Source: Prevotella sp. (GTDB lineage Bacteria > Bacteroidota > Bacteroidia > Bacteroidales > Bacteroidaceae). Taken from it: a stretch of DNA of 64,000 nt. Below are positions 1 to 64,000 of this stretch, piece by piece (the first letter of the stretch is position 1; every line of letters starts with the position of its first letter). The notes under the pieces are model-generated. The model saw only the letters and a list, made by a program, of their open reading frames with translations, did not search any database and was not told the origin of the DNA. A program made the translations under genes and the position numbers. The DNA is taken from NCBI GenBank assembly GCA_017623155.1, contig JAGAPR010000100.1, forward strand, positions 29,470 to 93,469, read 5' to 3'.

Positions 1-240
1 ATGGGTGGGGGTGTCAGATGATGGGTTTAAGTCTCCTTCAACCACCTTACCTGTGTTTAAGTCAACGATAACCATGTCTGATGCTTGCATTTTGTCATAG
101 TTCACGCCAGACGGTTTAATGACAACCAATCCTTTCTCTCTGTCTATTCCGGATACGTTACCCCATGTAAAGATAACAAGGTTATGTTTTACCAAATCAA
201 GATTGGCTTGAAATACTTTTTCTTTAAGTTCTTCTAACAT
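1..240 (-). CDS. araD: L-ribulose-5-phosphate 4-epimerase, N-terminal part (truncated by window edge)
   Basis: Eighty codons read leftward from an ATG at 240 to the edge of the window without a stop, so the C-terminal two thirds are missing. The visible part has the class II aldolase/epimerase features: an N-terminal helix, then TWGNVSG and IKPSGVNYD, which in this family form the phosphate and substrate site. It also has the following SDMVIVDL segment and the PSSDTPTH stretch that begins the substrate-binding loop. AraD converts L-ribulose 5-phosphate to D-xylulose 5-phosphate, the last specific step of L-arabinose catabolism. It lies directly downstream of an AraR-type regulator and a sugar symporter, which supports arabinose use over fuculose-phosphate aldolase, the main alternative in the superfamily. 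Confidence 0.88.
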
Positions 241-261
241 AAGTGGTTTTATTATTATCTG

Positions 262-939
262 TTATAATTTGAAATTGGGATCTTCTTTATATACACTCTT
301 GTTAAATCTGTATAAGTAAGCTCCGCGCTTTGAACTTGTCTTGTCTATCAGTTCTGTTCTTTCTATAAAGTCCATATCCTTTATACGCTTGCGGAAATTA
401 CGTTTGTCAACTTCTTCGCCACATACAGCCTCATACACTTTTTGTAATTGAGTAAGAGTGAACAGTTTGGGTAATAATCTAAAGCTGATAGGCTCGCGAG
501 AGATTTTGTCTTTCATCATATTATGAGCCTTTCTTACCATTTCGTTATGGTCTGAGTACAACTCAGGTAATTCATTTATATTTACCCAATGCACATCATG
601 CTGTTTCTGTTGCATGCAATCATAATCCTTGGTATTGATTAATGCATAGTATACAATGGATATTACGCGTTCTCCCGGATCACGATCGACTTGTCCAAAC
701 GCTCCGACTTGTCGCATGTATAAATTCCTTAATCCCGTAAGTTCCATAAGGACTCTGTTCGCTGCGTCATCAACACTTTCGTTGTTTCGCACGAAACCGC
801 CGTAAAGAGAGTCTTGTCCTAATCCGGGTTCCATTTTGCGTTTTCCGATAAGGACCCTGAGCTCGCCCTCGTTAAATCCAAAGATGATGCAGTCAACGGA
901 AACCAAGACTTTGGAATATTCGTTATAGAATTTTGCCAT
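262..939 (-). CDS. araR: AraR-type Nudix-fold transcriptional regulator of arabinose use
   Basis: 225 residues. The N-terminal two thirds is a Nudix fold (SVDCIIFGFNEG, then GGFVRNNESVDDAANRV), and the last 75 residues look like a winged helix (FTLTQLQKVYEAVCGEEVDKRNFRKRI). The Nudix box is degenerate: the catalytic R-E-U-x-E-E run reads R-V-L-M-E-L, so metal-dependent hydrolysis is unlikely. This matches the NrtR/AraR group, in which a dead Nudix domain senses a ligand. Bacteroides AraR binds L-arabinose and controls the arabinose operon. The gene sits between a sodium/solute symporter and araD, the arrangement known for Bacteroides AraR. Its 5' neighbour ends 64 bp upstream, so it is probably cotranscribed and autoregulated. 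Specific ligand and operator are inferred. Confidence 0.82.
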   Translation of the reverse strand: MAKFYNEYSKVLVSVDCIIFGFNEGELRVLIGKRKMEPGLGQDSLYGGFVRNNESVDDAANRVLMELTGLRNLYMRQVGAFGQVDRDPGERVISIVYYALINTKDYDCMQQKQHDVHWVNINELPELYSDHNEMVRKAHNMMKDKISREPISFRLLPKLFTLTQLQKVYEAVCGEEVDKRNFRKRIKDMDFIERTELIDKTSSKRGAYLYRFNKSVYKEDPNFKL

Positions 940-956
940 TTTAAAAATTTAAGAAT

Positions 957-996
957 GAATGGAGGATATATATAGTTACATATAAATTCTCCATTC
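957..996 (-). terminator. Intercistronic hairpin between symporter and araR
   Basis: GAATGGAG (957-964) pairs with CTCCATTC (989-996) around an A/T-rich interior. Read on the minus strand it follows the symporter stop codon and precedes araR, without a good U-run. It could partly attenuate transcription or protect an mRNA end. On the plus strand it is followed by TTTTTATTT, but there is no plus-strand gene to terminate. Confidence 0.4.
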
Positions 997-1003
997 TTTT
1001 TAT

Positions 1004-2680
1004 TTACCAAAAGTAATAATAGAACGCTATTGTTATTGATAAGATTATAACGGTATGTATGACATCCCATTTGTTCCAACTTGCACGAGTCGCAGCGCGT
1101 TGTTCCGGTGTGGATGTTCCGAATACGAGACCGCGTATCTTCTCCTCAGACGGTGCTTCTGTCATTAGACTAACGATTACTACGACAAGACAGCAAACAA
1201 CGAGCATCACTCCGCAGAAATACAACCAGTTGAAATCATAGAACAACCATTTAAACCAGCAGTCAGCGGCATCGGTATTGTTGCTGTAATAAACTTTTGC
1301 GCCAAGGCGTGTGAGACCTATAATCATACCGGAAAGTAATCCCCACATACCGCCTTTTGCCGATGCACGTTTCCATGTTATTCCGAGGAGGAATGCAGCT
1401 GCAATACCGGGTGCCAATACGGATTGAACATCTTGTAGGTAGTTATATAATACATCACCGACAGATTTCATTATCGGAATCCATAAAATACCCAATACAA
1501 CTATTACAACAGTGGCTGCTTGTCCGATTTTGACGAGTGCTTTTTCTGATGTGTTTGGTCTAAAACGTTTGTAAAAGTCTATTGTAAATAACATTGCCGA
1601 AGAATTAAATAGTGAAGCCAATGATGACATCAATGCTGCAAGAATTCCGCAGACAACAAGACCCTTAACACCGGCCGGTAACAGTTTGGCCACAAGCGAG
1701 GGGAATGCGGCATCGGCATTGGGAAGTACGTATACACCTGTAGCCAACTCAATTTGATTTTTCGACATTGCGAAAGCAATCATTCCGGGAATAAGGAAGA
1801 GAAAAACGGGGAGTAACTTCAGATAAGCTCCGAATATTGTTCCTCTGCGTGCTTCTTTCTCATTCTTTCCGGATAGGACACGTTGAACAATAAACTGGTC
1901 GGTACACCAATACCAGAAACCGATTACGGCGGAGCCTACCAATGCACCGAGCCAAGGATAATCTTTATCGCGCAGGTCGCGGATGAGATTTGTCATATGA
2001 TCGCCATATTCATTAACCTCGACAGCCTTGCAAGTCTCCATCATGACATCCCATCCACCGAGAGCGCGGAGACCTAAGACAAGGATAATGACGGAACCGA
2101 GCAATAGGATGGGGGTTTGTAATACCGATGTATAAAGTACTGATTTCATTCCGCCGAAGATTGTATATAGAGCGGTAATGACAACTAATCCTATGGCCGC
2201 AATCCAAAAGAAGTCAATGCCCCAAAGTTCTTTTATACCGAATACTTGTTGGAATACAAGTCCACCGGCATATACCGTAACTGCAACTTTTGTGAGCACA
2301 TAGGATATGAGAGATATTACAGAAAGTATAGTGCGACTTGTCGCATTGTAGCGCCTTTCAAGAAATTCCGGCATGGTGTATACCATAGAACGGGTATAGA
2401 ATGGAACGAAAACCCAACCGAGAATAAGAATCATCCATCCCTGAATTTCCCAGTGAGCCATCGCCATACCGGATGAAGCACCAGCTCCGGCAAGTCCGAT
2501 TAAGTGTTCAGAGCCAATATTAGATGCAAAGATAGATGCACCGATAGCTATCCATGTGGCATCTTTGCCACCAAGAAAATAATCTGCTGAATTGTTGTTT
2601 TTTTGATTGATAACCCAAACAACGATACCAATAAGTGCAATGCAGAATATGCCAATTACAATCCAATCTAAAAGTGCCAT
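1004..2680 (-). CDS. Sodium/solute symporter (SSS/SGLT family), probable arabinose transporter
   Basis: 558 residues with about 14 predicted membrane helices from residue 4 to the C-terminus, typical length for sodium/glucose-type symporters. Family motifs seen: GASIFASNIGSEHLIG near the N-terminus (SSS signature region), GGMKSVLYTSVLQT in the middle, and GFWYWCTDQFIVQRVLSGKN, the hallmark W-Y-W-C-T-D-Q segment of the SGLT branch. It should import a monosaccharide with sodium across the inner membrane. Its position between a lipoprotein mutarotase (29 bp upstream) and araR/araD makes L-arabinose the likely substrate, but substrate cannot be read from the sequence. In Bacteroides a similar symporter lies beside araR. 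Confidence 0.85.
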   Translation of the reverse strand: MALLDWIVIGIFCIALIGIVVWVINQKNNNSADYFLGGKDATWIAIGASIFASNIGSEHLIGLAGAGASSGMAMAHWEIQGWMILILGWVFVPFYTRSMVYTMPEFLERRYNATSRTILSVISLISYVLTKVAVTVYAGGLVFQQVFGIKELWGIDFFWIAAIGLVVITALYTIFGGMKSVLYTSVLQTPILLLGSVIILVLGLRALGGWDVMMETCKAVEVNEYGDHMTNLIRDLRDKDYPWLGALVGSAVIGFWYWCTDQFIVQRVLSGKNEKEARRGTIFGAYLKLLPVFLFLIPGMIAFAMSKNQIELATGVYVLPNADAAFPSLVAKLLPAGVKGLVVCGILAALMSSLASLFNSSAMLFTIDFYKRFRPNTSEKALVKIGQAATVVIVVLGILWIPIMKSVGDVLYNYLQDVQSVLAPGIAAAFLLGITWKRASAKGGMWGLLSGMIIGLTRLGAKVYYSNNTDAADCWFKWLFYDFNWLYFCGVMLVVCCLVVVIVSLMTEAPSEEKIRGLVFGTSTPEQRAATRASWNKWDVIHTVIILSITIAFYYYFW

Positions 2681-2710
2681 AGTTTATGTTCTTCTTAATT
2701 TAAATTTTAA

Positions 2711-3874
2711 TTATTTGGTAGAAAACTTGTAAGCTACATGGCTGTAATACTTTTCGCCCGGTTTAAGATATGGGCTTGGCCATTCTTTTTTGTTGGGTGA
2801 ATCGGGATATTTTTGGCTTTCAAGACATACGGATACATGTTTGGGATATTTAATGCCATTCTTACATGTGATGCCTGTGCCTTGGAAATTACCTGTATAT
2901 ACTTGTACTCCCGGCTCGTTGGTAAACATTTCAAGGAAAATGCCGGTTGAAGGAGAGTAGAGGCTTGCACATACTTGCGTATCATCGCCTTTGCCGTCCT
3001 TGTATGTGTTGAGACACCAGTTGTGGTCATATCCGGTCGCGTTTTTAATCTGTTGGAATGTTGTGTCGTTTATAGTTTCGTTGATAGCGTGCGGTTTACG
3101 AAAATCCATTGGAGTATTTTCTACCGGTGTAATCTCTCCTGTTGTCATGTATGTTGCATCGGCAGGCGTGAAGTTGTCTGCGTTGATATACAATATCATA
3201 TCCGTTCCTTCACGCGATGGATCTCCATTCAGATTAAAATATGAATGGTTTGTCATGTTTATAACCGTTTCTTTGTCGGTAGTTGCTTCGAAAACGATGT
3301 CCAGCGTGTTGTTACTCAATAGTGTATACGTGGCCGTGGCATTAATTGTTCCGGGGAAGCCATTATCTCCGTCGGGGGATACAATTGTAAGTTTCAGTGT
3401 GGAATCGTTTGGTTGTTCGGCATCATATACTTGATACATCCATCCCGAATTGCCGCCGTGCAGACAATGACCGAAATTATTTTGCGGCAGTTGATACTCT
3501 TTATCTGCAACGGTTATTAACCCTTTGTTTATGCGGTTAGCATAACGACCGACAGAAGAGCCGTAGTCACTTGGAGAATTAACAGTGTCGGCATATTGGA
3601 CTATATTGTCATATCCCAAAACAACATCTGTCATTTTACCGTCTTTATCAGGTACCATGATAGATACAACTCGTCCTCCGAAGTTGGTGATACACACTTC
3701 CATATCTTTGTTTTTAATGGTGAACAAAGATGTTTTTTTGCCATTGATGACTGAATCAAATGCTGTTGGATTAAGCCCGGATAGAGTGAGGGGCTCTTGT
3801 TGGTTAGTGGAACAACCGGCAAATAGTATTGCAGCTATGCCAAGTCCCAAGCAGGTCTTTTTAAGGTTTCTCAT
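2711..3874 (-). CDS. galM: Aldose 1-epimerase, predicted lipoprotein
   Basis: 387 residues. The N-terminus (MRNLKKTC then LGIAAILFAGC) is a lipoprotein signal peptide with lipobox FAGC, so the enzyme should be anchored in the periplasm or outer membrane. The rest is a galactose mutarotase fold: FGGRVVSIMVPDKDG, SVGRYANRI, HGGNSGW, the catalytic MTNHSYFNL histidine motif and VCLESQKYPDSPN with the catalytic glutamate. It interconverts alpha and beta anomers of free sugars before uptake. It is the first gene of the run leading through the symporter to araR and araD, so it may serve arabinose. A second, cytoplasmic-type copy is encoded at 6577-7668. Family assignment is sure, sugar preference is not. 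Confidence 0.9.
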   Translation of the reverse strand: MRNLKKTCLGLGIAAILFAGCSTNQQEPLTLSGLNPTAFDSVINGKKTSLFTIKNKDMEVCITNFGGRVVSIMVPDKDGKMTDVVLGYDNIVQYADTVNSPSDYGSSVGRYANRINKGLITVADKEYQLPQNNFGHCLHGGNSGWMYQVYDAEQPNDSTLKLTIVSPDGDNGFPGTINATATYTLLSNNTLDIVFEATTDKETVINMTNHSYFNLNGDPSREGTDMILYINADNFTPADATYMTTGEITPVENTPMDFRKPHAINETINDTTFQQIKNATGYDHNWCLNTYKDGKGDDTQVCASLYSPSTGIFLEMFTNEPGVQVYTGNFQGTGITCKNGIKYPKHVSVCLESQKYPDSPNKKEWPSPYLKPGEKYYSHVAYKFSTK

Positions 3875-4039
3875 TATTGAAATACTTTAATGATTTTATT
3901 AGAGATTATATTATTTTAGCTGTAAAATTACTATTTAAATTTGAAATGGCAATATAAAAAAGGATATTTTTTCGTGTATAGTGTTTGTTTTACACCCAAA
4001 GAAGTTGTGTTTAACTTATAGTAACATATTTTTCTAATA

Positions 4040-4075
4040 AAAAAGGGCATTTACAGCTTCTGTAAATGCCCCTTT
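4040..4075 (-). terminator. Rho-independent terminator after galK
   Basis: GGGCATTTACAG and CTGTAAATGCCC form a 12-bp stem with a CTT loop at about 4045-4071. On the minus strand it is followed by TTTTTTATT, a good U-run, 25 bp past the galK stop. It separates the galactose genes from the lipoprotein galM unit. Confidence 0.85.
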
Positions 4076-4095
4076 GTAAATACTAAATATAAATT

Positions 4096-5256
4096 TTAGC
4101 AAATTTTTCTTGAACCGTCGCTTATGACTACATCGTATACTTTGGGCTCATGTCCGTACTTTGCATTGAACTTGGCCTTGGCATCAGCGATGAACTTGTC
4201 ATAGAGCTCATCCTTTACGAGATTGATTGTGCATCCGCCGAAACCGCCGCCCATTATTCGGCTACCGGTTACGCCGTTCTCTTTTGCCAAGTCATTGAGG
4301 TAATCAAGTTCTTCGCATGAAACTTCATATTCTTTTGATAATCCATAATGAGTCTCATACATTTTCTTGCCCACCGTCTCATAGTCTCCGGCGTTGAGAG
4401 CATCGCATACGGCTAATACACGGTCTTTCTCTCCGAGTACGAATTTGGCGCGGCTGTAATCTTCAGCTCCAACTTCTTCTTTAACCTCTTCAAGTTGTTC
4501 CCATGTGCAGTCGCGCAGTGTCTCAAATTTTCCTTCGGGATGTTTTGCTGCAATGTGTTTAACGACATTTTCACAGCTGTTCCTACGGTCATTATATGGA
4601 GAACCAGACAACTCGTGCTTCACAACAGAATCAAGAAGAACGAGTTTATATCCCACAGGATTGAATGGGAAATATTCAAATTCACGGCTGCGGCAGTCAA
4701 GGCGCATAAGGCATCCTTCTTTGCCAAATACACTTGCAAATTGATCCATGATACCGCAATTAACACCGCAGTAATTATGTTCGGTCGCTTGACCGGCCAA
4801 AACCATATCCCATTTGCTCACCTTGTTGTCTCCGAACAAATCGTTTAGCGCGAAGGCGTAACAACTTTCCAATGCGGCTGATGAAGACATTCCGGCTCCG
4901 AGGGGGACATCGCCAGCAAAAGCGGTGTTAAAGCCTTTTACGTCTACTCCCAATTTCCGCATCTCTTGAACTATACCGTAGATATAACGTGCCCAACTTG
5001 CACGTGGACCGTTGGGGTCGTCAACTTTAAACTCAACACGATCTTTCAAGTCGATAGCGTATGCCATGATTGTGTTTGTGCCGTTGGGACGGATTTCACA
5101 CATTATACCTTTATCTACTGCTCCGGGAAATACAAATCCGCCGTTATAGTCGGTGTGTTCACCAATCAAGTTTATACGTCCGGGAGAGGCGTAAATATTA
5201 CCTTCCTTACCATCAAAATGCTTGACGAAGCGGCTTCTTACAAATTCTATATCCAT
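4096..5256 (-). CDS. galK: Galactokinase
   Basis: 386 residues, normal length for a GHMP-family galactokinase. Visible signatures: GRINLIGEHTDYNGGFV (galactokinase signature binding galactose), VPLGAGMSSSAALESC (phosphate-binding GHMP motif 2), GVNCGIMDQFAS with the catalytic aspartate, and SRIMGGGFGGCTINLV (motif 3). It phosphorylates galactose to galactose 1-phosphate in the cytoplasm, the entry step of the Leloir pathway. It is the last gene of a run with an aldose 1-epimerase and an FHS-type sugar MFS transporter (45 bp upstream) and is followed by a strong terminator. galT and galE are not in the window, so the pathway is completed elsewhere. Confidence 0.97.
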   Translation of the reverse strand: MDIEFVRSRFVKHFDGKEGNIYASPGRINLIGEHTDYNGGFVFPGAVDKGIMCEIRPNGTNTIMAYAIDLKDRVEFKVDDPNGPRASWARYIYGIVQEMRKLGVDVKGFNTAFAGDVPLGAGMSSSAALESCYAFALNDLFGDNKVSKWDMVLAGQATEHNYCGVNCGIMDQFASVFGKEGCLMRLDCRSREFEYFPFNPVGYKLVLLDSVVKHELSGSPYNDRRNSCENVVKHIAAKHPEGKFETLRDCTWEQLEEVKEEVGAEDYSRAKFVLGEKDRVLAVCDALNAGDYETVGKKMYETHYGLSKEYEVSCEELDYLNDLAKENGVTGSRIMGGGFGGCTINLVKDELYDKFIADAKAKFNAKYGHEPKVYDVVISDGSRKIC

Positions 5257-5301
5257 AGTTGTTAATTGTTTTATTATAAAGTTATGTTGTTGTAATCTGA
5301 A

Positions 5302-6537
5302 TTATTTGCTTAGCCCAATCTTGCTTCCCCAGTTGCAGAACCAGAAAATGTAGAGATAGTATATGAACATCATTGCGATGGCAACGCCGACTCCGAGGCT
5401 CGGATTATCGACGACACGTCCCATAAGCAGGGGAAGTGTTGCTGCTCCTACCACGCCAAGGTTGATTATACCCGAAGCGGCTTTGGTGTGCGGGCCGAGT
5501 TCTTGCAGACCGAGATTGAAGATAAGTGGCCACATTACAGAGTGGAACAGGCCGGCTGCAAGCATTGTATATACGGCTGCCATTCCGCTGAGTGCGAATG
5601 ACGTGGCAACGCAAATAGCTCCCAGAATGAGACATACGGACAGAATGGCACGTGGCTTAAACTTATTTAGTATGCCGGCTCCGACAAAGCGTCCTACCAT
5701 CATACCGCCCCAATAAATCCAAAGAAAATCTGTTGCATTTCCGAGTGACGGATCTGCCTTGAAGTATGCGGGAAGCATTGATGGGATGCCTATTTCAACT
5801 CCCATATACATGAATATACCTAAAGCTCCGAGCCAAACGTGAGGATATTTGAAAACACTGCTCTTGTATTCGTGCTTTGCATCTCCGCTTTCTGCCGCTT
5901 GTTCTTCTTCATTGATATTAGGCAATTTAAGGAAGTACAATATTATACATAATAATAATGTGAACAGTCCAAGTCCCAAATAGGGCAGAGGTATATCTGC
6001 CGGTACAGCCTCTTTGGCGTCTTTGCCATTGAGAATAACATTGAGAATGAAAATAGGCGCAACGGTAGTAGCAACAGAGTTTAACGCCTGCGAGAGGGTC
6101 ATGCGGAAAGCTCCTCTCTCAGGACTTCCAAGTACCATTACATACGGATTTGCAACAAGTTGAAGCATTACAATACCCAAAGCGACTATAAACATGCACG
6201 ATAGGAACATCCAATATATTGATGCCGTGCTGCCATTCAGATTTCCGTTGATGCAGAAATAATTTATAACGAAACCTACGCCAACGACTGCGAGACCAAG
6301 AACGAGGGTAGCTTTATAGCCAATCTTATTCATCATAAATGCGAACGGGATAGACATCGCGTATGCACCGTAAAATGCCGAATTCACCAACTGTCCCTGC
6401 GTCTCGTTTAGATTAAATGCGTTTTTACAAAATTCAATCATCGAATTGTTCATTGTTGTGACAAAACCGATGAGGAAACATACGATAATTACAATCGTAA
6501 GGGCGAACGTATAGTTCGGTGTTTGTTTCTGATTCAT
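5302..6537 (-). CDS. Sugar MFS transporter, FHS (FucP/GluP) family
   Basis: 411 residues, 12 predicted membrane helices. The start (YTFALTIVIIVCFLIGFVTTMNNS) and the first-half motif around FYGAYAMSIPFAFMMNKIGYK are typical of fucose/glucose/galactose:proton symporters, as are LVANPYVMVLGSPERGAFRM and LQELGPHTKAASGI. It should take a hexose across the inner membrane with protons. It lies between a mutarotase (39 bp upstream) and galK, so galactose or glucose is the expected substrate. L-fucose is a less likely alternative given its neighbours. Confidence 0.88.
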   Translation of the reverse strand: MNQKQTPNYTFALTIVIIVCFLIGFVTTMNNSMIEFCKNAFNLNETQGQLVNSAFYGAYAMSIPFAFMMNKIGYKATLVLGLAVVGVGFVINYFCINGNLNGSTASIYWMFLSCMFIVALGIVMLQLVANPYVMVLGSPERGAFRMTLSQALNSVATTVAPIFILNVILNGKDAKEAVPADIPLPYLGLGLFTLLLCIILYFLKLPNINEEEQAAESGDAKHEYKSSVFKYPHVWLGALGIFMYMGVEIGIPSMLPAYFKADPSLGNATDFLWIYWGGMMVGRFVGAGILNKFKPRAILSVCLILGAICVATSFALSGMAAVYTMLAAGLFHSVMWPLIFNLGLQELGPHTKAASGIINLGVVGAATLPLLMGRVVDNPSLGVGVAIAMMFIYYLYIFWFCNWGSKIGLSK

Positions 6538-6576
6538 TTTATTTAATAATGATACTGATATGTCGTTATAATATAC

Positions 6577-7668
6577 TTATTTCTTTACACCAAATTTGTA
6601 TATGGTCTTCTGCTTGTATTGCTCGTTCGGATTGAGCACTACTGATGGAAAATACGGGTGATTGGGGGTGTCCGGGAAGTGTTGACACTCGAAGCAGATG
6701 GCACTTCTGCGGGGGAATGTTGCTCCGTGCTGTCCTGCATATCCGTCGGCCCAATTGTCTGTGTATACCTGTACGCCGGGTTCTGTGGTGTATACTTCCA
6801 TCGTGCGGCCGCTTACGGGTTCTGTTATCTTTGCTGCATAGCTTAATTCGCCCTCTTCTTCCTTGTTTAATACGAAGCAATGGTCGTATCCGGCTCCGTT
6901 CTTGATTTGTTCGTCATCGGCATCAATATCTTTGCCTATGGCTTTCGGAGTGCGGAAATCAAACGGTGTATCTTTAACAAATCGAATTTCACCCGTAGGT
7001 ATCGAGGTGTCGTCAATTGGTAAATAATAATCAGCGTTAATCTCGCATGTCAGATTGTCTATTGTGGGAGTAGGATTTGCTATGCCCGCAAGACTGAAAA
7101 ATCCGTGATGTGTCAGGTTTATGATTGTTTTTTTGTTTGTCGTGGCGAGATATTCGATGACAAGTTCGTTGTTGTCTGTAAAAGTAAATTCAACGGTCAC
7201 GCGACATTCACCTGTAAATCCTTCTTCGCCGTAAGCAGAAACATAGTTTAAAGCTAATGCGCGCGGCCCCATTTGTTTGGCGTCCCATACGCGGGCGTGA
7301 AAACCGGTCGGACCACCGTGTAATGCATTGGGACCGTTGTTTATCGCCAACTGATAATCCTTGGAGTTGAGTTTGAACTGGCCGCGACAGATGCGGTTAC
7401 CGTATCTTCCGATTAGAGTTGAAAGGAAAGGCTCGGGACTGTTTATGACATCTTGAATGTTGTCGTGTCCTTGAATGACATTTGCCACATTGCCGTCTTT
7501 GTCCGGTACCATTATGGCGACAATGGCACCGCCATAGTTTGTTATGGCAACTTCATAACCTTTTCTGTTTCTCAGTATGTATAAGTCTGTTTTCTTACCA
7601 TTGACAATGGTCTGAAAATCTTTGCGGTTGAGGCCGCATAAATTGGTATTTCCCGCAGTGTTCGTCAT
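6577..7668 (-). CDS. galM: Aldose 1-epimerase, cytoplasmic type
   Basis: 363 residues without a signal peptide, in contrast to the lipoprotein copy at 2711-3874. Mutarotase features: NYGGAIVAIMVPDKDG, LIGRYGNRI, HGGPTGFHARVWD, the catalytic LTHHGFFSL histidines and CFECQHFPDTPNHP with the catalytic glutamate. It equilibrates galactose (or glucose) anomers in the cytoplasm to feed galactokinase, which is two genes downstream. It is the first gene of the galM-transporter-galK run. The 108 bp upstream are A/T-rich and hold only a near match to the -7 element (TTACTTTG on the minus strand, 7704-7711). Confidence 0.92.
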   Translation of the reverse strand: MTNTAGNTNLCGLNRKDFQTIVNGKKTDLYILRNRKGYEVAITNYGGAIVAIMVPDKDGNVANVIQGHDNIQDVINSPEPFLSTLIGRYGNRICRGQFKLNSKDYQLAINNGPNALHGGPTGFHARVWDAKQMGPRALALNYVSAYGEEGFTGECRVTVEFTFTDNNELVIEYLATTNKKTIINLTHHGFFSLAGIANPTPTIDNLTCEINADYYLPIDDTSIPTGEIRFVKDTPFDFRTPKAIGKDIDADDEQIKNGAGYDHCFVLNKEEEGELSYAAKITEPVSGRTMEVYTTEPGVQVYTDNWADGYAGQHGATFPRRSAICFECQHFPDTPNHPYFPSVVLNPNEQYKQKTIYKFGVKK

Positions 7669-7776
7669 TATTCTTTTGTTTTAAGTTATTGATTATGTAT
7701 TTGCAAAGTAACCGAAAAAAAACGATAATAACGAACGAATGATTAAAAAAAACGTAATGTGTATTGTTAAAAACAC

Positions 7777-9075
7777 CTAAAAACACGTTCTCATGAAATC
7801 TGAAATGATGTAGCAGCTGCCCCCGATAAATATCATGTCGTTTTCTTTTGCTGTGTTTCTTGCAGTGTGGTATGCGTCTTTTATCGTGGCGAAACAGTCG
7901 CCGTCTAATCCGTATCTGCCTGCAATCTCTTTTATTTTGTGTTCGTTTAAAGCCCGTTTGCTGTCAGGCTTGGTGAAATAGTAATGAGCGTTTTCCGGCA
8001 TCATGGCCATGACACTTTCGATATCTTTGTCATTTACCATGCCGAAAATAATGTGAATGTCACCGTCTTTGAATTTGTTCAGTTGTTTACTTATGTATTC
8101 CCATCCCCCGGTATTGTGCCCTGCGTCACATATCACGGTCGGTTTGTCGCTTATCTTTTGCCATCTTCCCATAAAACCGGTGAGCATGTTAACCTCTTTG
8201 AACGATTTTTTTATGATATCCTTAATGTTGTTGTCGTTCTTTATGTAGCCTTTTGCCATAAGTGTTTTTATGGCCGTGAGTATGGTTGCTGTATTCTTTA
8301 TTTGATAGTCTCCGCTCAACTCTCCTTTGAAACGGCCGAAAGAGCGTGTGTCATATTCTATATAACCGTCTGTCGTGTGCGTGTAGTTTAATATTTCGTC
8401 CTTGTCTTCTGCAAAGATTATTTCGCTACCTTTCTCATGGGCTTTGTTTTTGAACACCCGTCCGGTCTCTTCTGTTGCTTCGCCGATGACCACGGGTGTG
8501 CCGGCTTTTATAATCCCGGCTTTTTCGCTTGCGATGGCTTCTAATGTGTTGCCGAGGAACTGTGTGTGGTCGAAACTGATGTTTGTTATGACAGACAGGA
8601 TAGGGGATATTATGTTGGTGCAGTCGAGACGTCCGCCGAGTCCCACTTCGATTATGGCAATATCAACATTCATGTCGCTGAAATACTTGAAAGCCATGGC
8701 CGTGGTCACTTCAAAAAACGACGGATGGAGCGGTTCGAAGAATTCTCGCTCGCTCTCTACAAAATCAATTATGTATTCTTCACTGATGCATATGCCGTTC
8801 ACTCTTATTCGTTCCCGGAAGTCAATGATGTGCGGAGAGGTGTATAATCCCACTTTGAAACCGAGGTTTTGCAGTATCGCAGCGATAGTGTGTGCGCACG
8901 AGCCTTTGCCGTTTGTTCCGGCTATGTGTATTGTTTTGTAGTTGCGATGGGGATGGTTGAAATGAGCATCTAACGCTATTGTGTTTTCAAGCCCTTCCTT
9001 ATATCCGGTTTTCCCCTGCCTTTCAAACATCGGCATTTGATTGAACAGGTATTCGGTTGTCTCTTCGTATGTCAT
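7777..9075 (-). CDS. folC: Bifunctional folylpolyglutamate synthase/dihydrofolate synthase
   Basis: 432 residues, usual length for FolC. The Mur-ligase-type P-loop reads IAGTNGKGSCAHTIAAIL (about residues 50-68). IIEVGLGGRLDCTN and ITNISFDHTQFLGNTLEAIASEKAGI are the FolC signatures that bind metal and folate, and CDAGHNTGGWEYI opens the C-terminal domain. It adds glutamate to dihydropteroate and extends polyglutamate tails on folates in the cytoplasm. It lies 52 bp downstream of dnaJ on the same strand but beyond a terminator, so it may have its own promoter. A single folC doing both reactions is usual in Bacteroidetes. Confidence 0.95.
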   Translation of the reverse strand: MTYEETTEYLFNQMPMFERQGKTGYKEGLENTIALDAHFNHPHRNYKTIHIAGTNGKGSCAHTIAAILQNLGFKVGLYTSPHIIDFRERIRVNGICISEEYIIDFVESEREFFEPLHPSFFEVTTAMAFKYFSDMNVDIAIIEVGLGGRLDCTNIISPILSVITNISFDHTQFLGNTLEAIASEKAGIIKAGTPVVIGEATEETGRVFKNKAHEKGSEIIFAEDKDEILNYTHTTDGYIEYDTRSFGRFKGELSGDYQIKNTATILTAIKTLMAKGYIKNDNNIKDIIKKSFKEVNMLTGFMGRWQKISDKPTVICDAGHNTGGWEYISKQLNKFKDGDIHIIFGMVNDKDIESVMAMMPENAHYYFTKPDSKRALNEHKIKEIAGRYGLDGDCFATIKDAYHTARNTAKENDMIFIGGSCYIISDFMRTCF

Positions 9076-9088
9076 GACGGGATATTAA

Positions 9089-9120
9089 AAAGCGGAAAGC
9101 CTCTGTGTACTTTCCGCTTT
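9089..9120 (-). terminator. Rho-independent terminator after dnaJ
   Basis: AAAGCGGAAAG (9089-9099) and CTTTCCGCTTT (9110-9120) form an 11-bp stem. The A-run at its low-coordinate edge gives a U-tract on the minus strand. It ends the grpE-dnaJ transcript just before folC. Confidence 0.85.
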
Positions 9121-9126
9121 GGTTTA

Positions 9127-10281
9127 TTAGTTGAAATAATTTTTAAACTTTTCGAATATGGAGCGTTTTGTTGAAGAGTCGCCTTTGAAATTGTCACTGT
9201 TTTTGAACTTGGTGAGTGCGTCTTTCTCTTCACGGTTGAGTGTTTTGGGCACATATACACTGATGTTTACAATCAAGTCTCCCATGCCGCGCCCGTAGCC
9301 TTGCACTGCCGGCAGGCCCTTGCCACGCAGACGGAGTGTCTTTCCCGGTTGTGTGCCGTTCTCTATTTTTACTTTCAGTCTTGTCCCCTCTATTGTCGGT
9401 ATCTCCACATCGCCACCGAGCGCAGCTGTCGGGAAGTCGAGCAACAGATTGTATATGAGATTGTTGCCGTCGCGTACAAATGTGTCGTTGTCTTCTTCGT
9501 CAATGAACACTTGTATGTCTCCGCTTATTCCGTTGCGCATACCGGCATTTCCCTTTCCGGGAACGTTAACTACCATTCCTTGAGCCACACCGGCCGGGAT
9601 GTTGATTTCTACAACTTCTTCGCCTTTCGTCACTCCCGAGCCGCCGCAATGCTTGCATTTGTTCTTTATAATCTGTCCCTCACCGTTACAAGTCGGGCAC
9701 ACGCCTTGTGTCTGCATCATGCCGAAAATGCTTTGCGTGGTGTGGGTGATGACTCCCGTTCCGTGGCATGTCTGACATGTTTCAGTGCCGCTTCCCGCTT
9801 CGGCTCCGCTACCATGGCAGTGTGAACAAGTGATATCCTTGCGCACTTTAAATTTCTTTGTTACGCCGTTTGCCACCTCGTTGAGAGACAGCTTCACCTT
9901 GAGTCTTAGGTCGCTTCCGCGGTGTTGCTGCGGTCTGCGCTGTCCGCCGCCAAATCCTCCGAAGCCGGCTCGGCCGCCGAAGATGTCGCCGAACATGGAG
10001 AAAATATCGTCCATGTTCATGCTTGCGCCGCCGAATCCTCCGAAGCCGCCGGCACCTGCGGGACCGTCAAATCCGAACTGGTCGTATTGCTGACGCTTTT
10101 GCTTGTCGTGCAACACGTCGTATGCCTCAGCAGCTTCTTTGAATTTTTCTTCGGCTTCCTTGTTACCCGGATTGCGGTCAGGATGGTATTTTATCGCAAT
10201 CTTGCGGTAGGCCTTTTTTATTTCATCTTCTGAAGCGTTCTTGTTGACGCCCAGCACTTCGTAATAGTCTCTTTTTGCCAT
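9127..10281 (-). CDS. dnaJ: Chaperone DnaJ (Hsp40)
   Basis: 384 residues with the complete type I DnaJ layout. The J domain (1-70) carries the HPD tripeptide in [11 protein letters not shown] Gly/Phe-rich linker (about 78-125) follows. The zinc-binding domain has four CxxCxGxG repeats ([32 protein letters not shown]), and then come the C-terminal substrate-binding domains. It delivers unfolded clients to DnaK and stimulates its ATPase. grpE ends 4 bp upstream, so the two are one operon; dnaK is not in the window. No CIRCE-type operator was seen upstream of grpE. Confidence 0.98.
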
Positions 10282-10285
10282 AATC

Positions 10286-10885
10286 TTATTGCCCTACTGC
10301 CACTTTGGCGTGACGTATAACTTTATCGTTCAGTTTGTAACCTGTTTGCACACAGTCGAGAACCTTGCCTTTCTTTTCATCTCCCATGCCCGGGACCATG
10401 GCTATGGCTTCGTGCACATCGGTATTGAAGTCGGCGTTTTCCGTGTCTATAATACTCACGCCGAGACTTTCAAGTGTTTTTCTAAACTTGGTGAATATGA
10501 GTTTCATGCCCTCTCTCAGCACTTCCGGCTCTTCGGTTTTTGCACCGTTCTCGATGGCTCTTTCCATGTCGTCGAGCACCGGCAGGATGGCGGATATCGT
10601 TTTTTCACCACCGTTTAATATAAGTTCGGTTTTCTCTTTGAGTGTGCGTTTACGGTAATTGTCGAATTCGGCTGCCGTGCGCAGATATTTGTCTTTAAGC
10701 TCTTCTATCGTTTTATTTGCGGCTTCGAGCGGGTCAATTTCTTCATTCCCGGGTTCTTCCGAATTGTTTTCGGCTGCTTTTTCGATGTTTTCGGCATCCG
10801 TTTCGGCTGTCGTATCTTTGCTCTCGTCGTTCAACGGCTCTTTGTCAAGAGTCTCGTTTTCATAGATATTTGTATTTTCTTCCAT
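10286..10885 (-). CDS. grpE: Nucleotide exchange factor GrpE
   Basis: 199 residues. The first 65 or so are acidic and low-complexity (many E, D, N), followed by the long helix starting [20 protein letters not shown], the GrpE signature region. The C-terminal beta domain ends with [24 protein letters not shown], the conserved GrpE terminus. It releases ADP from DnaK. Its start ATG at 10885 follows the terminator of the upstream ABC-F gene, so the promoter should lie in the roughly 35 bp between them or grpE depends on read-through. Confidence 0.97.
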
Positions 10886-10924
10886 TCTTACCGTTTGTTA
10901 TTTGTTAGCATTAATGTAATAGCA

Positions 10925-10947
10925 AAAAGCGTGCCTGTCGCACGCTT

Positions 10948-10949
<2 letters not shown>
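10925..10949 (-). terminator. Terminator overlapping the ABC-F stop codon
   Basis: AAAAGCGTGC (10925-10934) and GCACGCTTTT (10940-10949) form a 10-bp stem with a 5-nt loop. The stem overlaps the ABC-F stop codon at 10948-10950. The symmetric A/T ends could make it act in both directions, but only the minus strand has a gene to stop. Confidence 0.75.
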
Positions 10950-12651
<1,702 letters not shown>

Positions 12652-12816
12652 TTATGTGGAAAAATGGCGGGAAAGTTGATTGAAGATGTTAGATGGGAGA
12701 TGTTATGTGGTGTGATGTTTTCTTGTTTGCGGCAGGCGGGTCTTTGTTTTTATGTGGCGAAAGGTGTTTAACAAAGATTTGTTTATTTTAAAACTTTAAA
12801 ATTATGTTTACAAAAA

Positions 12817-13160
12817 CACTCATCGTATTTTAAAAATTTCAAAATTATTTTTCGGCGGGCGCAAATGAGCGAGTTTTGAGGCACTTTATGTAAGTGCTTT
12901 TATATGAGATGCTTATAAATATTTATGGCGATTTTCGTTGCCTCGAAAATCATCTTGTTTTGCAATTAGGCCGTAATTGCATTCCAATTACGGCCTAATT
13001 GGACGCTCGTTAGGCCGTAAACGCAATGCAATTACGGCTTCATTGCAGAGCAAAAAAGGGGAAAAAGGGGTGAAAGTCGGTGTGTGATTGTTTATAAATA
13101 TTAAATAATTGTCTTTTAAGTTAAATATTTTAAGTTAACAAAACCTACTTCGCGAAAAAA
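12817..13160 (-). repeat. Dispersed structured repeat, copy 1 (inverted)
   Basis: Minus-strand copy of a family with three other members at 22829-23220, 52067-52396 and 63690-64000. In element orientation it starts with the A/T box (13151 down to 13113) holding two direct copies of TTAACTTAAAA 3 bp apart. Next are a TTGTTTA/TAAACAA-like inverted repeat and two GGCCGTAA-type hairpins, the second at 12963-13001 with perfect 17-bp arms and a 5-nt loop. The right end (12817-12860) closely matches copy 3. It lies between divergent genes (ABC-F and a flippase). The remaining 12607-12816 and 13161-13340 of this 826-bp gap are A/T-rich with no gene seen. No coding capacity was seen within the repeat. 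Confidence 0.85.
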
Positions 13161-13364
13161 TATGTGTGAATTCTTTTTACTTATTTTTTAACGTTTAGTG
13201 TTAAAAACGGCGATTTTGAGGTAAAAACACGGTCAGGCGGATATATGTGAAATGTGCGAGAATTGCATTTGGCACGCCTTTTGTATGCAGCTTGTCATTT
13301 CGTAAAAATCGTTTGACGCGAGTTAAATTTCAGGCAAAAACTATTTACTGTGAATTAATAATGC

Positions 13365-13372
13365 TATCTTTG
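13365..13372 (+). promoter_or_regulatory. -7 promoter element of the flippase gene
   Basis: TATCTTTG, a perfect TAnnTTTG match, 22 bp before the ATG at 13394. A loose -33 (TTTA at 13344-13347) lies 17 bp upstream. It implies a very short leader. Confidence 0.65.
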
Positions 13373-13393
13373 CAGGATAAATAAAAATCACGG

Positions 13394-14839
13394 ATGGAAT
13401 CGCTGAAGGACAAAACGGCAAAAGGATTGTTGTGGGGAGGATTTGGAAACGGCATGCAGCAGTTTCTCGGATTGGCCGCGGGCATTATACTCGGGCGGTT
13501 GTTGTCTCCGGACGATTACGGTCTGATGGCCATGATACTTATATTCTCGTTGATAGCCAATGAGTTGCAAAACAGTGGTTTTAAGGTTGCTTTAACCAAT
13601 CTCGAAGCGCCCACCGACAGGGATTACAACTCGGTGTTTTGGTTTAATATCCTGATGGGGGGCACGATATATGCGATATTGTTTTTTTGCGCTCCGTTGA
13701 TAGCTGATTATTATCGCAGGCCGGAGTTGATATTGTTGTGTCGTTACGCTTTTCTCGGATTTGTATTTTCAAGTTTCGGCGTTGTTCAGTCGGCCTATCT
13801 GTTCAAGAGAATGAAAGCCCGACAGCAGGCGCAGGCGAACATCATGGGCACTGTGGTGTCTGTGTTTGTTGGCGTCACAATGGCTTGGATGGGATTAGGT
13901 TATTGGGCGATAGCTTCGCAGAATATTGCCTATATAGCCGTGAACACGTTGATGCTGTGGCATTTCTCGTCGTGGCGGCCGTCTTTTGACATTGATTTCG
14001 GTCCGGTGCGCAAGATGTTTCGTTTCAGTTGCAAGATATTGTTCTCTGGAATTTTCACCATTTTAAATGCGAATATTCTCAATATCCTGCTTGGTCGTTA
14101 CTTCTCGGCACATCTCACAGGTATATACAATCAGGCATACCAGTGGCATTCAAAGTGTTTTTATCTCATTCAAGGCTCGGTGCAGGTAGTGGCACAGCCA
14201 GTTTTCGTGGATTTGGGAGCCGAGCGGGAGCGACAGTTGAAAGCACTTCGCAAGTTCATGCGGTTTATCTCTTTTCTTGCTTTCCCGATGATGTTCGGTT
14301 TGGGACTTGTGTCCGAGGAGTTTATATTGCTCACGATAAAGGAAAAGTGGTTGGCCAGTGCCATCATCATAAAGTATCTTTGTATCAGTGGCGCGTTTGT
14401 TCCGTTGAGCTATCTGCTTTCCAATCTCATCATGAGCAAGGGGAAGTCGGGCGTATACATGTGGTCGACGGTGGCTTTCGGCATTGTTCAGGTGCTTCTT
14501 ATGATAGGACTTCACTCATACGGACTGCACACGATGGTGAAAGCCTACGTGGGCATAACGATACTGTGGTTTTTCGTTTGGCATCGTCTGGCCGCCCGAT
14601 ACACCGGCTATAAGCTTTTAATGATGCTCGTCGATGTGCTTCCTTTTGCCTTATCGGCCTTTGTCGTAATGACATTCACCTATTTCGTCACATCCGGCAT
14701 AACCGCTCTTTGGCTGCTTCTCCTGTCGAGAGTGGTGTTAGCTGCGGTGTTGTATTATGCCGTGAGGCGCATGCTTCATTGCGAGATACTCGGTGAGTGC
14801 ATGGGCTTTGTGTTGTCGCGAATAAAGGGTAAAAGATAA
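13394..14839 (+). CDS. Polysaccharide flippase (MOP superfamily, WzxC-like)
   Basis: 481 residues with about 12-14 membrane helices. The N-terminus (KDKTAKGLLWGGFGNGMQQF, then GIILGRLLSPDDYGLMAM) is the hallmark of lipopolysaccharide/exopolysaccharide flippases in the MOP superfamily. The glycan is built on a lipid carrier and moved to the outer leaflet by this class. It stands alone rather than within a glycosyltransferase cluster: the next gene is an RNA-modifying enzyme with its own promoter. A second, less similar Wzx-type flippase lies at 61116-62600 in a real polysaccharide cluster. Substrate unknown. Start fixed by a promoter -7 element 22 bp upstream. Confidence 0.85.
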   Translation: MESLKDKTAKGLLWGGFGNGMQQFLGLAAGIILGRLLSPDDYGLMAMILIFSLIANELQNSGFKVALTNLEAPTDRDYNSVFWFNILMGGTIYAILFFCAPLIADYYRRPELILLCRYAFLGFVFSSFGVVQSAYLFKRMKARQQAQANIMGTVVSVFVGVTMAWMGLGYWAIASQNIAYIAVNTLMLWHFSSWRPSFDIDFGPVRKMFRFSCKILFSGIFTILNANILNILLGRYFSAHLTGIYNQAYQWHSKCFYLIQGSVQVVAQPVFVDLGAERERQLKALRKFMRFISFLAFPMMFGLGLVSEEFILLTIKEKWLASAIIIKYLCISGAFVPLSYLLSNLIMSKGKSGVYMWSTVAFGIVQVLLMIGLHSYGLHTMVKAYVGITILWFFVWHRLAARYTGYKLLMMLVDVLPFALSAFVVMTFTYFVTSGITALWLLLLSRVVLAAVLYYAVRRMLHCEILGECMGFVLSRIKGKR

Positions 14840-14860
14840 AAACATCGCCTGCGAAATGGA

Positions 14861-14888
14861 TTGAATATCAAAAAAAATAGTAACTTTG
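14861..14888 (+). promoter_or_regulatory. Bacteroidetes promoter of the RluA-family gene
   Basis: TTG (14861-14863) and TAACTTTG (14881-14888) separated by 17 bp, a full -33/-7 pair, 29 bp before the ATG at 14918. Confidence 0.75.
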
Positions 14889-14917
14889 CAGCCGAATAAT
14901 AAAAGAAAGTTTTTGGC

Positions 14918-15814
14918 ATGAAATATAATACCGGATATAACCGCGAGGGAGATTACGATTATTTCGTGGTAAGCGAGAAGTCGGGACTGCTCGATTTCCT
15001 TTTGGCCAACGTGAAAGAGAGTCGCTCGAAAATTAAGGCGACATTGCAGGGACGCGGAATAAAGGTGAACGGTAAATGCGTGACACAGTTCGATTATGAG
15101 CTTGAGCTGGGGGCGAAAGTCTCCGTGAGCAAGAGCAAACGCAATCAACGGGTATTGAAAAGCCGCTATGTGAAAGTGGTGTATGAAGACCGTTGGCTCG
15201 TGGTGGTAGAGAAGAATGTGGGAATTTTGTCGATGGCGGCAGGACATTCTTCGCTCAACGTGAAGTCGGTGCTCGATGATTATTTCACGAAATCGCGTCA
15301 GCGTTGCCGTGCTCACGTTGTACACAGGCTCGACAGAGACACGAGCGGCCTGATGGTATACGCGAAAGACATGGAGACTGAGCAGATTTTCGAGCACAAC
15401 TGGCACGACATCGTTTATGACAGGCGCTATGTGGCTGTGGTAAGCGGGGAGATGGAGAACGACGGCGGCACGGTGGCTAACTGGTTGAAAGACAATAAAG
15501 CGTATGTCACATATTCGTCGCCGGTGGATAACGGTGGTAAATATGCCGTCACGCATTATCATGTGTTGGCCCGAACGACAGAGCATTCGCTGGTGGAGTA
15601 TAAGTTGGAGACAGGACGTAAGAACCAGATCAGAGTGCACTCGGCAGACATGGGACATCCTGTTTGCGGAGATAATAAATACGGAAACGGCGACGACCCG
15701 TTGCATCGTTTGTGCCTGCATGCTTATCTGCTGTGTTTCACTCATCCCGTTACAGGAGAGCGGATGGAGTTTGAAACACCTGTACCCACGGCTTTCCGCC
15801 GTATGTTCAAATAA
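14918..15814 (+). CDS. RluA-family RNA pseudouridine synthase
   Basis: 298 residues. An N-terminal S4-like RNA-binding domain (about 18-75, with SRSKIKATLQGRGIKVNG) is followed by the catalytic domain. The active-site motif HRLDRDTSGL has its aspartate at residue 139, and TGRKNQIRVHSADMGHP with CLHAYLL is the usual C-terminal half. It isomerises uridine to pseudouridine in rRNA or tRNA. The family has several paralogues per genome (RluA, RluC, RluD) and which site this one modifies cannot be told. It is followed 15 bp later by a 50-residue membrane protein gene. Confidence 0.92.
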   Translation: MKYNTGYNREGDYDYFVVSEKSGLLDFLLANVKESRSKIKATLQGRGIKVNGKCVTQFDYELELGAKVSVSKSKRNQRVLKSRYVKVVYEDRWLVVVEKNVGILSMAAGHSSLNVKSVLDDYFTKSRQRCRAHVVHRLDRDTSGLMVYAKDMETEQIFEHNWHDIVYDRRYVAVVSGEMENDGGTVANWLKDNKAYVTYSSPVDNGGKYAVTHYHVLARTTEHSLVEYKLETGRKNQIRVHSADMGHPVCGDNKYGNGDDPLHRLCLHAYLLCFTHPVTGERMEFETPVPTAFRRMFK

Positions 15815-15829
15815 ACTGGAGGTGCGGCA

Positions 15830-15982
15830 ATGACAAATATAACATATTATATAGCTCTGTTGCTGATGATTATCATCGGCTTTATCATTGTGAAGAAAGT
15901 CGCCGGTTGTCTCATACGTACGGTGATAATAGGTGCGCTTGCCGTGCTGTTGGGATGCTTGTATTATTTCTATTTCAAATAA
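15830..15982 (+). CDS. Small two-helix membrane protein (50 aa), function unknown
   Basis: Fifty codons from ATG at 15830 to TAA at 15982, preceded by CTGGAGGTG, a good Shine-Dalgarno 5-12 bp before the start, which is unusual in this window. The peptide opens MTNITYYIALLLMIIIGF and continues through a short KKVAGCLIR turn into a second hydrophobic run (TVIIGALAVLLGCLYYFYF), so it should be a helical hairpin in the inner membrane. It is 15 bp after the pseudouridine synthase and before a bidirectional terminator, so probably in the same transcript. I do not recognise it. Confidence 0.65.
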   Translation: MTNITYYIALLLMIIIGFIIVKKVAGCLIRTVIIGALAVLLGCLYYFYFK

Positions 15983-15999
15983 CAGGGATAGAATTTAGA

Positions 16000-16058
16000 A
16001 TAAAAAAGCATTTGCCCCATACCGGAATGTTCCGTGTATGGGGCAAATGCTTTTTTTA
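16000..16058. terminator. Bidirectional terminator between convergent genes
   Basis: AGCATTTGCCCCATAC (16007-16022) pairs with GTATGGGGCAAATGCT (16036-16051), a perfect 16-bp stem, with A-run before and T-run after. It serves the small membrane gene from the left and menA from the right. Confidence 0.92.
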
Positions 16059-16061
16059 TAT

Positions 16062-16973
16062 TTATGTGAGTAAAATGCCGACAGATACGCAGATGCCGTA
16101 TATGAACATGTTACGGGCGGTCTCGCCAAGGCAGATGTTGAGAGCCTTTCCGCGATGTATGCGCTTTATTTTTAAATATGTAAAGAAGTGCAGAATAAGG
16201 TATATGAATGGTAGAACAAAGGCAAGGACGTGACTTTCCGACAGGAATATGATGCCGATGAGACACGCCGCGATTCCTGTGGCAAGGTAGGCATAAAGCC
16301 CGAATCGCTCTCCGAAGCGCACGACAATGGTGTTCTTTCCTGCATCTCGGTCGTTGTCTCGGTCGCGATAGTTGTTGATGATAAGCAAACTGTCTATGAC
16401 AAGGCCGCAGGCAATGGATGTCATGAACACTTCAATGGTGCATGTGTGGAGCTGAACGTAATATGAAATACAGACCGGAATGATGCCGAAAAAAACTATT
16501 ACGAGTGCATCGCCAAGTCCAATATATGACAAGTGGGTGGTATATAGGAAGCAGAAGAAGACGCATATAATACCTATTAAAATCATTTCCATGCCTCCGA
16601 AAAATATAAGAGGCAAGCCAATGAGGCAGGCTGCGCATGTGGTCAGGGCTATTGCGCGCTTCATCATGTCGACACTTACCCAACCTTGTGCGCAAGCACG
16701 GCGCGGACCGAGGCGTTTCTCGATATCGTCCGTCCCTTTGGCATAATCGAAAAAATCATTGATTAAGTTCGCGTCTATTTGCATTACGAACGCAAAGAGA
16801 AAGCATAATGTGGCAGCAAGTATGCTGAAAGTGCCTTGTGGGTATTCGCGAGAGTCGACAAATGCCAACGCCACGCCAATCATTACCGGAACGGCGGCAC
16901 CGGCGAGGGTCTTGGGTCTGGCTGCAAGTATCCACGCTTCGAGCGAGTTTTGTTTTATGAGCGGCTCTGTCAT
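16062..16973 (-). CDS. menA: 1,4-dihydroxy-2-naphthoate polyprenyltransferase
   Basis: 303 residues, 8-9 membrane helices, UbiA superfamily. The N-terminal RPKTLAGAAVPVMIGVALA is typical of MenA. The two aspartate-rich motifs that bind Mg-prenyl diphosphate are NLINDFFDYAKGTD (about 90-103) and NYRDRDNDRDAGKNT. It joins an isoprenyl chain to 1,4-dihydroxy-2-naphthoate at the inner membrane, giving demethylmenaquinone. Other men genes are not in the window. It is read divergently from an HD hydrolase with overlapping promoters. A different UbiA-family enzyme is possible but the length and motifs favour MenA. Confidence 0.92.
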   Translation of the reverse strand: MTEPLIKQNSLEAWILAARPKTLAGAAVPVMIGVALAFVDSREYPQGTFSILAATLCFLFAFVMQIDANLINDFFDYAKGTDDIEKRLGPRRACAQGWVSVDMMKRAIALTTCAACLIGLPLIFFGGMEMILIGIICVFFCFLYTTHLSYIGLGDALVIVFFGIIPVCISYYVQLHTCTIEVFMTSIACGLVIDSLLIINNYRDRDNDRDAGKNTIVVRFGERFGLYAYLATGIAACLIGIIFLSESHVLAFVLPFIYLILHFFTYLKIKRIHRGKALNICLGETARNMFIYGICVSVGILLT

Positions 16974-16992
16974 GTTTTTATTTTATAAGTTC

Positions 16993-17027
16993 TTGCAAAA
17001 ATAAACATAATTGAGTATATTTGCAAA
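16993..17027. promoter_or_regulatory. Overlapping divergent promoters of menA and the HD-domain gene
   Basis: Plus strand: TTG at 16993-16995 and TATATTTG at 17016-17023, 20 bp apart, for the HD gene. Minus strand: TTTG (17027 down to 17024) and TATTTTTG (17003 down to 16996), 20 bp apart, for menA. Both pairs share the same 35 bp, so only one polymerase can be bound at a time. Confidence 0.75.
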
Positions 17028-17046
17028 AATATTAATTTATTTTATA

Positions 17047-17682
17047 ATGATAGGCAATACGGCAAGTCTCGACCTTGTTGAATTTATTGAGAAGAACATT
17101 CTTCCGATGTATGCGGAATTCGATAAGGCTCACAATATGGAACATGTTACAAGGGTTATAAGGCGTTCTATAGATCTCGCACGTGCGACAGGAGCCAATA
17201 TTAATATGGTATATGCTATCGCGGCATACCATGATGTAGGCTTGTCTGGGCCTCGGGCGATACATCATATTACCGGCGGCAGGATGCTTATGCGTGATGC
17301 CAGATTGAAAAGATGGTTCTCGGCGGAGCAGATTAAGATAATGAAGGAAGCTGTGGAGGATCATAGAGCATCGGCGTCTCATGCTCCGCGCAGTCTGTAT
17401 GGTAAGATTGTGGCCGAGGCCGACAGGGATTTGGATTCGGAAATGGTGTTTCGCAGAACGATACAATTTGGTATTTCAAACTATCCTGAGCTGGATAAGG
17501 AACATCAATGGATGCGATTTAAGGAGCACTTGGACAGCAAGTATTCTGTTCACGGATACATAAAATTATGGGTTCCGGGCTCGGACAATGAGAAGAAACT
17601 TAACGTATTGCGTTCTTACATCGCCTCTCCGGCAGAGTTGCGGAAAGCATTTGAACGCATTTATGGAGAGGAAATAATGTAA
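17047..17682 (+). CDS. HD-domain phosphohydrolase
   Basis: 211 residues. The HD superfamily metal ligands are visible: HNMEHV (His33), the AYHDVG pair (His62-Asp63) and a later ADRDLD aspartate. The enzyme therefore probably hydrolyses a phosphate ester (nucleotide or similar), but the substrate is unknown. I start it at ATG 17047 because the in-frame upstream TTG (17011) lies inside the promoter (-7 TATATTTG at 17016-17023) and cannot be transcribed. It is divergent from menA with shared promoter DNA and is followed by its own terminator. Confidence 0.8.
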   Translation: MIGNTASLDLVEFIEKNILPMYAEFDKAHNMEHVTRVIRRSIDLARATGANINMVYAIAAYHDVGLSGPRAIHHITGGRMLMRDARLKRWFSAEQIKIMKEAVEDHRASASHAPRSLYGKIVAEADRDLDSEMVFRRTIQFGISNYPELDKEHQWMRFKEHLDSKYSVHGYIKLWVPGSDNEKKLNVLRSYIASPAELRKAFERIYGEEIM

Positions 17683-17717
17683 AGCGAGACTGTTTTTACG
17701 TTACAGTCTCGCTTTTA
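17681..17717 (+). terminator. Terminator after the HD-domain gene
   Basis: AAGCGAGACTG (17682-17692) and CAGTCTCGCTT (17704-17714) form an 11-bp stem followed by TTTT, overlapping the stop codon at 17680-17682. The leading A residues are few, so action on the convergent porin gene is weaker. Confidence 0.8.
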
Positions 17718-17770
17718 TGGTTTTCTTATATGTATGGAAGTATATAGTTTTTTATGGATTTCCCATTTTC

Positions 17771-20134
17771 TTAATTAAAGAAATTCCATGATACACCAAC
17801 TCTTAAAATTCTTCCGTTTTGCGGATAATGCGGTGCGAGAAAGTACATCTTGTTTCCGCTTCCGGCCGTTGCATGACTGAACATGACAAAAAATCGTGCG
17901 TGTTTCAGGTGCATGTTGGCGTAAACATCAACGAAAGGATAGCCGCCCAGCTCGATTTTACTTTCATTATTCTCCTGAACCGCAAACTGATTTAGCTGTG
18001 GACAAAAGTCGGGGGCTTTGTATTTTGTGAAGAAGTAAGCATCACCACCAAGCTCAACCAATAGTTCGTTGGCAATCTTAAACTTTATATACAAGTTGGA
18101 AAACAGGTTTAGAGCCGGCAAAGGAAGTACATCCTCATTGCCGGAATTCTGGTATGTAACCACGTTTTCCCAGTTCAGAATGCCTAATCGGAAGTTTTGC
18201 ATTAGCTGTGCGGTAAGCAGATTAATGTTTGAACCATTCTGTCTGACACCTGCCGACATTCCCGTTTTTGTTTCTTCGGCCGTGTTATAGCTCATGCCGA
18301 AATAAGTATAGTTCTGTATTTCCTCGATAGCAACCCTTAAAGTCGTTTTTGTCTTTTTGTAAGAAAAGAGTCCCTCGATGCGCGTTCTTGTCTCTTTGCT
18401 CATGTCATTGTTATCCCACCAGAGATGTTTGGAGTGATAATGCCTTTGATAGAACGTCGGGTTTAAACGATAAAAGAACGCTTTTGCAGCCAATGTTACG
18501 GTATCTCCGAATAGCGGGAAGTTCAGGTCTGTGCTGAAATCAACTTTCAGTTGCCCCGCATCTTCACCTGCAAGCCATGTCTCGGCCATGAGATTATAGT
18601 GCAGTGTATTGCCTTGTGTCTTTGATATCTGGCCTCCGATGCTTATAGTGTGCTCGTTAATTGAAGCCAAACGTGAGTACGACGATTGTCCTTTGCCAAC
18701 GATTTCAGGTAGCTTGAAATTTCGCATTTCGTGTGCGGCAAATACTTTAAGACCCGCTTTGGCGTATTTGTTGAAGCCTTCGAGCAGTGCTATCGCGAGC
18801 GTATTCTTTATGGAATGCAATTTGGTCTGGTCGTAAATAGAGTCGCCTCCGTATGTATTACCGTCCGTATAATTATAAAATGTATCGGCATAGTAATCTT
18901 TCGGCGAGTCGTACGCTTGGTAAATGCGGTCGTATGAATTGTAGTCAAGTGTGTGTATGAAACTTGTTACCGGCACAAACTCCTCTCTTGTGGTCGCATC
19001 CAATGAGTTTTTTAATGCCTTTGCCGCCAAAAGACTATCCATTTTGGCCTGATCTTTGACGCTTATCCGTGTCGTATCTTTTTTCAGCGCGTCGCCTGTT
19101 TGTGGCTCGTCTCCCGCTATCTTTGCTCCATCCGGTCTTCCGACAGGCTCATCTTCAACGGTTTTTTTCTTGTCGCGCTTGCGTGAATCGGTCGTACTGT
19201 TATCGTTCTTGTCACTTTTTTCTTTATCGGAATGCTCTTTCTTTGATGCCGCCGCGAATTGCCTTGCCTTTATTTCGTCTTCCGTCAGCTTTACCCGTTT
19301 GTAGAAACCGAGGCTGTATCTGTGTGTAAGAAAGAAGTGCATGTTGTTGTTTCTGTTCCAATTTTGATTTAAAACAGTTGGAATTTCGTTCTCGCTGAAT
19401 GTGTCGTCAAAACTTTCCGGATGCGTGATGTAATTGTCGTTTGTTATGCCTCCGTTCTCAGCCGCTTTCTGATGATATGTTGAAAACATCGCATGCATTT
19501 TGTATTTGTCGCCCAAATACGATGCAAAAAAAGTCGCTCCGAAGTGTGAAGTGCTTTGGTTGGCGTAGTATCCGCGTGCATACGCGTAATTTAAGTCAAA
19601 TCCCATGCCGAGACGCCGGCCGTGATTGACTGCAAACTTGGCGTCGATGTGATCTTCTCCGTTTGTCTTGTCACCGCAATTATCGTATGATATGTTTGTG
19701 ACAGGCGACAACGTGTTGGTGAAATGCAGTTGTTCGGGTTCTTTAATGATATAGCTGTACGGATTGGTGAACGTGAATTGTCCGCCCACCGGTCTGTCGA
19801 TGAATATTCGGCTTTCCCGTGCCGTGTAGTTGTTTCCCGTTGTATTGTATTCACCATATACCCCGGTATTTAGCGTTGTGTTGGGATACAGGTGCGGAAC
19901 GGTATCAGGGGTAGTTCTTGTTATATCTCCGAATTTCCTGTCAACGGTCCAAACGTAGAGGCCTTTGGGTATTTCCTTATTCTTTGTTGTGTCGTTGTTG
20001 TGTTTGTTGAAATTCCTATTCGTGTTTTGATCGAATTGGTTTATCTGCCCGTTTGGGTCGAATTGGTTGAATTCTTGGGCACACACTGATGTAAAAAACA
20101 AACTCAACAAAAGAGTTGAGAGTATACTCTTCAT
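17771..20134 (-). CDS. Putative outer-membrane porin (Bacteroidetes porin family)
   Basis: 787 residues. A signal peptide (MKSILSTLLLSLFFTSVCAQ) is followed by a Q/N/F-rich linker and a long series of alternating aromatic beta strands (for example FGATFFASYLGDKYKMHAMF) ending in an aromatic C-terminus, VGVSWNFFN, as in outer-membrane barrels. It resembles the large putative porin family of Bacteroidetes. A strongly charged, low-complexity stretch of about 65 residues (296-362, K/D/E/S-rich) interrupts the barrel and probably forms one large loop. The gene begins directly after the stop of a 75-residue membrane protein, so translation may be coupled. Transported solute unknown. Confidence 0.8.
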   Translation of the reverse strand: MKSILSTLLLSLFFTSVCAQEFNQFDPNGQINQFDQNTNRNFNKHNNDTTKNKEIPKGLYVWTVDRKFGDITRTTPDTVPHLYPNTTLNTGVYGEYNTTGNNYTARESRIFIDRPVGGQFTFTNPYSYIIKEPEQLHFTNTLSPVTNISYDNCGDKTNGEDHIDAKFAVNHGRRLGMGFDLNYAYARGYYANQSTSHFGATFFASYLGDKYKMHAMFSTYHQKAAENGGITNDNYITHPESFDDTFSENEIPTVLNQNWNRNNNMHFFLTHRYSLGFYKRVKLTEDEIKARQFAAASKKEHSDKEKSDKNDNSTTDSRKRDKKKTVEDEPVGRPDGAKIAGDEPQTGDALKKDTTRISVKDQAKMDSLLAAKALKNSLDATTREEFVPVTSFIHTLDYNSYDRIYQAYDSPKDYYADTFYNYTDGNTYGGDSIYDQTKLHSIKNTLAIALLEGFNKYAKAGLKVFAAHEMRNFKLPEIVGKGQSSYSRLASINEHTISIGGQISKTQGNTLHYNLMAETWLAGEDAGQLKVDFSTDLNFPLFGDTVTLAAKAFFYRLNPTFYQRHYHSKHLWWDNNDMSKETRTRIEGLFSYKKTKTTLRVAIEEIQNYTYFGMSYNTAEETKTGMSAGVRQNGSNINLLTAQLMQNFRLGILNWENVVTYQNSGNEDVLPLPALNLFSNLYIKFKIANELLVELGGDAYFFTKYKAPDFCPQLNQFAVQENNESKIELGGYPFVDVYANMHLKHARFFVMFSHATAGSGNKMYFLAPHYPQNGRILRVGVSWNFFN

Positions 20135-20362
20135 TTAAATACGTAAAAGTCTTATTGCTGATTCTGTTATTTTAAATGGTATGGCAGCCAATACAATGAA
20201 CATGCCGGTCTCTTTGTTCGAACTGATATATACGATAACTCCCACAATGGCAGTGAGCATAAATATAATGTTCAGTACGTTTCTGATTTTCAATATCAAG
20301 TTGCTGTCACGTTTGTGGCGGCTATCTCTGTTGTCGCTATCGTTTGTTTTTTCGATTATCAT
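20135..20362 (-). CDS. Small membrane protein (75 aa), function unknown
   Basis: A polar, charged start of about 25 residues (MIIEKTNDSDNRDSRHKR) is followed by two hydrophobic segments (VLNIIFMLTAIVGVIVYI and TGMFIVLAAIPFKITESAI). It lies 6 bp after the DUF4468 gene and abuts the porin gene, whose ATG follows its stop with no gap. The tight packing argues it is a real gene of that operon. I do not recognise the family. Confidence 0.6.
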   Translation of the reverse strand: MIIEKTNDSDNRDSRHKRDSNLILKIRNVLNIIFMLTAIVGVIVYISSNKETGMFIVLAAIPFKITESAIRLLRI

Positions 20363-20368
20363 GATGTT

Positions 20369-20974
20369 TTATTTGAGTAAAGAATTAAACTTCTCGAACA
20401 AGTAGTCTTTTCTGTCAATTGTCTTGCGGCGAAATCTGCCGGTAACTCTTGATAGTTTATCTTTACTTTTTTTCAGTCCGTATTCATCAGTTATCCATTC
20501 TTCGGCACTGTAGTTCTGAGGATTGCGCTCCTCGTCATACAAGTAGTGTATGCGTGTCATCTTGATATTGGCTTTCCCGTCGTCACACTTTACGAAAAGA
20601 TTATACGTCATTCTTGTGCGGTCAAGCACGAGAGCCGTGCTCTTGAACACGAGCCACTCCTGATAATATCCGCCTATTTCGTAGTTTACGGAGTCGTTGT
20701 ATACAATTCTGCTTTGTTCAAACTGATTGTCTTCTTTTGTCATTTCCGTCATGTATTTCAGCGCGATGTCATATATTTGTTTCGCGCTTTTGCCCTTGGC
20801 GTCTATTGTTGTCTCGAAGAGCACTTTACCGTCAACGACAGGCACGGCTCCCACGAGATATTTCTGGTCGGGATTGTAATTTGCGTTGCCTGTGACACTG
20901 TTCTTTTCCCATGTGTTCTGTGCCATTGCCATGAGGGGCAGACACGATATAATCAGTATAAAAATCTTTCTCAT
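20369..20974 (-). CDS. Secreted DUF4468-like protein
   Basis: 201 residues from the chosen start, a signal peptide MRKIFILIISCLPLMAMAQ, then a compact domain with VPVVDGKVLFETTIDAKGKSAKQIYDIAL. This matches the DUF4468 (TBP-like fold) proteins common in Bacteroidetes, which have no known activity. I start at 20974 because the in-frame upstream extension is not signal-like and the -7 element at 21000-21007 lies within it. It heads an operon with a small membrane protein and a porin, so it may be a periplasmic or outer-membrane accessory. The C-terminal 50 residues are basic. Confidence 0.75.
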   Translation of the reverse strand: MRKIFILIISCLPLMAMAQNTWEKNSVTGNANYNPDQKYLVGAVPVVDGKVLFETTIDAKGKSAKQIYDIALKYMTEMTKEDNQFEQSRIVYNDSVNYEIGGYYQEWLVFKSTALVLDRTRMTYNLFVKCDDGKANIKMTRIHYLYDEERNPQNYSAEEWITDEYGLKKSKDKLSRVTGRFRRKTIDRKDYLFEKFNSLLK

Positions 20975-20999
20975 GATGATAATTTTATTTTCAATTTTA

Positions 21000-21007
21000 C
21001 AAAAATA
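21000..21007 (-). promoter_or_regulatory. -7 promoter element of the DUF4468-porin operon
   Basis: CAAAAATA on plus is TATTTTTG on minus (TAnnTTTG), 26 bp before the ATG at 20974. The nearest TTG on the minus strand is 26 bp further upstream, longer than usual. Confidence 0.5.
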
Positions 21008-21080
21008 CAAAATAATATCGGTATTGATGTCTTCAATTACAGAGATTAACACTGTTTTTTATTTTTTTTTGCAACGCGAC

Positions 21081-22004
21081 TCATTTATTGCCGTTTTTTA
21101 TATTCCTCGGGTGGTGTTCCAGTATCTCTTGTCTGAGCATGGTCGTATCGATGTGGGTATATATTTCCGTAGTGTCAATATTCTCGTGTCCCAGCATTTC
21201 TTGGATTACTCGCAAGTCGGCGCCGCCTTCGAGCAAGGCTGTGGCAAACGAGTGTCTCAGCGTATGCGGACTGATAGTCTTTTTTATGCCGGCTTCCGCT
21301 GCCTGACGCTTTATCATTATCAATATCATGGTCCGTGTGAGATGTGCTCCGCGGCGGTTGAGAAACACGTAGTCCTCCTCGCCGGGTTTGATGTTCATAT
21401 CATTGCGACACAAAAACCAGTTGTCGAGCTCTTGTATCGCCCGTGGCGATATGGGCACGAGACGTTCTTTGCTGCCTTTTCCGAAAACGCGGATATACTG
21501 TTCTTTTATATAAAGGTTGGACAATCGCAGGTTTATCAGTTCGCTAACCCGCAGTCCACAGGAGAAAAGTGTCTCTATGATAGCCCGGTTTCTGTGCCCT
21601 TCCCATTTAGACAGGTCGATGGAATTTTCGAGCATGTCTACTTCCGCTGTCGACAGTACTTCCGGCAGATGTAATCCGAGCTGTGGCGATTCGAGCAGTT
21701 CTGTGGGGTCGTCGTCCCGGTATCCGTTTAAAAGCAAGAATCTGAAAAACGAGCGGACACCGCTGAGTATGCGACATTGCGACGACGCACCGATGCCGAG
21801 GTCGTGAAGGCCGGCGGCAAAAGTCTGCAAATCTTCTAATTTGACATCGAAAGGAGTTTTGCCTGCATGTGTCAGATAGTCGGAAAGTTTGATGATATCC
21901 CGTTTATAGGCATCGAGCGTGTTTGGAGAGAAACTTCGTTCCAATTTCAGGTAACGCATGTAGTCTCTCATTATATTCGTCGGCCTTTTCTTGTCTGTGT
22001 CCAT
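21081..22004 (-). CDS. xerD: Tyrosine recombinase XerD
   Basis: 307 residues. An N-terminal SAM-like DNA-binding domain (12-100) is followed by the catalytic domain with all active-site residues: Arg152 in SCGLRVSEL, His247 and Arg250 in SPHTLRHSF, His273 in LGHENI and nucleophile Tyr282 in TTEIYTHID. The C-terminus LEHHPR is typical of the chromosomal XerD type. With XerC it resolves chromosome dimers at dif; no dif-like site was recognised in the window. No mobile element flanks it, so it is the housekeeping enzyme and not an integrase. It is divergent from aroQ. XerC is the alternative name to exclude. Confidence 0.85.
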   Translation of the reverse strand: MDTDKKRPTNIMRDYMRYLKLERSFSPNTLDAYKRDIIKLSDYLTHAGKTPFDVKLEDLQTFAAGLHDLGIGASSQCRILSGVRSFFRFLLLNGYRDDDPTELLESPQLGLHLPEVLSTAEVDMLENSIDLSKWEGHRNRAIIETLFSCGLRVSELINLRLSNLYIKEQYIRVFGKGSKERLVPISPRAIQELDNWFLCRNDMNIKPGEEDYVFLNRRGAHLTRTMILIMIKRQAAEAGIKKTISPHTLRHSFATALLEGGADLRVIQEMLGHENIDTTEIYTHIDTTMLRQEILEHHPRNIKNGNK

Positions 22005-22035
22005 TTATTTTATTATTTTTGCGGGGACAAAGTTA
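21991..22035. promoter_or_regulatory. Divergent promoters of aroQ and xerD
   Basis: Plus strand: TTG 21991-21993 and TATTTTTG 22014-22021, 20 bp apart, for aroQ. Minus strand: TAACTTTG (22035 down to 22028), the xerD -7 element, 24 bp before its ATG; no clear -33 partner. The aroQ promoter overlaps the first codons of xerD. Confidence 0.65.
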
Positions 22036-22053
22036 GTAAAAATATTCGTAAAG

Positions 22054-22497
22054 ATGAAAATACAGATAATTAACGGCCCTAATTTGAATATGCTCGGTGT
22101 TCGCGAGCCGGGCATTTACGGCAGTTGCTCTTTTGACAGCTATTTGCCGGAACTGAGAAAACGTTATCCCGATGTGGACATTGAATATTACCAGAGTAAT
22201 ATCGAAGGTGAACTGATAGACAAAATGCAGGCAGTGGGGGGGGAGTGCGACGGAATTGTGCTTAATGCCGGTGCCTATACACATACGAGCATTGCCTTGC
22301 AAGACTGTATACGGTCGTTGAAATGTCCTGTCGTGGAGGTGCATATATCTAATGTGCATAAGCGCGAGGAGTTTCGGCATCACTCGTTTCTCAGCAGTGT
22401 GTGTATCGGGGTTATATGTGGTTTCGGCCTTGATTCATACCGGCTTGCGGTGGAAGGAATTTTAGGGAAAATGAAGAGTGATTTAAATAAAGAATGA
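22054..22497 (+). CDS. aroQ: 3-dehydroquinate dehydratase, type II
   Basis: 147 residues, standard size. Type II dehydroquinase signatures: GPNLNMLGVREPGIYG at the start (active-site loop with the catalytic tyrosine), LNAGAYTHTSIALQDCI, and EVHISNVHKREEFRHHS. It removes water from 3-dehydroquinate in the shikimate pathway. I start at ATG 22054 because the in-frame upstream codons lie across the promoter (-7 at 22014-22021) and the family begins just before the GPNLN motif. Its 3' side opens into an 870-bp gap with an orphan reading frame and repeat copy 2. Confidence 0.96.
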   Translation: MKIQIINGPNLNMLGVREPGIYGSCSFDSYLPELRKRYPDVDIEYYQSNIEGELIDKMQAVGGECDGIVLNAGAYTHTSIALQDCIRSLKCPVVEVHISNVHKREEFRHHSFLSSVCIGVICGFGLDSYRLAVEGILGKMKSDLNKE

Positions 22498-22513
22498 AGA
22501 ATAGTCATGCGGC

Positions 22514-22756
22514 GTGAAAACCATTGGTTTTAACGCCAACGAACTTGCAAGTGATGGTTCCTTTTATCTTCATAATTCCCCCAATCAACCTGCATATCCA
22601 TACAGTTGCTACTACAAGGACCAACCGGCAGCACCTCAGCGCAATGCTCGCTCTTCCTCTTTGAAAGTTAGGATTTGCTACATTCGGCATCGCCATTGCT
22701 GTGCTAACGCTGATGCCATGCCGGTTAGCCCTTTCGTAACGGAGCAGTATGAATAA
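22514..22756 (+). other. Orphan 80-codon reading frame or non-coding element, unresolved
   Basis: Directly after aroQ an open frame runs from GTG 22514 to TAA 22756, rich in Ser, Tyr, Cys, Pro and His, with no hydrophobic core pattern. The opposite strand is also open (22505-22696), ending with a 22-residue frame MKIKGTITCKFVGVKTNGF. Two overlapping frames on opposite strands without codon character suggest that neither, or only one, is coding. No -7 element or clear ribosome site was found for either. It could be a decayed gene, a structured RNA or part of a larger repeat. It is not present beside repeat copies 1, 3 or 4. Confidence 0.25.
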
Positions 22757-22828
22757 TACAGGTTAAAAACTCGTTTGACACCCCTCCCAACTAATACCTC
22801 GTCTCTTGGGAAAACTGGAGGAGTGTGT

Positions 22829-23220
22829 TCTTTTTAACACACCGACTTTGCCTTTAACTAAAAATATGTGAACGAAAAGTAAAAAGTCGATACAAAAGAT
22901 TTTCGCGAAGTAGGTTTTGTTAACTTAAAATATTTAACTTAAAAGGCAATTGTTTAATATTTGTAAACAATCATATGTCGGGTTTTTCTCTTTTTTGTAC
23001 ATTTTTGCCTTGCAATAAGGCCGTAATTGCACTGCGTTTACGGCCTAACGGGAGTGCAATTAGGCCGTAATTGCATTCCAATTACGGCCTAATTGGAAAA
23101 CAAGACGTTTTTTAATGCACTAAAAAATGGCGTAAATCGTTGTAAGTGTCTTGTGTATAGGCGTTTACGTTAAGTGCTCTATAATTCGCTTATTTGCGAG
23201 CTCGAGAATTTTTTTTAGAC
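22829..23220 (+). repeat. Dispersed structured repeat, copy 2
   Basis: The fullest plus-strand copy. It shares its left flank (22829-22906, from TTTTTAACAC through an AAAAATATGTGAACG segment) with copy 4. The A/T box is at 22907-22945 with TTAACTTAAAA at 22920-22930 and again at 22934-22944. A TTGTTTA/TAAACAA inverted repeat follows. Hairpin 1 pairs GGCCGTAA (23019-23026) with TTACGGCC (23038-23045). Hairpin 2 (23057-23095) has perfect 17-bp arms CAATTAGGCCGTAATTG around a CATTC loop. It sits between convergent aroQ and uvrB. The rest of this gap (23221-23367) is A/T-rich with nothing recognised. Confidence 0.88.
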
Positions 23221-23367
23221 GGAGGGCATTCTCAGCGATGTTAACATAATAATTTATGACAACTTATTTGTGTTTGTTTAACAAAATCCGTGGAAGATGT
23301 TAAATGCTAAATGTTAGAATTCTGTTTGTTGTAATTGTCGGTTTGCGGAATTAATCTCGCGGTGTGT

Positions 23368-25410
23368 TCAGTCTTTCAATTCGAGCTCTTTTTGCAGTCT
23401 CACGATTTCATCGCGATACTGAGCCGCTTGCAGGAAGTCGAGATTTTTCGCCGCTTCTTTCATCATTTTTGTCGTGTTGGCAATACTCTTTTCGAGTTGT
23501 TGTCTTGTCATGCGCGCCACAATTGGGTCGGCGGCGAATGTACTTTCTTCCGGAACGATATATGCCGACCGTGCCGACGGTTTCTCGGCAGTATTGTCGC
23601 TACTGGAAATTTCCGTTCGCAAGATGCTTTGTTTCAGTGATTTATTGATTTGTGTAGGCTTAATGCCGTGCGTTTCGTTATAGTGCATCTGTTTTATTCT
23701 CCGGCGCATTGTTTCGTCGATTGTCTGCTGCATGCTGTCGGTAATGCTGTCGGCATACATTATCACTTTGCCGTTTACATTTCGGGCGGCACGCCCCGCC
23801 GTTTGTGTGAGACTTCGGCGGCTGCGCAGAAAACCCTCTTTGTCGGCATCGAGAATGGCAACAAGCGACACTTCGGGCAGGTCAAGCCCCTCTCGCAGCA
23901 GGTTCACTCCCACCAGAACATCGTATATTCCAAGTCTCAGATCTTCAAGGATTTTCACCCTTTCGAGCGTGGCCACATCGCTGTGTATGTATGCCGTTTT
24001 TATGTCGTGCCCCAACAGATACTCCGACAATTCTTCGGCCATTCTCTTGGTGAGGGTTGTGACGAGCACTCTTTCTTCGCGCTCCACGCGAGTTCTTATT
24101 TCCTCCATTAAGTCGTCAATTTGATTTTCGCTCGGCCTTACCTCAATCTCGGGATCCAAAAGTCCTGTGGGGCGTATTATTTGTTCCACTACTACGCCTT
24201 CAGCTTCTTGCAATTCATAGTCTGCCGGTGTGGCAGAGACATAAATAATCTGATTAATCATTTCGTGAAACTCGCTGAATGTCAGCGGCCTGTTGTCGAA
24301 AGCAGCAGGAAGTCTGAAACCGTATTCCACGAGATTAGTTTTTCTTGCCCTGTCTCCGCCGTACATGGCGTTTATCTGCGGCACACTGACGTGGCTCTCG
24401 TCTATCACCATCAGGTAGTCATCAGGAAAGAAGTCGAGCAGACAGTAAGGACGTTCTCCGGCTTTTCTTCCGTCAAAGTATCGTGAATAGTTCTCTATGC
24501 CTGAACAGTGCCCGAGCTCTTTTATCATTTCCATGTCGTATTCCACTCGCTCTTTAATCCTTTGTGCCTTTATGCCATCGCCCAGCTCAGTGAAGAATTC
24601 CACTTGCTTCGTCAGGTCATCTTGTATATTCCTGATTGCGATGTTGGTCTGTTCCTGTGTGGTCATGAACAGATTGGCCGGGTATAACTTGTATTCGTCG
24701 AACGAAGCCATCCTGTCCATGGTTATGACATCCAACTCTTCAATGGCATCAATCTCATCGTCCCAAAACGTTATGCGCAGTATCGCTTCGTTATATGCCA
24801 TCGCAATGTCTACCGTATCACCTTTGACGCGGAAATTTCCACGTTGAAGGTCGAGGTCGTTTCGCACATACAGTGCTTGAACGAGCTTTCTCAGCAGCGC
24901 GTTTCGTTCAATACTCTGTCCGCGGCGTATCTCTATTATGTTCTCGTTAAGAGCTATCGGGCTGCCCATACCGTAGATACAGCTCACAGACGACACCACA
25001 ACGACATCCTTTCTGCCGGAAAGCAGCGATGACACGGCACGCAGTCGCAACTTGTCTATCTCCTCGTTGATGGCGAGGTCTTTCTCAATGTAAGTGTCGG
25101 TGCTTGGCAGATATGCTTCCGGTTGGTAATAGTCGTAGTAGCTGACGTAATATTCTACGGCATTATAGGGAAAGAACCCTCTCATTTCCTCGTATAATTG
25201 CGCGGCCAAAGTTTTGTTGTGGCTTAAAATAAGGGTAGGGCGGTTGACGTTGGCAATGACGTTCGCAACAGTGAAAGTCTTGCCTGAGCCGGTGACACCG
25301 AGCAGCACCTGCGCACGGTCACCGCGTTTCAATCCTTCGGTCAAATCCCTTATGGCTTCCGGCTGGTCGCCGGTGGGCTTGTATTTTGATGTAAGTTTGA
25401 AATCGCTCAT
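23368..25410 (-). CDS. uvrB: UvrABC excision nuclease subunit B
   Basis: 680 residues from the chosen start, usual UvrB size. Walker A GVTGSGKTF (about residue 38), the damage-engaging beta-hairpin region YYDYYQPEAYLPSTDTYIEKD, helicase motifs DESHVSVPQ and VSATPADYEL, LREGLDLPEVSLVAILDADKEGFLRS, QTAGRAARN, and a C-terminal UVR domain (about 630-670) that contacts UvrC. It verifies damage delivered by UvrA in nucleotide excision repair. I start at ATG 25410 because the -7 element (25417-25424) overlaps the other in-frame ATG at 25419. uvrA and uvrC are not in the window. Confidence 0.97.
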   Translation of the reverse strand: MSDFKLTSKYKPTGDQPEAIRDLTEGLKRGDRAQVLLGVTGSGKTFTVANVIANVNRPTLILSHNKTLAAQLYEEMRGFFPYNAVEYYVSYYDYYQPEAYLPSTDTYIEKDLAINEEIDKLRLRAVSSLLSGRKDVVVVSSVSCIYGMGSPIALNENIIEIRRGQSIERNALLRKLVQALYVRNDLDLQRGNFRVKGDTVDIAMAYNEAILRITFWDDEIDAIEELDVITMDRMASFDEYKLYPANLFMTTQEQTNIAIRNIQDDLTKQVEFFTELGDGIKAQRIKERVEYDMEMIKELGHCSGIENYSRYFDGRKAGERPYCLLDFFPDDYLMVIDESHVSVPQINAMYGGDRARKTNLVEYGFRLPAAFDNRPLTFSEFHEMINQIIYVSATPADYELQEAEGVVVEQIIRPTGLLDPEIEVRPSENQIDDLMEEIRTRVEREERVLVTTLTKRMAEELSEYLLGHDIKTAYIHSDVATLERVKILEDLRLGIYDVLVGVNLLREGLDLPEVSLVAILDADKEGFLRSRRSLTQTAGRAARNVNGKVIMYADSITDSMQQTIDETMRRRIKQMHYNETHGIKPTQINKSLKQSILRTEISSSDNTAEKPSARSAYIVPEESTFAADPIVARMTRQQLEKSIANTTKMMKEAAKNLDFLQAAQYRDEIVRLQKELELKD

Positions 25411-25416
25411 ATCATG

Positions 25417-25424
25417 CAAAATTA
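25417..25424 (-). promoter_or_regulatory. -7 promoter element of uvrB
   Basis: CAAAATTA on plus is TAATTTTG on minus, a TAnnTTTG match only 7 bp before the ATG at 25410. It implies an almost leaderless mRNA. No clear -33. Confidence 0.5.
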
Positions 25425-25487
25425 CTTATTTCCGGCGTAATAAACGTTATAATCGCACTTATTTTGGTAAAAAAGGCTTTAAAAACT

Positions 25488-25517
25488 TTGAATTTAGGGG
25501 AAAAATGAGTATTTTTG
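25488..25517 (+). promoter_or_regulatory. Bacteroidetes promoter of bamD
   Basis: TTG 25488-25490 and TATTTTTG 25510-25517, 19 bp apart; the ATG follows 19 bp later at 25536. Confidence 0.75.
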
Positions 25518-25535
25518 CACTTCAAATTCCGAGAA

Positions 25536-26360
25536 ATGAAGAAGTGTTTATTCATCTTGGCGTGTGCCGTTTTGTTGATGAGCGGTTGCGCTACCGAATT
25601 CAACAGGGTTTATAAATCCGCCGATTACGATTATAAGTATGAATTTGCCAAGCAGTGTTTTGCAGAGGGAAAATTCAATCAATCAATATCATTGTTGCAA
25701 GAGCTTATCACGGTTCAGAAAGGAACGGAAAACGCTCAGGAAAGTCTTTACATGCTGGCTATGGCAGAGTATTGCGACAGAGATTACGAGGCGGCTTCCG
25801 CAACGTTTAAGAAGTATTATTCGTCGTATCCGAAAGGACTTTATGCAGAGCAGGCATCGTATTACATCGGGCAGTCGCTCTATGAGAGTACGCCCGAGCC
25901 TCGTCTCGACCAGACGCCTACCGTCGGCGCGATAAATGCCTATCAGGAGTTTCTCGACCTGTATCCCGATTCAAAGATGAGGCCGGAGGCGCAGAAGAAA
26001 TTGTTTGACTTGCAGGATAAACTGGTGCAGAAAGAATTCCTTTCGGCAAAGTTGTATTACACTCTTGGCGACTATTTCGGCAATTGTACTTACGGCGGCT
26101 CCAATTATGAGGCTTGTATCATAACGTCACAGAATGCTTTGAAGAATTATCCTTATAGCAATATGAGAGAAGAGTTTTCCGTGCTTATAATGAAAAGTAA
26201 GTTTGAACTGGCTCAGAGGAGTGTAGAAGAGAAGCGTTTGGAAAGATTTCGTGATGCCGAAGACGAGTGCTACGGATTTTTGAATGAGTTTCCCGACAGC
26301 AAAGAACGAAGCACGGCCGAGAAGTATATTGCAAAGTGCAAGAAAGTGATAAAGGATTAG
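25536..26360 (+). CDS. bamD: Outer membrane assembly lipoprotein BamD
   Basis: 274 residues. A lipoprotein signal MKKCLFILACAVLLMSGC with lipobox LMSGC is followed by tetratricopeptide-like repeats (FNQSISLLQELI, YEAASATFKKYYSSYPKGLYAEQASYYIGQSL, and others) in the BamD/ComL arrangement. BamD works with BamA to insert beta barrels into the outer membrane, for which the porin and FadL-like proteins in this window are likely clients. I start at 25536, after the promoter; an in-frame TTG at 25515 lies within the -7 element. It leads an operon with rpb6 and a DUF4293 gene, an order I know from other Bacteroidetes. Confidence 0.9.
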   Translation: MKKCLFILACAVLLMSGCATEFNRVYKSADYDYKYEFAKQCFAEGKFNQSISLLQELITVQKGTENAQESLYMLAMAEYCDRDYEAASATFKKYYSSYPKGLYAEQASYYIGQSLYESTPEPRLDQTPTVGAINAYQEFLDLYPDSKMRPEAQKKLFDLQDKLVQKEFLSAKLYYTLGDYFGNCTYGGSNYEACIITSQNALKNYPYSNMREEFSVLIMKSKFELAQRSVEEKRLERFRDAEDECYGFLNEFPDSKERSTAEKYIAKCKKVIKD

Positions 26361-26398
26361 AAAACGGACAATGAATATTTTAAATATATAAAGATAAT

Positions 26399-26746
26399 AT
26401 GGATTACAAAAAATCAAAGGCACCGGTAAACACCGTAACCCGTAACATTATGGATCTTTGCCAAGACACCGGCAATATCTATGAAAGCGTAGCTATTATC
26501 TCAAAACGCTCAAATCAGATTTCGACACAGATTAAGGAGGATTTAAGTAAGAAGTTAGCTGAGTTCGCTTCCTATAACGATAGTTTGGAGGAAGTGTTTG
26601 AAAATCGCGAACAGATAGAGATTTCTCGTTACTACGAGAAACTTCCAAAGCCTACATTGCTTGCCACTCAGGAATTCGTTGAGGGCAAAGTGTATTGGCG
26701 CGACGCCTCTCGTGACGCTCAGCAACAGGGAGAAGAAAGGTTGTAA
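26399..26746 (+). CDS. RNA polymerase Rpb6/omega-like subunit
   Basis: 115 residues. The core SKAPVNTVTRNIMDLCQDTGNIYESVAIISKRSNQIS, followed by an acidic-amphipathic helix (DLSKKLAEFASYNDSLEEVF), matches the Bacteroidetes Rpb6-family protein that takes the place of RpoZ (omega). It clamps the beta-prime subunit during polymerase assembly. It lies 38 bp after bamD and 17 bp before a DUF4293 membrane gene, a conserved neighbourhood in this phylum. The C-terminal tail (RDAQQQGEERL) is polar and probably flexible. Confidence 0.85.
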   Translation: MDYKKSKAPVNTVTRNIMDLCQDTGNIYESVAIISKRSNQISTQIKEDLSKKLAEFASYNDSLEEVFENREQIEISRYYEKLPKPTLLATQEFVEGKVYWRDASRDAQQQGEERL

Positions 26747-26763
26747 CCGTAATCTGTATATAT

Positions 26764-27225
26764 ATGATACAGCGTATACAGACGGTATACATAGCGATTG
26801 CTGTGTTGTTGACAGTAGCATGTCTGTGCTTGCAAATCGGCTCTTTCGACTTGGAAGGATTAACAGTAGGGCGGGAATATAATCTTTGGATTATTGATGA
26901 AGCCGGTAAATATCATTTTTCCACGTGGCCGCTGTTCGCTGTTCTTGTGCCGTCGGCCGCATTGGGAGTATATACTATTTTCGCGTTTAACAATAGAAGA
27001 AGTCAGGCTCGGATGTGTCTGTTCAATATTTTATTGATTATCGGCTGGTATATATTGTATGTGGTATACGGACAAATATTGCCCGGTGACGTCATTGCAC
27101 AATCGAATTTCAAGCCTGCATTATTCGCATCTTTCCCGGCTTTGTCTGCTATATTTTATATTTTGGCACACAGAGGGATTGTCGCGGATGATAAACTTGT
27201 TCGGGCTGCGGATAGAATAAGATAA
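26764..27225 (+). CDS. DUF4293 family membrane protein
   Basis: 153 residues with four predicted helices: a start MIQRIQTVYIAIAVLLTVACLC, then FAVLVPSAALGVYTIFAF, MCLFNILLIIGWYILYVVYG and LFASFPALSAIFYILAHRGI, ending in a short basic tail VRAADRIR. The opening IQRIQT(V/L)Y and the topology are those of the DUF4293 family, found in Bacteroidetes beside rpb6. No function is known. It is the last gene of the bamD operon and is followed by a strong bidirectional terminator. Confidence 0.8.
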   Translation: MIQRIQTVYIAIAVLLTVACLCLQIGSFDLEGLTVGREYNLWIIDEAGKYHFSTWPLFAVLVPSAALGVYTIFAFNNRRSQARMCLFNILLIIGWYILYVVYGQILPGDVIAQSNFKPALFASFPALSAIFYILAHRGIVADDKLVRAADRIR

Positions 27226-27261
27226 AAATAGATAATTAAATTTTAGAAATTAACCTAAATA

Positions 27262-27302
27262 AAAAATCGGAGGATAACCATTTGGTTATCCTCCGATTTT
27301 TA
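27262..27302. terminator. Bidirectional terminator between DUF4293 gene and gdhA
   Basis: A perfect stem of AAAATCGGAGGATAACCA with its complement around a TTT loop, with A-run left and T-run right. It stops the bamD operon from the left and gdhA from the right. Confidence 0.92.
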
Positions 27303-27324
27303 TTTTCAAACTCTGATGGACGGT

Positions 27325-28662
27325 TTATACAATACCCTGACCCATCATAGCTTTTGCTACTTTCATAAATCCGGCTACGTTTGCACCTTTCACATAGTTG
27401 ATGTAGCCGTCAGACTCAGTACCATACTTCACGCAATTCTGGTGAATATCGTTCATGATAATCTTCAAGCGGTTGTCAACTTCCTCTGAAGTCCAGCTCA
27501 GACGCTCTGAGTTTTGGCTCATTTCAAGACCCGATACAGATACACCGCCGGCGTTTGACGCCTTGCCCGGAGCATAGAGAATTTTTGCGTCTTGGAATAC
27601 TTTGACAGCTTCCGGCATAGAAGGCATGTTTGCTCCTTCTGCCACAGCGATTACACCGTTGCTGACAAGGGCGCGTGCTTCATCGCCGTTGATTTCGTTT
27701 TGTGTGGCACATGGAAGTGCAATATCGGCTTTTTCATTCCAAGGACGCTCTCCTGCGTGATATACGGCGTTGGGATATTCTTCGGCATACTCTTTGATAC
27801 GGCCGCGCTCGATATTTTTCAATTCCATTACGAAATCGAGTTTAGCACGGTCGATACCGTCCGGATCGTATATGTAACCGTCTGAATCGGAAAGAGTGAG
27901 AACCTTAGCACCTAACTGAATACATTTCTCAGCCGCATATTGAGCTACATTTCCGGAACCGGAGATGAGAACATTCTTGCCCTTTATATCTATATTTCTT
28001 GTTTCAAGCATTGATAAAAGGAAATATACAGTACCGTAACCTGTTGCTTCCGGACGGATGAGAGAGCCACCGAATTCGCGACCTTTACCGGTAAGTACAC
28101 CGCTCCATTCGTGTGTCAGCTTCTTGTATTGTCCGAAGAGATATCCCACTTCGCGACCGCCTACGCCGATATCTCCGGCAGGCACGTCAACATCGGGACC
28201 AATGTGACGATACAACTCGTTCATGAATGCTTGGCAGAAACGCATAACCTCTGCATCGCTCTTGCCGCGGGGAGAGAAGTCGGAACCGCCTTTTGCGCCT
28301 CCCATGGGAAGGGTTGTGAGTGAGTTCTTGAATGTTTGCTCGAACGCAAGGAATTTCAATATACCGAGATTAACGGATTTATGGAAACGGATACCTCCCT
28401 TATACGGGCCGATTACGTTGTTGTGCTGTATGCGGTATCCCATATTTGTCTGTACGTTGCCTTTGTCGTCAACCCATGTTACGCGGAACTGGATAATTCT
28501 GTCAGGTATACAAAGACGTTCAACAAGGTTTGTCTTTTCGAACTCCGGGTGTTTGTTGTACTCTTCCTCGATAGTGGGAAGAACTTGGCTTACGGCCTGA
28601 ATATACTCCGGTTCATTGGGAAATCTAAGTTTAAGATCCTCTACAACTTTTGCTGCGTTCAT
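27325..28662 (-). CDS. gdhA: Glutamate dehydrogenase (NADP-type)
   Basis: 445 residues, the size of hexameric NADP-linked enzymes. Glu/Leu/Phe/Val dehydrogenase motifs: GPYKGGIRFHKSVN, LPMGGAKGGSDF with the catalytic lysine, PAGDIGVGGREVGYL, and a Rossmann segment VLISGSGNVAQYAAEK. The N-terminal domain ending FRVTWVDDKGNVQTNMGYRIQHNN is typical of the GdhA type. It makes glutamate from 2-oxoglutarate and ammonium, a main ammonia-assimilation route in gut Bacteroidetes. A full promoter lies 73 bp upstream, giving a leader of about 65 nt. Cofactor choice is inferred from family type. Confidence 0.96.
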   Translation of the reverse strand: MNAAKVVEDLKLRFPNEPEYIQAVSQVLPTIEEEYNKHPEFEKTNLVERLCIPDRIIQFRVTWVDDKGNVQTNMGYRIQHNNVIGPYKGGIRFHKSVNLGILKFLAFEQTFKNSLTTLPMGGAKGGSDFSPRGKSDAEVMRFCQAFMNELYRHIGPDVDVPAGDIGVGGREVGYLFGQYKKLTHEWSGVLTGKGREFGGSLIRPEATGYGTVYFLLSMLETRNIDIKGKNVLISGSGNVAQYAAEKCIQLGAKVLTLSDSDGYIYDPDGIDRAKLDFVMELKNIERGRIKEYAEEYPNAVYHAGERPWNEKADIALPCATQNEINGDEARALVSNGVIAVAEGANMPSMPEAVKVFQDAKILYAPGKASNAGGVSVSGLEMSQNSERLSWTSEEVDNRLKIIMNDIHQNCVKYGTESDGYINYVKGANVAGFMKVAKAMMGQGIV

Positions 28663-28734
28663 GTTCTTTTACCTTTTTAAATTGTTTATGTTTATTAATT
28701 TGAATATTTGCAAGCAATATTTCATTTTCGGATG

Positions 28735-28765
28735 CAAAGATAAAGCATTTCTTTTAAATGGCAAA
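28735..28765 (-). promoter_or_regulatory. Bacteroidetes promoter of gdhA
   Basis: On the minus strand TTTG (28765 down to 28762) and TATCTTTG (28742 down to 28735), 19 bp apart, both perfect. In the 363-bp gap between gdhA and maeB, nothing else was recognised from 28766 to 28965. Confidence 0.82.
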
Positions 28766-28965
28766 CTTTTTATTAAATAAATTGCAGAATAAATGTCTTT
28801 TTGTTATGGATAGTGTGCGTTTGTTGACAAAAATCACTTTATTTTTTGTTTTTCGGTACAAAAAGAAATATTGCTTTTTCCCAAATCGGGGTGTGACTAA
28901 GCGTCGGTTAAGTGGCAAAAAGCGTTGGATTGCTATATATTATTAATGTATAGTGATGGAAAAAA

Positions 28966-29012
28966 CAAATAAAAAAGACCATGAGCGATGGTTGTCATGG
29001 TCTTTTTTTATT
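28966..29012 (-). terminator. Terminator after the malic enzyme gene
   Basis: AAAAAAGACCATGA (28971-28984) pairs with TCATGGTCTTTTTT (28995-29008) around a 10-nt loop, with flanking ACAAATA/TATTTGT extending the symmetry. It is 18 bp past the maeB stop on the minus strand. Confidence 0.88.
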
Positions 29013-29025
29013 TGTTTTTGTTTTG

Positions 29026-31317
29026 TTATTGCTTTCCTTTTTTCACTTTGTCAACGTATGCGTCAATAACAGCGACTGCGGTTATGTTCACCACATCGCG
29101 TACGGAACATTCGAAGTCTGTGAAGTGAATCGGTTTGTTGAGTCCCATTTGAATTGGGCCAATGATTTCCGTGTCGGGATCTAACGATTGTAATAGCTTG
29201 TAAGCTCCATTCGCACTGCTTAGATTCGGGAATACAAGTGTGTTCACGTCAAGGCCTTTCAAGCGGCTGAACGGATATTTGCTGTCTCTCAACTCCTTAT
29301 TCATAGCAAAGTTGACTTGCATTTCTCCGTCAATGGCCAAATCGGGATATTCCTGCTGCATTATTTCCACTGCTTGATGAACTTGTACCGGGCTGCCGCT
29401 CTCTTCCGTTCCGAAGTTGCTGTAACTCAGCATGGCAATTCGCGGCTCGTCGTTAAAGAAGCGTACGGTCATTGCGCTGAGTTTTGCTATATCGACAAGT
29501 GTTTCTTTGTCGGGATGTCGGTTTATCAAAGTATCCGTTATGTAGTACGTTCCTTTTTTAGAGTTGAGAATGTGCATAGTACCGAAGTGTTTGTATTCGG
29601 GGCGTATACCGATAACCTCTTTCGCAACTTTAATGGTATTGGAATACTTCGTGTATAGACCTGTGATAAACGCGTCGGCTTCTCCTGTTTCAACCATCAT
29701 CATGCCGAAATAGTTGCGTTCAAACATCTTATCGTTGGCCTCCTGTTCTGTGTATCCCATGCGTTGACGTTTTTCCGCGAGTATTTTCGCGTAGCGTTCG
29801 CGGCGTTCTGCCTGATTGTCGTGGCGCAGATTGACAATTTCTATGCCGTCGAGGTTGAGATCAAGTTCCTTTGCCAATTTCTCGATTCGTTCATCGTTGC
29901 CGAGCAATATGGGGTGGCATATTCTTTCGGCTTTGGCTTGTACGGCTGCTTTAAGCATCGTGGGGTGTATGCCTTCGGCAAATACGACGCGCTGCGGATG
30001 TGCGCGTGCGGTGTCATACAGCTTTTGCGTTAATTTGGTTTCCTGTCCGAGCAACTCCCGAAGCTGGTTTTTGTATGCGTTCCAGTCGGTTATCTCTTTT
30101 CTTGCAACACCGCTTTCTATTGCCGCTTTGGCCACGGCTGCCGACACTTCTGTTATCAGTCTTGGGTCGATGGGTTTCGGAATGAAGTAAGACGGGCCGA
30201 AAGTAAGATTGTTAACATGATAAACATCATTGACAACATCGGGCACCGGCTGTTTGGCAAGGTCTGCAATGGCGTTTACCGCAGCCATTTTCATTTCCTC
30301 ATTGATGGCTGTGGCATGCACATCGAGTGCTCCGCGGAATATATACGGGAAACCGATTACATTATTTATTTGGTTCGGATAGTCTGAGCGTCCGGTCGAC
30401 ATGAGTACATCCGGTCGGCTTGCCATCGCATCTTCATAGCTTATTTCCGGAACGGGATTTGCCAGTGCGAATACAATCGGCTGCTCTGCCATAGAGCGTA
30501 TCATATCCTGTGACAGTACGTTTCCTTTTGAAAGGCCAACAAAAACATCGGCTCCTTTTATCGCTTCTTCGAGCGTGTGTATGTCTTTACGGTCGGTAGC
30601 GAAAAACTTTTTCTGCTCCGTGAGGTTCGGGCGGTCGCTTGTTATCACCCCTTTGGAGTCGAGCATAACGATGTTTTCGCGTTTCGCACCTAATGCCATA
30701 TATAGTTTTGTGCACGAGATGGCGGCTGCTCCGGCTCCGTTTACAACTATTCTTACTTTTGAAATATCTTTTCCGTTGACATCAAGAGCATTTTTCAGTC
30801 CGGCAGCAGAGATGATTGCCGTACCGTGTTGGTCGTCGTGCATCACCGGAATATCAAGTGTTTTCTTTAATCTTTCCTCTATATAGAAACACTCCGGGGC
30901 TTTGATGTCTTCAAGGTTGATGCCGCCAAAGGTTGGAGCAATCTTTTCCACTGCCTCGCAAAACTTCTCGGGGTCTTTCTCGGCCACCTCAATATCAAAA
31001 ACGTCGATGCCGCCATAAATTTTAAAAAGCAGTCCTTTTCCTTCCATGACAGGCTTTCCGCTCAATGCGCCTATATCGCCCAATCCGAGCACGGCGGTGC
31101 CGTTGCTTATCACGGCGACGAGGTTTCCTTTTGCCGTGTACTTATAAGCATCGTTCGGATTTTGCTGGATTTCAAGACAAGGGTATGCCACACCCGGTGA
31201 ATAAGCCAGACTCAAATCGGTTTGTGTACGGTATGATTTGGTCGGCTTTACTTCTATTTTACCGGGCCTTCCGTTCTCATGGTATTCGAGAGCGGCTTCT
31301 TTTGATATTTTTACCAT
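29026..31317 (-). CDS. maeB: Malic enzyme fused to a phosphotransacetylase-like domain (MaeB type)
   Basis: 763 residues, the size of the MaeB hybrid. Residues 1 to about 430 are malic enzyme: [65 protein letters not shown] with the metal-binding aspartates, and [17 protein letters not shown] for NAD(P). Residues 430-763 resemble phosphate acetyltransferase ([45 protein letters not shown]) and in this class are regulatory, binding acetyl-CoA, not catalytic. It decarboxylates malate to pyruvate. The divergent TetR-type gene shares its promoter region. The fusion is normal for the family. Confidence 0.95.
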
Positions 31318-31402
31318 ATTATTATAATATAAAATTAGATTATAGTCTTTTGTTATAGTTCATTAAAGCTCGTTTTACTTGCTAAAATGTAATATACAGA
31401 CG

Positions 31403-31460
31403 CAAAGTTAATAAAAAAATATTCAAAGTGTTTCTTTTTTTTATTATTTTAGTAACTTTG
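31403..31460. promoter_or_regulatory. Divergent promoter region of maeB and the TetR-family gene
   Basis: TAACTTTG on the minus strand (31410 down to 31403) for maeB, and TAACTTTG on the plus strand (31453-31460), 22 bp before the TetR ATG at 31483. Neither has an obvious TTTG -33 at the standard distance. Confidence 0.55.
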
Positions 31461-31482
31461 CAACGCTAATTAAGGTTAGACC

Positions 31483-32112
31483 ATGCAAGAGGTAAAAAAT
31501 ATTTCCACATATAGGCAATCTTTGAAAGATAGAGTATTGGAGACGGCAATATCATTGTTCATGCAAAAAGGCATTCGTGCTGTGAAAATGGATGATATTG
31601 CCAATGCTCTTTCCATATCAAAGCGGACATTATATGAAATGTATAGTGACAAAGAGCATCTGCTTTATGCGGGAATAAAGATGAGACACACCCAACAACA
31701 CGAGCATTTGAAAGAGTATGCTTCAAGGTGTAAAAACGTTATGGATATAATTCTGTATGTCTATAAGCACAATATAGATACATACAGTGATGTAAACCCG
31801 TTGTTCTTTTCGGATATGGAGAAGTATCCCGATGTGATAAAGTATTTGGATGACGAGAAGATATATTTGAAATCGCAGTTTGTCGACTTCCTCAAACGCG
31901 GCATGGAAGAGGGGTATTTCAGAAAAGACATCAATTGTGAGCTTGTTGTTGATTTATTCAATGCCTTGGGCGAGTATTTTAAAACTGCACAATTATACAA
32001 TCAGTATAATTTGGAAGATATAATGTCGAATACTGTTTTCGTCTCTTTGCGTGGAATTTGTACGGCAACAGGTGGCGACATATTGGATGAGTTTTTTGTC
32101 GATATGCAATGA
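31483..32112 (+). CDS. TetR/AcrR family transcriptional regulator
   Basis: 209 residues. The N-terminal helix-turn-helix is clear: RVLETAISLFMQKGIRAVKMDDIANALSISKRTLYEMYSDKEHLLYAG with the TetR-type motif at about residues 14-60. The C-terminal two thirds is helical and unlike any sensor I can name. Targets are probably its own promoter, the divergent malic enzyme, or the SGNH/MBOAT pair that begins 26 bp downstream on the same strand. Activating or repressing direction and ligand are unknown. Confidence 0.85.
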   Translation: MQEVKNISTYRQSLKDRVLETAISLFMQKGIRAVKMDDIANALSISKRTLYEMYSDKEHLLYAGIKMRHTQQHEHLKEYASRCKNVMDIILYVYKHNIDTYSDVNPLFFSDMEKYPDVIKYLDDEKIYLKSQFVDFLKRGMEEGYFRKDINCELVVDLFNALGEYFKTAQLYNQYNLEDIMSNTVFVSLRGICTATGGDILDEFFVDMQ

Positions 32113-32138
32113 ATAGTGTGCGTAGATAGGGTAAGAGT

Positions 32139-33521
32139 ATGAATCAAGGTGTGCGAACCTTTATATTGGCGGGTCTTGTTATTGTTATCCTTTTGGCCCT
32201 GCATTTGTTGCCAACTATTTATTTCGACGGCATGGAAATGCGCCATGTCAATATTCTCAGTGATATTATTCCCGAAGTATATGATACCGATGAAACTGCT
32301 GAAGCAATTCCCGCGGTGGGAAAACCGACTGTGACGTCGCCATCGGCAGACACTTCTGTTGTCGCACCGATGCCGGCAGTGCCCGACGGAGTAACGATGA
32401 TAGACGACTATTCCGGTGGCGCATCGGGTGGAATGCGGCATTTCTATGAGATGCTATATAATATAAAGTCTTTAAATCGTCCGGTGAGGATAGCCTATTT
32501 CGGCGACTCTTTTATCGAGGGAGATATTCTCACATGTGATATTCGTGAGCGGTTGCAGCGTCGTTTTGGCGGGAATGGCGTTGGATGGGTGGATTGCGGA
32601 AGCAAGATAAGCGGCTTCCGTCCCACGATAAACCAAAAGTTTAACGGACTTTCCGAGTTTGAAGTGGTGAAAAAGCCGTATAATAGCAGCATCTCGGGTA
32701 TCAACCAGCGTTATTTCGTACCGGCGGAAGGCGCTTGCGTTTGGACCAGCGGAACAAAATACCGCGGTCATTCTTCCGGGTGGAATGTGGCCGGACTGTT
32801 TCTTCGTACCGGTGGCGGCGTGACTTTGCATACGAGCGTTAACGGCCGTGACGAGACGGTGAGAATTATAGATTCGGCTTCTGTCGTTCAGAAAATAGAG
32901 TGTCGCGACTCGATGAAAAACATTTCATACCGCTTCACCGACATCGGTCCCGATACATATTTATATGGTATGGCGTTGGAGTCAGACCGTGGAGTGGTGC
33001 TTGATAATTTCAGTATGCGGGGCTCTGCCGGTTTTACGATAGCTAATATTCCACATCGTATTTTGGATGATTTTGCCCGTCTGCGCCCCTACGATCTTAT
33101 CATTTTGCATTTCGGATTGAATGTTGTTAATGAGAAAAGTAAGGTTGCTAACTATAAAGCATATATAAAGAGGATGAAGCGAGCCGTGGAAAATCTGCGA
33201 CGTTCATACCCCGATGCGTCTATATTGATTGTCAGTGTGCCCGACAGAGACCAGCGAACGGCGGCCGGCATAAAGACAATAGCCGGCATAGAGTCGCTAT
33301 CTGCCTATCAGCAGATAATGGCATCGGAGTGCAAGGTAGCATATTTCAATCTGTTCAAGGCCATGGGTGGCAGGGAAAGCATGAAGGCATTGGTGGAAAA
33401 GAAGTTGGCAAACAAGGATTATACCCACCTCAGTTTTGCCGGCGGGGCGCATCTGTCCGAGTTTTTCTACGACTCTTTTATGGCCGGATACGATAACTAT
33501 AAATGCAGTATAGATAAATAA
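32139..33521 (+). CDS. Membrane-anchored SGNH-hydrolase-like protein, probable O-acetylation partner
   Basis: 460 residues. One membrane helix at 5-28 anchors a periplasmic protein. A linker rich in Pro/Ala/Thr (50-85) precedes an SGNH domain with block I IAYFGDSFIEGD (nucleophile Ser124), a block III-like LHFGLNVVN, and DYTHLSFAGG near 426-435 supplying Asp and His. Such proteins release or transfer acyl groups. The MBOAT acyltransferase gene begins 2 bp after its stop, so the two form an AlgI plus AlgJ/AlgX-like pair, with MBOAT passing acetyl groups across the membrane and this protein placing them on a glycan. A simple esterase role is the alternative. Confidence 0.75.
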   Translation: MNQGVRTFILAGLVIVILLALHLLPTIYFDGMEMRHVNILSDIIPEVYDTDETAEAIPAVGKPTVTSPSADTSVVAPMPAVPDGVTMIDDYSGGASGGMRHFYEMLYNIKSLNRPVRIAYFGDSFIEGDILTCDIRERLQRRFGGNGVGWVDCGSKISGFRPTINQKFNGLSEFEVVKKPYNSSISGINQRYFVPAEGACVWTSGTKYRGHSSGWNVAGLFLRTGGGVTLHTSVNGRDETVRIIDSASVVQKIECRDSMKNISYRFTDIGPDTYLYGMALESDRGVVLDNFSMRGSAGFTIANIPHRILDDFARLRPYDLIILHFGLNVVNEKSKVANYKAYIKRMKRAVENLRRSYPDASILIVSVPDRDQRTAAGIKTIAGIESLSAYQQIMASECKVAYFNLFKAMGGRESMKALVEKKLANKDYTHLSFAGGAHLSEFFYDSFMAGYDNYKCSIDK

Positions 33522-33523
33522 AC

Positions 33524-35011
33524 ATGTTTGACAGAATATTAAATCTTCTTGCATATAATCCAGAAGAGCCTTTGCTTTTCAGCTCGGGCCTGTTTCTTTT
33601 TCTGTTTTTGGGCTTCTCGTTTGTGTACATGATGCTCAATAAGCGGAGAGCTTTGCGTATACTGTTTGTCACGGCATTCTCGTATTATTTCTATTATAAG
33701 AGCAGCGGAACGTATTTCTTTCTCTTGGCAATAGTCACGGTCTCCGATTATCTGATAGCCCGCCATATATGGAATTACAGGCAGAAGCATCCGCAAAAAG
33801 TTTTCGTGCCGCGCCTTTTGGTATGCCTGAGCCTGCTGATTGATTTGGGAATGCTCGGTTATTTCAAGTATGCCAACTTCTTCGTCGGCATGTTTGAGCA
33901 GATGATTGGCAATAATTTTCAGCCGTGGGACATATTCCTTCCCGTGGGAATAAGTTTCTTTACGTTCCAAAGTCTGAGTTATACGATTGACGTATTTCGC
34001 GGAACATTACGGCCGTTAGACAGGATTTTAGACTATGCTTTCTATGTATCTTTCTTCCCGCAGCTTGTTGCCGGCCCGATAGTGAGAGCCCGCGACTTTG
34101 TGCCACAAATCAATCACCCGCTTACAATCACTCGCGAGATGTTTTCGCGCGGCGTGTATCTTATTATTATCGGACTGTTCAAGAAGTCGGTTATAAGCGA
34201 TTATATAAGTCTTAATTTCGTGGATAGAATATTCGATAATCCCGCTCTTTACACCGGAGTGGAAAATTTATTGGGCATATACGGCTATGCAATGCAGATT
34301 TATTGCGATTTCAGCGGATACAGCGACATGGCGATTGGTATAGCGTTGCTGCTCGGTTTTCATTTTCCCATAAACTTCAATGCACCTTATATAAGTGTCA
34401 GTGTGACAGAGTTTTGGCGTCGCTGGCACATTTCATTGTCGTCGTGGATAAGAGATTATATATATATATCGCTTGGAGGCAACCGTAAAGGGCGGGTGAG
34501 AACATACGTAAATCTCATCATAACCATGTTGCTCGGTGGTTTGTGGCACGGGGCGAGTCTCAATTTTGTAGCGTGGGGAGGACTTCACGGCATTGCGCTT
34601 GCGGCTCATAAGTATGCGAGAGCCAACGTGTTTCATCATGATAAGAAATATGTTTCGCATGGAGTGCGTAGATTTTTCGGCTGCCTGTTCACGTTTCATT
34701 TCGTTTGCCTTGCGTGGATTTTCTTCCGTAATACCGACTTCTCGGCAAGTATGATGATGCTGAACAGTATATTTACCAATTTTCATCCCGAGTTGTTGTG
34801 GCAGGTATTGGAGAGCTATAAATATGTATTCTTGCTTGTCGCTTTTGGATATGTCACCCATTTTATTCCGGACGGCTGGCAGAATTTGGCCGTAAAACTG
34901 ATAAGCAGGGGAAATGTTGTGGTTGATGCTTTATTGCTGTCGGTGGTGATATATATCGTAATTCAGGTGAAGAGCAGTACGATACAGCCGTTTATTTATT
35001 TCCAATTCTGA
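33524..35011 (+). CDS. MBOAT-family membrane acyltransferase (AlgI/DltB-like)
   Basis: 495 residues, about 11-12 membrane helices. MBOAT signatures: LPVGISFFTFQSLSYTIDVFRG, FFPQLVAGPIVRARDF, DFSGYSDMAIGIA, VTEFWRRWHISLSSWIRDYIY with His302, and LLGGLWHGASLNFV with the presumed catalytic His342. It should move an acyl (usually acetyl) group from a cytoplasmic donor to an extracytoplasmic acceptor, for example a polysaccharide or lipid. Its gene starts 2 bp after the SGNH gene, which supplies the likely transferase partner. Acceptor unknown. The convergent gene on the right ends inside a palindromic repeat array. Confidence 0.88.
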   Translation: MFDRILNLLAYNPEEPLLFSSGLFLFLFLGFSFVYMMLNKRRALRILFVTAFSYYFYYKSSGTYFFLLAIVTVSDYLIARHIWNYRQKHPQKVFVPRLLVCLSLLIDLGMLGYFKYANFFVGMFEQMIGNNFQPWDIFLPVGISFFTFQSLSYTIDVFRGTLRPLDRILDYAFYVSFFPQLVAGPIVRARDFVPQINHPLTITREMFSRGVYLIIIGLFKKSVISDYISLNFVDRIFDNPALYTGVENLLGIYGYAMQIYCDFSGYSDMAIGIALLLGFHFPINFNAPYISVSVTEFWRRWHISLSSWIRDYIYISLGGNRKGRVRTYVNLIITMLLGGLWHGASLNFVAWGGLHGIALAAHKYARANVFHHDKKYVSHGVRRFFGCLFTFHFVCLAWIFFRNTDFSASMMMLNSIFTNFHPELLWQVLESYKYVFLLVAFGYVTHFIPDGWQNLAVKLISRGNVVVDALLLSVVIYIVIQVKSSTIQPFIYFQF

Positions 35012-35100
35012 CTCTTTCTCTGTCTGTATCATTTTAAAGGTGTAATATCGAGTGCTTAGCCGGATAACGCTTATGCATTTCTTGAAATGTTACGCGACGC

Positions 35101-35176
35101 TTGTAACGATGTTACAAGGCCGTTGTAACATCATTACAAGGCCGTTGTAAGATTGTTACAAGGCCGTTGTAACATC
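35101..35176. repeat. 22-bp tandem palindrome array A (3.5 units)
   Basis: Three full units (35101, 35123, 35145) and a half unit (35167) of a 22-bp repeat. Each unit is a palindrome TTGTAAY-N3-RTTACAA followed by the constant spacer GGCCG. It lies at the convergent junction of the MBOAT and phosphatase genes, and its last units overlap the phosphatase 3' end (stop at 35156-35158). The same unit occurs at 44940-45045. Each palindrome can form a 7-bp hairpin or bind a dimeric protein. Confidence 0.88.
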
Positions 35177-36019
35177 TCCTTGTGTGTATGGTTTTACTCG
35201 GAAACTTACGTATGCGCGATCGTCGAAAGAGTTGTTGCCGGCGATAAATGCTTTGGTGGCTTTGAAAGTGTTGATGTTCAGCGGGTCTTCCGTCAGTTGT
35301 TTTGCCAGAACGGCCTCTGATTGGGAGAGGGTGGGGCACAGGACAGGGTAGCCGTCGCTTGCCAATACTATCAGGTTCTCGTTGCCGGTGAGGGATATTT
35401 TTCTGGTTTTGCTCATGGGAATAGGGAAGCCGTCGACAACGGAGTAGGTCTTGTTTTGTTCTTGCATTGTCTTTATCATCTCCGGTATTATGGCCTGTCG
35501 GCCGATGTCATTACTCCTAATATCATCAATGGTATGCGTTTTGTCATTCAATGCCTTGTGTATTATTTCGGCGCGGCGTCCGGCAAGGATATTCTCGTAT
35601 GGCTTCGGATTTTCAAAAAGGACTCCGTCAATGAGGCATTGGCAGTCGCCAATCATCCAAATCTCTCGCTTTTGCCTGCTGAAGACAATGCAACTTGCCG
35701 TCAGTCTTTCTTCCGGATGCGTCACGAGACGCTGTTTGGTGTCGTTGCCATATACATTATTTATATATAGGGTGATGCCGGAACAAAAGTCGTTGAAGTT
35801 GATATCGGCAGCCATGCTGCCGATATACTCGCATATCAGCAACATGCAGTAGCGCCCGTTGGTGTGTTGTGGCACTATGCGGTTGGCTGTTTTGCTTGTG
35901 CTGCCGTCTATTACGGCGATAAAATCATCTGTGATTATTATTCCGTCTTCCGCCTCGGCCGTTTGGCTTTTGGACACTATGCTTTGCTCTATTATTTCCA
36001 TTTCCGTTATGGTTGTCAT
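35156..36019 (-). CDS. PP2C-like serine/threonine phosphatase domain protein
   Basis: 287 residues from ATG 36019. PPM-type acidic motifs are visible though divergent: DDFIAVIDGSTSK (metal-binding aspartates), WMIGDCQCLID, LIVLASDGYP and FDDRAYVSFRV. These suit a metal-dependent protein phosphatase. Substrate unknown. The start overlaps the 3' end of the YgiQ gene by 95 bp in a different frame; ATG 36001 would shorten this to 77 bp. The last five residues (VTTAL) are encoded inside the 22-bp palindrome array at the convergent junction. No signal peptide or membrane segment is seen. Confidence 0.7.
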   Translation of the reverse strand: MTTITEMEIIEQSIVSKSQTAEAEDGIIITDDFIAVIDGSTSKTANRIVPQHTNGRYCMLLICEYIGSMAADINFNDFCSGITLYINNVYGNDTKQRLVTHPEERLTASCIVFSRQKREIWMIGDCQCLIDGVLFENPKPYENILAGRRAEIIHKALNDKTHTIDDIRSNDIGRQAIIPEMIKTMQEQNKTYSVVDGFPIPMSKTRKISLTGNENLIVLASDGYPVLCPTLSQSEAVLAKQLTEDPLNINTFKATKAFIAGNNSFDDRAYVSFRVKPYTQGDVTTAL

Positions 36020-37883
36020 TCTTTTGAGGTGCCTGTTGCCGGCGTTGGTATGCCTGTTGAGGCTGTGTCCACAACTCATTGATGAGTTCGGCGCGCCCTA
36101 TTCGCCTGAGCGACTGTTCTATACCGCGTCGCTCTTCCGGTTTGTACCAGAAGAAGAATTGTCGTTGGGCGAGTTTCTCCTTTTGGGTTTTGGCACTGAA
36201 CACCGGTTCCATGGTGTATGGGTCGTAACCGGTATACCATGTTTCCGTGCTTACTGTCATGGGGGTAGGAGTGAAGTCCTGTATCTGTTCGAGATGAAAA
36301 TCGAGTTTTTTTGTATTCACGGCAAGCTCGGCCATGTCGGCTTCGCTGCATCCGGGGTGGCTGCTGATGAAGTATGGGATTATTTGCTGGTTGAGATTTT
36401 CCTCACGGTTTATCCTGTCAAATATGCGTTTGAACTCGTCAAACTGTTTAAACGGTGGCTTGCGCATCAGTCGTAGCACGTTGTCGGATGTGTGCTCGGG
36501 CGCGACTTTCAGTCGGCCGCTGACATGCCTGCAAATAAGTTCGCGCGTATATTCGGCTGCAGCCTTGTTTGTTTTTTCGTCGTTACTCCTGTGCAGCAGC
36601 AAATCATAGCGTACTCCGCTGCCGATAAAACTTTTTTTGATGCCCGGCAACTTGTCCACCGTGCGGTAAATGTCAATGAGAGCGCTGTGGTCTGTGCTCA
36701 AATTCGGGCATATTTGCGGATTTATGCAGCTCGGACGTTTACACTTCTCGCAAATATTGGTGTTACGTCCTTTCATTCCGTACATGTTTGCCGACGGCCC
36801 GCCGAGGTCTGACAGATAGCCCTTGAAATCGGACATATTCATTACTTGCTTCACTTCTCTTATTATGCTTTCCTTTGAGCGGCAGCTGATAAACTTGCCC
36901 TGATGTGCCGATATTGTGCAGAAAGCGCATCCTCCGAAACATCCTCGGTGAATGTTTACCGAGAATTTTATCATCTCGTAGGCCGGAATGCGCTTGTTCT
37001 TGTATTTTGGATGAGGGACACGTGTATAAGGCAAGTCAAACGATGCGTCCAGTTCGCTTGTTGTCATGGGAGGATACGGCGGATTTACAACGGCTATTCT
37101 TCCGTCTACTTCCTGTATGAGGCGGCTCGCGTGTATCTTGTTGGACTCTTCTTCGATATGTCTGAAATTCTCGGCTTGTGCTTTTTTGTCTTTCAGACAT
37201 TTTTCATGACTGTGCAACACGATATCATCATTTGACAGTCCGCCCGGCAAATCGTTTTTGCTCGTGAGATATACTGTCTGCGGAATGTTTGTAATCTGCT
37301 TTATCGGCATTCCGTTTTCGAGTTGTTTGCATAACTCCAAGATAGGCTTTTCGCCCATACCGTATATTATCATGTCGGCTCCGCTGTCGCAAAGAATACA
37401 TCTGCGCAGTGAGTTTTGCCAATAGTCGTAGTGGGTGAGTCGTCGTAATGATGCCTCGATGCCCCCCAAAACAATAGGCACATCGGGGTAAAGTTGTCTC
37501 AAAATCTTTGAATATACGATAGTGGGATATTCGGGTCGCATGTCGTGTCGGCCGTCGGGACTGTATGCGTCTTCCGAACGCAGACGTTTGTTGGCCGTGT
37601 ATTTGTTGACCATTGAGTCCATACAGCCGGGCGAGATGCCGAAAAAGAGTCGCGGACGACCAAGTTTTTTGAAGTCGCGGAAGTCACCGTGCCAATCGGG
37701 TTGTGGAACAATGGCGACCTTGTATCCTGCCGCTTCGAGCGTGCGGCCTATCACAGCAGCTCCGAACGACGGATGATCAACATAAGCATCGGCGGAAAAC
37801 AAGATGACGTCAGTCTCTTGCCATCCGCGAATATCCATTTCCTTTTTTGTCGTTGGCAGGAAATCCGATAGTTTATATTCCAT
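35925..37883 (-). CDS. YgiQ family radical SAM protein
   Basis: 652 residues from ATG 37883. A cobalamin-binding-like N-terminal part (DVILFSADAYVDHPSFG, VLGGIEASLRRLTHYDYW) precedes the radical SAM core NIHRGCFGGCAFCTI with cysteines at about 315, 319 and 322. Then come the typical YgiQ segments FKGYLSDLGGPSANMYG and YFISSHPGCSEADM, and a basic, Asn/Gln/Arg-rich tail of about 45 residues (NNHR end) that may bind RNA. The family is widespread and its reaction is unknown. Its tail-coding DNA overlaps the downstream phosphatase start by 95 bp. ATG 37883 is chosen because homologues start MEYKLSDFLPTTK-like. Confidence 0.9.
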   Translation of the reverse strand: MEYKLSDFLPTTKKEMDIRGWQETDVILFSADAYVDHPSFGAAVIGRTLEAAGYKVAIVPQPDWHGDFRDFKKLGRPRLFFGISPGCMDSMVNKYTANKRLRSEDAYSPDGRHDMRPEYPTIVYSKILRQLYPDVPIVLGGIEASLRRLTHYDYWQNSLRRCILCDSGADMIIYGMGEKPILELCKQLENGMPIKQITNIPQTVYLTSKNDLPGGLSNDDIVLHSHEKCLKDKKAQAENFRHIEEESNKIHASRLIQEVDGRIAVVNPPYPPMTTSELDASFDLPYTRVPHPKYKNKRIPAYEMIKFSVNIHRGCFGGCAFCTISAHQGKFISCRSKESIIREVKQVMNMSDFKGYLSDLGGPSANMYGMKGRNTNICEKCKRPSCINPQICPNLSTDHSALIDIYRTVDKLPGIKKSFIGSGVRYDLLLHRSNDEKTNKAAAEYTRELICRHVSGRLKVAPEHTSDNVLRLMRKPPFKQFDEFKRIFDRINREENLNQQIIPYFISSHPGCSEADMAELAVNTKKLDFHLEQIQDFTPTPMTVSTETWYTGYDPYTMEPVFSAKTQKEKLAQRQFFFWYKPEERRGIEQSLRRIGRAELINELWTQPQQAYQRRQQAPQKNDNHNGNGNNRAKHSVQKPNGRGGRRNNNHR

Positions 37884-37989
37884 GATTGTTCGCTCTCGTG
37901 CAATACAGCAGCAGGTCAAAAGGATGTTTTAATGGCTTTATGCTCGACCTGCCTATTGGGTATAAGAAGTTATCGTTAGAATTAAATTA

Positions 37990-38298
37990 TTACTCGGCAG
38001 CGAGCTGTTTGTCTTTCCATTCTATGAAAAGCAATACCAGCTTTTGAAGTCCGAACGCTTTCATGTTCGGATGATATATGACATCAAGGCACAAATCGAG
38101 CAAATCCTTGTCATTGCTTCCGCTTGATTCAAGTATGGAGCGGGTATTCAATCTCAGTTTGTCGAGTACCTGTTCGTCCACATATCCATTGCTGTCTATC
38201 AAGTCTTTGAACAGCAGATATTTATCAATTGTTTGCAAATGCTCTTCACTTATGTTTATGCTCCGTGTGCCGGATAGGTTTGCTTGAATTTTAAACAT
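37990..38298 (-). CDS. Conserved-looking small protein (102 aa), function unknown
   Basis: 102 residues, soluble and mostly helical (INISEEHLQTIDKYLLF, DEQVLDKLRLNTRSIL, LQKLVLLFIEWKDKQL). No motif I recognise. It lies 31 bp after the amidase/golvesin gene and 106 bp before YgiQ on the same strand, so it may be the link between them. The 106-bp gap before YgiQ holds an imperfect GCAGGTC/GACCTGC inverted repeat (37911-37952) with a 28-nt loop, too loose to call a terminator. Confidence 0.65.
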   Translation of the reverse strand: MFKIQANLSGTRSINISEEHLQTIDKYLLFKDLIDSNGYVDEQVLDKLRLNTRSILESSGSNDKDLLDLCLDVIYHPNMKAFGLQKLVLLFIEWKDKQLAAE

Positions 38299-38329
38299 AA
38301 TCTCTGTATATTGTTTGTTATTATTAAAT

Positions 38330-41236
38330 TTATTTTATCAAAAAGTTCATTATTCCTTTCATGATGGAAAATTTCTTGCTGTCGTCCATGATACATTCAA
38401 ACGGAACACCCATTGTGAACGTTCGGTAGTCGCTTCCTTTATACGCGATGGCTGCATAACCGCCGTTGTTGTAGCATAGCGCGGCGTAGGCATTGCCGTA
38501 GGGGGTGAATGTATCGTGTCTTGTTGCGGCGTAGTGTTCCTCGTTGATTGAATTGTAATAAGGAAAAGAGGAGCCCATGCCATACATGAAATCGTTTTGG
38601 CTCGTGCTGTATCCCGCATAGTTGCATTTCAATGTTTCCCTTAGAAACGATTGCTCGGCGGGAGATGTCATGTCGCTTCCGATATATGCTCCGGATACAA
38701 ATAGCGCACCGCCGCGTTTGGTAAACGCTTGCAACTGGTCGCGTATAGGCTGGGGAAATGTCTTATAATATTTCAGACTGTGCCCGTCATTACGTTCAAG
38801 ACCGAGTATAATGTCAATCAATTTATATGACGACAAGTCAACTTTACCGGCCTCAATGGCCTCACTTGAACAGCTTACAATGTTGTAACGTCCCGCTTTC
38901 TGTATAGCCTCGGCATGCGTACGAACATGGTCTCTGTTATTACCGGCAATGAAAACACCCGCAAATTCGTCTCCCGACCAACCTAATCCGCTTTCATCTT
39001 CTATGCCCATCTTGTCGCGGTTATAGCAAATCTGTCTGCCTACCCAGCCTGCTGTCGGACCGAGAGACACGCCCGGATCTTCATCAAAATCAAAGCCTTG
39101 TTCGGAGATGTTGTCGCGTATTGCGGGTGAGGAAAGGCGGTGAAATCCGTCTACAATGAGTATATTGTCGGCATGCTCGCTGTCTGTGTTATATAAAGCG
39201 CATAGGGTTTCGGTGGTAAAACTTTTACCGCCTCTGTTTGTTGCGGCAACTTTAAAACTGTAAAGTATGCCCGGTTCTAATTCGATAGAGTGGTGATTGG
39301 CTCCTTTTATATATGTTCCATTATCGAAACCGGCCGTTCCCACACTTGTATATATAATGTATCCGGTAGGCTGTGAAGTCGCTTCTTGCGGGTCTTCCAC
39401 AGGATCCCATGTCAGTTTGACCTCATTTGCACGTGTAAACTCTATACGGAAATTGTTTGGTGTCATGGGCGTTACGATGTAAGGACGGTCGTGCGAATTG
39501 CATATTTGACGTAAAACGCTCTTATATAATGAACGTGCCAATGTGAATTTGAAGTTTGGGTCTTGACCGTAACGCATGTCGGGAAAACTCTGATGCGACA
39601 TCGTTTCGATGATGGCACTGGGAATTTCGGGTATGCGAGTCTCTGAATAATTCCTGTCGTAAACTTCTCTTTCTACCCATTTCCCGTGCTTGTATCTTAT
39701 GTCACGGGTGATGTTTGTAAGTAACGACTTCGCGAAATCGAAAGAAGACAAGCGCGATATGCCGGATTTCAGCATGCCGTTGTTAGATCCGGTGGTGCAG
39801 ATTGACAGAGAGCCGATAAGGTCTGTGCCGTTTTTAGCGTATCCGGCATCGCTGTGAACGGCAAGAGAAAGTTCCAATGGAACGTTTAGTCCGTCGCTAT
39901 CCGGTATATAGCACGACCCGCCACCGAGGTAATTTGTCATTAGCGAGCGGGTGTTTATGTCGTCACGATAGTCGTCTGTGCCGCATTTTGTGCTGTATAC
40001 GGAGTATGGCATACCTGCCCATTGGGCGTAATATCTGGCACCTTCGAGACAGCGCGGCAGCCCACTGGTTGCAGTGCCGCGCATTATGTTACCCATGCCG
40101 CCACCAAAACGCACGGCATCAGATGTCACAACACCTTTGGTTGTACTCTGATTGGTCACTACAACCCTGTTAAACTCGTTGCTTCCTTTGTCAAAATCGA
40201 ATGTGCCGAGATATACCCAAGTGCCTCCGCCCATTCTTTGATTGACACGAAACACCGTTTTCTCTCCCTTATGCCATACAATATAGCATGCGTCGTCTAC
40301 GCTGTTTGATAGTGTTTGGTAGCTTACGTAAACGGCATATCGGCCTTCTTGCGGCAGTTTGGGTTGGTAAGAGATGAGGCTGTAGCTGCTTGATTTCTTC
40401 GTGGTCTTTACCTTTCGCACGGTACCGGCAGTGAACGGATTTTCTCCGTCGGTGTAATGTCCGGTGTGTTGGGCAAATCCTTTCACATTGGCATCTTGCC
40501 AAGAATATTGCGAATTGATTTCTATATAGTTTGTACCTCGTGCGAAATCATCATTATCCACAATGATTTCGTTTTTCTGCCAGTCGCGTTCGCGTGGCGT
40601 GAATACCACTGCTCCGGCATTTTCGAGCATGGGAATGAGATATGGAACAACGATAGTTTGAGTGAATAAATCCTCTGTAGTGCCGAAGAGTTTTGGGCGT
40701 TGCCATTTCCATAGCGCCTTATTGTTGTCGTAATATCGCCCGTGGCTTGCCCAAATGGAAATGTGGCGGTTTTGTAATCCGTGGGTTATGGTAATAGGTT
40801 CAGATACATTTTTAACCCAAGGATTACCTTTATAGTCGATATAATTCTTTCCGTACAGTCGTTTTTTTGCATCGGATTTGATGTTGGGAGCAAGGTTGTC
40901 AATAGACAACCCGTTGGCGAAAATTGTTATTTTATGATTGCGATATTCTCTCCCTATTCTTTTATGTATTCCCTTGTATATTTTATTTATGGTCTTAGGG
41001 GAAAGCTCTTGAAGTGCAAAACTCTCGCCGACAGTTATTCTGATGGTTCTTTTCTTATTGTCAATCTTGTAGTCGCGAATGACAGGGGCGTGTTTTTTGC
41101 GATTACTTCCGGTCGTGTATTTATTGAGAAACTTTTCAGTTTTCTCCATGTCTTTTGCGTCAATCCGTGTCGATTGTGCACAGATGACGATTGAATATAC
41201 GAGCGATAGCAATATGAAAACAAATCTTATTCTCAT
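38330..41236 (-). CDS. Secreted amidase_3-like hydrolase with inserted golvesin-like domain
   Basis: 968 residues with signal peptide 1-20 (ends VICAQ). The pieces of a zinc N-acetylmuramoyl-L-alanine amidase (Amidase_3) fold appear in order but are split: SIWASHGRYY with His165, TTEDLFTQ, VFTPRERD, then after an insertion LAVHSDAGY with His461 and PSAIIETMSHQ with Glu544. The insertion (about 236-383) resembles a golvesin C-terminal/xanthan-lyase-like beta domain (YAVYVSYQTLSNSVDDACYIVWHKG, GVVTSDAVRFGG). A fibronectin III-like domain follows (about 593-685), then a 280-residue unknown C-terminal domain. Likely periplasmic peptidoglycan remodelling; such proteins are often labelled xanthan lyase. 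An acyltransferase gene ends 4 bp upstream. Confidence 0.75.
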   Translation of the reverse strand: MRIRFVFILLSLVYSIVICAQSTRIDAKDMEKTEKFLNKYTTGSNRKKHAPVIRDYKIDNKKRTIRITVGESFALQELSPKTINKIYKGIHKRIGREYRNHKITIFANGLSIDNLAPNIKSDAKKRLYGKNYIDYKGNPWVKNVSEPITITHGLQNRHISIWASHGRYYDNNKALWKWQRPKLFGTTEDLFTQTIVVPYLIPMLENAGAVVFTPRERDWQKNEIIVDNDDFARGTNYIEINSQYSWQDANVKGFAQHTGHYTDGENPFTAGTVRKVKTTKKSSSYSLISYQPKLPQEGRYAVYVSYQTLSNSVDDACYIVWHKGEKTVFRVNQRMGGGTWVYLGTFDFDKGSNEFNRVVVTNQSTTKGVVTSDAVRFGGGMGNIMRGTATSGLPRCLEGARYYAQWAGMPYSVYSTKCGTDDYRDDINTRSLMTNYLGGGSCYIPDSDGLNVPLELSLAVHSDAGYAKNGTDLIGSLSICTTGSNNGMLKSGISRLSSFDFAKSLLTNITRDIRYKHGKWVEREVYDRNYSETRIPEIPSAIIETMSHQSFPDMRYGQDPNFKFTLARSLYKSVLRQICNSHDRPYIVTPMTPNNFRIEFTRANEVKLTWDPVEDPQEATSQPTGYIIYTSVGTAGFDNGTYIKGANHHSIELEPGILYSFKVAATNRGGKSFTTETLCALYNTDSEHADNILIVDGFHRLSSPAIRDNISEQGFDFDEDPGVSLGPTAGWVGRQICYNRDKMGIEDESGLGWSGDEFAGVFIAGNNRDHVRTHAEAIQKAGRYNIVSCSSEAIEAGKVDLSSYKLIDIILGLERNDGHSLKYYKTFPQPIRDQLQAFTKRGGALFVSGAYIGSDMTSPAEQSFLRETLKCNYAGYSTSQNDFMYGMGSSFPYYNSINEEHYAATRHDTFTPYGNAYAALCYNNGGYAAIAYKGSDYRTFTMGVPFECIMDDSKKFSIMKGIMNFLIK

Positions 41237-41240
41237 TGGT

Positions 41241-41795
41241 TTATATCTCCCCGACAGAAAAATTCTTCGGTTTTTTCCCCTTGAAGTCTTTGAAATACAG
41301 TTTGATTTCTTTCATCTGACTGTCCAAATCACCATTGGGAATTATTGTTTTATTGCATTTTATCACGCGCTTTTCATAATCTACCCCGTAAAGAAGTATT
41401 GGAATACCGGCTTTTAACGCAATGAAATAAAATCCTTTTTTCCATTCCGGATTAAGCGAGCGGGTACCTTCCGGGGTTACGCATAAGCGAAAACTGCTGA
41501 GGCTTTTGGCTGTTTCAGCCAGATTGTCGGTCATACTTGTTCTTTTGGAACGCCATACCGGAATACCGCCAATATGTCTGAAAAAAACTCCCAAAGGCCA
41601 AAAGAACCATTCTTTCTTCATCAGGAAGTTGCTTTTCAGGCTTTCGGCACCGCTGTATAATTGGCCTATTATAAAATCCCAATTACTTGTGTGTGGGGCG
41701 AGACATATAATGTACTTGTCGGGATGAGGTTCTGTTATATCGGCAACCCATCCCATTCGCTTGTATAACAACCACCTACAAAATGCTTTCCACAT
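41241..41795 (-). CDS. Small PlsC-like acyltransferase
   Basis: 184 residues. The glycerophosphate acyltransferase motif HX4D is APHTSNWD (His35, Asp40), GGIPVWR is a block II-like segment, and TPEGTRS (107-113) is block III. It is shorter than typical PlsC (about 240 residues) and resembles the compact lysophospholipid acyltransferase-like proteins of Bacteroidetes. It should acylate a lipid or lipid-linked alcohol at the inner membrane. It is followed 4 bp later by the secreted amidase and preceded by a small gene. Specific acceptor unknown. Confidence 0.8.
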   Translation of the reverse strand: MWKAFCRWLLYKRMGWVADITEPHPDKYIICLAPHTSNWDFIIGQLYSGAESLKSNFLMKKEWFFWPLGVFFRHIGGIPVWRSKRTSMTDNLAETAKSLSSFRLCVTPEGTRSLNPEWKKGFYFIALKAGIPILLYGVDYEKRVIKCNKTIIPNGDLDSQMKEIKLYFKDFKGKKPKNFSVGEI

Positions 41796-41820
41796 ACTTC
41801 TTGTTCTGTTTTTACCGTTG

Positions 41821-42093
41821 TCAATGAAAGTTGTTTATTTGATCTATGATTTCATTCGCGCCCGAATGGAATTTGTCTAAAACATCTTTGAAATATGTTT
41901 TTGCTTTCATTCCCGGCTCGGGATGAGATATTCTTCTTACAAATTGGTTCTCCAATTTCAAGATGGAATACATCAACGCTTTCACGTTCTCGTCGCTTGC
42001 TTTTGTGCTGTAAAGCGATACGGCTACACATTCGGCGAGTAAATCGGCACAACTTACATTGATATATTTTTTCAGTTCTCTTTTGTTTGTCAT
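41821..42093 (-). CDS. Small helical protein (90 aa), function unknown
   Basis: 90 residues (MTNKRELKKYINVSCADLL start), all-helical and soluble, no motif I can name. A strong ribosome site (TAAGGAGGG read on the minus strand, 42107 down to 42099) lies 5 bp before the ATG, which supports that it is expressed. It is the first gene of the six-gene minus-strand run through the acyltransferase, amidase, small protein, YgiQ and phosphatase. Confidence 0.7.
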   Translation of the reverse strand: MTNKRELKKYINVSCADLLAECVAVSLYSTKASDENVKALMYSILKLENQFVRRISHPEPGMKAKTYFKDVLDKFHSGANEIIDQINNFH

Positions 42094-42133
42094 ATTAAAC
42101 CCTCCTTATTCTTTTTTAGTTGCAATACATCGT

Positions 42134-42141
42134 CAAAGATA
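42134..42141 (-). promoter_or_regulatory. -7 promoter element of the six-gene minus-strand run
   Basis: CAAAGATA on plus is TATCTTTG on minus, a perfect TAnnTTTG, 40 bp before the ATG at 42093. A TTTG partner (42157 down to 42154) is only 12 bp away, shorter than usual. Confidence 0.55.
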
Positions 42142-42235
42142 CGGAAAAAAAAGCAAATGCGATTATTTTTGTTATAAAAATTAATTAAATATTTGATTTT
42201 ATCTCGTTTCGTTCTTATTTCTATATTAAAATGGT

Positions 42236-42243
42236 TATTTTTG
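42236..42243 (+). promoter_or_regulatory. -7 promoter element of pfp
   Basis: TATTTTTG, perfect TAnnTTTG, 52 bp before the ATG at 42296. No clear -33. Confidence 0.55.
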
Positions 42244-42295
42244 CATTCATAAAATAAGCATTTTAGTTTATTATATATAAAAATAGAAGTCATTT

Positions 42296-43939
42296 ATGGA
42301 AAAGAGTGCGTTGCAAATTGCAAGAGGTGCTTATCAGCCGAAGTTGCCGAAAGCCCTTCAAGGCGCAGTGAAAGTAAAAGAAGGTGCTCCAACACAGAGC
42401 GTGGACAATCAGAATGAGATTAAAGAATTGTTCCCTAACACCTACGGTATGCCGGTCGTTGAGTTTGTTCCGAGCGAAGAATTAAACAAGAAAAGAATTA
42501 ACGTCGGTGTTATATTGAGTGGTGGACAGGCTCCCGGAGGTCATAATGTTATTACCGGCTTGTTTGATCAACTTAAAAAATTAAATCCGGAAAACCGTCT
42601 GTTTGGTTTTATTCTTGGTCCCGGCGGTCTTGTAGACCATAACTACAAGGAGCTTACCAAAGAGGTGATAGACGAATATCGCAATACCGGCGGTTTCGAC
42701 ATGATTGGTTCCGGACGTACAAAACTCGAAGAGGTAGAACAGTTTGAAAAAGGACTCGAAATCATTCGCGAGCTTGACATAAAGGCAATTGTAATTATCG
42801 GAGGCGACGATTCCAATACGAACGCTTGTGTGTTGGCCGAATATTATGCCTCAAAGAACTACGGCGTGCAGGTTATCGGATGTCCGAAAACCATTGACGG
42901 AGACTTAAAAAACACCCAGATAGAAACAAGTTTCGGTTTCGACACAGCAACAAAAACTTATTCAGAGCTGATAGGAAATATCGAGCGTGACTGCAATTCC
43001 GCTCGTAAGTATTGGCATTTTATCAAGGTCATGGGACGCTCGGCGAGCCATATTGCTTTGGAGTGTGCTTTGCAATGCCAGCCCAACGTTTGTCTTATAT
43101 CGGAAGAAGTTGAGAGCAAGGATCTCACGCTCAACCAGATTGTGGAAAACCTTTGTGGAGTTATCGCCAAGCGTGCGGCCGATGGTAACAATTTCGGAAC
43201 GGTGATTGTGCCGGAAGGTCTCATTGAGTTTATTCCGGCAATAGGTCGTCTCATACAGGAATTGAACGATTTGCTTGCCGCTCACGGTGCTGAATATAAA
43301 GATTTGGACAAAGCGGCTCAGCGTGAGTATATAATGGCGCATCTCTCTGCCGAGAATGCCGCCACGTTCGCCACTCTGCCGGAAGGTGTGGCAACACAGC
43401 TTTCGCTCGATCGTGACCCGCACGGAAATGTGCAGGTTTCGCTTATCGAAACAGAGAAGTTGCTCTCAGATATGTGTGAGGCAAAACTCGCTCAATGGAA
43501 AGAAGAAGGCAAGTATATAGGTCATTTCGCAGCTCTTCATCACTTCTTCGGTTATGAGGGTCGTTGTGCTACACCGTCAAACTTCGATGCCGATTATTGT
43601 TATGCACTTGGCGCGAGTGCTGTGCAGCTCATTGCCAACGGCAAGACCGGTTACATGGCCATCGTCAAGAATACTACTGCGCCCGCAGACGAATGGATAG
43701 CGGGAGGTGTGCCTATAACGATGATGATGAATATGGAACGTCGCAACGGCAAGATGAAGCCTGTAATTAGAAAAGCACTTGTTGAACTTGACGGTGCTCC
43801 TTTCAAGGCTTTTGCCGCCGTGCGCGATGAGTGGGCTGTAAATACCAGCTATGTATATCCCGGCCCTATTCAGTATTGGGGGCCGACAGAAGTTTGCGAC
43901 AAGCCGACAATGACATTGGCTTTGGAGCAGAACAGATAA
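42296..43939 (+). CDS. pfp: Pyrophosphate-dependent 6-phosphofructokinase
   Basis: 547 residues, matching the long PPi-PFK type common in Bacteroidetes. Seen: [17 protein letters not shown], a GGDDSNTNA loop with the second aspartate that marks PPi use in place of [15 protein letters not shown] with the lysine and catalytic aspartates, and [15 protein letters not shown]. It phosphorylates fructose 6-phosphate with pyrophosphate, reversibly, in glycolysis and gluconeogenesis. It has its own -7 element and is followed by a lysozyme gene 84 bp later, probably in the same transcript. Confidence 0.95.
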
Positions 43940-44023
43940 TGTTTGTTGCCGCAAGTATCATTGACAGTCATGAGGGAATTGCTCCACGTGTTGTCAATGG
44001 TGCTTGCGGTTTATGTTTTTGAT

Positions 44024-44899
44024 ATGCCGAATACTGTTAAGCGCCGTCTTGAAAGGAAATCAACGAAAAGGAAATATCACAGTCCCGTGCGCAGAAAAAA
44101 GCCGGGAGTGCTGACGCGTATGCTTCAAAAAATGCCGGGTTGGGCATGGTGGATAGGCGGCGCGCTTGTGGTATTGGGCTATGTTTGGGCTTTTTATTAT
44201 TTTTTCGTCGGCCCGTTCGGCTTTCGTTGGCGTGCTTTGTATGGCGATGTTTCTTATCCCGAAGGCTATGAGATACACGGTATAGACATCAGTCACTATC
44301 AAGGTACGATAGATTGGAGCGACCTTCGCAATAATGGAATGATAGAGAAATGCCCCGTTCGGTTTGTGATGATTAAGGCGACAGAAGGTGCAAGCCGTAT
44401 TGACAATCGTTTTAAAGATAATTTTTATCAGGCTCGCGAATATGGTTTTATTCGCGGGGCATATCATTTTTGGAGCACTCGCTCCACGGGCAGGGCTCAG
44501 GCGGAGCATTTCATTCGTAATGTTAAGTTGGAAGAGGGCGACCTGCCTCCGGTGCTCGATGTGGAGCACAAGGCGAAAGAACAGACTCCGGAGGAGTTTA
44601 GGAAAAGCGTTCTTACATGGCTTGACATAGTTGAAAAGCATTACAATGTGAAGCCTATAATCTATACTTATTATAAATTTAAAACCGCTTACCTCAGCGA
44701 TTCCATATTCGACAGCTATCCGTATTGGATTGCTCACTACTATGTCGATAGTGTGGAGTATAAAGGACCTTGGAAATTTTGGCAGCACACGGATTGCGGT
44801 AAGTTGCCGGGAATAAAAGGATATGTAGATTTCAATATATACAATGGCAGTTACTATGACCTGCGCCGACTCACAATCGGAGGCGATGACAGTGATTGA
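44024..44899 (+). CDS. Membrane-anchored GH25 lysozyme-like hydrolase
   Basis: 291 residues from ATG 44024. A basic cytoplasmic start (about 40 residues) leads to one membrane helix (AWWIGGALVVLGYVWAFYYFFVG), then the catalytic domain with GH25 motifs: GIDISHYQGTIDWSDL, VMIKATEG, and LPPVLDVE carrying the acidic catalytic pair. The C-terminus WQHTDCGKLPGIKGYVDFN is the usual GH25 end. It should cut the glycan backbone of peptidoglycan in the periplasm while tethered. Earlier in-frame starts (to 43943) add a segment unlike the family and lie right at the pfp stop. Its 3' side runs into the second palindrome array. Confidence 0.85.
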   Translation: MPNTVKRRLERKSTKRKYHSPVRRKKPGVLTRMLQKMPGWAWWIGGALVVLGYVWAFYYFFVGPFGFRWRALYGDVSYPEGYEIHGIDISHYQGTIDWSDLRNNGMIEKCPVRFVMIKATEGASRIDNRFKDNFYQAREYGFIRGAYHFWSTRSTGRAQAEHFIRNVKLEEGDLPPVLDVEHKAKEQTPEEFRKSVLTWLDIVEKHYNVKPIIYTYYKFKTAYLSDSIFDSYPYWIAHYYVDSVEYKGPWKFWQHTDCGKLPGIKGYVDFNIYNGSYYDLRRLTIGGDDSD

Positions 44900-44939
44900 T
44901 AATGCTTTGTTATTGTTTTCTTGGCGTGCAACAAGATTT

Positions 44940-45045
44940 TTGTACTTGTGTTACAAGCGTCTTGTACTCGTATTACAAGCGTCTTGTAATCATGTTACAA
45001 GGCCTTTGTAATCGCATTACAAAGGCCTTGTACTCCGAGTACATG
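44940..45045. repeat. 22-bp tandem palindrome array B (4.5-5 units)
   Basis: Units begin at 44940, 44962, 44984, 45006 and 45028 (partial). Each is a palindrome of the type TTGTAMT-N3-RTTACAA followed by a 5-bp spacer (GCGTC twice, then GGCCT/AGGCC). The period and core are those of array A (35101-35176), although the spacers differ. It sits at a convergent junction (GH25 lysozyme and prmA) where no conventional terminator was found. Confidence 0.85.
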
Positions 45046-45120
45046 AATTTGATAATCTCGTAATCCTTATAAACAAGTTTTTCAGTTGATTTCTTAATTA
45101 CTGCTGCATTACGTAATTAT

Positions 45121-45996
45121 TTATTGTTTGCCGCATGGCATGAATGTCATGCAAGCCCAGTCACCGTCGTTTTTTTCTTGTTTTAATGTGAGTCCGAGAC
45201 TCTCGCCCTTTGCTTTAAGTGTCGCTGTATCATTTTTGTAGAACCCGCTTATTATCAATATACTGTTATCTTTCATCTTCTTTCTGAAGCGAGGCATGTC
45301 GTTTAGCAGTATGTTGCGGTTGATATTGGCAACGACAATATCGAAATTCTTTGTCAGGTTGTCGAGCACGGTGGCATCGCCGAGGATGGAATTAAACCGT
45401 TCGTCGACATTGTTTATAATGGCATTGTGTCGCGCGTTGTCTACACTCCACTCATCGATATCGTATCCCACAACGCTGGCCGCACCTTTTTTCAGTGCCG
45501 CTATGCCGAGTATTCCTGTTCCACAGCCGCAGTCGAGCACAGTCTTTCCATCGGTCTTTTCGTCGAGTATAGTGCTAATCATCATTCGTGTTGTCTCGTG
45601 AGTGCCGGTGCCGAAGGCCATGTGCGCATCTATTTCAATTGCAATGTCAAACTCGTCACCGGGTAAGTGGCGCCCATCGTGTACCACGCAATCGTTTCCT
45701 ATGACAATAGGTTCAAAACCTTCGTTTTCCCATTGTTCGTTCCAATCTTTGTATTCAGCTTCTTTTACATTATATATAATGTCTATTCCCGTTATCGGGA
45801 TGTCATTGACAGCCTGTTTCAGTGCTGCATCATCATATATGTCGGTTTGTACATAGCCCCTGATTCCGGTATCGGTATCTTCGAAAGTTTCAAAACCCAC
45901 CTCTCCTGCAAATGCCGCTATCAAGTCGCGCACATCCTGAATGTTGGCTCCGGAAGTGCCGATGTTTATCTTAAAATCAACCTCGTAATATCTCAT
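45121..45996 (-). CDS. prmA: Ribosomal protein L11 methyltransferase
   Basis: 291 residues. The N-terminal substrate-recognition domain (1-90) is followed by HMAFGTGTHETTRMM, the SAM-binding motif VLDCGCGTGILGIAALKKGA, and DIVVANINRNILL. It trimethylates ribosomal protein L11 in the cytoplasm. The N-terminal half is more divergent than the catalytic domain. A -7 element TATTTTTG (minus, 46022 down to 46015) is 18 bp before the ATG. No close operon partner. Confidence 0.92.
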   Translation of the reverse strand: MRYYEVDFKINIGTSGANIQDVRDLIAAFAGEVGFETFEDTDTGIRGYVQTDIYDDAALKQAVNDIPITGIDIIYNVKEAEYKDWNEQWENEGFEPIVIGNDCVVHDGRHLPGDEFDIAIEIDAHMAFGTGTHETTRMMISTILDEKTDGKTVLDCGCGTGILGIAALKKGAASVVGYDIDEWSVDNARHNAIINNVDERFNSILGDATVLDNLTKNFDIVVANINRNILLNDMPRFRKKMKDNSILIISGFYKNDTATLKAKGESLGLTLKQEKNDGDWACMTFMPCGKQ

Positions 45997-46014
45997 GATA
46001 ATTCAAATTTGATA

Positions 46015-46022
46015 CAAAAATA
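46015..46022 (-). promoter_or_regulatory. -7 promoter element of prmA
   Basis: CAAAAATA on plus is TATTTTTG on minus, 18 bp before the ATG at 45996. No clear -33 partner. Confidence 0.5.
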
Positions 46023-46087
46023 ATAAAAATAGGGAAATTCCTATGATGTTTTAGGGCTTTTCCATGTGATAATCTGTTTAATATGAT

Positions 46088-46095
46088 TATTTTTG
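46088..46095 (+). promoter_or_regulatory. -7 promoter element of the aromatic/glycine-rich secreted protein
   Basis: TATTTTTG, 37 bp before ATG 46133. It makes the in-frame ATG at 46100 nearly leaderless, whereas 46133 is preceded by AAAGGAG (46121-46127), which decides the start. Confidence 0.55.
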
Positions 46096-46132
46096 TAATA
46101 TGAAAGTAGTAAACAATATAAAAGGAGCGATT

Positions 46133-47035
46133 ATGAGAAAGTTTGTTTTAATGTCAATGATGGTATTGTCAATACCTGTAAACATGATTGCACAAGACGA
46201 CATGTACTTTGTTCCAACGAAGAAGAACGTGGCTGCAAGCACAGCCGATTTCGGTATGCCGAGCGGTACATACTATTCGGGGAGTAATCGGGATGTGGAT
46301 GAATATAACAGGCAGGGTAGCCATGTGCAGCGTATAGACTCGGCCGGTAATGATATTATAGAGTTTGACGGAATGACGGGCGTATATCCGTCGGGTGGAC
46401 AAACAGATGTTGATGATTATGAATATACCCGTCGTATGAGCCGTTTCGATGACTATTCGTGGTACGATCCGTATTGGGCCGGATATCATGACGGGCGTTT
46501 CGATGCTTGGGGATGGTATGATCCGTGGTTTTATTCAAGTTGGTATTACAGTCCGTGGCATTATTCCGGATGGTTTTATGACCCGTGGTATCATGGCTGG
46601 TACGATCCGTGGTATCACGGATGGCACGGCCCTTGGTGGGGAGGCTCAATATCTGTTGGTAGCACCGGTGGTCATACCGGTACGATGAATCATCTTAACG
46701 GAACGGGCCGCCGACCGCTTGCCGGTTATGGCAATGGTTCTACGACAACTACGGGACGCGTTACTACGGGACGTTCGCGCAATTCCGGATTTGGAAATCG
46801 TAAGTTTAACGCATCCGAAAGGTTCGGTACGAGCAGGACAAACACGGGTAACAGAACAAACACGAACAACAGGGACAGCTATAATACCATTAGACAGACA
46901 ACGACACCGCGCAGCAACAACTCGTCGTTCAGCAGCGGAAGCAGTTTTGGGGGCAGTCGTTCCGGAGGCGGCAGTTTTGGTGGAGGAAGTCGATCGGGTG
47001 GTGGACGCTCCGGCGGATTTGGTGGTCGCAGATAA
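46133..47035 (+). CDS. Secreted aromatic- and glycine-rich repeat protein, function unknown
   Basis: 300 residues. A signal peptide (MRKFVLMSMMVLSIPVNMIA) precedes a region with YYSGSNRDVDEYNR. Next is a block of about 55 residues made of repeated W-Y-D-P-W-(Y/F) and YHGW units (about residues 105-165). A Thr/Ser/Asn/Arg linker follows, and the tail is almost pure Gly/Ser/Arg. I recognise the type from Bacteroides, where it sits beside an FadL-like outer-membrane protein, here 32 bp downstream. Repeated aromatic faces could bind carbohydrate or membrane, but nothing proves it. The start at 46133 has a ribosome site; signal-peptide cleavage after IA is probable. Confidence 0.7.
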   Translation: MRKFVLMSMMVLSIPVNMIAQDDMYFVPTKKNVAASTADFGMPSGTYYSGSNRDVDEYNRQGSHVQRIDSAGNDIIEFDGMTGVYPSGGQTDVDDYEYTRRMSRFDDYSWYDPYWAGYHDGRFDAWGWYDPWFYSSWYYSPWHYSGWFYDPWYHGWYDPWYHGWHGPWWGGSISVGSTGGHTGTMNHLNGTGRRPLAGYGNGSTTTTGRVTTGRSRNSGFGNRKFNASERFGTSRTNTGNRTNTNNRDSYNTIRQTTTPRSNNSSFSSGSSFGGSRSGGGSFGGGSRSGGGRSGGFGGRR

Positions 47036-47067
47036 TAAAGATACAGTAAGATTTAAATGATAAGAAT

Positions 47068-48663
47068 ATGAAAGTAAAATATTATATGGTTATGGCCATG
47101 ATGCTGGGCATCGTACCGGCAATGGCTCAAGAGACTTATGAGAACGCCAACATTGCCACGGGTGACTTGAACGGTACGGCTCGTTATGTGGGAATGGGTG
47201 GAGCAATGGAAGCATTGGGCGCCGATATTTCCACAATGTCAACAAATCCTGCCGGAATAGGGCTTTTCAGACATTCAACGGCAAGTATGTCGTTCGGCTT
47301 TATTTCTCAGAACGATGCGCAAGACTTTGCCAACGGAAACAAGACTAATTTGAGTTTCGACCAAGTTGGCTTCGTTTATTCAAACAGGTTGGGGCGCAAC
47401 TCGTTTGTCAATTTCGGATTTAATTATCACAAGAGTCGCAATTTCAATCACATATTGAAAGCCGCCGGTCGATTGGATGGAGCATCACAGAACAGAATGT
47501 CGTACAATAAAGGTGTGGCAGCGGCGGAAAACGGCTGGGATTTTGTATTTCCGAACGGAACGGAAGATGAGATTGTTTCCAATGATCTTGCTTATAGTCA
47601 GACGGATTATTTGTATTATAACACCATATTATATAATCCCCTGATAGATCCAAGTGGAGAAAGCAAGTATTATAATTATGGCTCCGAGCGCTACATGATG
47701 GACCGTGCGAGCACCGGATATATAGGCGAATATGATTTTAATATCAGTGGAAATATAAACGACAGGGTGTATCTCGGACTTACGGTAGGGCTTCATGATG
47801 TTCATTATAGATCGTATTCGGAGTATGCCGAGCTGTTTCTTCCCAATCAGGAGGGACTCGGCGGTGCTCTGCTTGAAGATACACGAGAGATTACCGGTTT
47901 TGGTTTTGACATTAAAGCTGGTGTGATATTCCGCCCGATAGAGGAGTCTCCTTTCAGAATTGGTCTTTCTGTTGCCACACCGATATGGTACGATTTGACA
48001 ACAAGCAACTATACTACGCTGCTTATCGACGATACAAATGCCAATCCGGATACGTATCGCGGTCTCGGAGCTCTTGACCTGTGGGAGAGTTATGACTTTA
48101 AGCTCTATACGCCTTGGAAGTTCGGAATGAGTCTCGGACATACCGTAGGAAACTTTCTTGCTCTCGGTGCTTCATACGAATATGCAGACTATGGGAGTCT
48201 TGACAGCCGTGTAAACAACGGATATGACTACATGTGGGAGCGGGAAACGAGCGAGGCTGATGAGTGGATGAACGACCATACGAAGAACACACTTAAAGGT
48301 GTTTCCACTCTGAAATTAGGCGCGGAATTTAAGCCCGACCCCTCTATTGCGGTGCGTCTTGGATTTAACTATGTGTCGCCGATGTATGAGCAAGATGGCG
48401 TTAAAGACGGAACATTGAATTCGTATGGCGTGATGTATCAGTCGGCCACCGACCGTACCAACTGGAAAGATACTTATCGTGTGACGGCAGGACTTGGCTA
48501 TCGGATAGACAAGTTGTCGCTTGATTTGGCTTATCAGTACAGTCAGACGAACGGAACATTCACTCCTTTCACCGATGTTCTTGATGCCACTAATGTGGCG
48601 GAGTCTGTTGATGTAAGCAACAAACGTAATCAGTTGCTCTTTACCATTGGCTATACATTTTGA
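47068..48663 (+). CDS. FadL/TodX-like outer-membrane transport protein
   Basis: 531 residues with signal peptide MKVKYYMVMAMMLGIVPAMA. The mature start (YENANIATGDLNGTARYVGMGGAMEALGADISTMSTNPAGIGLF) is the classic FadL-family hatch region with its NPAG motif. The rest is amphipathic beta strands ending in a C-terminal aromatic, FTIGYTF. It should be a 14-stranded barrel passing hydrophobic compounds through the outer membrane. Related Bacteroides genes are sometimes labelled hemin receptor. It is cotranscribed with the secreted aromatic-rich protein (32 bp) and followed by a strong terminator. Confidence 0.82.
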   Translation: MKVKYYMVMAMMLGIVPAMAQETYENANIATGDLNGTARYVGMGGAMEALGADISTMSTNPAGIGLFRHSTASMSFGFISQNDAQDFANGNKTNLSFDQVGFVYSNRLGRNSFVNFGFNYHKSRNFNHILKAAGRLDGASQNRMSYNKGVAAAENGWDFVFPNGTEDEIVSNDLAYSQTDYLYYNTILYNPLIDPSGESKYYNYGSERYMMDRASTGYIGEYDFNISGNINDRVYLGLTVGLHDVHYRSYSEYAELFLPNQEGLGGALLEDTREITGFGFDIKAGVIFRPIEESPFRIGLSVATPIWYDLTTSNYTTLLIDDTNANPDTYRGLGALDLWESYDFKLYTPWKFGMSLGHTVGNFLALGASYEYADYGSLDSRVNNGYDYMWERETSEADEWMNDHTKNTLKGVSTLKLGAEFKPDPSIAVRLGFNYVSPMYEQDGVKDGTLNSYGVMYQSATDRTNWKDTYRVTAGLGYRIDKLSLDLAYQYSQTNGTFTPFTDVLDATNVAESVDVSNKRNQLLFTIGYTF

Positions 48664-48745
48664 CGTATAGTCGTGAGACAGACTGCTCACGAAGTGCGAT
48701 TGTGCGCCAACAGCCTTGATATTTGTCGGCTGTTGATGAAAAAAT

Positions 48746-48790
48746 AAAAAAAAGAGTTTATCAAAAAATACATTTGATAAACTCTTTTTT
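48746..48790. terminator. Bidirectional terminator between FadL-like gene and DUF349 gene
   Basis: AAAAAAGAGTTTATCAAA pairs with TTTGATAAACTCTTTTTT around an AAATACA loop, an 18-bp stem rich in A/T with a long A/T run on each side. It stops the FadL-like gene from the left and the DUF349 gene from the right. Confidence 0.85.
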
Positions 48791-48853
48791 ATTTGAATAA
48801 TGGTTATTATTGTTTTCTTTGATTATCTGATTTCAGATATATGAAGTCGTGTG

Positions 48854-50656
48854 TTATGCTTTGTTTTCAGCGTCGATGGCTTTTATTTTCTCGCGAACGA
48901 GGTTCATGTCGTCTTTGAGTTTCTGTACCTTACGGTTCATTTCGTCAATCAGACTGTTGCCTTTCTTGCTGCTTGCATTAAGGAAACCGAGGTTGTTCTC
49001 GTATGTCTGAACCTCGCTTTTGATGGTCTCGTATTGTCTCATGAGTCTTGCACGTTCGTTGTCAAGGGCATTTTCGCCTTGCTCTGCCACACTTTTTATC
49101 TTGTTCCTGAAGTTTGACAGCCGTTTGCGGGCGTTGCTGATGTTGAGTTCTTTGTAGAGCTTGTCCACCACAGAATGGAATTCTTCGTACAACTTGTCTT
49201 TCTCTTTGTATGGCACATGGCCTATCGAGTTATACTCTTCTATGAGGCTTTGTACCGCTTCTTGTGTGCGTTCGGCACCTTCTTCTGCCAATGCTTTGAG
49301 ACGTCCTATCACTCCGCGCTTCTTGTCGAGGTTGTCGTGTTCTTCCTTGTGCTGTCCGGATGTAGCCGCATTGCGCGCTTCAAAGAAATGGTTGCATGCT
49401 CCAAGGAATTCTTCCCATAGTTGGTCGCTGACCTTTTTGGATACAACGCCGATGGTTTTCCATTCCTTTTGCATTGCAATAAACTTGTCTGTGGCCGATT
49501 TCCAATCAGTGCTGTCTTTCAAGGCGTTGGCTTTTTCTATAAGCGCACGCTTCTTGTCGGCATTTTCTTTGAATGTGTCTTTGAGGTTTTTAAAGTATTC
49601 AGCCTTGCGACTGAAGAAGTCGTCGCATGCCGCACGGAAGCGTTCGAATATCTTGACGTTCATCTTTTGCGGAGCGAAACCAATTGTTTTCCATTCCGTT
49701 TGTATTTCGATAATCTCTTTCGTGTGCTTGTCCCAGTCGGCAGAACCTTTGTTCTCTTCGGCCGCGATTGCCTCTACTTTCTCGCAAAGAGCCGTCTTTC
49801 GCGTGAGGTTTTCTTCCTCTTTGGCTCGCAAATCTTCGAAATGCTGTTGGTGACGTTTGTTTATCACGGTAGATGCCGCTTTGAAGCGTGCCCAAATATC
49901 ATCGCGCAGTTCTTTTGCGACGGGTCCCGTCTCGCGATATTCCTGATGCAACTTCTGTAGTTGGTGGAATGCGCTGATGAGGTCTTCTTCTTCGGCCAAT
50001 TTCTCGGCAGCTTCGCATAAGTGTGTCTTTATTTCGAGATTTTTCTTGAAGTCGTATTCGCGTGCCTCGCTGTTTAGCTTCAACAAGTCGTAGAATTGCT
50101 CCACATACAATTGATAGCTGCGCCATACCTCATTGGCTTTTGCGGCTGGAATGTTTTTTATTTCTTTCCATTCCTGTTGCAGAGTCTTGAATTCCTGATA
50201 TGATTTGTTCGCTTCCTCGGGCGAAGTGAGCATTGTTTTGATTTTCTCTATGATATCGAGTTTCTTTTGCAGGTTGGCTTCTTTCTCAGCCTCTTGCTCT
50301 TTAAATATGCGCGCGCGCTTTTCTTTGATTATGCCCATCTCGGCTTTGTAAGCCTCTTCCACCTCGTCCGGTGTTATCTGATAGCTCTCGGGGTCGCCTC
50401 CTCCGTCGATAAACGCTTTCAGTTTTGCTTCGCGTTCGGCGATATGTAGTTTATAGAACATGGTTTTCAGGTAGTCTACTTCGTCTTTCGACGGTGTTTC
50501 GTCACCGTGGGCCAGTTCTTTTACTCTGTCGAGCACTTCTGCTTTTGTGGCATACACTTTCTTTTCCGTTGTCTGTTCTGTGTCAACGGGTTGCTCAACT
50601 GCTACTGTTTCTTCTGTTTTGCCCATTTCAAGGGCCTTGTCTTGAGAGTCCATCAT
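48854..50656 (-). CDS. DUF349 domain protein, coiled-coil
   Basis: 600 residues, highly charged (E, K, A rich) and almost wholly helical. Repeated units of about 75 residues carry W-K-x-I-(G/K) cores (EWKEIKNIPAAKANEVW, EWKTIGFAPQKMN, EWKTIGVVSKKVSDQLW, then YNSIGHVPYKEKDKLY), which is the DUF349 repeat, five or so copies. The N-terminus is acidic. No function is established for the family in Bacteroidetes; large coiled-coil repeats suggest a scaffold or RNA/ribosome-associated protein. A -7 element TAAGTTTG (minus, 50745 down to 50738) lies about 80 bp upstream. Confidence 0.85.
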   Translation of the reverse strand: MMDSQDKALEMGKTEETVAVEQPVDTEQTTEKKVYATKAEVLDRVKELAHGDETPSKDEVDYLKTMFYKLHIAEREAKLKAFIDGGGDPESYQITPDEVEEAYKAEMGIIKEKRARIFKEQEAEKEANLQKKLDIIEKIKTMLTSPEEANKSYQEFKTLQQEWKEIKNIPAAKANEVWRSYQLYVEQFYDLLKLNSEAREYDFKKNLEIKTHLCEAAEKLAEEEDLISAFHQLQKLHQEYRETGPVAKELRDDIWARFKAASTVINKRHQQHFEDLRAKEEENLTRKTALCEKVEAIAAEENKGSADWDKHTKEIIEIQTEWKTIGFAPQKMNVKIFERFRAACDDFFSRKAEYFKNLKDTFKENADKKRALIEKANALKDSTDWKSATDKFIAMQKEWKTIGVVSKKVSDQLWEEFLGACNHFFEARNAATSGQHKEEHDNLDKKRGVIGRLKALAEEGAERTQEAVQSLIEEYNSIGHVPYKEKDKLYEEFHSVVDKLYKELNISNARKRLSNFRNKIKSVAEQGENALDNERARLMRQYETIKSEVQTYENNLGFLNASSKKGNSLIDEMNRKVQKLKDDMNLVREKIKAIDAENKA

Positions 50657-50798
50657 TTAAACTTTTTTAGTTTATGACTTGGTTGTTTCTTGTTAAATCA
50701 TTCAGGGATATTCCCAAAATGTTTATTATTTTCTGCGCAAACTTACTTAAAAATATTGTAAACTCGGAATATTTCCGCCGTTTTTTTCAATTTAAATG

Positions 50799-51725
50799 CT
50801 AAATGAGTCGTTTGTGACGGAAAATCCACCAGAATACGCCTGATATTGTGCAAGAAAGCACTAAGGCGATGATAAATCCGTACTTTGTTGTCTCTATGCC
50901 GTTTCTCAGGTTCATTCCGAAAAGGCTTGATACCAACGTCGGCACCATCAGGATAATGGAAACGGATGTGAGTGTACGCATCACGGTGTTCATATTGTTG
51001 TTGATGATGCTCGAATAGGTGTCCATTGTCGACTCGAGGATGTTGGAATAAATGTTGGTCGTTTCTCGTGCCTGTGCCATCTCGATGTTTACGTCTTCCA
51101 TCAGGTCGGCATCCAATTCGTCGATTTGTAGTTTAAACTTCAATTTCGATAGTAGCGTCTCGTTTCCCCTAATGGATGTTATGAAGTAGGTAAGCGAGTC
51201 TTGCAGTCTGCTGAGACCTATAAGTGACTCGTTGTTCACCTCGCGGTCGAGATTACGCTTGGCTTTTTCGATGAGGCTGCTTATCTGTTTCAGTCGTTTC
51301 AGATACCACACGGCCGATGATAGGAATAATCGGAATATCATGTCGACATAATCCGTGAAACCTTCGCCGCGTTTTTGTTGAAAGCTGACGAAGTCTATCA
51401 TCATGTTTGTCTCGTAGTAACAAACAGTAATGGTAACATCGCGCTTGTGGATAATACCCAATGGCACCGTAGTGTATGGCGTGCGCGAGCGTATCTCTTT
51501 TACATAAGGTATACGTAGAATGATGAGCATCCACCCGTCATCATATTCATAACGCGCGCGCTCGTCGGTATCGCTTATGTCGGAAAAGAAGTAATCGGGG
51601 ATTTTGAACCGTTCTTCCAGTTCTTGTTGATCGTCTTCTGTGGGACATGTTACTTGTATCCAGCAGTTGGGCTGCCATTCGTCAATGGTGTTCAATCCAT
51701 TGATTGTGTTCCAGTATGTCTTCAT
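50799..51725 (-). CDS. corA: CorA-family magnesium/divalent cation transporter
   Basis: 308 residues. A large cytoplasmic N-terminal domain is followed by two C-terminal helices with the signature GMN between them (SSLFGMNLRNG), which lines the pore entry. The first helix follows a long stalk helix (RETTNIYSNILESTMDTYSSIINNNMN). It forms a pentameric channel importing Mg2+ (or Co2+/Ni2+). The ribosome site GGAGG is 10 nt before the ATG, and the roughly 140-nt leader can fold over it, so translation is probably controlled. Confidence 0.9.
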   Translation of the reverse strand: MKTYWNTINGLNTIDEWQPNCWIQVTCPTEDDQQELEERFKIPDYFFSDISDTDERARYEYDDGWMLIILRIPYVKEIRSRTPYTTVPLGIIHKRDVTITVCYYETNMMIDFVSFQQKRGEGFTDYVDMIFRLFLSSAVWYLKRLKQISSLIEKAKRNLDREVNNESLIGLSRLQDSLTYFITSIRGNETLLSKLKFKLQIDELDADLMEDVNIEMAQARETTNIYSNILESTMDTYSSIINNNMNTVMRTLTSVSIILMVPTLVSSLFGMNLRNGIETTKYGFIIALVLSCTISGVFWWIFRHKRLI

Positions 51726-51866
51726 AATTGCTAATCCTCCGTTTTGTTGCCAGTGAACAAGAAACAGGCGCGGCGGATTAGCTTTCAGTTGCTATCCACG
51801 GCACCTAAAACGTAAGTTCTCCGCGTGATAATCGTCCATAGATGTTGTTTTATAATTGTTTTTTTA
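51726..51866 (-). promoter_or_regulatory. Structured 5' leader of corA, candidate metal-responsive RNA
   Basis: The transcript predicted from the -7 element at 51872-51879 has a leader of about 140 nt. GCUAAUCC (51782 down to 51775) pairs perfectly with GGAUUAGC (51737 down to 51730), and the second arm runs into the ribosome site GGAGG (51740-51736). A second hairpin, UAUCACG with CGUGGAUA plus one bulge, lies upstream with an inner AGAAC/GUUUU stem. This is the layout of a translational switch. It does not look like the M-box I know. Function is inferred. Confidence 0.45.
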
Positions 51867-51871
51867 CTGTG

Positions 51872-51879
51872 CAAAGGTA
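51872..51879 (-). promoter_or_regulatory. -7 promoter element of corA
   Basis: CAAAGGTA on plus is TACCTTTG on minus, a perfect TAnnTTTG about 150 bp before the ATG, leaving a long leader. No clear -33. Confidence 0.5.
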
Positions 51880-52066
51880 AGTAAAAAAGTTGAGAACGGT
51901 GATAAAAGGTTTTGAAAATTTATTCATTGATTATTATTTTGCTGCTTTATGGTTTCACAAGGCTAAGCGTTTAAAGAAATTTATGCTCAAAAAATAGAGG
52001 AAAACGCTGCGTGTTAATACTTAAATTGTAAGAATAAAGTCATAAATTTAACACTTTATTTTTCTT

Positions 52067-52396
52067 CAAAGTAGGTTTTGTTAACTTAAAATATTTAACT
52101 TAAAAGGTGGTTGTTTAATGTTTGTAAACAATTACACGCCGGATTTTTCTCTTTTACGTACATTTTTGCCTTGCAATAAGGCCGTAATTGCACTGCGTTT
52201 ACGGCCTAACGGGAGTGCAATTAGGCCGTAATTGCATTCCAATTACGGCCTAATTGCAAAACAATACGATTTTTGAGACACTTAAATATGGCTTGATTTT
52301 GCATATATGTCTTATATACAGATATTTACGTGGTATGCTTCAAAATTCGCGTATTTGCGGCCTCCGAAAAATAATTTTGAAATTTTTGAAATATGA
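52067..52396 (+). repeat. Dispersed structured repeat, copy 3
   Basis: Plus-strand copy. The A/T box (52071-52106) is nearly identical to copy 2. The inverted repeat TTGTTTA/TAAACAA is kept, followed by hairpin 1 and hairpin 2 (52218-52256, 17-bp arms, CATTC loop). The right end (52344-52396, with CCGAAAAATAATTTTGAA) matches copy 1. The left flank differs from copies 2 and 4. It lies between divergent corA and an unknown membrane gene. From 51880 to 52066 and from 52397 to 52600 the gap is A/T-rich with nothing recognised; TAAATTTG at 52607-52614 may be the -7 of the next gene. Confidence 0.87.
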
Positions 52397-52670
52397 CGCA
52401 CTTATTTCCGAAAATTTTAATGATGCTAAATTTATGTTAAGCATGAATATTTTAGAATTCTGATGTGATATTTTGAATTTTGTTTCACACGATTTTATTT
52501 TGCTTTAAGCAAATATTATTGTTTGTTAGTTAACGGTATTCCGTGATTTTTGCGTCTATTTTGTCAGAAAAGTGTAACATGATATCGTAAGATACTGTTT
52601 AAACATTAAATTTGTAAGCGATAAAAGTTGTGAAGTTGTATTACAATATAATAACATACATAAATTATCG

Positions 52671-53756
52671 ATGAAAAGAATTCTATTATTTTTTACTTTT
52701 ATTGCCATTTTTACCGATATTGCCGTGGCACAGAAGTATGATGTGGATCCGCTGTTTAGCGATTCCGTGAAATGTGAGGCCGTAGTGTTGAAAGATACTG
52801 CGTGGCACGTTGATTTTGATAAGGCCGGAATAGTGTTGCCCAAGGGCGACACGGTAGACAGTTGCGGAGTGAGTGCGGCCATGCACTATGTGGTGTTCAG
52901 TCGCGACGGAAAGATGTACCGAATACACAAAAGCGATTTGCGGTTCAGCGACGAAAATCCCGAAGAGATGGAAAATCCGCTGAGTGTTGAAAGTCAACGT
53001 AAGCACTCGGCGATAGGGCATTTTTTCGCTACGATGACTCCATCATGGATTGTTATTGGGTTGTTGCTCTTCGTGGTTGCACTGTTTTTCCTTGCGAGGG
53101 CACTCTCCGAGTCGAGCCAGTTCCGTTTTTTTGCGCTCGTTGCCATTCCCGCGGCAATGCTGGCGGTGGTGCTTTTGGAGTTGACAGCCTACTATTATTT
53201 AGGCTCGGACGCCTTTTGGTGGTGTGATTACGATCGTTACGGCTTTTTCGGCTCGTTGCTTCGCGTTATACCTTTCGGCGCTGTTGTGGCTTTACAGATA
53301 TTCAGTATCAAGTTATACGAGGGTGTGTTGTTCGCCAATGAGCCCGAATACAGTGACAAGCATATAAGTGTTTGGCCGGCAATGTTCGGTATAGGCGGAT
53401 GTATTCCGGTGATGCTGGTATACTATATTGTAGTTGTCGGCATTTTCGGCTGGAAAGGACATACATCAGAAATAATAAGCCTCGTGCTTTTCCTGATAAC
53501 GCTTGTCAGCGGAATTGCACTCACCGTTTATCGTAATATCAAGATGATGGGTGTGCGTCAGGGCTCTCTCATTAGCGCGTTTACACTTGTATATATCGTG
53601 GGATGTGTTGTTGCCGGTTTCGCTGTTTTGGTGGTTCTTTTCCGTCTTATCATTCAAGTGATAATGGTTGCGGCCATGATACTGATATTGTCGGTGTGCA
53701 TGAGGGGGCGTCGTTTTGTCGGAAGTGACGGCCGTGTGTACGAGGAAAGATGGTGA
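52671..53756 (+). CDS. Polytopic membrane protein with N-terminal secreted domain, unknown
   Basis: 361 residues. Signal peptide 1-20 (ends VAQ), a periplasmic domain of about 90 residues, then six or seven membrane helices (TPSWIVIGLLLFVVALFFLA, ALVAIPAAMLAVVLLELTAYYYL and others), ending in a short cytoplasmic tail. I do not recognise the family. It is followed 36 bp later by the small membrane protein with an L7/L12-like C-terminal domain, so the two probably work together. A -7 element TAAATTTG (52607-52614) is 56 bp before the ATG. Confidence 0.65.
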   Translation: MKRILLFFTFIAIFTDIAVAQKYDVDPLFSDSVKCEAVVLKDTAWHVDFDKAGIVLPKGDTVDSCGVSAAMHYVVFSRDGKMYRIHKSDLRFSDENPEEMENPLSVESQRKHSAIGHFFATMTPSWIVIGLLLFVVALFFLARALSESSQFRFFALVAIPAAMLAVVLLELTAYYYLGSDAFWWCDYDRYGFFGSLLRVIPFGAVVALQIFSIKLYEGVLFANEPEYSDKHISVWPAMFGIGGCIPVMLVYYIVVVGIFGWKGHTSEIISLVLFLITLVSGIALTVYRNIKMMGVRQGSLISAFTLVYIVGCVVAGFAVLVVLFRLIIQVIMVAAMILILSVCMRGRRFVGSDGRVYEERW

Positions 53757-53792
53757 CAGACAAATTACTAACAATTAAAATAAATAAAGATT

Positions 53793-54200
53793 ATGAGTTT
53801 AACAAACAATGGTTTTGTAAATTTTTGCCTCTCGGGGTTCGGTTTAGGAGCTACACCTGCAAGAGCGTTGGGTATTGCGATTTTGGTGGTATGTTTTGGA
53901 TTTATCGTTGCTTACTATGTACTGAAGTTCTTGTTCAATTTGATAATGAAATTCAGAGGTAAGCCGATACCCGATTTCAAGGAGGGACCTTACTGTATAG
54001 AGATTGCCGACGCGGGAACTACGCCCGATGTTTTGTTTGAACAGATGCTTCATATCACCGGTTACGACTCGTCGTTGGCAAAGAAAGTTATAAACAATAC
54101 ACCGGCTATCGCCATCCGCGGACTTGACAATGAAGCAGCCGAAGACTTCAAGACTATTCTCGAGGCAAAGGGAGCCAAGGTGAATATTGTCAAGAGATGA
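53793..54200 (+). CDS. Membrane-anchored protein with ribosomal L7/L12 C-terminal-like domain
   Basis: 135 residues. A hydrophobic segment at about 25-49 (ALGIAILVVCFGFIVAYYVL) anchors a C-terminal domain whose end (SSLAKKVINNTPAIAIRGLDN, then EAAEDFKTILEAKGAKVNIVKR) follows the pattern of the L7/L12 C-terminal domain: a helix with conserved K and V, the PxxI turn, the helix with AExxKxxLExxGAKV, and a final strand. In L7/L12 that domain recruits translation GTPases. Here it is on the membrane and apart from any ribosomal operon. It is the second gene after a polytopic membrane protein (36-bp gap). Homology is inferred from pattern only. Confidence 0.6.
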   Translation: MSLTNNGFVNFCLSGFGLGATPARALGIAILVVCFGFIVAYYVLKFLFNLIMKFRGKPIPDFKEGPYCIEIADAGTTPDVLFEQMLHITGYDSSLAKKVINNTPAIAIRGLDNEAAEDFKTILEAKGAKVNIVKR

Positions 54201-54239
54201 TATATAGACAACGGTATAAAGAATTAGGTAAATAAACGA

Positions 54240-54288
54240 AAACCGCCCCGGCTTGATGTCATTGATGACATAAAAGTTGGGGCGGTTT
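54240..54288. terminator. Terminator between the L7/L12-like gene and pepD
   Basis: AAACCGCCCC (54240-54249) pairs with GGGGCGGTTT (54279-54288); the loop holds a second small stem, GATGTCAT/ATGACAT. AT-rich flanks, but a short T-run only. Confidence 0.7.
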
Positions 54289-54371
54289 ATTTGTTTTGTC
54301 ATTGCGTGGCAAACTGTAACGGATGATATCCCGTGTAGTTCAGCTACGCTTTTATATATAGGCGAAGATGC

Positions 54372-55832
54372 TTATTTCGCCGGAATTTCTTTTAAAGCCT
54401 TTTTAAGCAGTTCGTAGAACGGTGTCACCGTCTCAATGAGAGCGCGCTCGCTTGTAGTATGCGGAGAGCGCATTGTCGGCCCCATAGATACTACATCAAG
54501 GTGAGGATACTTTCCGAGGATTATCGAGCACTCCAATCCGGCGTGGTCGACCTGTACAATTCCGTCAGTGCCGTTCTGCTCCTTGTAGGTGCGCAGCAGC
54601 AGATTAAGTATTTCACTGTTCGGGTTCGGGTCCCAGCCGCCGTAACTTCCGGCTGTTTCAACCTTCATTCCTGCCATGTTGAAGCAACTTTCAAGCATCG
54701 TAGTCACATAGTCTTTCATGTCTTCGCGAGCACTGCGCGGAAGTGCTTTTATGAGTGCTTTTCCGTCCTCAATGTCGATAATGGCGAGATTGCTCGATGT
54801 TTCCACGACATCGGGATAGGCCGGTATCATTCGGATTACACCATCGTGACATGCGTAGATGGCGTTCACGAGGTTATCTTGTATCTCTACCGGTACTTCC
54901 GTTTTCGGGGTCTCTACATCTTCCGCATAGAATTCTATTCCGCTTTCGATACCCTTGTATTCGTCGATGAAATCTTCTTTCCAGTCTTCCACAAGTTCTT
55001 TCAATGCCTCAACGTTTTCTTTCGGCAGTGTGAGCACGACCTCTGCTTTGAACGGTATGGCGTTGCGCATGTTGCCGCCGTGCCATGACGCGAGTCTTGC
55101 TTCGCACTCGGCGATAGCTTCTCTTACAAAGCGCACCATCAGTTTGTTGGCATTTCCACGGCCTTCATGTATCTCAAGGCCGGAATGTCCGCCTTTGAGT
55201 CCTTTCAATGTTATGCGTACAGCCGCGTCGTCAGCATCAGTATCGGCTTCTTTGTAGTCGAGTGTTGCCGTTACATTGATGCCGCCAGCGCTTCCGATTA
55301 CAAACTTACCCCATGTTTCGGAGTCGAGGTTTATGAGAATGTCTCCTTTCAGCTCGCCTTCCGGCAGGTCATTGGCACCATACATACCGGTTTCTTCGTC
55401 GGCTGTAATCAGTGCTTCTATTGGTCCGTGTGTCAGCGTCTTGTCTTCCATAATTGCCATTATCGCAGCCACGCCGAGTCCGTTGTCGGCTCCGAGTGTC
55501 GTTCCTTTGGCTTTCACCCAACCGTCTTCGATGTATGTTTCGATGGGATCGGTTTCAAAGTTGTGTGTGCTTTCGGGAGATTTCTGCGGCACCATGTCCA
55601 TGTGTGCTTGCAGTATTACGCCTTTCTTGTTTTCCATTCCGGCCGTGGCAGGCTTGCGCATAACAATGTTTTGAGCCGGATCTTTGAATGCTTCCACTCC
55701 TGCTTTTTGGGCAAAGTCGAGCAGGAATTGTTGTACTTGCGATAGATGTCCCGACGGGCGCGGCACTTTTGTGAGTGCGTCGAAGTTGCGCCATACACAT
55801 TCGGGATTTAGGTTCTTAATCTCTGTTGTCAT
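54372..55832 (-). CDS. pepD: Aminoacyl-histidine dipeptidase (M20 family)
   Basis: 486 residues, the PepD size. M20 metallopeptidase motifs: LQAHMDMVPQK (metal-binding His with catalytic Asp), TLGADNGLGVAAIMAI, TADEETGMYGA with the catalytic glutamate, NLDSETWG, and a C-terminal SPHTTSERALIET with the last metal ligand. It hydrolyses Xaa-His dipeptides such as carnosine-like substrates in the cytoplasm. It begins 12 bp after the flippase-like gene, so it is in the same transcript with a promoter at 56900-56930. Confidence 0.94.
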   Translation of the reverse strand: MTTEIKNLNPECVWRNFDALTKVPRPSGHLSQVQQFLLDFAQKAGVEAFKDPAQNIVMRKPATAGMENKKGVILQAHMDMVPQKSPESTHNFETDPIETYIEDGWVKAKGTTLGADNGLGVAAIMAIMEDKTLTHGPIEALITADEETGMYGANDLPEGELKGDILINLDSETWGKFVIGSAGGINVTATLDYKEADTDADDAAVRITLKGLKGGHSGLEIHEGRGNANKLMVRFVREAIAECEARLASWHGGNMRNAIPFKAEVVLTLPKENVEALKELVEDWKEDFIDEYKGIESGIEFYAEDVETPKTEVPVEIQDNLVNAIYACHDGVIRMIPAYPDVVETSSNLAIIDIEDGKALIKALPRSAREDMKDYVTTMLESCFNMAGMKVETAGSYGGWDPNPNSEILNLLLRTYKEQNGTDGIVQVDHAGLECSIILGKYPHLDVVSMGPTMRSPHTTSERALIETVTPFYELLKKALKEIPAK

Positions 55833-55844
55833 AATAGTATTGTT

Positions 55845-56891
55845 TTAGAAATGTTGTTTTTGGTTATCTATGCCGTTTCTTTGTGTGTCAGGTTGCGTTT
55901 CTTTTCTTGTGCTACCTGTAAACGAGAGTGCGGCCCATGCCCAAACACCGAGTGCTATTACCAGCATTGTTTGCACGGTATGTACTATGAGCACGAAATA
56001 TAGGGCGTCCGATTCGGCCACTCCGTATAGTATCAGCATCGTCTTTACTGCAAAATGCCAAGGACCGGCACCGTTGGGTGTCGGCACTATCACTGCTATG
56101 CTGCCCACAACGAATGTTACCAAGGCACAGGCAAGGCCAAGGTCTTTGGTAAAGTCGAAACAGAAGAATGTGAGATAGTAGTGCAGGAAATAGCTTGCCC
56201 AGATACCGATGGTAAGCAGGATGAAGAGGGGGATGTTGCGAATATCTTTTAGTGACAGTACTCCTTGCCATATTCCGCCGAGTGTGGTCTTTACCTTGTT
56301 ATAGATAGACAGCTTTTTCAATAATACGTGCAACAACCAAATGGCGGCTATGCCACAAACGGCTGTCACGGCATAGCCTGCGGCTGAGAAGTGGCTCAGT
56401 ACAGAATCTATACTCGTTCCGGTTTCATCAAAAAAAGTGTTGAATACATTTAATTGGAAAAGCAGTGTCATCCCGCATACACACATCACTACAAGTGAAT
56501 CTATTGCACGTTCTGTAACAACAGTGCCAAGGGCTTTCGCAAAAGACACTCCGTCGTATCTTTTCAGTATACCGCAACGTGTGAACTCTCCCACGCGCGG
56601 CACGAGAAGGCTCGCTGCGTATGATATGAATACCGAGTTTACGCATGTGCCCATTCTCGGATGCTCGCCGATGGGGTTGAGTGTCTGCCGCCATCGCCAT
56701 CCGCGAAACGCTTGCGCGGAGATACCAAAGGGGAAAGAAAGTAGCATCCATGTCCAATTCATTTCCTCTGCCATGAACCGACTGATACTTTTGAAGTCGA
56801 AATCACGATACATCCAAAATAGTATGGCTCCACCAAGTATTAATGGTAGCAATACCTTGATTATAATATTTGTAATCTTCCTGATTTCCAT
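55845..56891 (-). CDS. Lysylphosphatidylglycerol-synthase TM-region-like flippase (UPF0104/AglD)
   Basis: 348 residues with about eight membrane helices. It carries the family pattern GWRWRQTLNPIG after the second helix, SYAASLLVPRVGEFTRCGILKRYDGVSFAKALGTVVTERAID (R-x-G-E-x-x-R with the later T-E-R), and IAVIVPTPNGAGPWHFAV. These are shared by the integral flippase domain of MprF and by AglD-like proteins. It probably moves a lipid or lipid-linked sugar across the inner membrane. It lacks the synthase domain of MprF. It heads the transcript with pepD and is divergent from rsmA. Substrate unknown. Confidence 0.85.
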   Translation of the reverse strand: MEIRKITNIIIKVLLPLILGGAILFWMYRDFDFKSISRFMAEEMNWTWMLLSFPFGISAQAFRGWRWRQTLNPIGEHPRMGTCVNSVFISYAASLLVPRVGEFTRCGILKRYDGVSFAKALGTVVTERAIDSLVVMCVCGMTLLFQLNVFNTFFDETGTSIDSVLSHFSAAGYAVTAVCGIAAIWLLHVLLKKLSIYNKVKTTLGGIWQGVLSLKDIRNIPLFILLTIGIWASYFLHYYLTFFCFDFTKDLGLACALVTFVVGSIAVIVPTPNGAGPWHFAVKTMLILYGVAESDALYFVLIVHTVQTMLVIALGVWAWAALSFTGSTRKETQPDTQRNGIDNQKQHF

Positions 56892-56899
56892 ATCATCTG

Positions 56900-56930
56900 C
56901 AAAAATACATTATTTTGGTGGGAAAACAAA
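56900..56930 (-). promoter_or_regulatory. Promoter of the flippase-pepD unit
   Basis: On the minus strand TTTG (56930 down to 56927) and TATTTTTG (56907 down to 56900), 19 bp apart, both perfect, 8 bp before the ATG at 56891. Confidence 0.8.
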
Positions 56931-56995
56931 GAAAAAAACATGTAAAGACGGCAATGTTATACTGTTCCTTAACTCCCTTTAACGCCGAAAACCTG

Positions 56996-57024
56996 TTTGA
57001 TTTGGATTTTAAGCATTACCTTTG
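56996..57024 (+). promoter_or_regulatory. Promoter of rsmA (near-leaderless)
   Basis: TTTG 56996-56999 and TACCTTTG 57017-57024, 17 bp apart. The ATG at 57034 is only 9 bp after the -7 element, so the mRNA is nearly leaderless; it also excludes the in-frame TTG at 57022 as a start. Confidence 0.75.
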
Positions 57025-57033
57025 CCGTTGAAT

Positions 57034-57849
57034 ATGAAACAAGTAAGACCAAAGAAAAACCTCGGTCAGCACTTTCTGACCGACTTGAACATTGCAAAGC
57101 GTATAGCAGATACGGTAGACGCATGCCCTGAAATCCCGGTGCTCGAAGTCGGTCCGGGTATGGGAGTGCTCACGCAATACCTTATGGAAAAGCCGCGAAC
57201 GGTGAAGGTTGTGGAGATAGATACCGAGTCGGTGGAGTATTTGTATGCCAAATTCCCGCGTCTGAAGGACAATATAATAGGTGAAGATTTTTTACGAATG
57301 GATCTCGGCAAGTTGTTCGATGGGCATCCTTTTGTACTTACAGGTAACTATCCGTATGATATTTCGTCGCAGATATTCTTTAAAATGCTCGACAATAAAG
57401 AACTTATACCGTGTTGCACAGGTATGATACAACGTGAAGTCGCATTGCGAATGGCATCGGCTCCCGGCTGCAAGGCATACGGAATTCTGAGCGTTCTTAC
57501 GCAGGCTTGGTATGATGTGGAATATCTTTTTACGGTTGATGAGAATGTTTTTAATCCTCCTCCAAAGGTGAAGAGTGCAGTAATACGCATGACACGAAAC
57601 AATGTGACAAGCCTTGGGTGCGATGAGCAATTGTTCAAGCGTGTCGTGAAGACGGTTTTCAATCAACGCAGAAAGATGCTCCGTGTCAGTTTGAAGCAGG
57701 TATTCCCGTCAGGAACCGTCTCTCCCGATTTCTTCGAACATGATATAATGACTCTTCGCCCCGAGCAACTCTCGATAGAACGATTTGTAGAACTGACAAA
57801 CCTCGTGGCCGAACGATTGAAAGATAATGATGGAGTGGGGGAGAGATAG
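57034..57849 (+). CDS. rsmA: 16S rRNA (adenine(1518)-N6/adenine(1519)-N6)-dimethyltransferase
   Basis: 271 residues. KsgA/RsmA signatures: RPKKNLGQHFLTDLNIAKRI, the SAM-binding VLEVGPGMGVLTQYL, and the catalytic LTGNYPYDISSQIFFK (NYPY form of the N-L-P-Y motif). The C-terminal domain with FNQRRKMLRVSLKQ binds rRNA. It dimethylates two adjacent adenosines in the 3' helix of 16S rRNA during 30S maturation. The start is set by the -7 element 9 bp upstream. Confidence 0.96.
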   Translation: MKQVRPKKNLGQHFLTDLNIAKRIADTVDACPEIPVLEVGPGMGVLTQYLMEKPRTVKVVEIDTESVEYLYAKFPRLKDNIIGEDFLRMDLGKLFDGHPFVLTGNYPYDISSQIFFKMLDNKELIPCCTGMIQREVALRMASAPGCKAYGILSVLTQAWYDVEYLFTVDENVFNPPPKVKSAVIRMTRNNVTSLGCDEQLFKRVVKTVFNQRRKMLRVSLKQVFPSGTVSPDFFEHDIMTLRPEQLSIERFVELTNLVAERLKDNDGVGER

Positions 57850-57866
57850 AATGAAATGACCGGTTA

Positions 57867-58955
57867 TTATTTCTTGTAGAATTCTTCATATTTACGTGCT
57901 ACACCAACGTATTCATGGTGTCGTTTGATATACTCGATGCTTTGTCTTTTCAGTTCCGGAATATGTTCAGGGTGTAAAACGAGTTTTTCCAATTCGTTGT
58001 AAACACTTTCGTATGTCGGTTCAACATTTATGATGGGTCGCAATTCTTTTTCATTTATAATTTCATAGTTTTCTTCTTCGCCGCCGCCAATACATATAAT
58101 TCCTTTCGACATGGCAAGCAGTGAGTTCATGGATGGCGTGTAACTATACAACTGATCGAGTATCGCATCGCTGCTATTCATCATTTTTTCGTATTGGGCA
58201 AACGGTATGGACTCTGCAATATTCAGCTTGACCATATCCGGATATCGTTTTGTTATATCCTTGGCGGCTTGCAGCATAATGTCCGTTCCCTTATACTCAC
58301 TGCGGGTTTTATTTATTCCGATGAACAGATTTAATGGTTTGCGGGCATTTATCGCCGGCGTTTTATCGGGCAATCGGATGGGAAAAGGAATGTAAACAGT
58401 CTTTTCGGGAAAAACGATATTATAACAAGTCCAGTACTCATACAGTCCGGTTATTATTCCGTCACAGTCTTCGGCGATATATTTGTTAAGCCGTTCTTTT
58501 GCTGTTCCATGCCAATCGGCCACCTCTTTCAGTGCGTCACGGTTTGTTCGCAATTCATTTCCGATATTGAAATCACTGTATCGTAACGGCTTTTGGGTGC
58601 GACATGTGTTTACCCAATACCAATCCATTCCAAAACCACCAAGAAAAATTTTGCCGTTATGTCTTCTGAGATAATTATACAGGCTGAAAATCCGTTCGGC
58701 TTTGAGTTCCACAAACATTGGGTTGATAAGTTGAACGACATCATATCCGCGCAGTTTCGGCAGTATGGAACAAATTTTTGCCATGAGCAAGAGGCCACCG
58801 AGCTTTCCCGGTCGGCGTGCAAGTGAGATATCACGGGGATAATCTTTCCAAAAATCGCCATTGGAAACAACTGTCACTTCATGTCCCAATATTCTAAGAC
58901 CGACGGCCAATGTGGCGTGAACATTACTATATTCGCCTAATAATAGGATTTTCAT
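57867..58955 (-). CDS. Glycosyltransferase, GT-B fold (family 4-like)
   Basis: 362 residues. The N-terminus MKILLLGEYSNVHATLAVGLRILGHEVTVVSNG is a GT-B type first strand with the glycine loop. The C-terminal half has GIICIGGGEEENYEIINEKELRPIINV, which resembles the donor-binding region of family 4 enzymes. It should add a sugar to a lipid-linked or polysaccharide acceptor at the cytoplasmic face. Its convergent neighbour rsmA ends 17 bp away, and it is the last gene of the minus-strand part of the polysaccharide cluster. Donor and acceptor unknown. Confidence 0.75.
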   Translation of the reverse strand: MKILLLGEYSNVHATLAVGLRILGHEVTVVSNGDFWKDYPRDISLARRPGKLGGLLLMAKICSILPKLRGYDVVQLINPMFVELKAERIFSLYNYLRRHNGKIFLGGFGMDWYWVNTCRTQKPLRYSDFNIGNELRTNRDALKEVADWHGTAKERLNKYIAEDCDGIITGLYEYWTCYNIVFPEKTVYIPFPIRLPDKTPAINARKPLNLFIGINKTRSEYKGTDIMLQAAKDITKRYPDMVKLNIAESIPFAQYEKMMNSSDAILDQLYSYTPSMNSLLAMSKGIICIGGGEEENYEIINEKELRPIINVEPTYESVYNELEKLVLHPEHIPELKRQSIEYIKRHHEYVGVARKYEEFYKK

Positions 58956-59082
58956 AATTGTTGTTTTATAGTGAAATATGAAAACTTTACAGTATTGTCT
59001 CTATTTGCTTTGGTGAAGCATTACTCATATTTGTATATGTAAAGATAATCAGATACTTATATAAAATCATATTATATATACT

Positions 59083-60117
59083 TTAACTCTCTTTTCTCAG
59101 TAGCGGAAGTGTATGTATAAGGATATTTAATCCGATTTTATTGGCTGTCATTTTGCGAAACCATTGATACTTTTGGGTGTATCCCCTGTCCGGTAACGGG
59201 AACAGTCCTTCGGCCCTTAATTGCTCGATACGCTCGTTTATTTGTTCACGTTTCATTCCGAGTACAATGATATTATAAATGTAATCCATCGTTAGTTGGG
59301 CCACGCGGCGTTGCATCGCGAGCCTGTCCACACTTGGCAGTGTATCCGCAAATGTGTTGAGGCGTTGTATTACAGTATGGATATCGTTTGTTCTGCGTTC
59401 TTTCCAGTCCGCACTTTTCTTGCTTGTGATAGACTCCGGGCGCGTACGATAAAAGTAAGCCTTGACCGGAAGGCTGTATATCTGCTCACATCTGACAATC
59501 AACTGTGGAGTAAACTCCTCGTCTTCATGTACGATACCCGTTGTAAAACGGAGAGTCATCAGCACATTTTTTTTGAAAAGATATCCGCACGCAGTTGCCT
59601 TAATATTGTTTTTCAGCATGAATTCGGTACCTGTCATGGGACCATACGTGTCGTAATATCCGTCATTATCCTTTCTTTTGATTTTAAAATCATTTTTGAC
59701 GTGTGCGTTCTCGTGTCTTTGGCGTGTAAATTCGAACATTATCATGTCCGGTTCTTTGAGCTTTGCCAATTCAATGCAGTGTCCGTATGCCGATGGTATA
59801 AGACAGTCATCGCCATCAATAAACTGTATATATATGCCGGAGGCCATGCGTATGCCCGTATTTCGCGCATCGCTCAGTCCTCCGTTGGCTTTCCTTATGA
59901 ATATTATGTCGTTGCCGTAATCGCTTATATCGTCCATAATGCAATTGTTTGAGCCGTCGTCAATAACGATAATCTCGCGCTCATAATTGTCAAGTGGCAA
60001 CAGTAGAACACTCTCGATACACTCTTTGAGCATCTCGACAGGGAGATTATAGTACGGGATTACGAAACTGATTAGCGGCTTACGCTTATCTTTTTCATTA
60101 CTCTGAATAGTTTGCAT
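59083..60117 (-). CDS. Family 2 glycosyltransferase
   Basis: 344 residues from ATG 60117. A GT-A core is clear: ISFVIPYYNLPVEMLKECIESVL, EIIVIDDGSNN, ANGGLSDARNTGIRMASG and the metal-binding FIDGDDCL. I start at 60117 because the in-frame extension to 60237 is basic, lies within the upstream glycosyltransferase gene (whose stop is at 60072) and lacks GT features; the two genes then overlap by 46 bp. It adds one sugar to a growing oligosaccharide. It works with the neighbouring GT2 and GT4-like genes. Confidence 0.82.
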   Translation of the reverse strand: MQTIQSNEKDKRKPLISFVIPYYNLPVEMLKECIESVLLLPLDNYEREIIVIDDGSNNCIMDDISDYGNDIIFIRKANGGLSDARNTGIRMASGIYIQFIDGDDCLIPSAYGHCIELAKLKEPDMIMFEFTRQRHENAHVKNDFKIKRKDNDGYYDTYGPMTGTEFMLKNNIKATACGYLFKKNVLMTLRFTTGIVHEDEEFTPQLIVRCEQIYSLPVKAYFYRTRPESITSKKSADWKERRTNDIHTVIQRLNTFADTLPSVDRLAMQRRVAQLTMDYIYNIIVLGMKREQINERIEQLRAEGLFPLPDRGYTQKYQWFRKMTANKIGLNILIHTLPLLRKES

Positions 60118-60998
60118 AGTGTCTTTATTCCCAATATATTTATTGCTGCCGCTTTGTATTTTGTTTTTGTCGGCATATCTCTGAAATTCTTTATTTTTAC
60201 GTCTCTGAGTATGGGCTTGCATCCGGTGAGCTCGCACAGGCTCAGTTGTATGTTTGCCACTTGCATGTAATATTTGTCAAACCCCGGGATGTCGGCAAAC
60301 GAATACATTATACCGGTATGTGCCTGAAGCAGCATTTGGAGTCCGTTTGCGCCGGAAGTGTTTGTTATTCCGTTCGGATTATGGCAGTACATATACAGTC
60401 CGCGGTCTGTCGTGGCGATTGTTTTGGCTTTTGCCATGATTTTCGGCAGTGTGTAAACATCTTCAAAAATCTTGCCTTTGGGAAACCTTACGCCATCGAA
60501 AAGCGAGCGGCGGTATATCTTGTTCCATGCGTATGTATGGGAGTAGGCTTCTCCATGTATCCAATAGCTTGCGGTATTGTGATATGTCATGCATCCGGGA
60601 TTGAAAACTTTTCCTTTCGGAGAGCCGTAATAAAGGTAGGCAGGATATTCCAATATGTCGAAATCCCTGTTGGCTTCCATTGTTCCCATTACTTGTATGA
60701 AAGTGTCTTTGCCTAAGAAATCATCCGAATCGACAAAAGTGATATATTCTCCGCAAGCAATGTCGAGGCCGGCATTGCGCGCATCGCTCAGTCCGCCGTT
60801 GGTTTTATGGATAACTTTTATCCGGCAATCTTTGCCTGCCCACTTGTCGCATAGTCGCGGACAGTTGTCGGGCGATCCGTCGTCCACCAATATTATTTCC
60901 ATTCGGTCATAGTGTTGGCTTGTTATGCTGTCGACACATCTGTCGAGAGTGTCTTCAACTTTGTATACCGGAACTATAATACTGAGCTTTGTTTCCAT
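60072..60998 (-). CDS. Family 2 glycosyltransferase
   Basis: 308 residues from ATG 60998. GT-A motifs: LSIIVPVYKVEDTLDRCVDSI, EIILVDDGSPDNCP, TNGGLSDARNAGLDIACGEYITFVDSDDF (DxD). I reject the longer in-frame start at 61151 because a -7 element (TATTTTTG, 61016 down to 61009) lies just upstream of 60998 and the extra residues are hydrophobic and unlike the family. Its 3' end overlaps the next glycosyltransferase by 46 bp. The products probably extend the same surface oligosaccharide. Confidence 0.83.
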   Translation of the reverse strand: METKLSIIVPVYKVEDTLDRCVDSITSQHYDRMEIILVDDGSPDNCPRLCDKWAGKDCRIKVIHKTNGGLSDARNAGLDIACGEYITFVDSDDFLGKDTFIQVMGTMEANRDFDILEYPAYLYYGSPKGKVFNPGCMTYHNTASYWIHGEAYSHTYAWNKIYRRSLFDGVRFPKGKIFEDVYTLPKIMAKAKTIATTDRGLYMYCHNPNGITNTSGANGLQMLLQAHTGIMYSFADIPGFDKYYMQVANIQLSLCELTGCKPILRDVKIKNFRDMPTKTKYKAAAINILGIKTLCKLFRVMKKISVSR

Positions 60999-61008
60999 AT
61001 TTGTACTG

Positions 61009-61016
61009 CAAAAATA
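61009..61016 (-). promoter_or_regulatory. -7 promoter element of the minus-strand glycosyltransferases
   Basis: CAAAAATA on plus is TATTTTTG on minus, 10 bp before ATG 60998. No good TTTG -33. A divergent promoter for the flippase at 61116 was not identified. Confidence 0.45.
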
Positions 61017-61115
61017 CAATATTAATTTAAATATATCATTGCGAAAAACGGCTTTTTTTATAAAGTCATGCCAAAAGATGTAATAAAAACAGGATAATGC
61101 CCGTTTATTTATTTG

Positions 61116-62600
61116 ATGAGCGACACCGAGACAAAAGACAGTTATGGTCATGTGTTGAAATATACGGGAATATTCGGCGGAGTGCAGGGACTGAATATTC
61201 TTATGGGACTTGTGCGCAACAAGCTCGTGGCCGTTATTCTCGGTCCCTCCGGTATGGGACTGATGGCGTTGTTCAATTCCACGATAGCATTTATCTCACA
61301 AGCCACCAATCTCGGCATATCGTTCAGTGCGGTGAAGCATCTTTCCGAGGTTTTTGATAGTGGCGACATGGCGCGCATGGAGCATTTCATACGGGTGATA
61401 AGGGCTTGGTCGCTGCTTACCGCCTTATTCGGAATGTTTGTCTGTATGGCTGTCGGTCCGCTGTTTAGCGACTACACATTCTCTTGGGGCGACCATTCGT
61501 TGCATTTTATTCTCCTTGCCCCGGCCGTGGGGTTGCTTGCCGTCACCGGAGGCGAAACGGCTATTTTGAAGGCTGCGCGCCGTCTGCGACCGCTTGCCAT
61601 GATACAGATTTATTCCGTGTTTGCGTCGCTTGTCGTTTCCGTTCCTGTTTTCTTGATGTTCGGACAGGCCGGTATTGTGCCTGTTATTGTGTTGATGGCA
61701 TTCGCCAACATGGTTTTCACCGTGCTGTATTCCTATCGTTTCTTTCCGTTGCGCCTGCGTGGCTCGCGCGGGATATTGGGCGAGGGGATGCAGATGGTGC
61801 GGCTCGGAGTGGCTTTTGTGCTTGCCGGTATATTGGGGAGTGGCTCTGAAATCGTGATACGCTCATACCTGAATGTGTGCGGCGACCTTGATGTCGTCGG
61901 ACTGTATAATGCCGGCTTCATGTTGACAATCACCTATGCGGGCATGGTGTTCTCGGCCATGGAGACTGATTATTTCCCTCGTCTCTCGGCCGTTAATCAT
62001 GATGTTGAGGCTGTCAACACGACAGTCAACAGGCAGATAGAGGTTTCTGTGCTTTTGCTTTCTCCGATGCTTGCCCTTTTCATAATCGCGTTGCCGGTTC
62101 TTTTGCCGTTGCTTTACAGCGGGCGTTTTATTCCGGTGGTGGCTATGGCGCAAGTGGCAGTGTTTTCGATGTATCTGAAAGCCGTGTCGTTGCCGGTGGC
62201 ATACATTACTCTTTCAAAAGGCGATTCTGTCGCATATCTTATTCTCGAAGGCGTTTTTGACGTGGCACAGGTGCTTCTTGTCATGTTCGGTTATAATCAA
62301 TGGGGGCTTACCGGTACCGGTATAGCCTTGTCTTTGGCATATCTGCTCGACTTGATCATGATTGTTGTATATGCCCGCATCCGTTATCATTATGTGGTGT
62401 CGTCTCATGTTTGCCGCTATGTATTGTTGCAGTTGCCGCTCGGCATGGCGGCCTATGCCGTTACTTTTATCGCCGACAAATGGCTTTATTGGGCACTTGG
62501 ATTTTTTGTTTTTGCGGTCAGTGCCGTAGTTTCGCTGGGTATTTTATACAAGAAGACATCCCTTTGGAATAAGTTGAAACAAAAGTATTTGAGCAAATGA
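61116..62600 (+). CDS. Wzx-type O-antigen/polysaccharide flippase
   Basis: 494 residues from ATG 61116, 14 predicted membrane helices. LKYTGIFGGVQGLNILMGLVRNKLVAVILGPSGMGLMALFNS is the N-terminus of O-antigen translocases (MOP superfamily), distinct from the WzxC-like flippase at 13394. It should move an undecaprenyl-linked oligosaccharide to the periplasm. The next gene, a glycosyltransferase, starts inside its end (ATGA overlap at 62597), so translation is coupled. It is divergent from two GT2 genes, and all five genes from 57867 onward form a polysaccharide cluster without a visible polymerase. Confidence 0.87.
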   Translation: MSDTETKDSYGHVLKYTGIFGGVQGLNILMGLVRNKLVAVILGPSGMGLMALFNSTIAFISQATNLGISFSAVKHLSEVFDSGDMARMEHFIRVIRAWSLLTALFGMFVCMAVGPLFSDYTFSWGDHSLHFILLAPAVGLLAVTGGETAILKAARRLRPLAMIQIYSVFASLVVSVPVFLMFGQAGIVPVIVLMAFANMVFTVLYSYRFFPLRLRGSRGILGEGMQMVRLGVAFVLAGILGSGSEIVIRSYLNVCGDLDVVGLYNAGFMLTITYAGMVFSAMETDYFPRLSAVNHDVEAVNTTVNRQIEVSVLLLSPMLALFIIALPVLLPLLYSGRFIPVVAMAQVAVFSMYLKAVSLPVAYITLSKGDSVAYLILEGVFDVAQVLLVMFGYNQWGLTGTGIALSLAYLLDLIMIVVYARIRYHYVVSSHVCRYVLLQLPLGMAAYAVTFIADKWLYWALGFFVFAVSAVVSLGILYKKTSLWNKLKQKYLSK

Positions 62601-63577
62601 GTCGTGTGTCTGTTCTCGTGGCTGTGTATAATGCCGCCCGCTATTTGCCGGAGTGTCTTGATTCTCTTGTAAGGCAAACCTTGTGCGATATAGAGATAAT
62701 ATGTGTGGATGATTGTTCTACGGACAATTCATTGGAAATATTGAGAGAATATGCTGCCGAAGACAGTAGGATTTACGTTGTGGCTCTTTCCGAAAACAGT
62801 GGTCAGGCGCATGCCCGTAATGTGGGATTGCGTGCCGCTTCCGGTGAGTTCGTGTGCATGCTTGATGCCGATGACCGCTTTTCTGAAGATGCGTTGGAGC
62901 GTGCCGTTGAAGTCTTCGACAGTTGTCCGGCTACCGATTGTGTGCTGTTTGACGTAATGATGGAATGGCCTGACAGGTCGGAGACATATCCGATGCCCGA
63001 TTTTGACGCGCTGACAGGCAACGAAGCGTTCAGACTCAGTCTCACATGGCGTATACACGGGCTTTATATGGTGCGTGCCGATATACACAGACGCTATCCT
63101 TACGACGAGACGTGCCGCCTGTACAGCGACGACAACACCACCCGCATACATTATATAGCATCGCGCGAAGTGCGCCGATGCGCGGGGGTATATCATTACA
63201 GGCAGCACGAGCAGTCGGCCACACATGCCGTCAGCGTGCGCCGTTTCGACTATCTGCGGGCCAACGAGAGCATGCTGCGTCATATAAAAAACATATGTGT
63301 TGATGCGGATGCCATATCGGAATATGACGACCATCGGTGGCTGAACCTTATAGATACATATATGTTCTACCACTGTCATGGTGCGGAGCTTGCGAAGAGC
63401 AACAGACAATACGGACTTGCTGAGATACATAGGGTATGGCAAGATATGGCCGACAATATGAGGGGTAGGGCTGTGGCGGCAAAATTCGGTTATCGCCCGA
63501 TGTGGTCGTGGCTTATGTTTCGCATGCAGGAGTGGTTGTATTTCTCATTGCGCGGATTGCTGGGAAAGAATAAATGA
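62597..63577 (+). CDS. Family 2 glycosyltransferase
   Basis: 326 residues. GT-A motifs at the start: VSVLVAVYNAARYLPECLDSLV, IEIICVDDCSTDNSLEIL, NSGQAHARNVGLRAASGEFVCMLDADDRF (DxD). The C-terminal 110 residues are helical and end in RGLLGKNK. Its ATG overlaps the flippase stop (ATGA), so it belongs to the flippase transcript. It probably adds a sugar to the repeat unit moved by that flippase. Followed by a 423-bp gap that holds repeat copy 4. Confidence 0.85.
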   Translation: MSRVSVLVAVYNAARYLPECLDSLVRQTLCDIEIICVDDCSTDNSLEILREYAAEDSRIYVVALSENSGQAHARNVGLRAASGEFVCMLDADDRFSEDALERAVEVFDSCPATDCVLFDVMMEWPDRSETYPMPDFDALTGNEAFRLSLTWRIHGLYMVRADIHRRYPYDETCRLYSDDNTTRIHYIASREVRRCAGVYHYRQHEQSATHAVSVRRFDYLRANESMLRHIKNICVDADAISEYDDHRWLNLIDTYMFYHCHGAELAKSNRQYGLAEIHRVWQDMADNMRGRAVAAKFGYRPMWSWLMFRMQEWLYFSLRGLLGKNK

Positions 63578-63689
63578 ATAGTGAATACGTGTTGATGAAC
63601 GAAGAGAATAAAGAAGAGATGGTGTGTCAAAGGTAATCATAGCTCTTCGCTCTGCATTTCTCCTCCCCTTGAGGAGGTCGGGAGAGACT

Positions 63690-64000
63690 TTGTCTTTCTT
63701 TTTAACACTCCAATTTCCCGGTTAACTAAAAATATGTAAACGAAAAGTAAAAAATCGGCACAAAATATTTTCGTGAAGTAGGTTTTGTTAACTTAAAATA
63801 TTTAACTTAAAAGACGGTTGTTTAATATTTGTAAACAATCGAATGCCACTCTTTTTTCCTTTTCGTACATTTTTGCCTTGCAATAAGGCCGTAATTGCAC
63901 TGCATTTACGGCCTAACGGGAGTGCAATTAGGCCGTAATTGGAATGCAATTACGGCCTAATTGGAAAACAAGACCGTTTTTGAGGCAATGAAAAACGGTG
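63690..64000 (+). repeat. Dispersed structured repeat, copy 4 (cut by window edge)
   Basis: Plus-strand copy sharing its left flank (from CTTTTTAACACTCC) with copy 2. The A/T box is at 63775-63813 with the two TTAACTTAAAA repeats. Hairpin 1 and hairpin 2 (63925-63963, 17-bp arms) follow, and the loop of hairpin 2 is GAATG, the inverse of that in copies 2 and 3. The window ends before the right end. In the 423-bp gap, nothing else was recognised from 63578 to 63689 except a CTCCTCCCC-TTGAGGAGG inverted repeat near 63660-63680. Confidence 0.83.

What the first reader, a model, noticed from the sequence alone, without database searches (positions are those of the whole stretch)
22829..23220. Four-copy family of large structured intergenic repeats with a fixed architecture
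Copies at 12817-13160 (inverted), 22829-23220, 52067-52396 and 63690-64000 share, in order: an A/T box of about 39 bp that is almost invariant, a TTGTTTA/TAAACAA inverted repeat, GGCCGTAA hairpin 1, hairpin 2 with 17-bp arms, and an A/T-rich right end. Between blocks the sequence drifts, while the boxes and stems are kept, as expected if they are under selection or recently spread. The copies lie in divergent, convergent, divergent and one-sided gaps, so they are not tied to terminators or one promoter. No reading frame is conserved. It could be a non-autonomous mobile element, a repeated RNA gene or a chromosome-organising site. I know no named family with this layout.
Basis: seen in the sequence. 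Interest (0 to 1): 0.8.

Follow-up and report, generated by a model that had tools for sequence, protein, structure and literature searches.

The report
Evenly spaced palindrome arrays along chromosome
A Prevotella genome carries short palindrome arrays, many of them inside the reported repeat, about every 12-13 thousand bases, which suggests built-in markers that divide the chromosome into domains.

Summary
The repeat is real and larger than seen. Host: a Prevotella MAG. Its 29-bp core box occurs 58 times here and in 0 of 397 other Prevotella genomes. 52 of 58 boxes are perfect although copies differ by about a third elsewhere; the box-array distance is fixed. Similar 22-bp arrays with other arm sequences recur in the three other Prevotella species scanned.

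In this genome arrays of three types, one (D) sharing no arm sequence with the others, mark the chromosome quasi-regularly: 46 arrays in 652 kb, 43 gaps, median 12.3 kb, CV 0.39, none under 5 kb; no random placement was as even. A written prediction for contig C89 held.

Best reading: chromosome-organising nucleoprotein sites, perhaps supercoil-domain borders, derived from dispersed repeats. Spacing is shown; function is inferred. Of three other species, two were not regular and one weakly so. Not supported: RNA gene, recent MITE. Closest known: BIME/REP and BrickBuilt.

The parts
12817..13160 (-).
22834..23305 (+). Family A element, copy 2, from TTAACA to TGTTAAAT; between convergent genes
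22910..22938 (+). Invariant 29-bp box of copy 2
   Evidence: perfect in 52 of 58 copies; mean column identity 0.983
23005..23095 (+).
23182..23198 (+). Conserved tail motif TAATTCGCTTATTTGCG, 168 bp after the first unit in 47 of 52 copies measured
52067..52396 (+).
63702..64000 (+). Family A element, copy 4, cut by the contig end: box 63778-63806, array 63879-63966
35101..35173 (.). Type D array, 22-bp period, unit TTACAAGGCCGTTGTAA; no box; fills a family A gap
44940..45043 (.). Type D array, 22-bp period, units of the TTACAA...TTGTAA kind; no box; fills a family A gap

Best explanation
The repeats are members of a chromosome-wide set of protein-binding sites whose common core is an array of roughly 17-bp palindromes repeated every 22 bp (two helical turns). 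Several sequence types (A with the 29-bp box, B, D) carry such an array. In this genome they sit in non-coding gaps, preferentially between divergent genes, about once every 12-13 kb. SHOWN: the arrays and their 22-bp phase, the constraint on box and array, the fixed box-array distance, the quasi-regular spacing shared by types whose arrays differ in sequence, and consensus promoter boxes lying outside the element. INFERRED: a DNA-binding protein (or a gyrase/SMC-type complex) loads cooperatively on the phased array, in type A together with a second factor on the box, and forms an architectural complex such as a supercoil-diffusion barrier or nucleoid anchor. The sites probably arose as dispersed MITE-like repeats; copies at useful intervals were kept and crowded ones were lost or not tolerated.
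For: Even spacing: 46 arrays, 43 gaps, CV 0.39, none below 5 kb, 77% within 7-16.5 kb; 0 of 4,000 draws as even in each of three nulls, 0 of 10,000 with gene arrangement matched. Prediction written before fetching contig C89 held: 24 arrays, CV 0.40, no gap under 5 kb against 6.8 expected (the family A positions in C89 were already known). Ten type D arrays, with other arm sequences, keep at least 6.1 kb from every other array, P = 1e-4. 27 gaps on 16 further contigs, from partial lists and partly the same copies: none under 5 kb, median 12.4 kb. Constraint: box 0.983 against 0.736; mean pairwise distance 0.09 in the array against 0.32-0.38 elsewhere, 52 copies; 2 of 2 copies without an array have a damaged box against 4 of 56 with one, P = 0.009. 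Fixed distance 107-109 bp in 55 of 57. Divergent gaps: 27 of 42 family A copies (P = 0.003); 27 of 45 arrays of all types against 33% of intergenic length, P = 2e-4. Phase: at the chosen threshold lag-22 self-similarity in non-coding DNA gives 27, 16 and 6 places against 0-2 at each other lag 17-27.
Against: No binding protein, occupancy or topology data. Regular spacing was not found in G333 (CV 0.84, P = 0.20) or G113 (CV 0.81, P = 0.48) and only weakly in G001 (CV 0.45, P = 0.016), so it may be peculiar to this lineage. For family A alone the CV is not unusual (P = 0.14); only the missing short gaps and the 7-16 kb excess are. Neighbouring genes of arrays are not shared between species beyond 4 pairs. 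One weak 2.2-copy array at C89:98217 lies 1.5 kb from a family A array. One 2-unit copy was added to the spacing set by hand. Draft MAG, 83.8% complete, 4.2% contaminated.
Confidence: 0.5

Rival explanations
1. Selfish non-autonomous mobile elements whose mobilising enzyme recognises the palindrome array and avoids inserting near an existing array (target immunity). The spacing would then be a by-product and need not serve the host.
For: Sharp TIR-like ends; box absent from 397 other genomes of the genus; adk-obg gap of about 760 bp in our genome against 16-152 bp between matched ends in eight relatives read from the list; exclusion of close pairs.
Against: No young copies and selection on old ones; type D arrays differ in sequence yet obey the same exclusion; long gaps are also missing; no Y1 transposase found (other transposase families not searched); no target duplication detected beyond TTAA.
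Confidence: 0.2
2. Cis-regulatory elements (upstream activating sites or bidirectional promoters, as proposed for BrickBuilt) that co-regulate flanking genes.
For: Preference for divergent gaps; invariant box; fixed geometry.
Against: TAnnTTTG promoter boxes are rare inside and peak outside the element; neighbours are functionally mixed (my reading of the sequences); regulation does not explain even spacing.
Confidence: 0.1
3. Close direct repeats were removed by homologous deletion, leaving an exclusion zone by passive loss.
For: No pair of arrays under 6 kb in the 43 gaps or the 27 extra gaps.
Against: Types D and A/B share little sequence yet exclude each other; inverted copies should be exempt; does not explain missing long gaps nor box conservation.
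Confidence: 0.07
4. Assembly artefact: repeats break a short-read assembly, so closely spaced arrays were lost with small contigs.
For: Several contigs (such as C3, C8, C21, C23, C26, C39) begin or end in an array.
Against: Long contigs run through many arrays (24 in C89), and within them close pairs should assemble as well as distant ones; family A copies are at most 85% identical outside the box; the shortage of long gaps is not explained.
Confidence: 0.04
5. A multicopy non-coding RNA gene with a conserved promoter box and hairpins.
For: Folding stronger than shuffles on both strands (z -3.9 and -4.8); conserved box ahead of the palindromes.
Against: No Rfam match at gathering thresholds; 2 of 58 predicted pairs with a double change in 20 sequences; unit orientation flips; spacer sequence drifts; no consensus promoter at the box.
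Confidence: 0.03

Closest known systems
BrickBuilt MITE of Porphyromonas gingivalis (PMC4596501; abstract, sections 5 and 9 and passages seen)
   Same: Bacteroidales; intergenic; leader, short tandem repeats and tail; limited host range; variable truncation; suspected bidirectional regulatory effect.
   Different: 23-nt repeats, 1 to 22.8 of them, against a phased 22-bp palindrome array of about four; IS5-like TIRs GAGAC... not found here; 19 copies; no invariant box and no even spacing reported in the parts seen.
REP/BIME elements and their RAYT transposases (PMC2817692 abstract; PMC3733652, PMC6379681 and PMC6907758 passages)
   Same: Extragenic palindromes, repeated at regular distance in alternating orientation, species-specific sequence, candidate gyrase sites and supercoil barriers.
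   Different: No Y1/RAYT gene found here; arrays are 22-bp phased with an AGGCC core; long conserved box in family A; preference for divergent gaps; spaced evenly at 12-13 kb, whereas barrier placement in E. coli is described as random (PMC6907758 passages).
matS/MatP (PMC3330122, start of abstract in a search listing)
   Same: A short near-invariant site repeated many times that organises part of the chromosome.
   Different: matS is 13 bp, 23 copies in the 800-kb Ter domain; here about one array per 13 kb on every long contig read (C89, C42, window), several sequence types, no known protein.

Membership tests
BrickBuilt | 23-nt direct tandem repeat without spacers between leader and tail | tested here: not met
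   Period is 22 bp (spacings 21-23 by unit orientation) with palindromic units in alternating orientation
BrickBuilt | TIR GAGACCTTCGCA / TGAAAGGTCTC | tested here: not met
   Family A ends are TTAACAT / ATGTTAA in the 33 copies where both ends were located
BrickBuilt | Bidirectional promoter activity | not testable with these tools
   Only motif depletion inside the element was seen
REP/BIME with RAYT | Palindromic extragenic repeats in regular alternating arrangement | tested here: met
   Four units, order ><>< in 43 of 58 copies
REP/BIME with RAYT | A RAYT / Y1 transposase in the genome | tested here: not met
   PF01797 has no match in the 83.8%-complete genome; the control search rang in 5 of 14 genomes
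REP/BIME with RAYT | GTAG or CGTC tag at the foot of the palindrome | tested here: not met
   Units read CAATTAGGCCGTAATTG and the like without such a tag; the box contains GTAG but lies 107-109 bp away
REP/BIME with RAYT | Gyrase binding or supercoil-barrier activity | not testable with these tools
   needs experiments
MITE | Terminal inverted repeats | tested here: inconclusive
   Short TTAACAT/ATGTTAA ends in a subset of copies, variable left and right ends in others
MITE | Target-site duplication | tested here: inconclusive
   No flanking duplication in 33 copies (P = 0.56); a TTAA duplication cannot be told from the element's own end
MITE | Mobilised by a related transposase | not tested
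   Only PF01797 was searched
Structured RNA family | Known Rfam model | tested here: not met
   0 matches at gathering scores in the window
Structured RNA family | Covariation supporting a conserved fold | tested here: not met
   2 of 58 predicted pairs with a double change, covariation term -1.04 of -53.29 kcal/mol, 20 sequences
Chromosome-organising site (matS/parS-like) | Near-invariant site at many loci, not tied to one gene set | tested here: met
   52 of 58 boxes perfect; mixed neighbours
Chromosome-organising site (matS/parS-like) | A cognate binding protein | not testable with these tools
   none identified

The most novel reading that the evidence does not exclude
A bacterial chromosome carries a sequence-encoded ruler: phased 22-bp palindrome arrays of several different sequence types placed every 12-13 kb, which set the borders of supercoil or nucleoid domains. 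Domain barriers, described as randomly placed in E. coli, would here be fixed and readable from sequence, and each Prevotella lineage would have evolved its own array sequences.
Probability: 0.35. Interest if true: 0.93.

Novelty: new variant of a known kind. Interest (0 to 1): 0.85.

Why it matters
Bacterial chromosomes are thought to be divided into supercoiled domains of ten kilobases and more, but PMC6907758 (passages) says that the identities of the barriers remain to be established and that their placement looks random. Here is a candidate set that can be read from sequence, counted, deleted and moved, at an interval like the smallest reported domains (10-400 kb in those passages). It would let the size of a topological domain be altered by editing. 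It also points to a recurrent non-coding feature of Prevotella genomes that I did not find described in the searches made (open-licence papers only).

Tried and rejected
RAYT/REP mobilisation: no PF01797 match in the genome. Plasmid, phage and viral carriage: no match. Rfam: none at gathering scores. Exact 26-bp box in named genomes: none. Frequent recombination at the box: rejected, since left and right parts of copies co-vary (r = 0.68). Target-site duplications: none detected beyond a possible TTAA. Shared neighbours between species: 3 pairs for family A (87 neighbour proteins against 78 of four other species) and 1 for family B; about 3 would be expected for family A by my own rough estimate from a genome of some 2,300 genes. 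Exact empty sites: adk and obg lie close together in many Prevotella, but G103 and G104 have them on different contigs and G015 and G111 have another gene before obg, so no base-exact empty site was obtained. The lepA loci of named relatives had no synteny with ours. A first stem-pairing script mixed arrays with stray GGCC sites and was replaced: there the paired fraction exceeds the largest cross-species control for G113 (0.66 against 0.49), G004 (0.58, 0.52), G089 (0.73, 0.48) and own arrays (0.76, 0.43), but not for G001 (0.47, 0.48). TRF was too insensitive in other species; the palindrome-score scan separated lag 22 clearly only in the own genome; the lag-identity scan was then used. That scan gave two extra close calls in C89 and a CV of 0.54 there (P = 0.0014); one of the two looks like a simple repeat at 44.3 kb, the other is the weak array at 98.2 kb.

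Full report
What is there. The four copies exist and belong to a much larger family. The window is part of a metagenome-assembled genome: 2.74 Mb, 104 contigs, 83.8% complete, 4.2% contaminated. Its LepA is 90% identical to that of Prevotella sp. Tb.RUG.398, the best of the listed named relatives. The core box occurs 58 times in this genome (30 forward, 28 reverse) and in none of 397 other genomes of the genus. I call this family A.

Anatomy of family A. From left to right: a TTAACA-type end, a left A/T box, the 29-bp box GTAGGTTTTRTTAACTTAAAATATTTAAC, a small motif TTTAA-N-AACA, a spacer, four palindromic GGCC units 22 +/- 1 bp apart, a tail and a TGTTAAA-type end; ends vary between subfamilies. 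The unit order is ><>< in 43 of 58 copies and ><<< in 10 of 58, so the long hairpin is not what is kept; the phase is.

Constraint. In 58 aligned copies the box has mean column identity 0.983 and the rest 0.736; the best pair outside the box is 85% identical and the median pair 67%. In 52 copies compared by segment (six short, truncated or array-poor rows dropped: L022, L033, L042, L045, L150, L160), mean pairwise distance is 0.32 left of the box, 0.32 in the spacer, 0.09 in the array and 0.33-0.38 to the right. So copies are old, yet 52 of 58 boxes are perfect. Both copies without an array have a damaged box against 4 of 56 with one (P = 0.009). The distance from box to first unit is 108 bp in 46 of 57 and 107-109 in 55 of 57; from first unit to tail 168 bp in 47 of 52. 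Left and right halves of a copy co-vary (r = 0.68), so copies have not been reshuffled at the box. This fits selection on individual copies, not a young mobile burst.

Position. Of 45 copies, 42 have genes called on both sides: 27 divergent, 12 co-directional, 3 convergent, where 42% of intergenic length is divergent in a 304-kb sample (P = 0.003). Genes were called by a simple longest-ORF script. TAnnTTTG boxes (the Bacteroidetes -7 motif, recalled) are rare inside the element and peak outside it, pointing outwards, so elements stand between native promoters. Neighbours are varied and many look like housekeeping genes (my reading of the sequences).

The array is a wider thing. In the own genome a second family (B, 18 copies examined) shares array and tail but not the box (compared). 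A third type (D) has arrays with other arms, such as TTACAA...TTGTAA or TTACGTGGCCGTAGTAA; two lie in the window. Triplets AGGCC-N17-AGGCC-N17-AGGCC occur in 16 of 100 genomes of the genus, our own included, with different arms in different species; with N18 they occur in 1 of 100. The reversed-pattern control is not empty: 8 of 100 genomes with 24 hits in all, against 157 hits (70 of them our own) for the true pattern, and some of the true hits look like coding repeats. In a wider draw of 149 genomes of the order 2 match besides our own. A sequence model of box plus array gives weak matches (at most 55 bits against up to 182 in our genome) in 59 of 397 other genomes, covering mostly the array part. 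The cleanest test is independent of GGCC: lag-22 self-identity in non-coding DNA finds 27, 16 and 6 places in C89, C42 and the window and 39, 10 and 9 in stretches of G333, G001 and G113, against 0-6 at each other lag from 17 to 27 (threshold 30).

Even spacing. Family A gaps looked odd: 35 gaps, none below 6.6 kb where 8.4 below 6 kb were expected, and 21 between 6.6 and 16 kb where 9.2 were expected (P = 5e-5); their CV alone was not unusual (P = 0.14). In the window and contig C42, arrays of types B and D fell into long A-A gaps. I wrote down a prediction for contig C89 before fetching it, knowing only its family A positions; 24 arrays, gaps 6.1-26.7 kb, median 13.0 kb, CV 0.40 (0 of 10,000 random placements as even), no gap below 5 kb (6.8 expected); non-A arrays fell into all three long gaps that I had named. 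Tandem arrays of other periods from 17 to 26 bp number 3 in the three stretches together. Over C89, C42 and window (652 kb, 46 arrays, one 2-unit copy added by hand) 43 gaps have CV 0.39, median 12.3 kb, and 77% lie within 7-16.5 kb. Nulls that place arrays uniformly, in random non-coding gaps, or in such gaps weighted by length give a CV of about 0.9 and 11-13 gaps below 5 kb; none of 4,000 draws each is as even. A null matched for gene arrangement agrees (0 of 10,000; longest gap P = 0.0002). Ten type D arrays keep at least 6.1 kb from all others (P = 1e-4). Longest gaps are shorter than random: P = 0.002 for C89, 0.03 for C42, 0.09 for the window. Another 27 gaps on 16 further contigs, from partial lists and in part the copies, have none below 5 kb and a median of 12.4 kb. 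The ORF mask removed no array; one weak 2.2-copy array at C89:98217 lies 1.5 kb from a family A array. In the window arrays lie at 13.0, 23.0, 35.1, 45.0, 52.2 and 63.9 kb.

Limits. Outside this species regularity was not found in G333 (39 places, CV 0.84, P = 0.20) or G113 (9, CV 0.81, P = 0.48) and only weakly in G001 (10, CV 0.45, P = 0.016); 180-400 kb of each was read. Arrays of four other species share few neighbours with ours (4 pairs) and are not mainly in divergent gaps (13 of 39). The paired-arm test failed for G001. Contigs are unordered and several end in arrays.

Interpretation. I think the arrays are binding sites for an architectural complex, cooperative along the helix because units repeat every two turns, and that in this lineage they are held at intervals of 12-13 kb. 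PMC6907758 (passages) gives topological domains of 10-400 kb in E. coli, calls barrier placement random and barrier identity unsettled, and names BIMEs as possible barriers; PMC6379681 (passages) reports gyrase cutting in BIME-2 elements that does not depend on transcription. A role as supercoil barrier or anchor is therefore my leading mechanism; it is inferred. Origin from dispersed MITE-like repeats is likely: sharp ends, lineage-specific amplification and, at adk-obg, a gap of about 760 bp holding the element where eight relatives read from the list have 16-152 bp between matched ends.

Known relatives. BrickBuilt of P. gingivalis is closest in build and REP/BIME closest in likely action; neither fits when tested feature by feature (membership table). 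Paper searches for such repeats in Prevotella or Bacteroidetes returned nothing matching, but the library holds open-licence papers only and I saw listings.

Noticed in passing
Own genome, e.g. C42:169518-169692; also ending at the left end of family A in L009, L025, L026, L030: A separate palindromic repeat (CCTGCATTATTCATAC ... GTATGAATAATGCAGG, 175 bp in one complete pair) followed by TTAA in 9 of 13 places: looks like a TTAA-targeting MITE, which in several cases abuts the TTAA at the left end of family A.
   Followed up: partly
Flanks of 22-bp arrays in family B (L165), G004, G089, G001 and G113 loci: A recurring motif of the form CTGANNNTCANNNNGTTA lies near many arrays in several Prevotella species; function unknown (by eye, not counted).
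   Followed up: no
Right flank of many family A copies, e.g. window 23297-23330: Short degenerate repeats of GATGTTA / GATGTCA kind follow the right end of many copies.
   Followed up: no
Left flank of several copies (L015, L016, L019, L036, L150, L153) and window 63660-63690: A CTCCCCTTTGGGGAGG...GGG repeat stands just left of family A in several loci.
   Followed up: no
Ends of G000 contigs such as C3, C8, C21, C23, C26, C39: Several contigs of the MAG begin or end in a nearly identical array, so the assembly seems to have broken at these arrays.
   Followed up: no
L028; G103, G104, G015, G111: The adk-obg neighbourhood, tight in many Prevotella, is rearranged in G103, G104, G015 and G111, while our genome keeps the pair with the element between them.
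   Followed up: partly
G333:C2 1.0-1.4 Mb: 39 non-coding 22-bp arrays with units such as CAAAAGACGCCCTTTTG, about one per 10 kb but not evenly spaced.
   Followed up: partly
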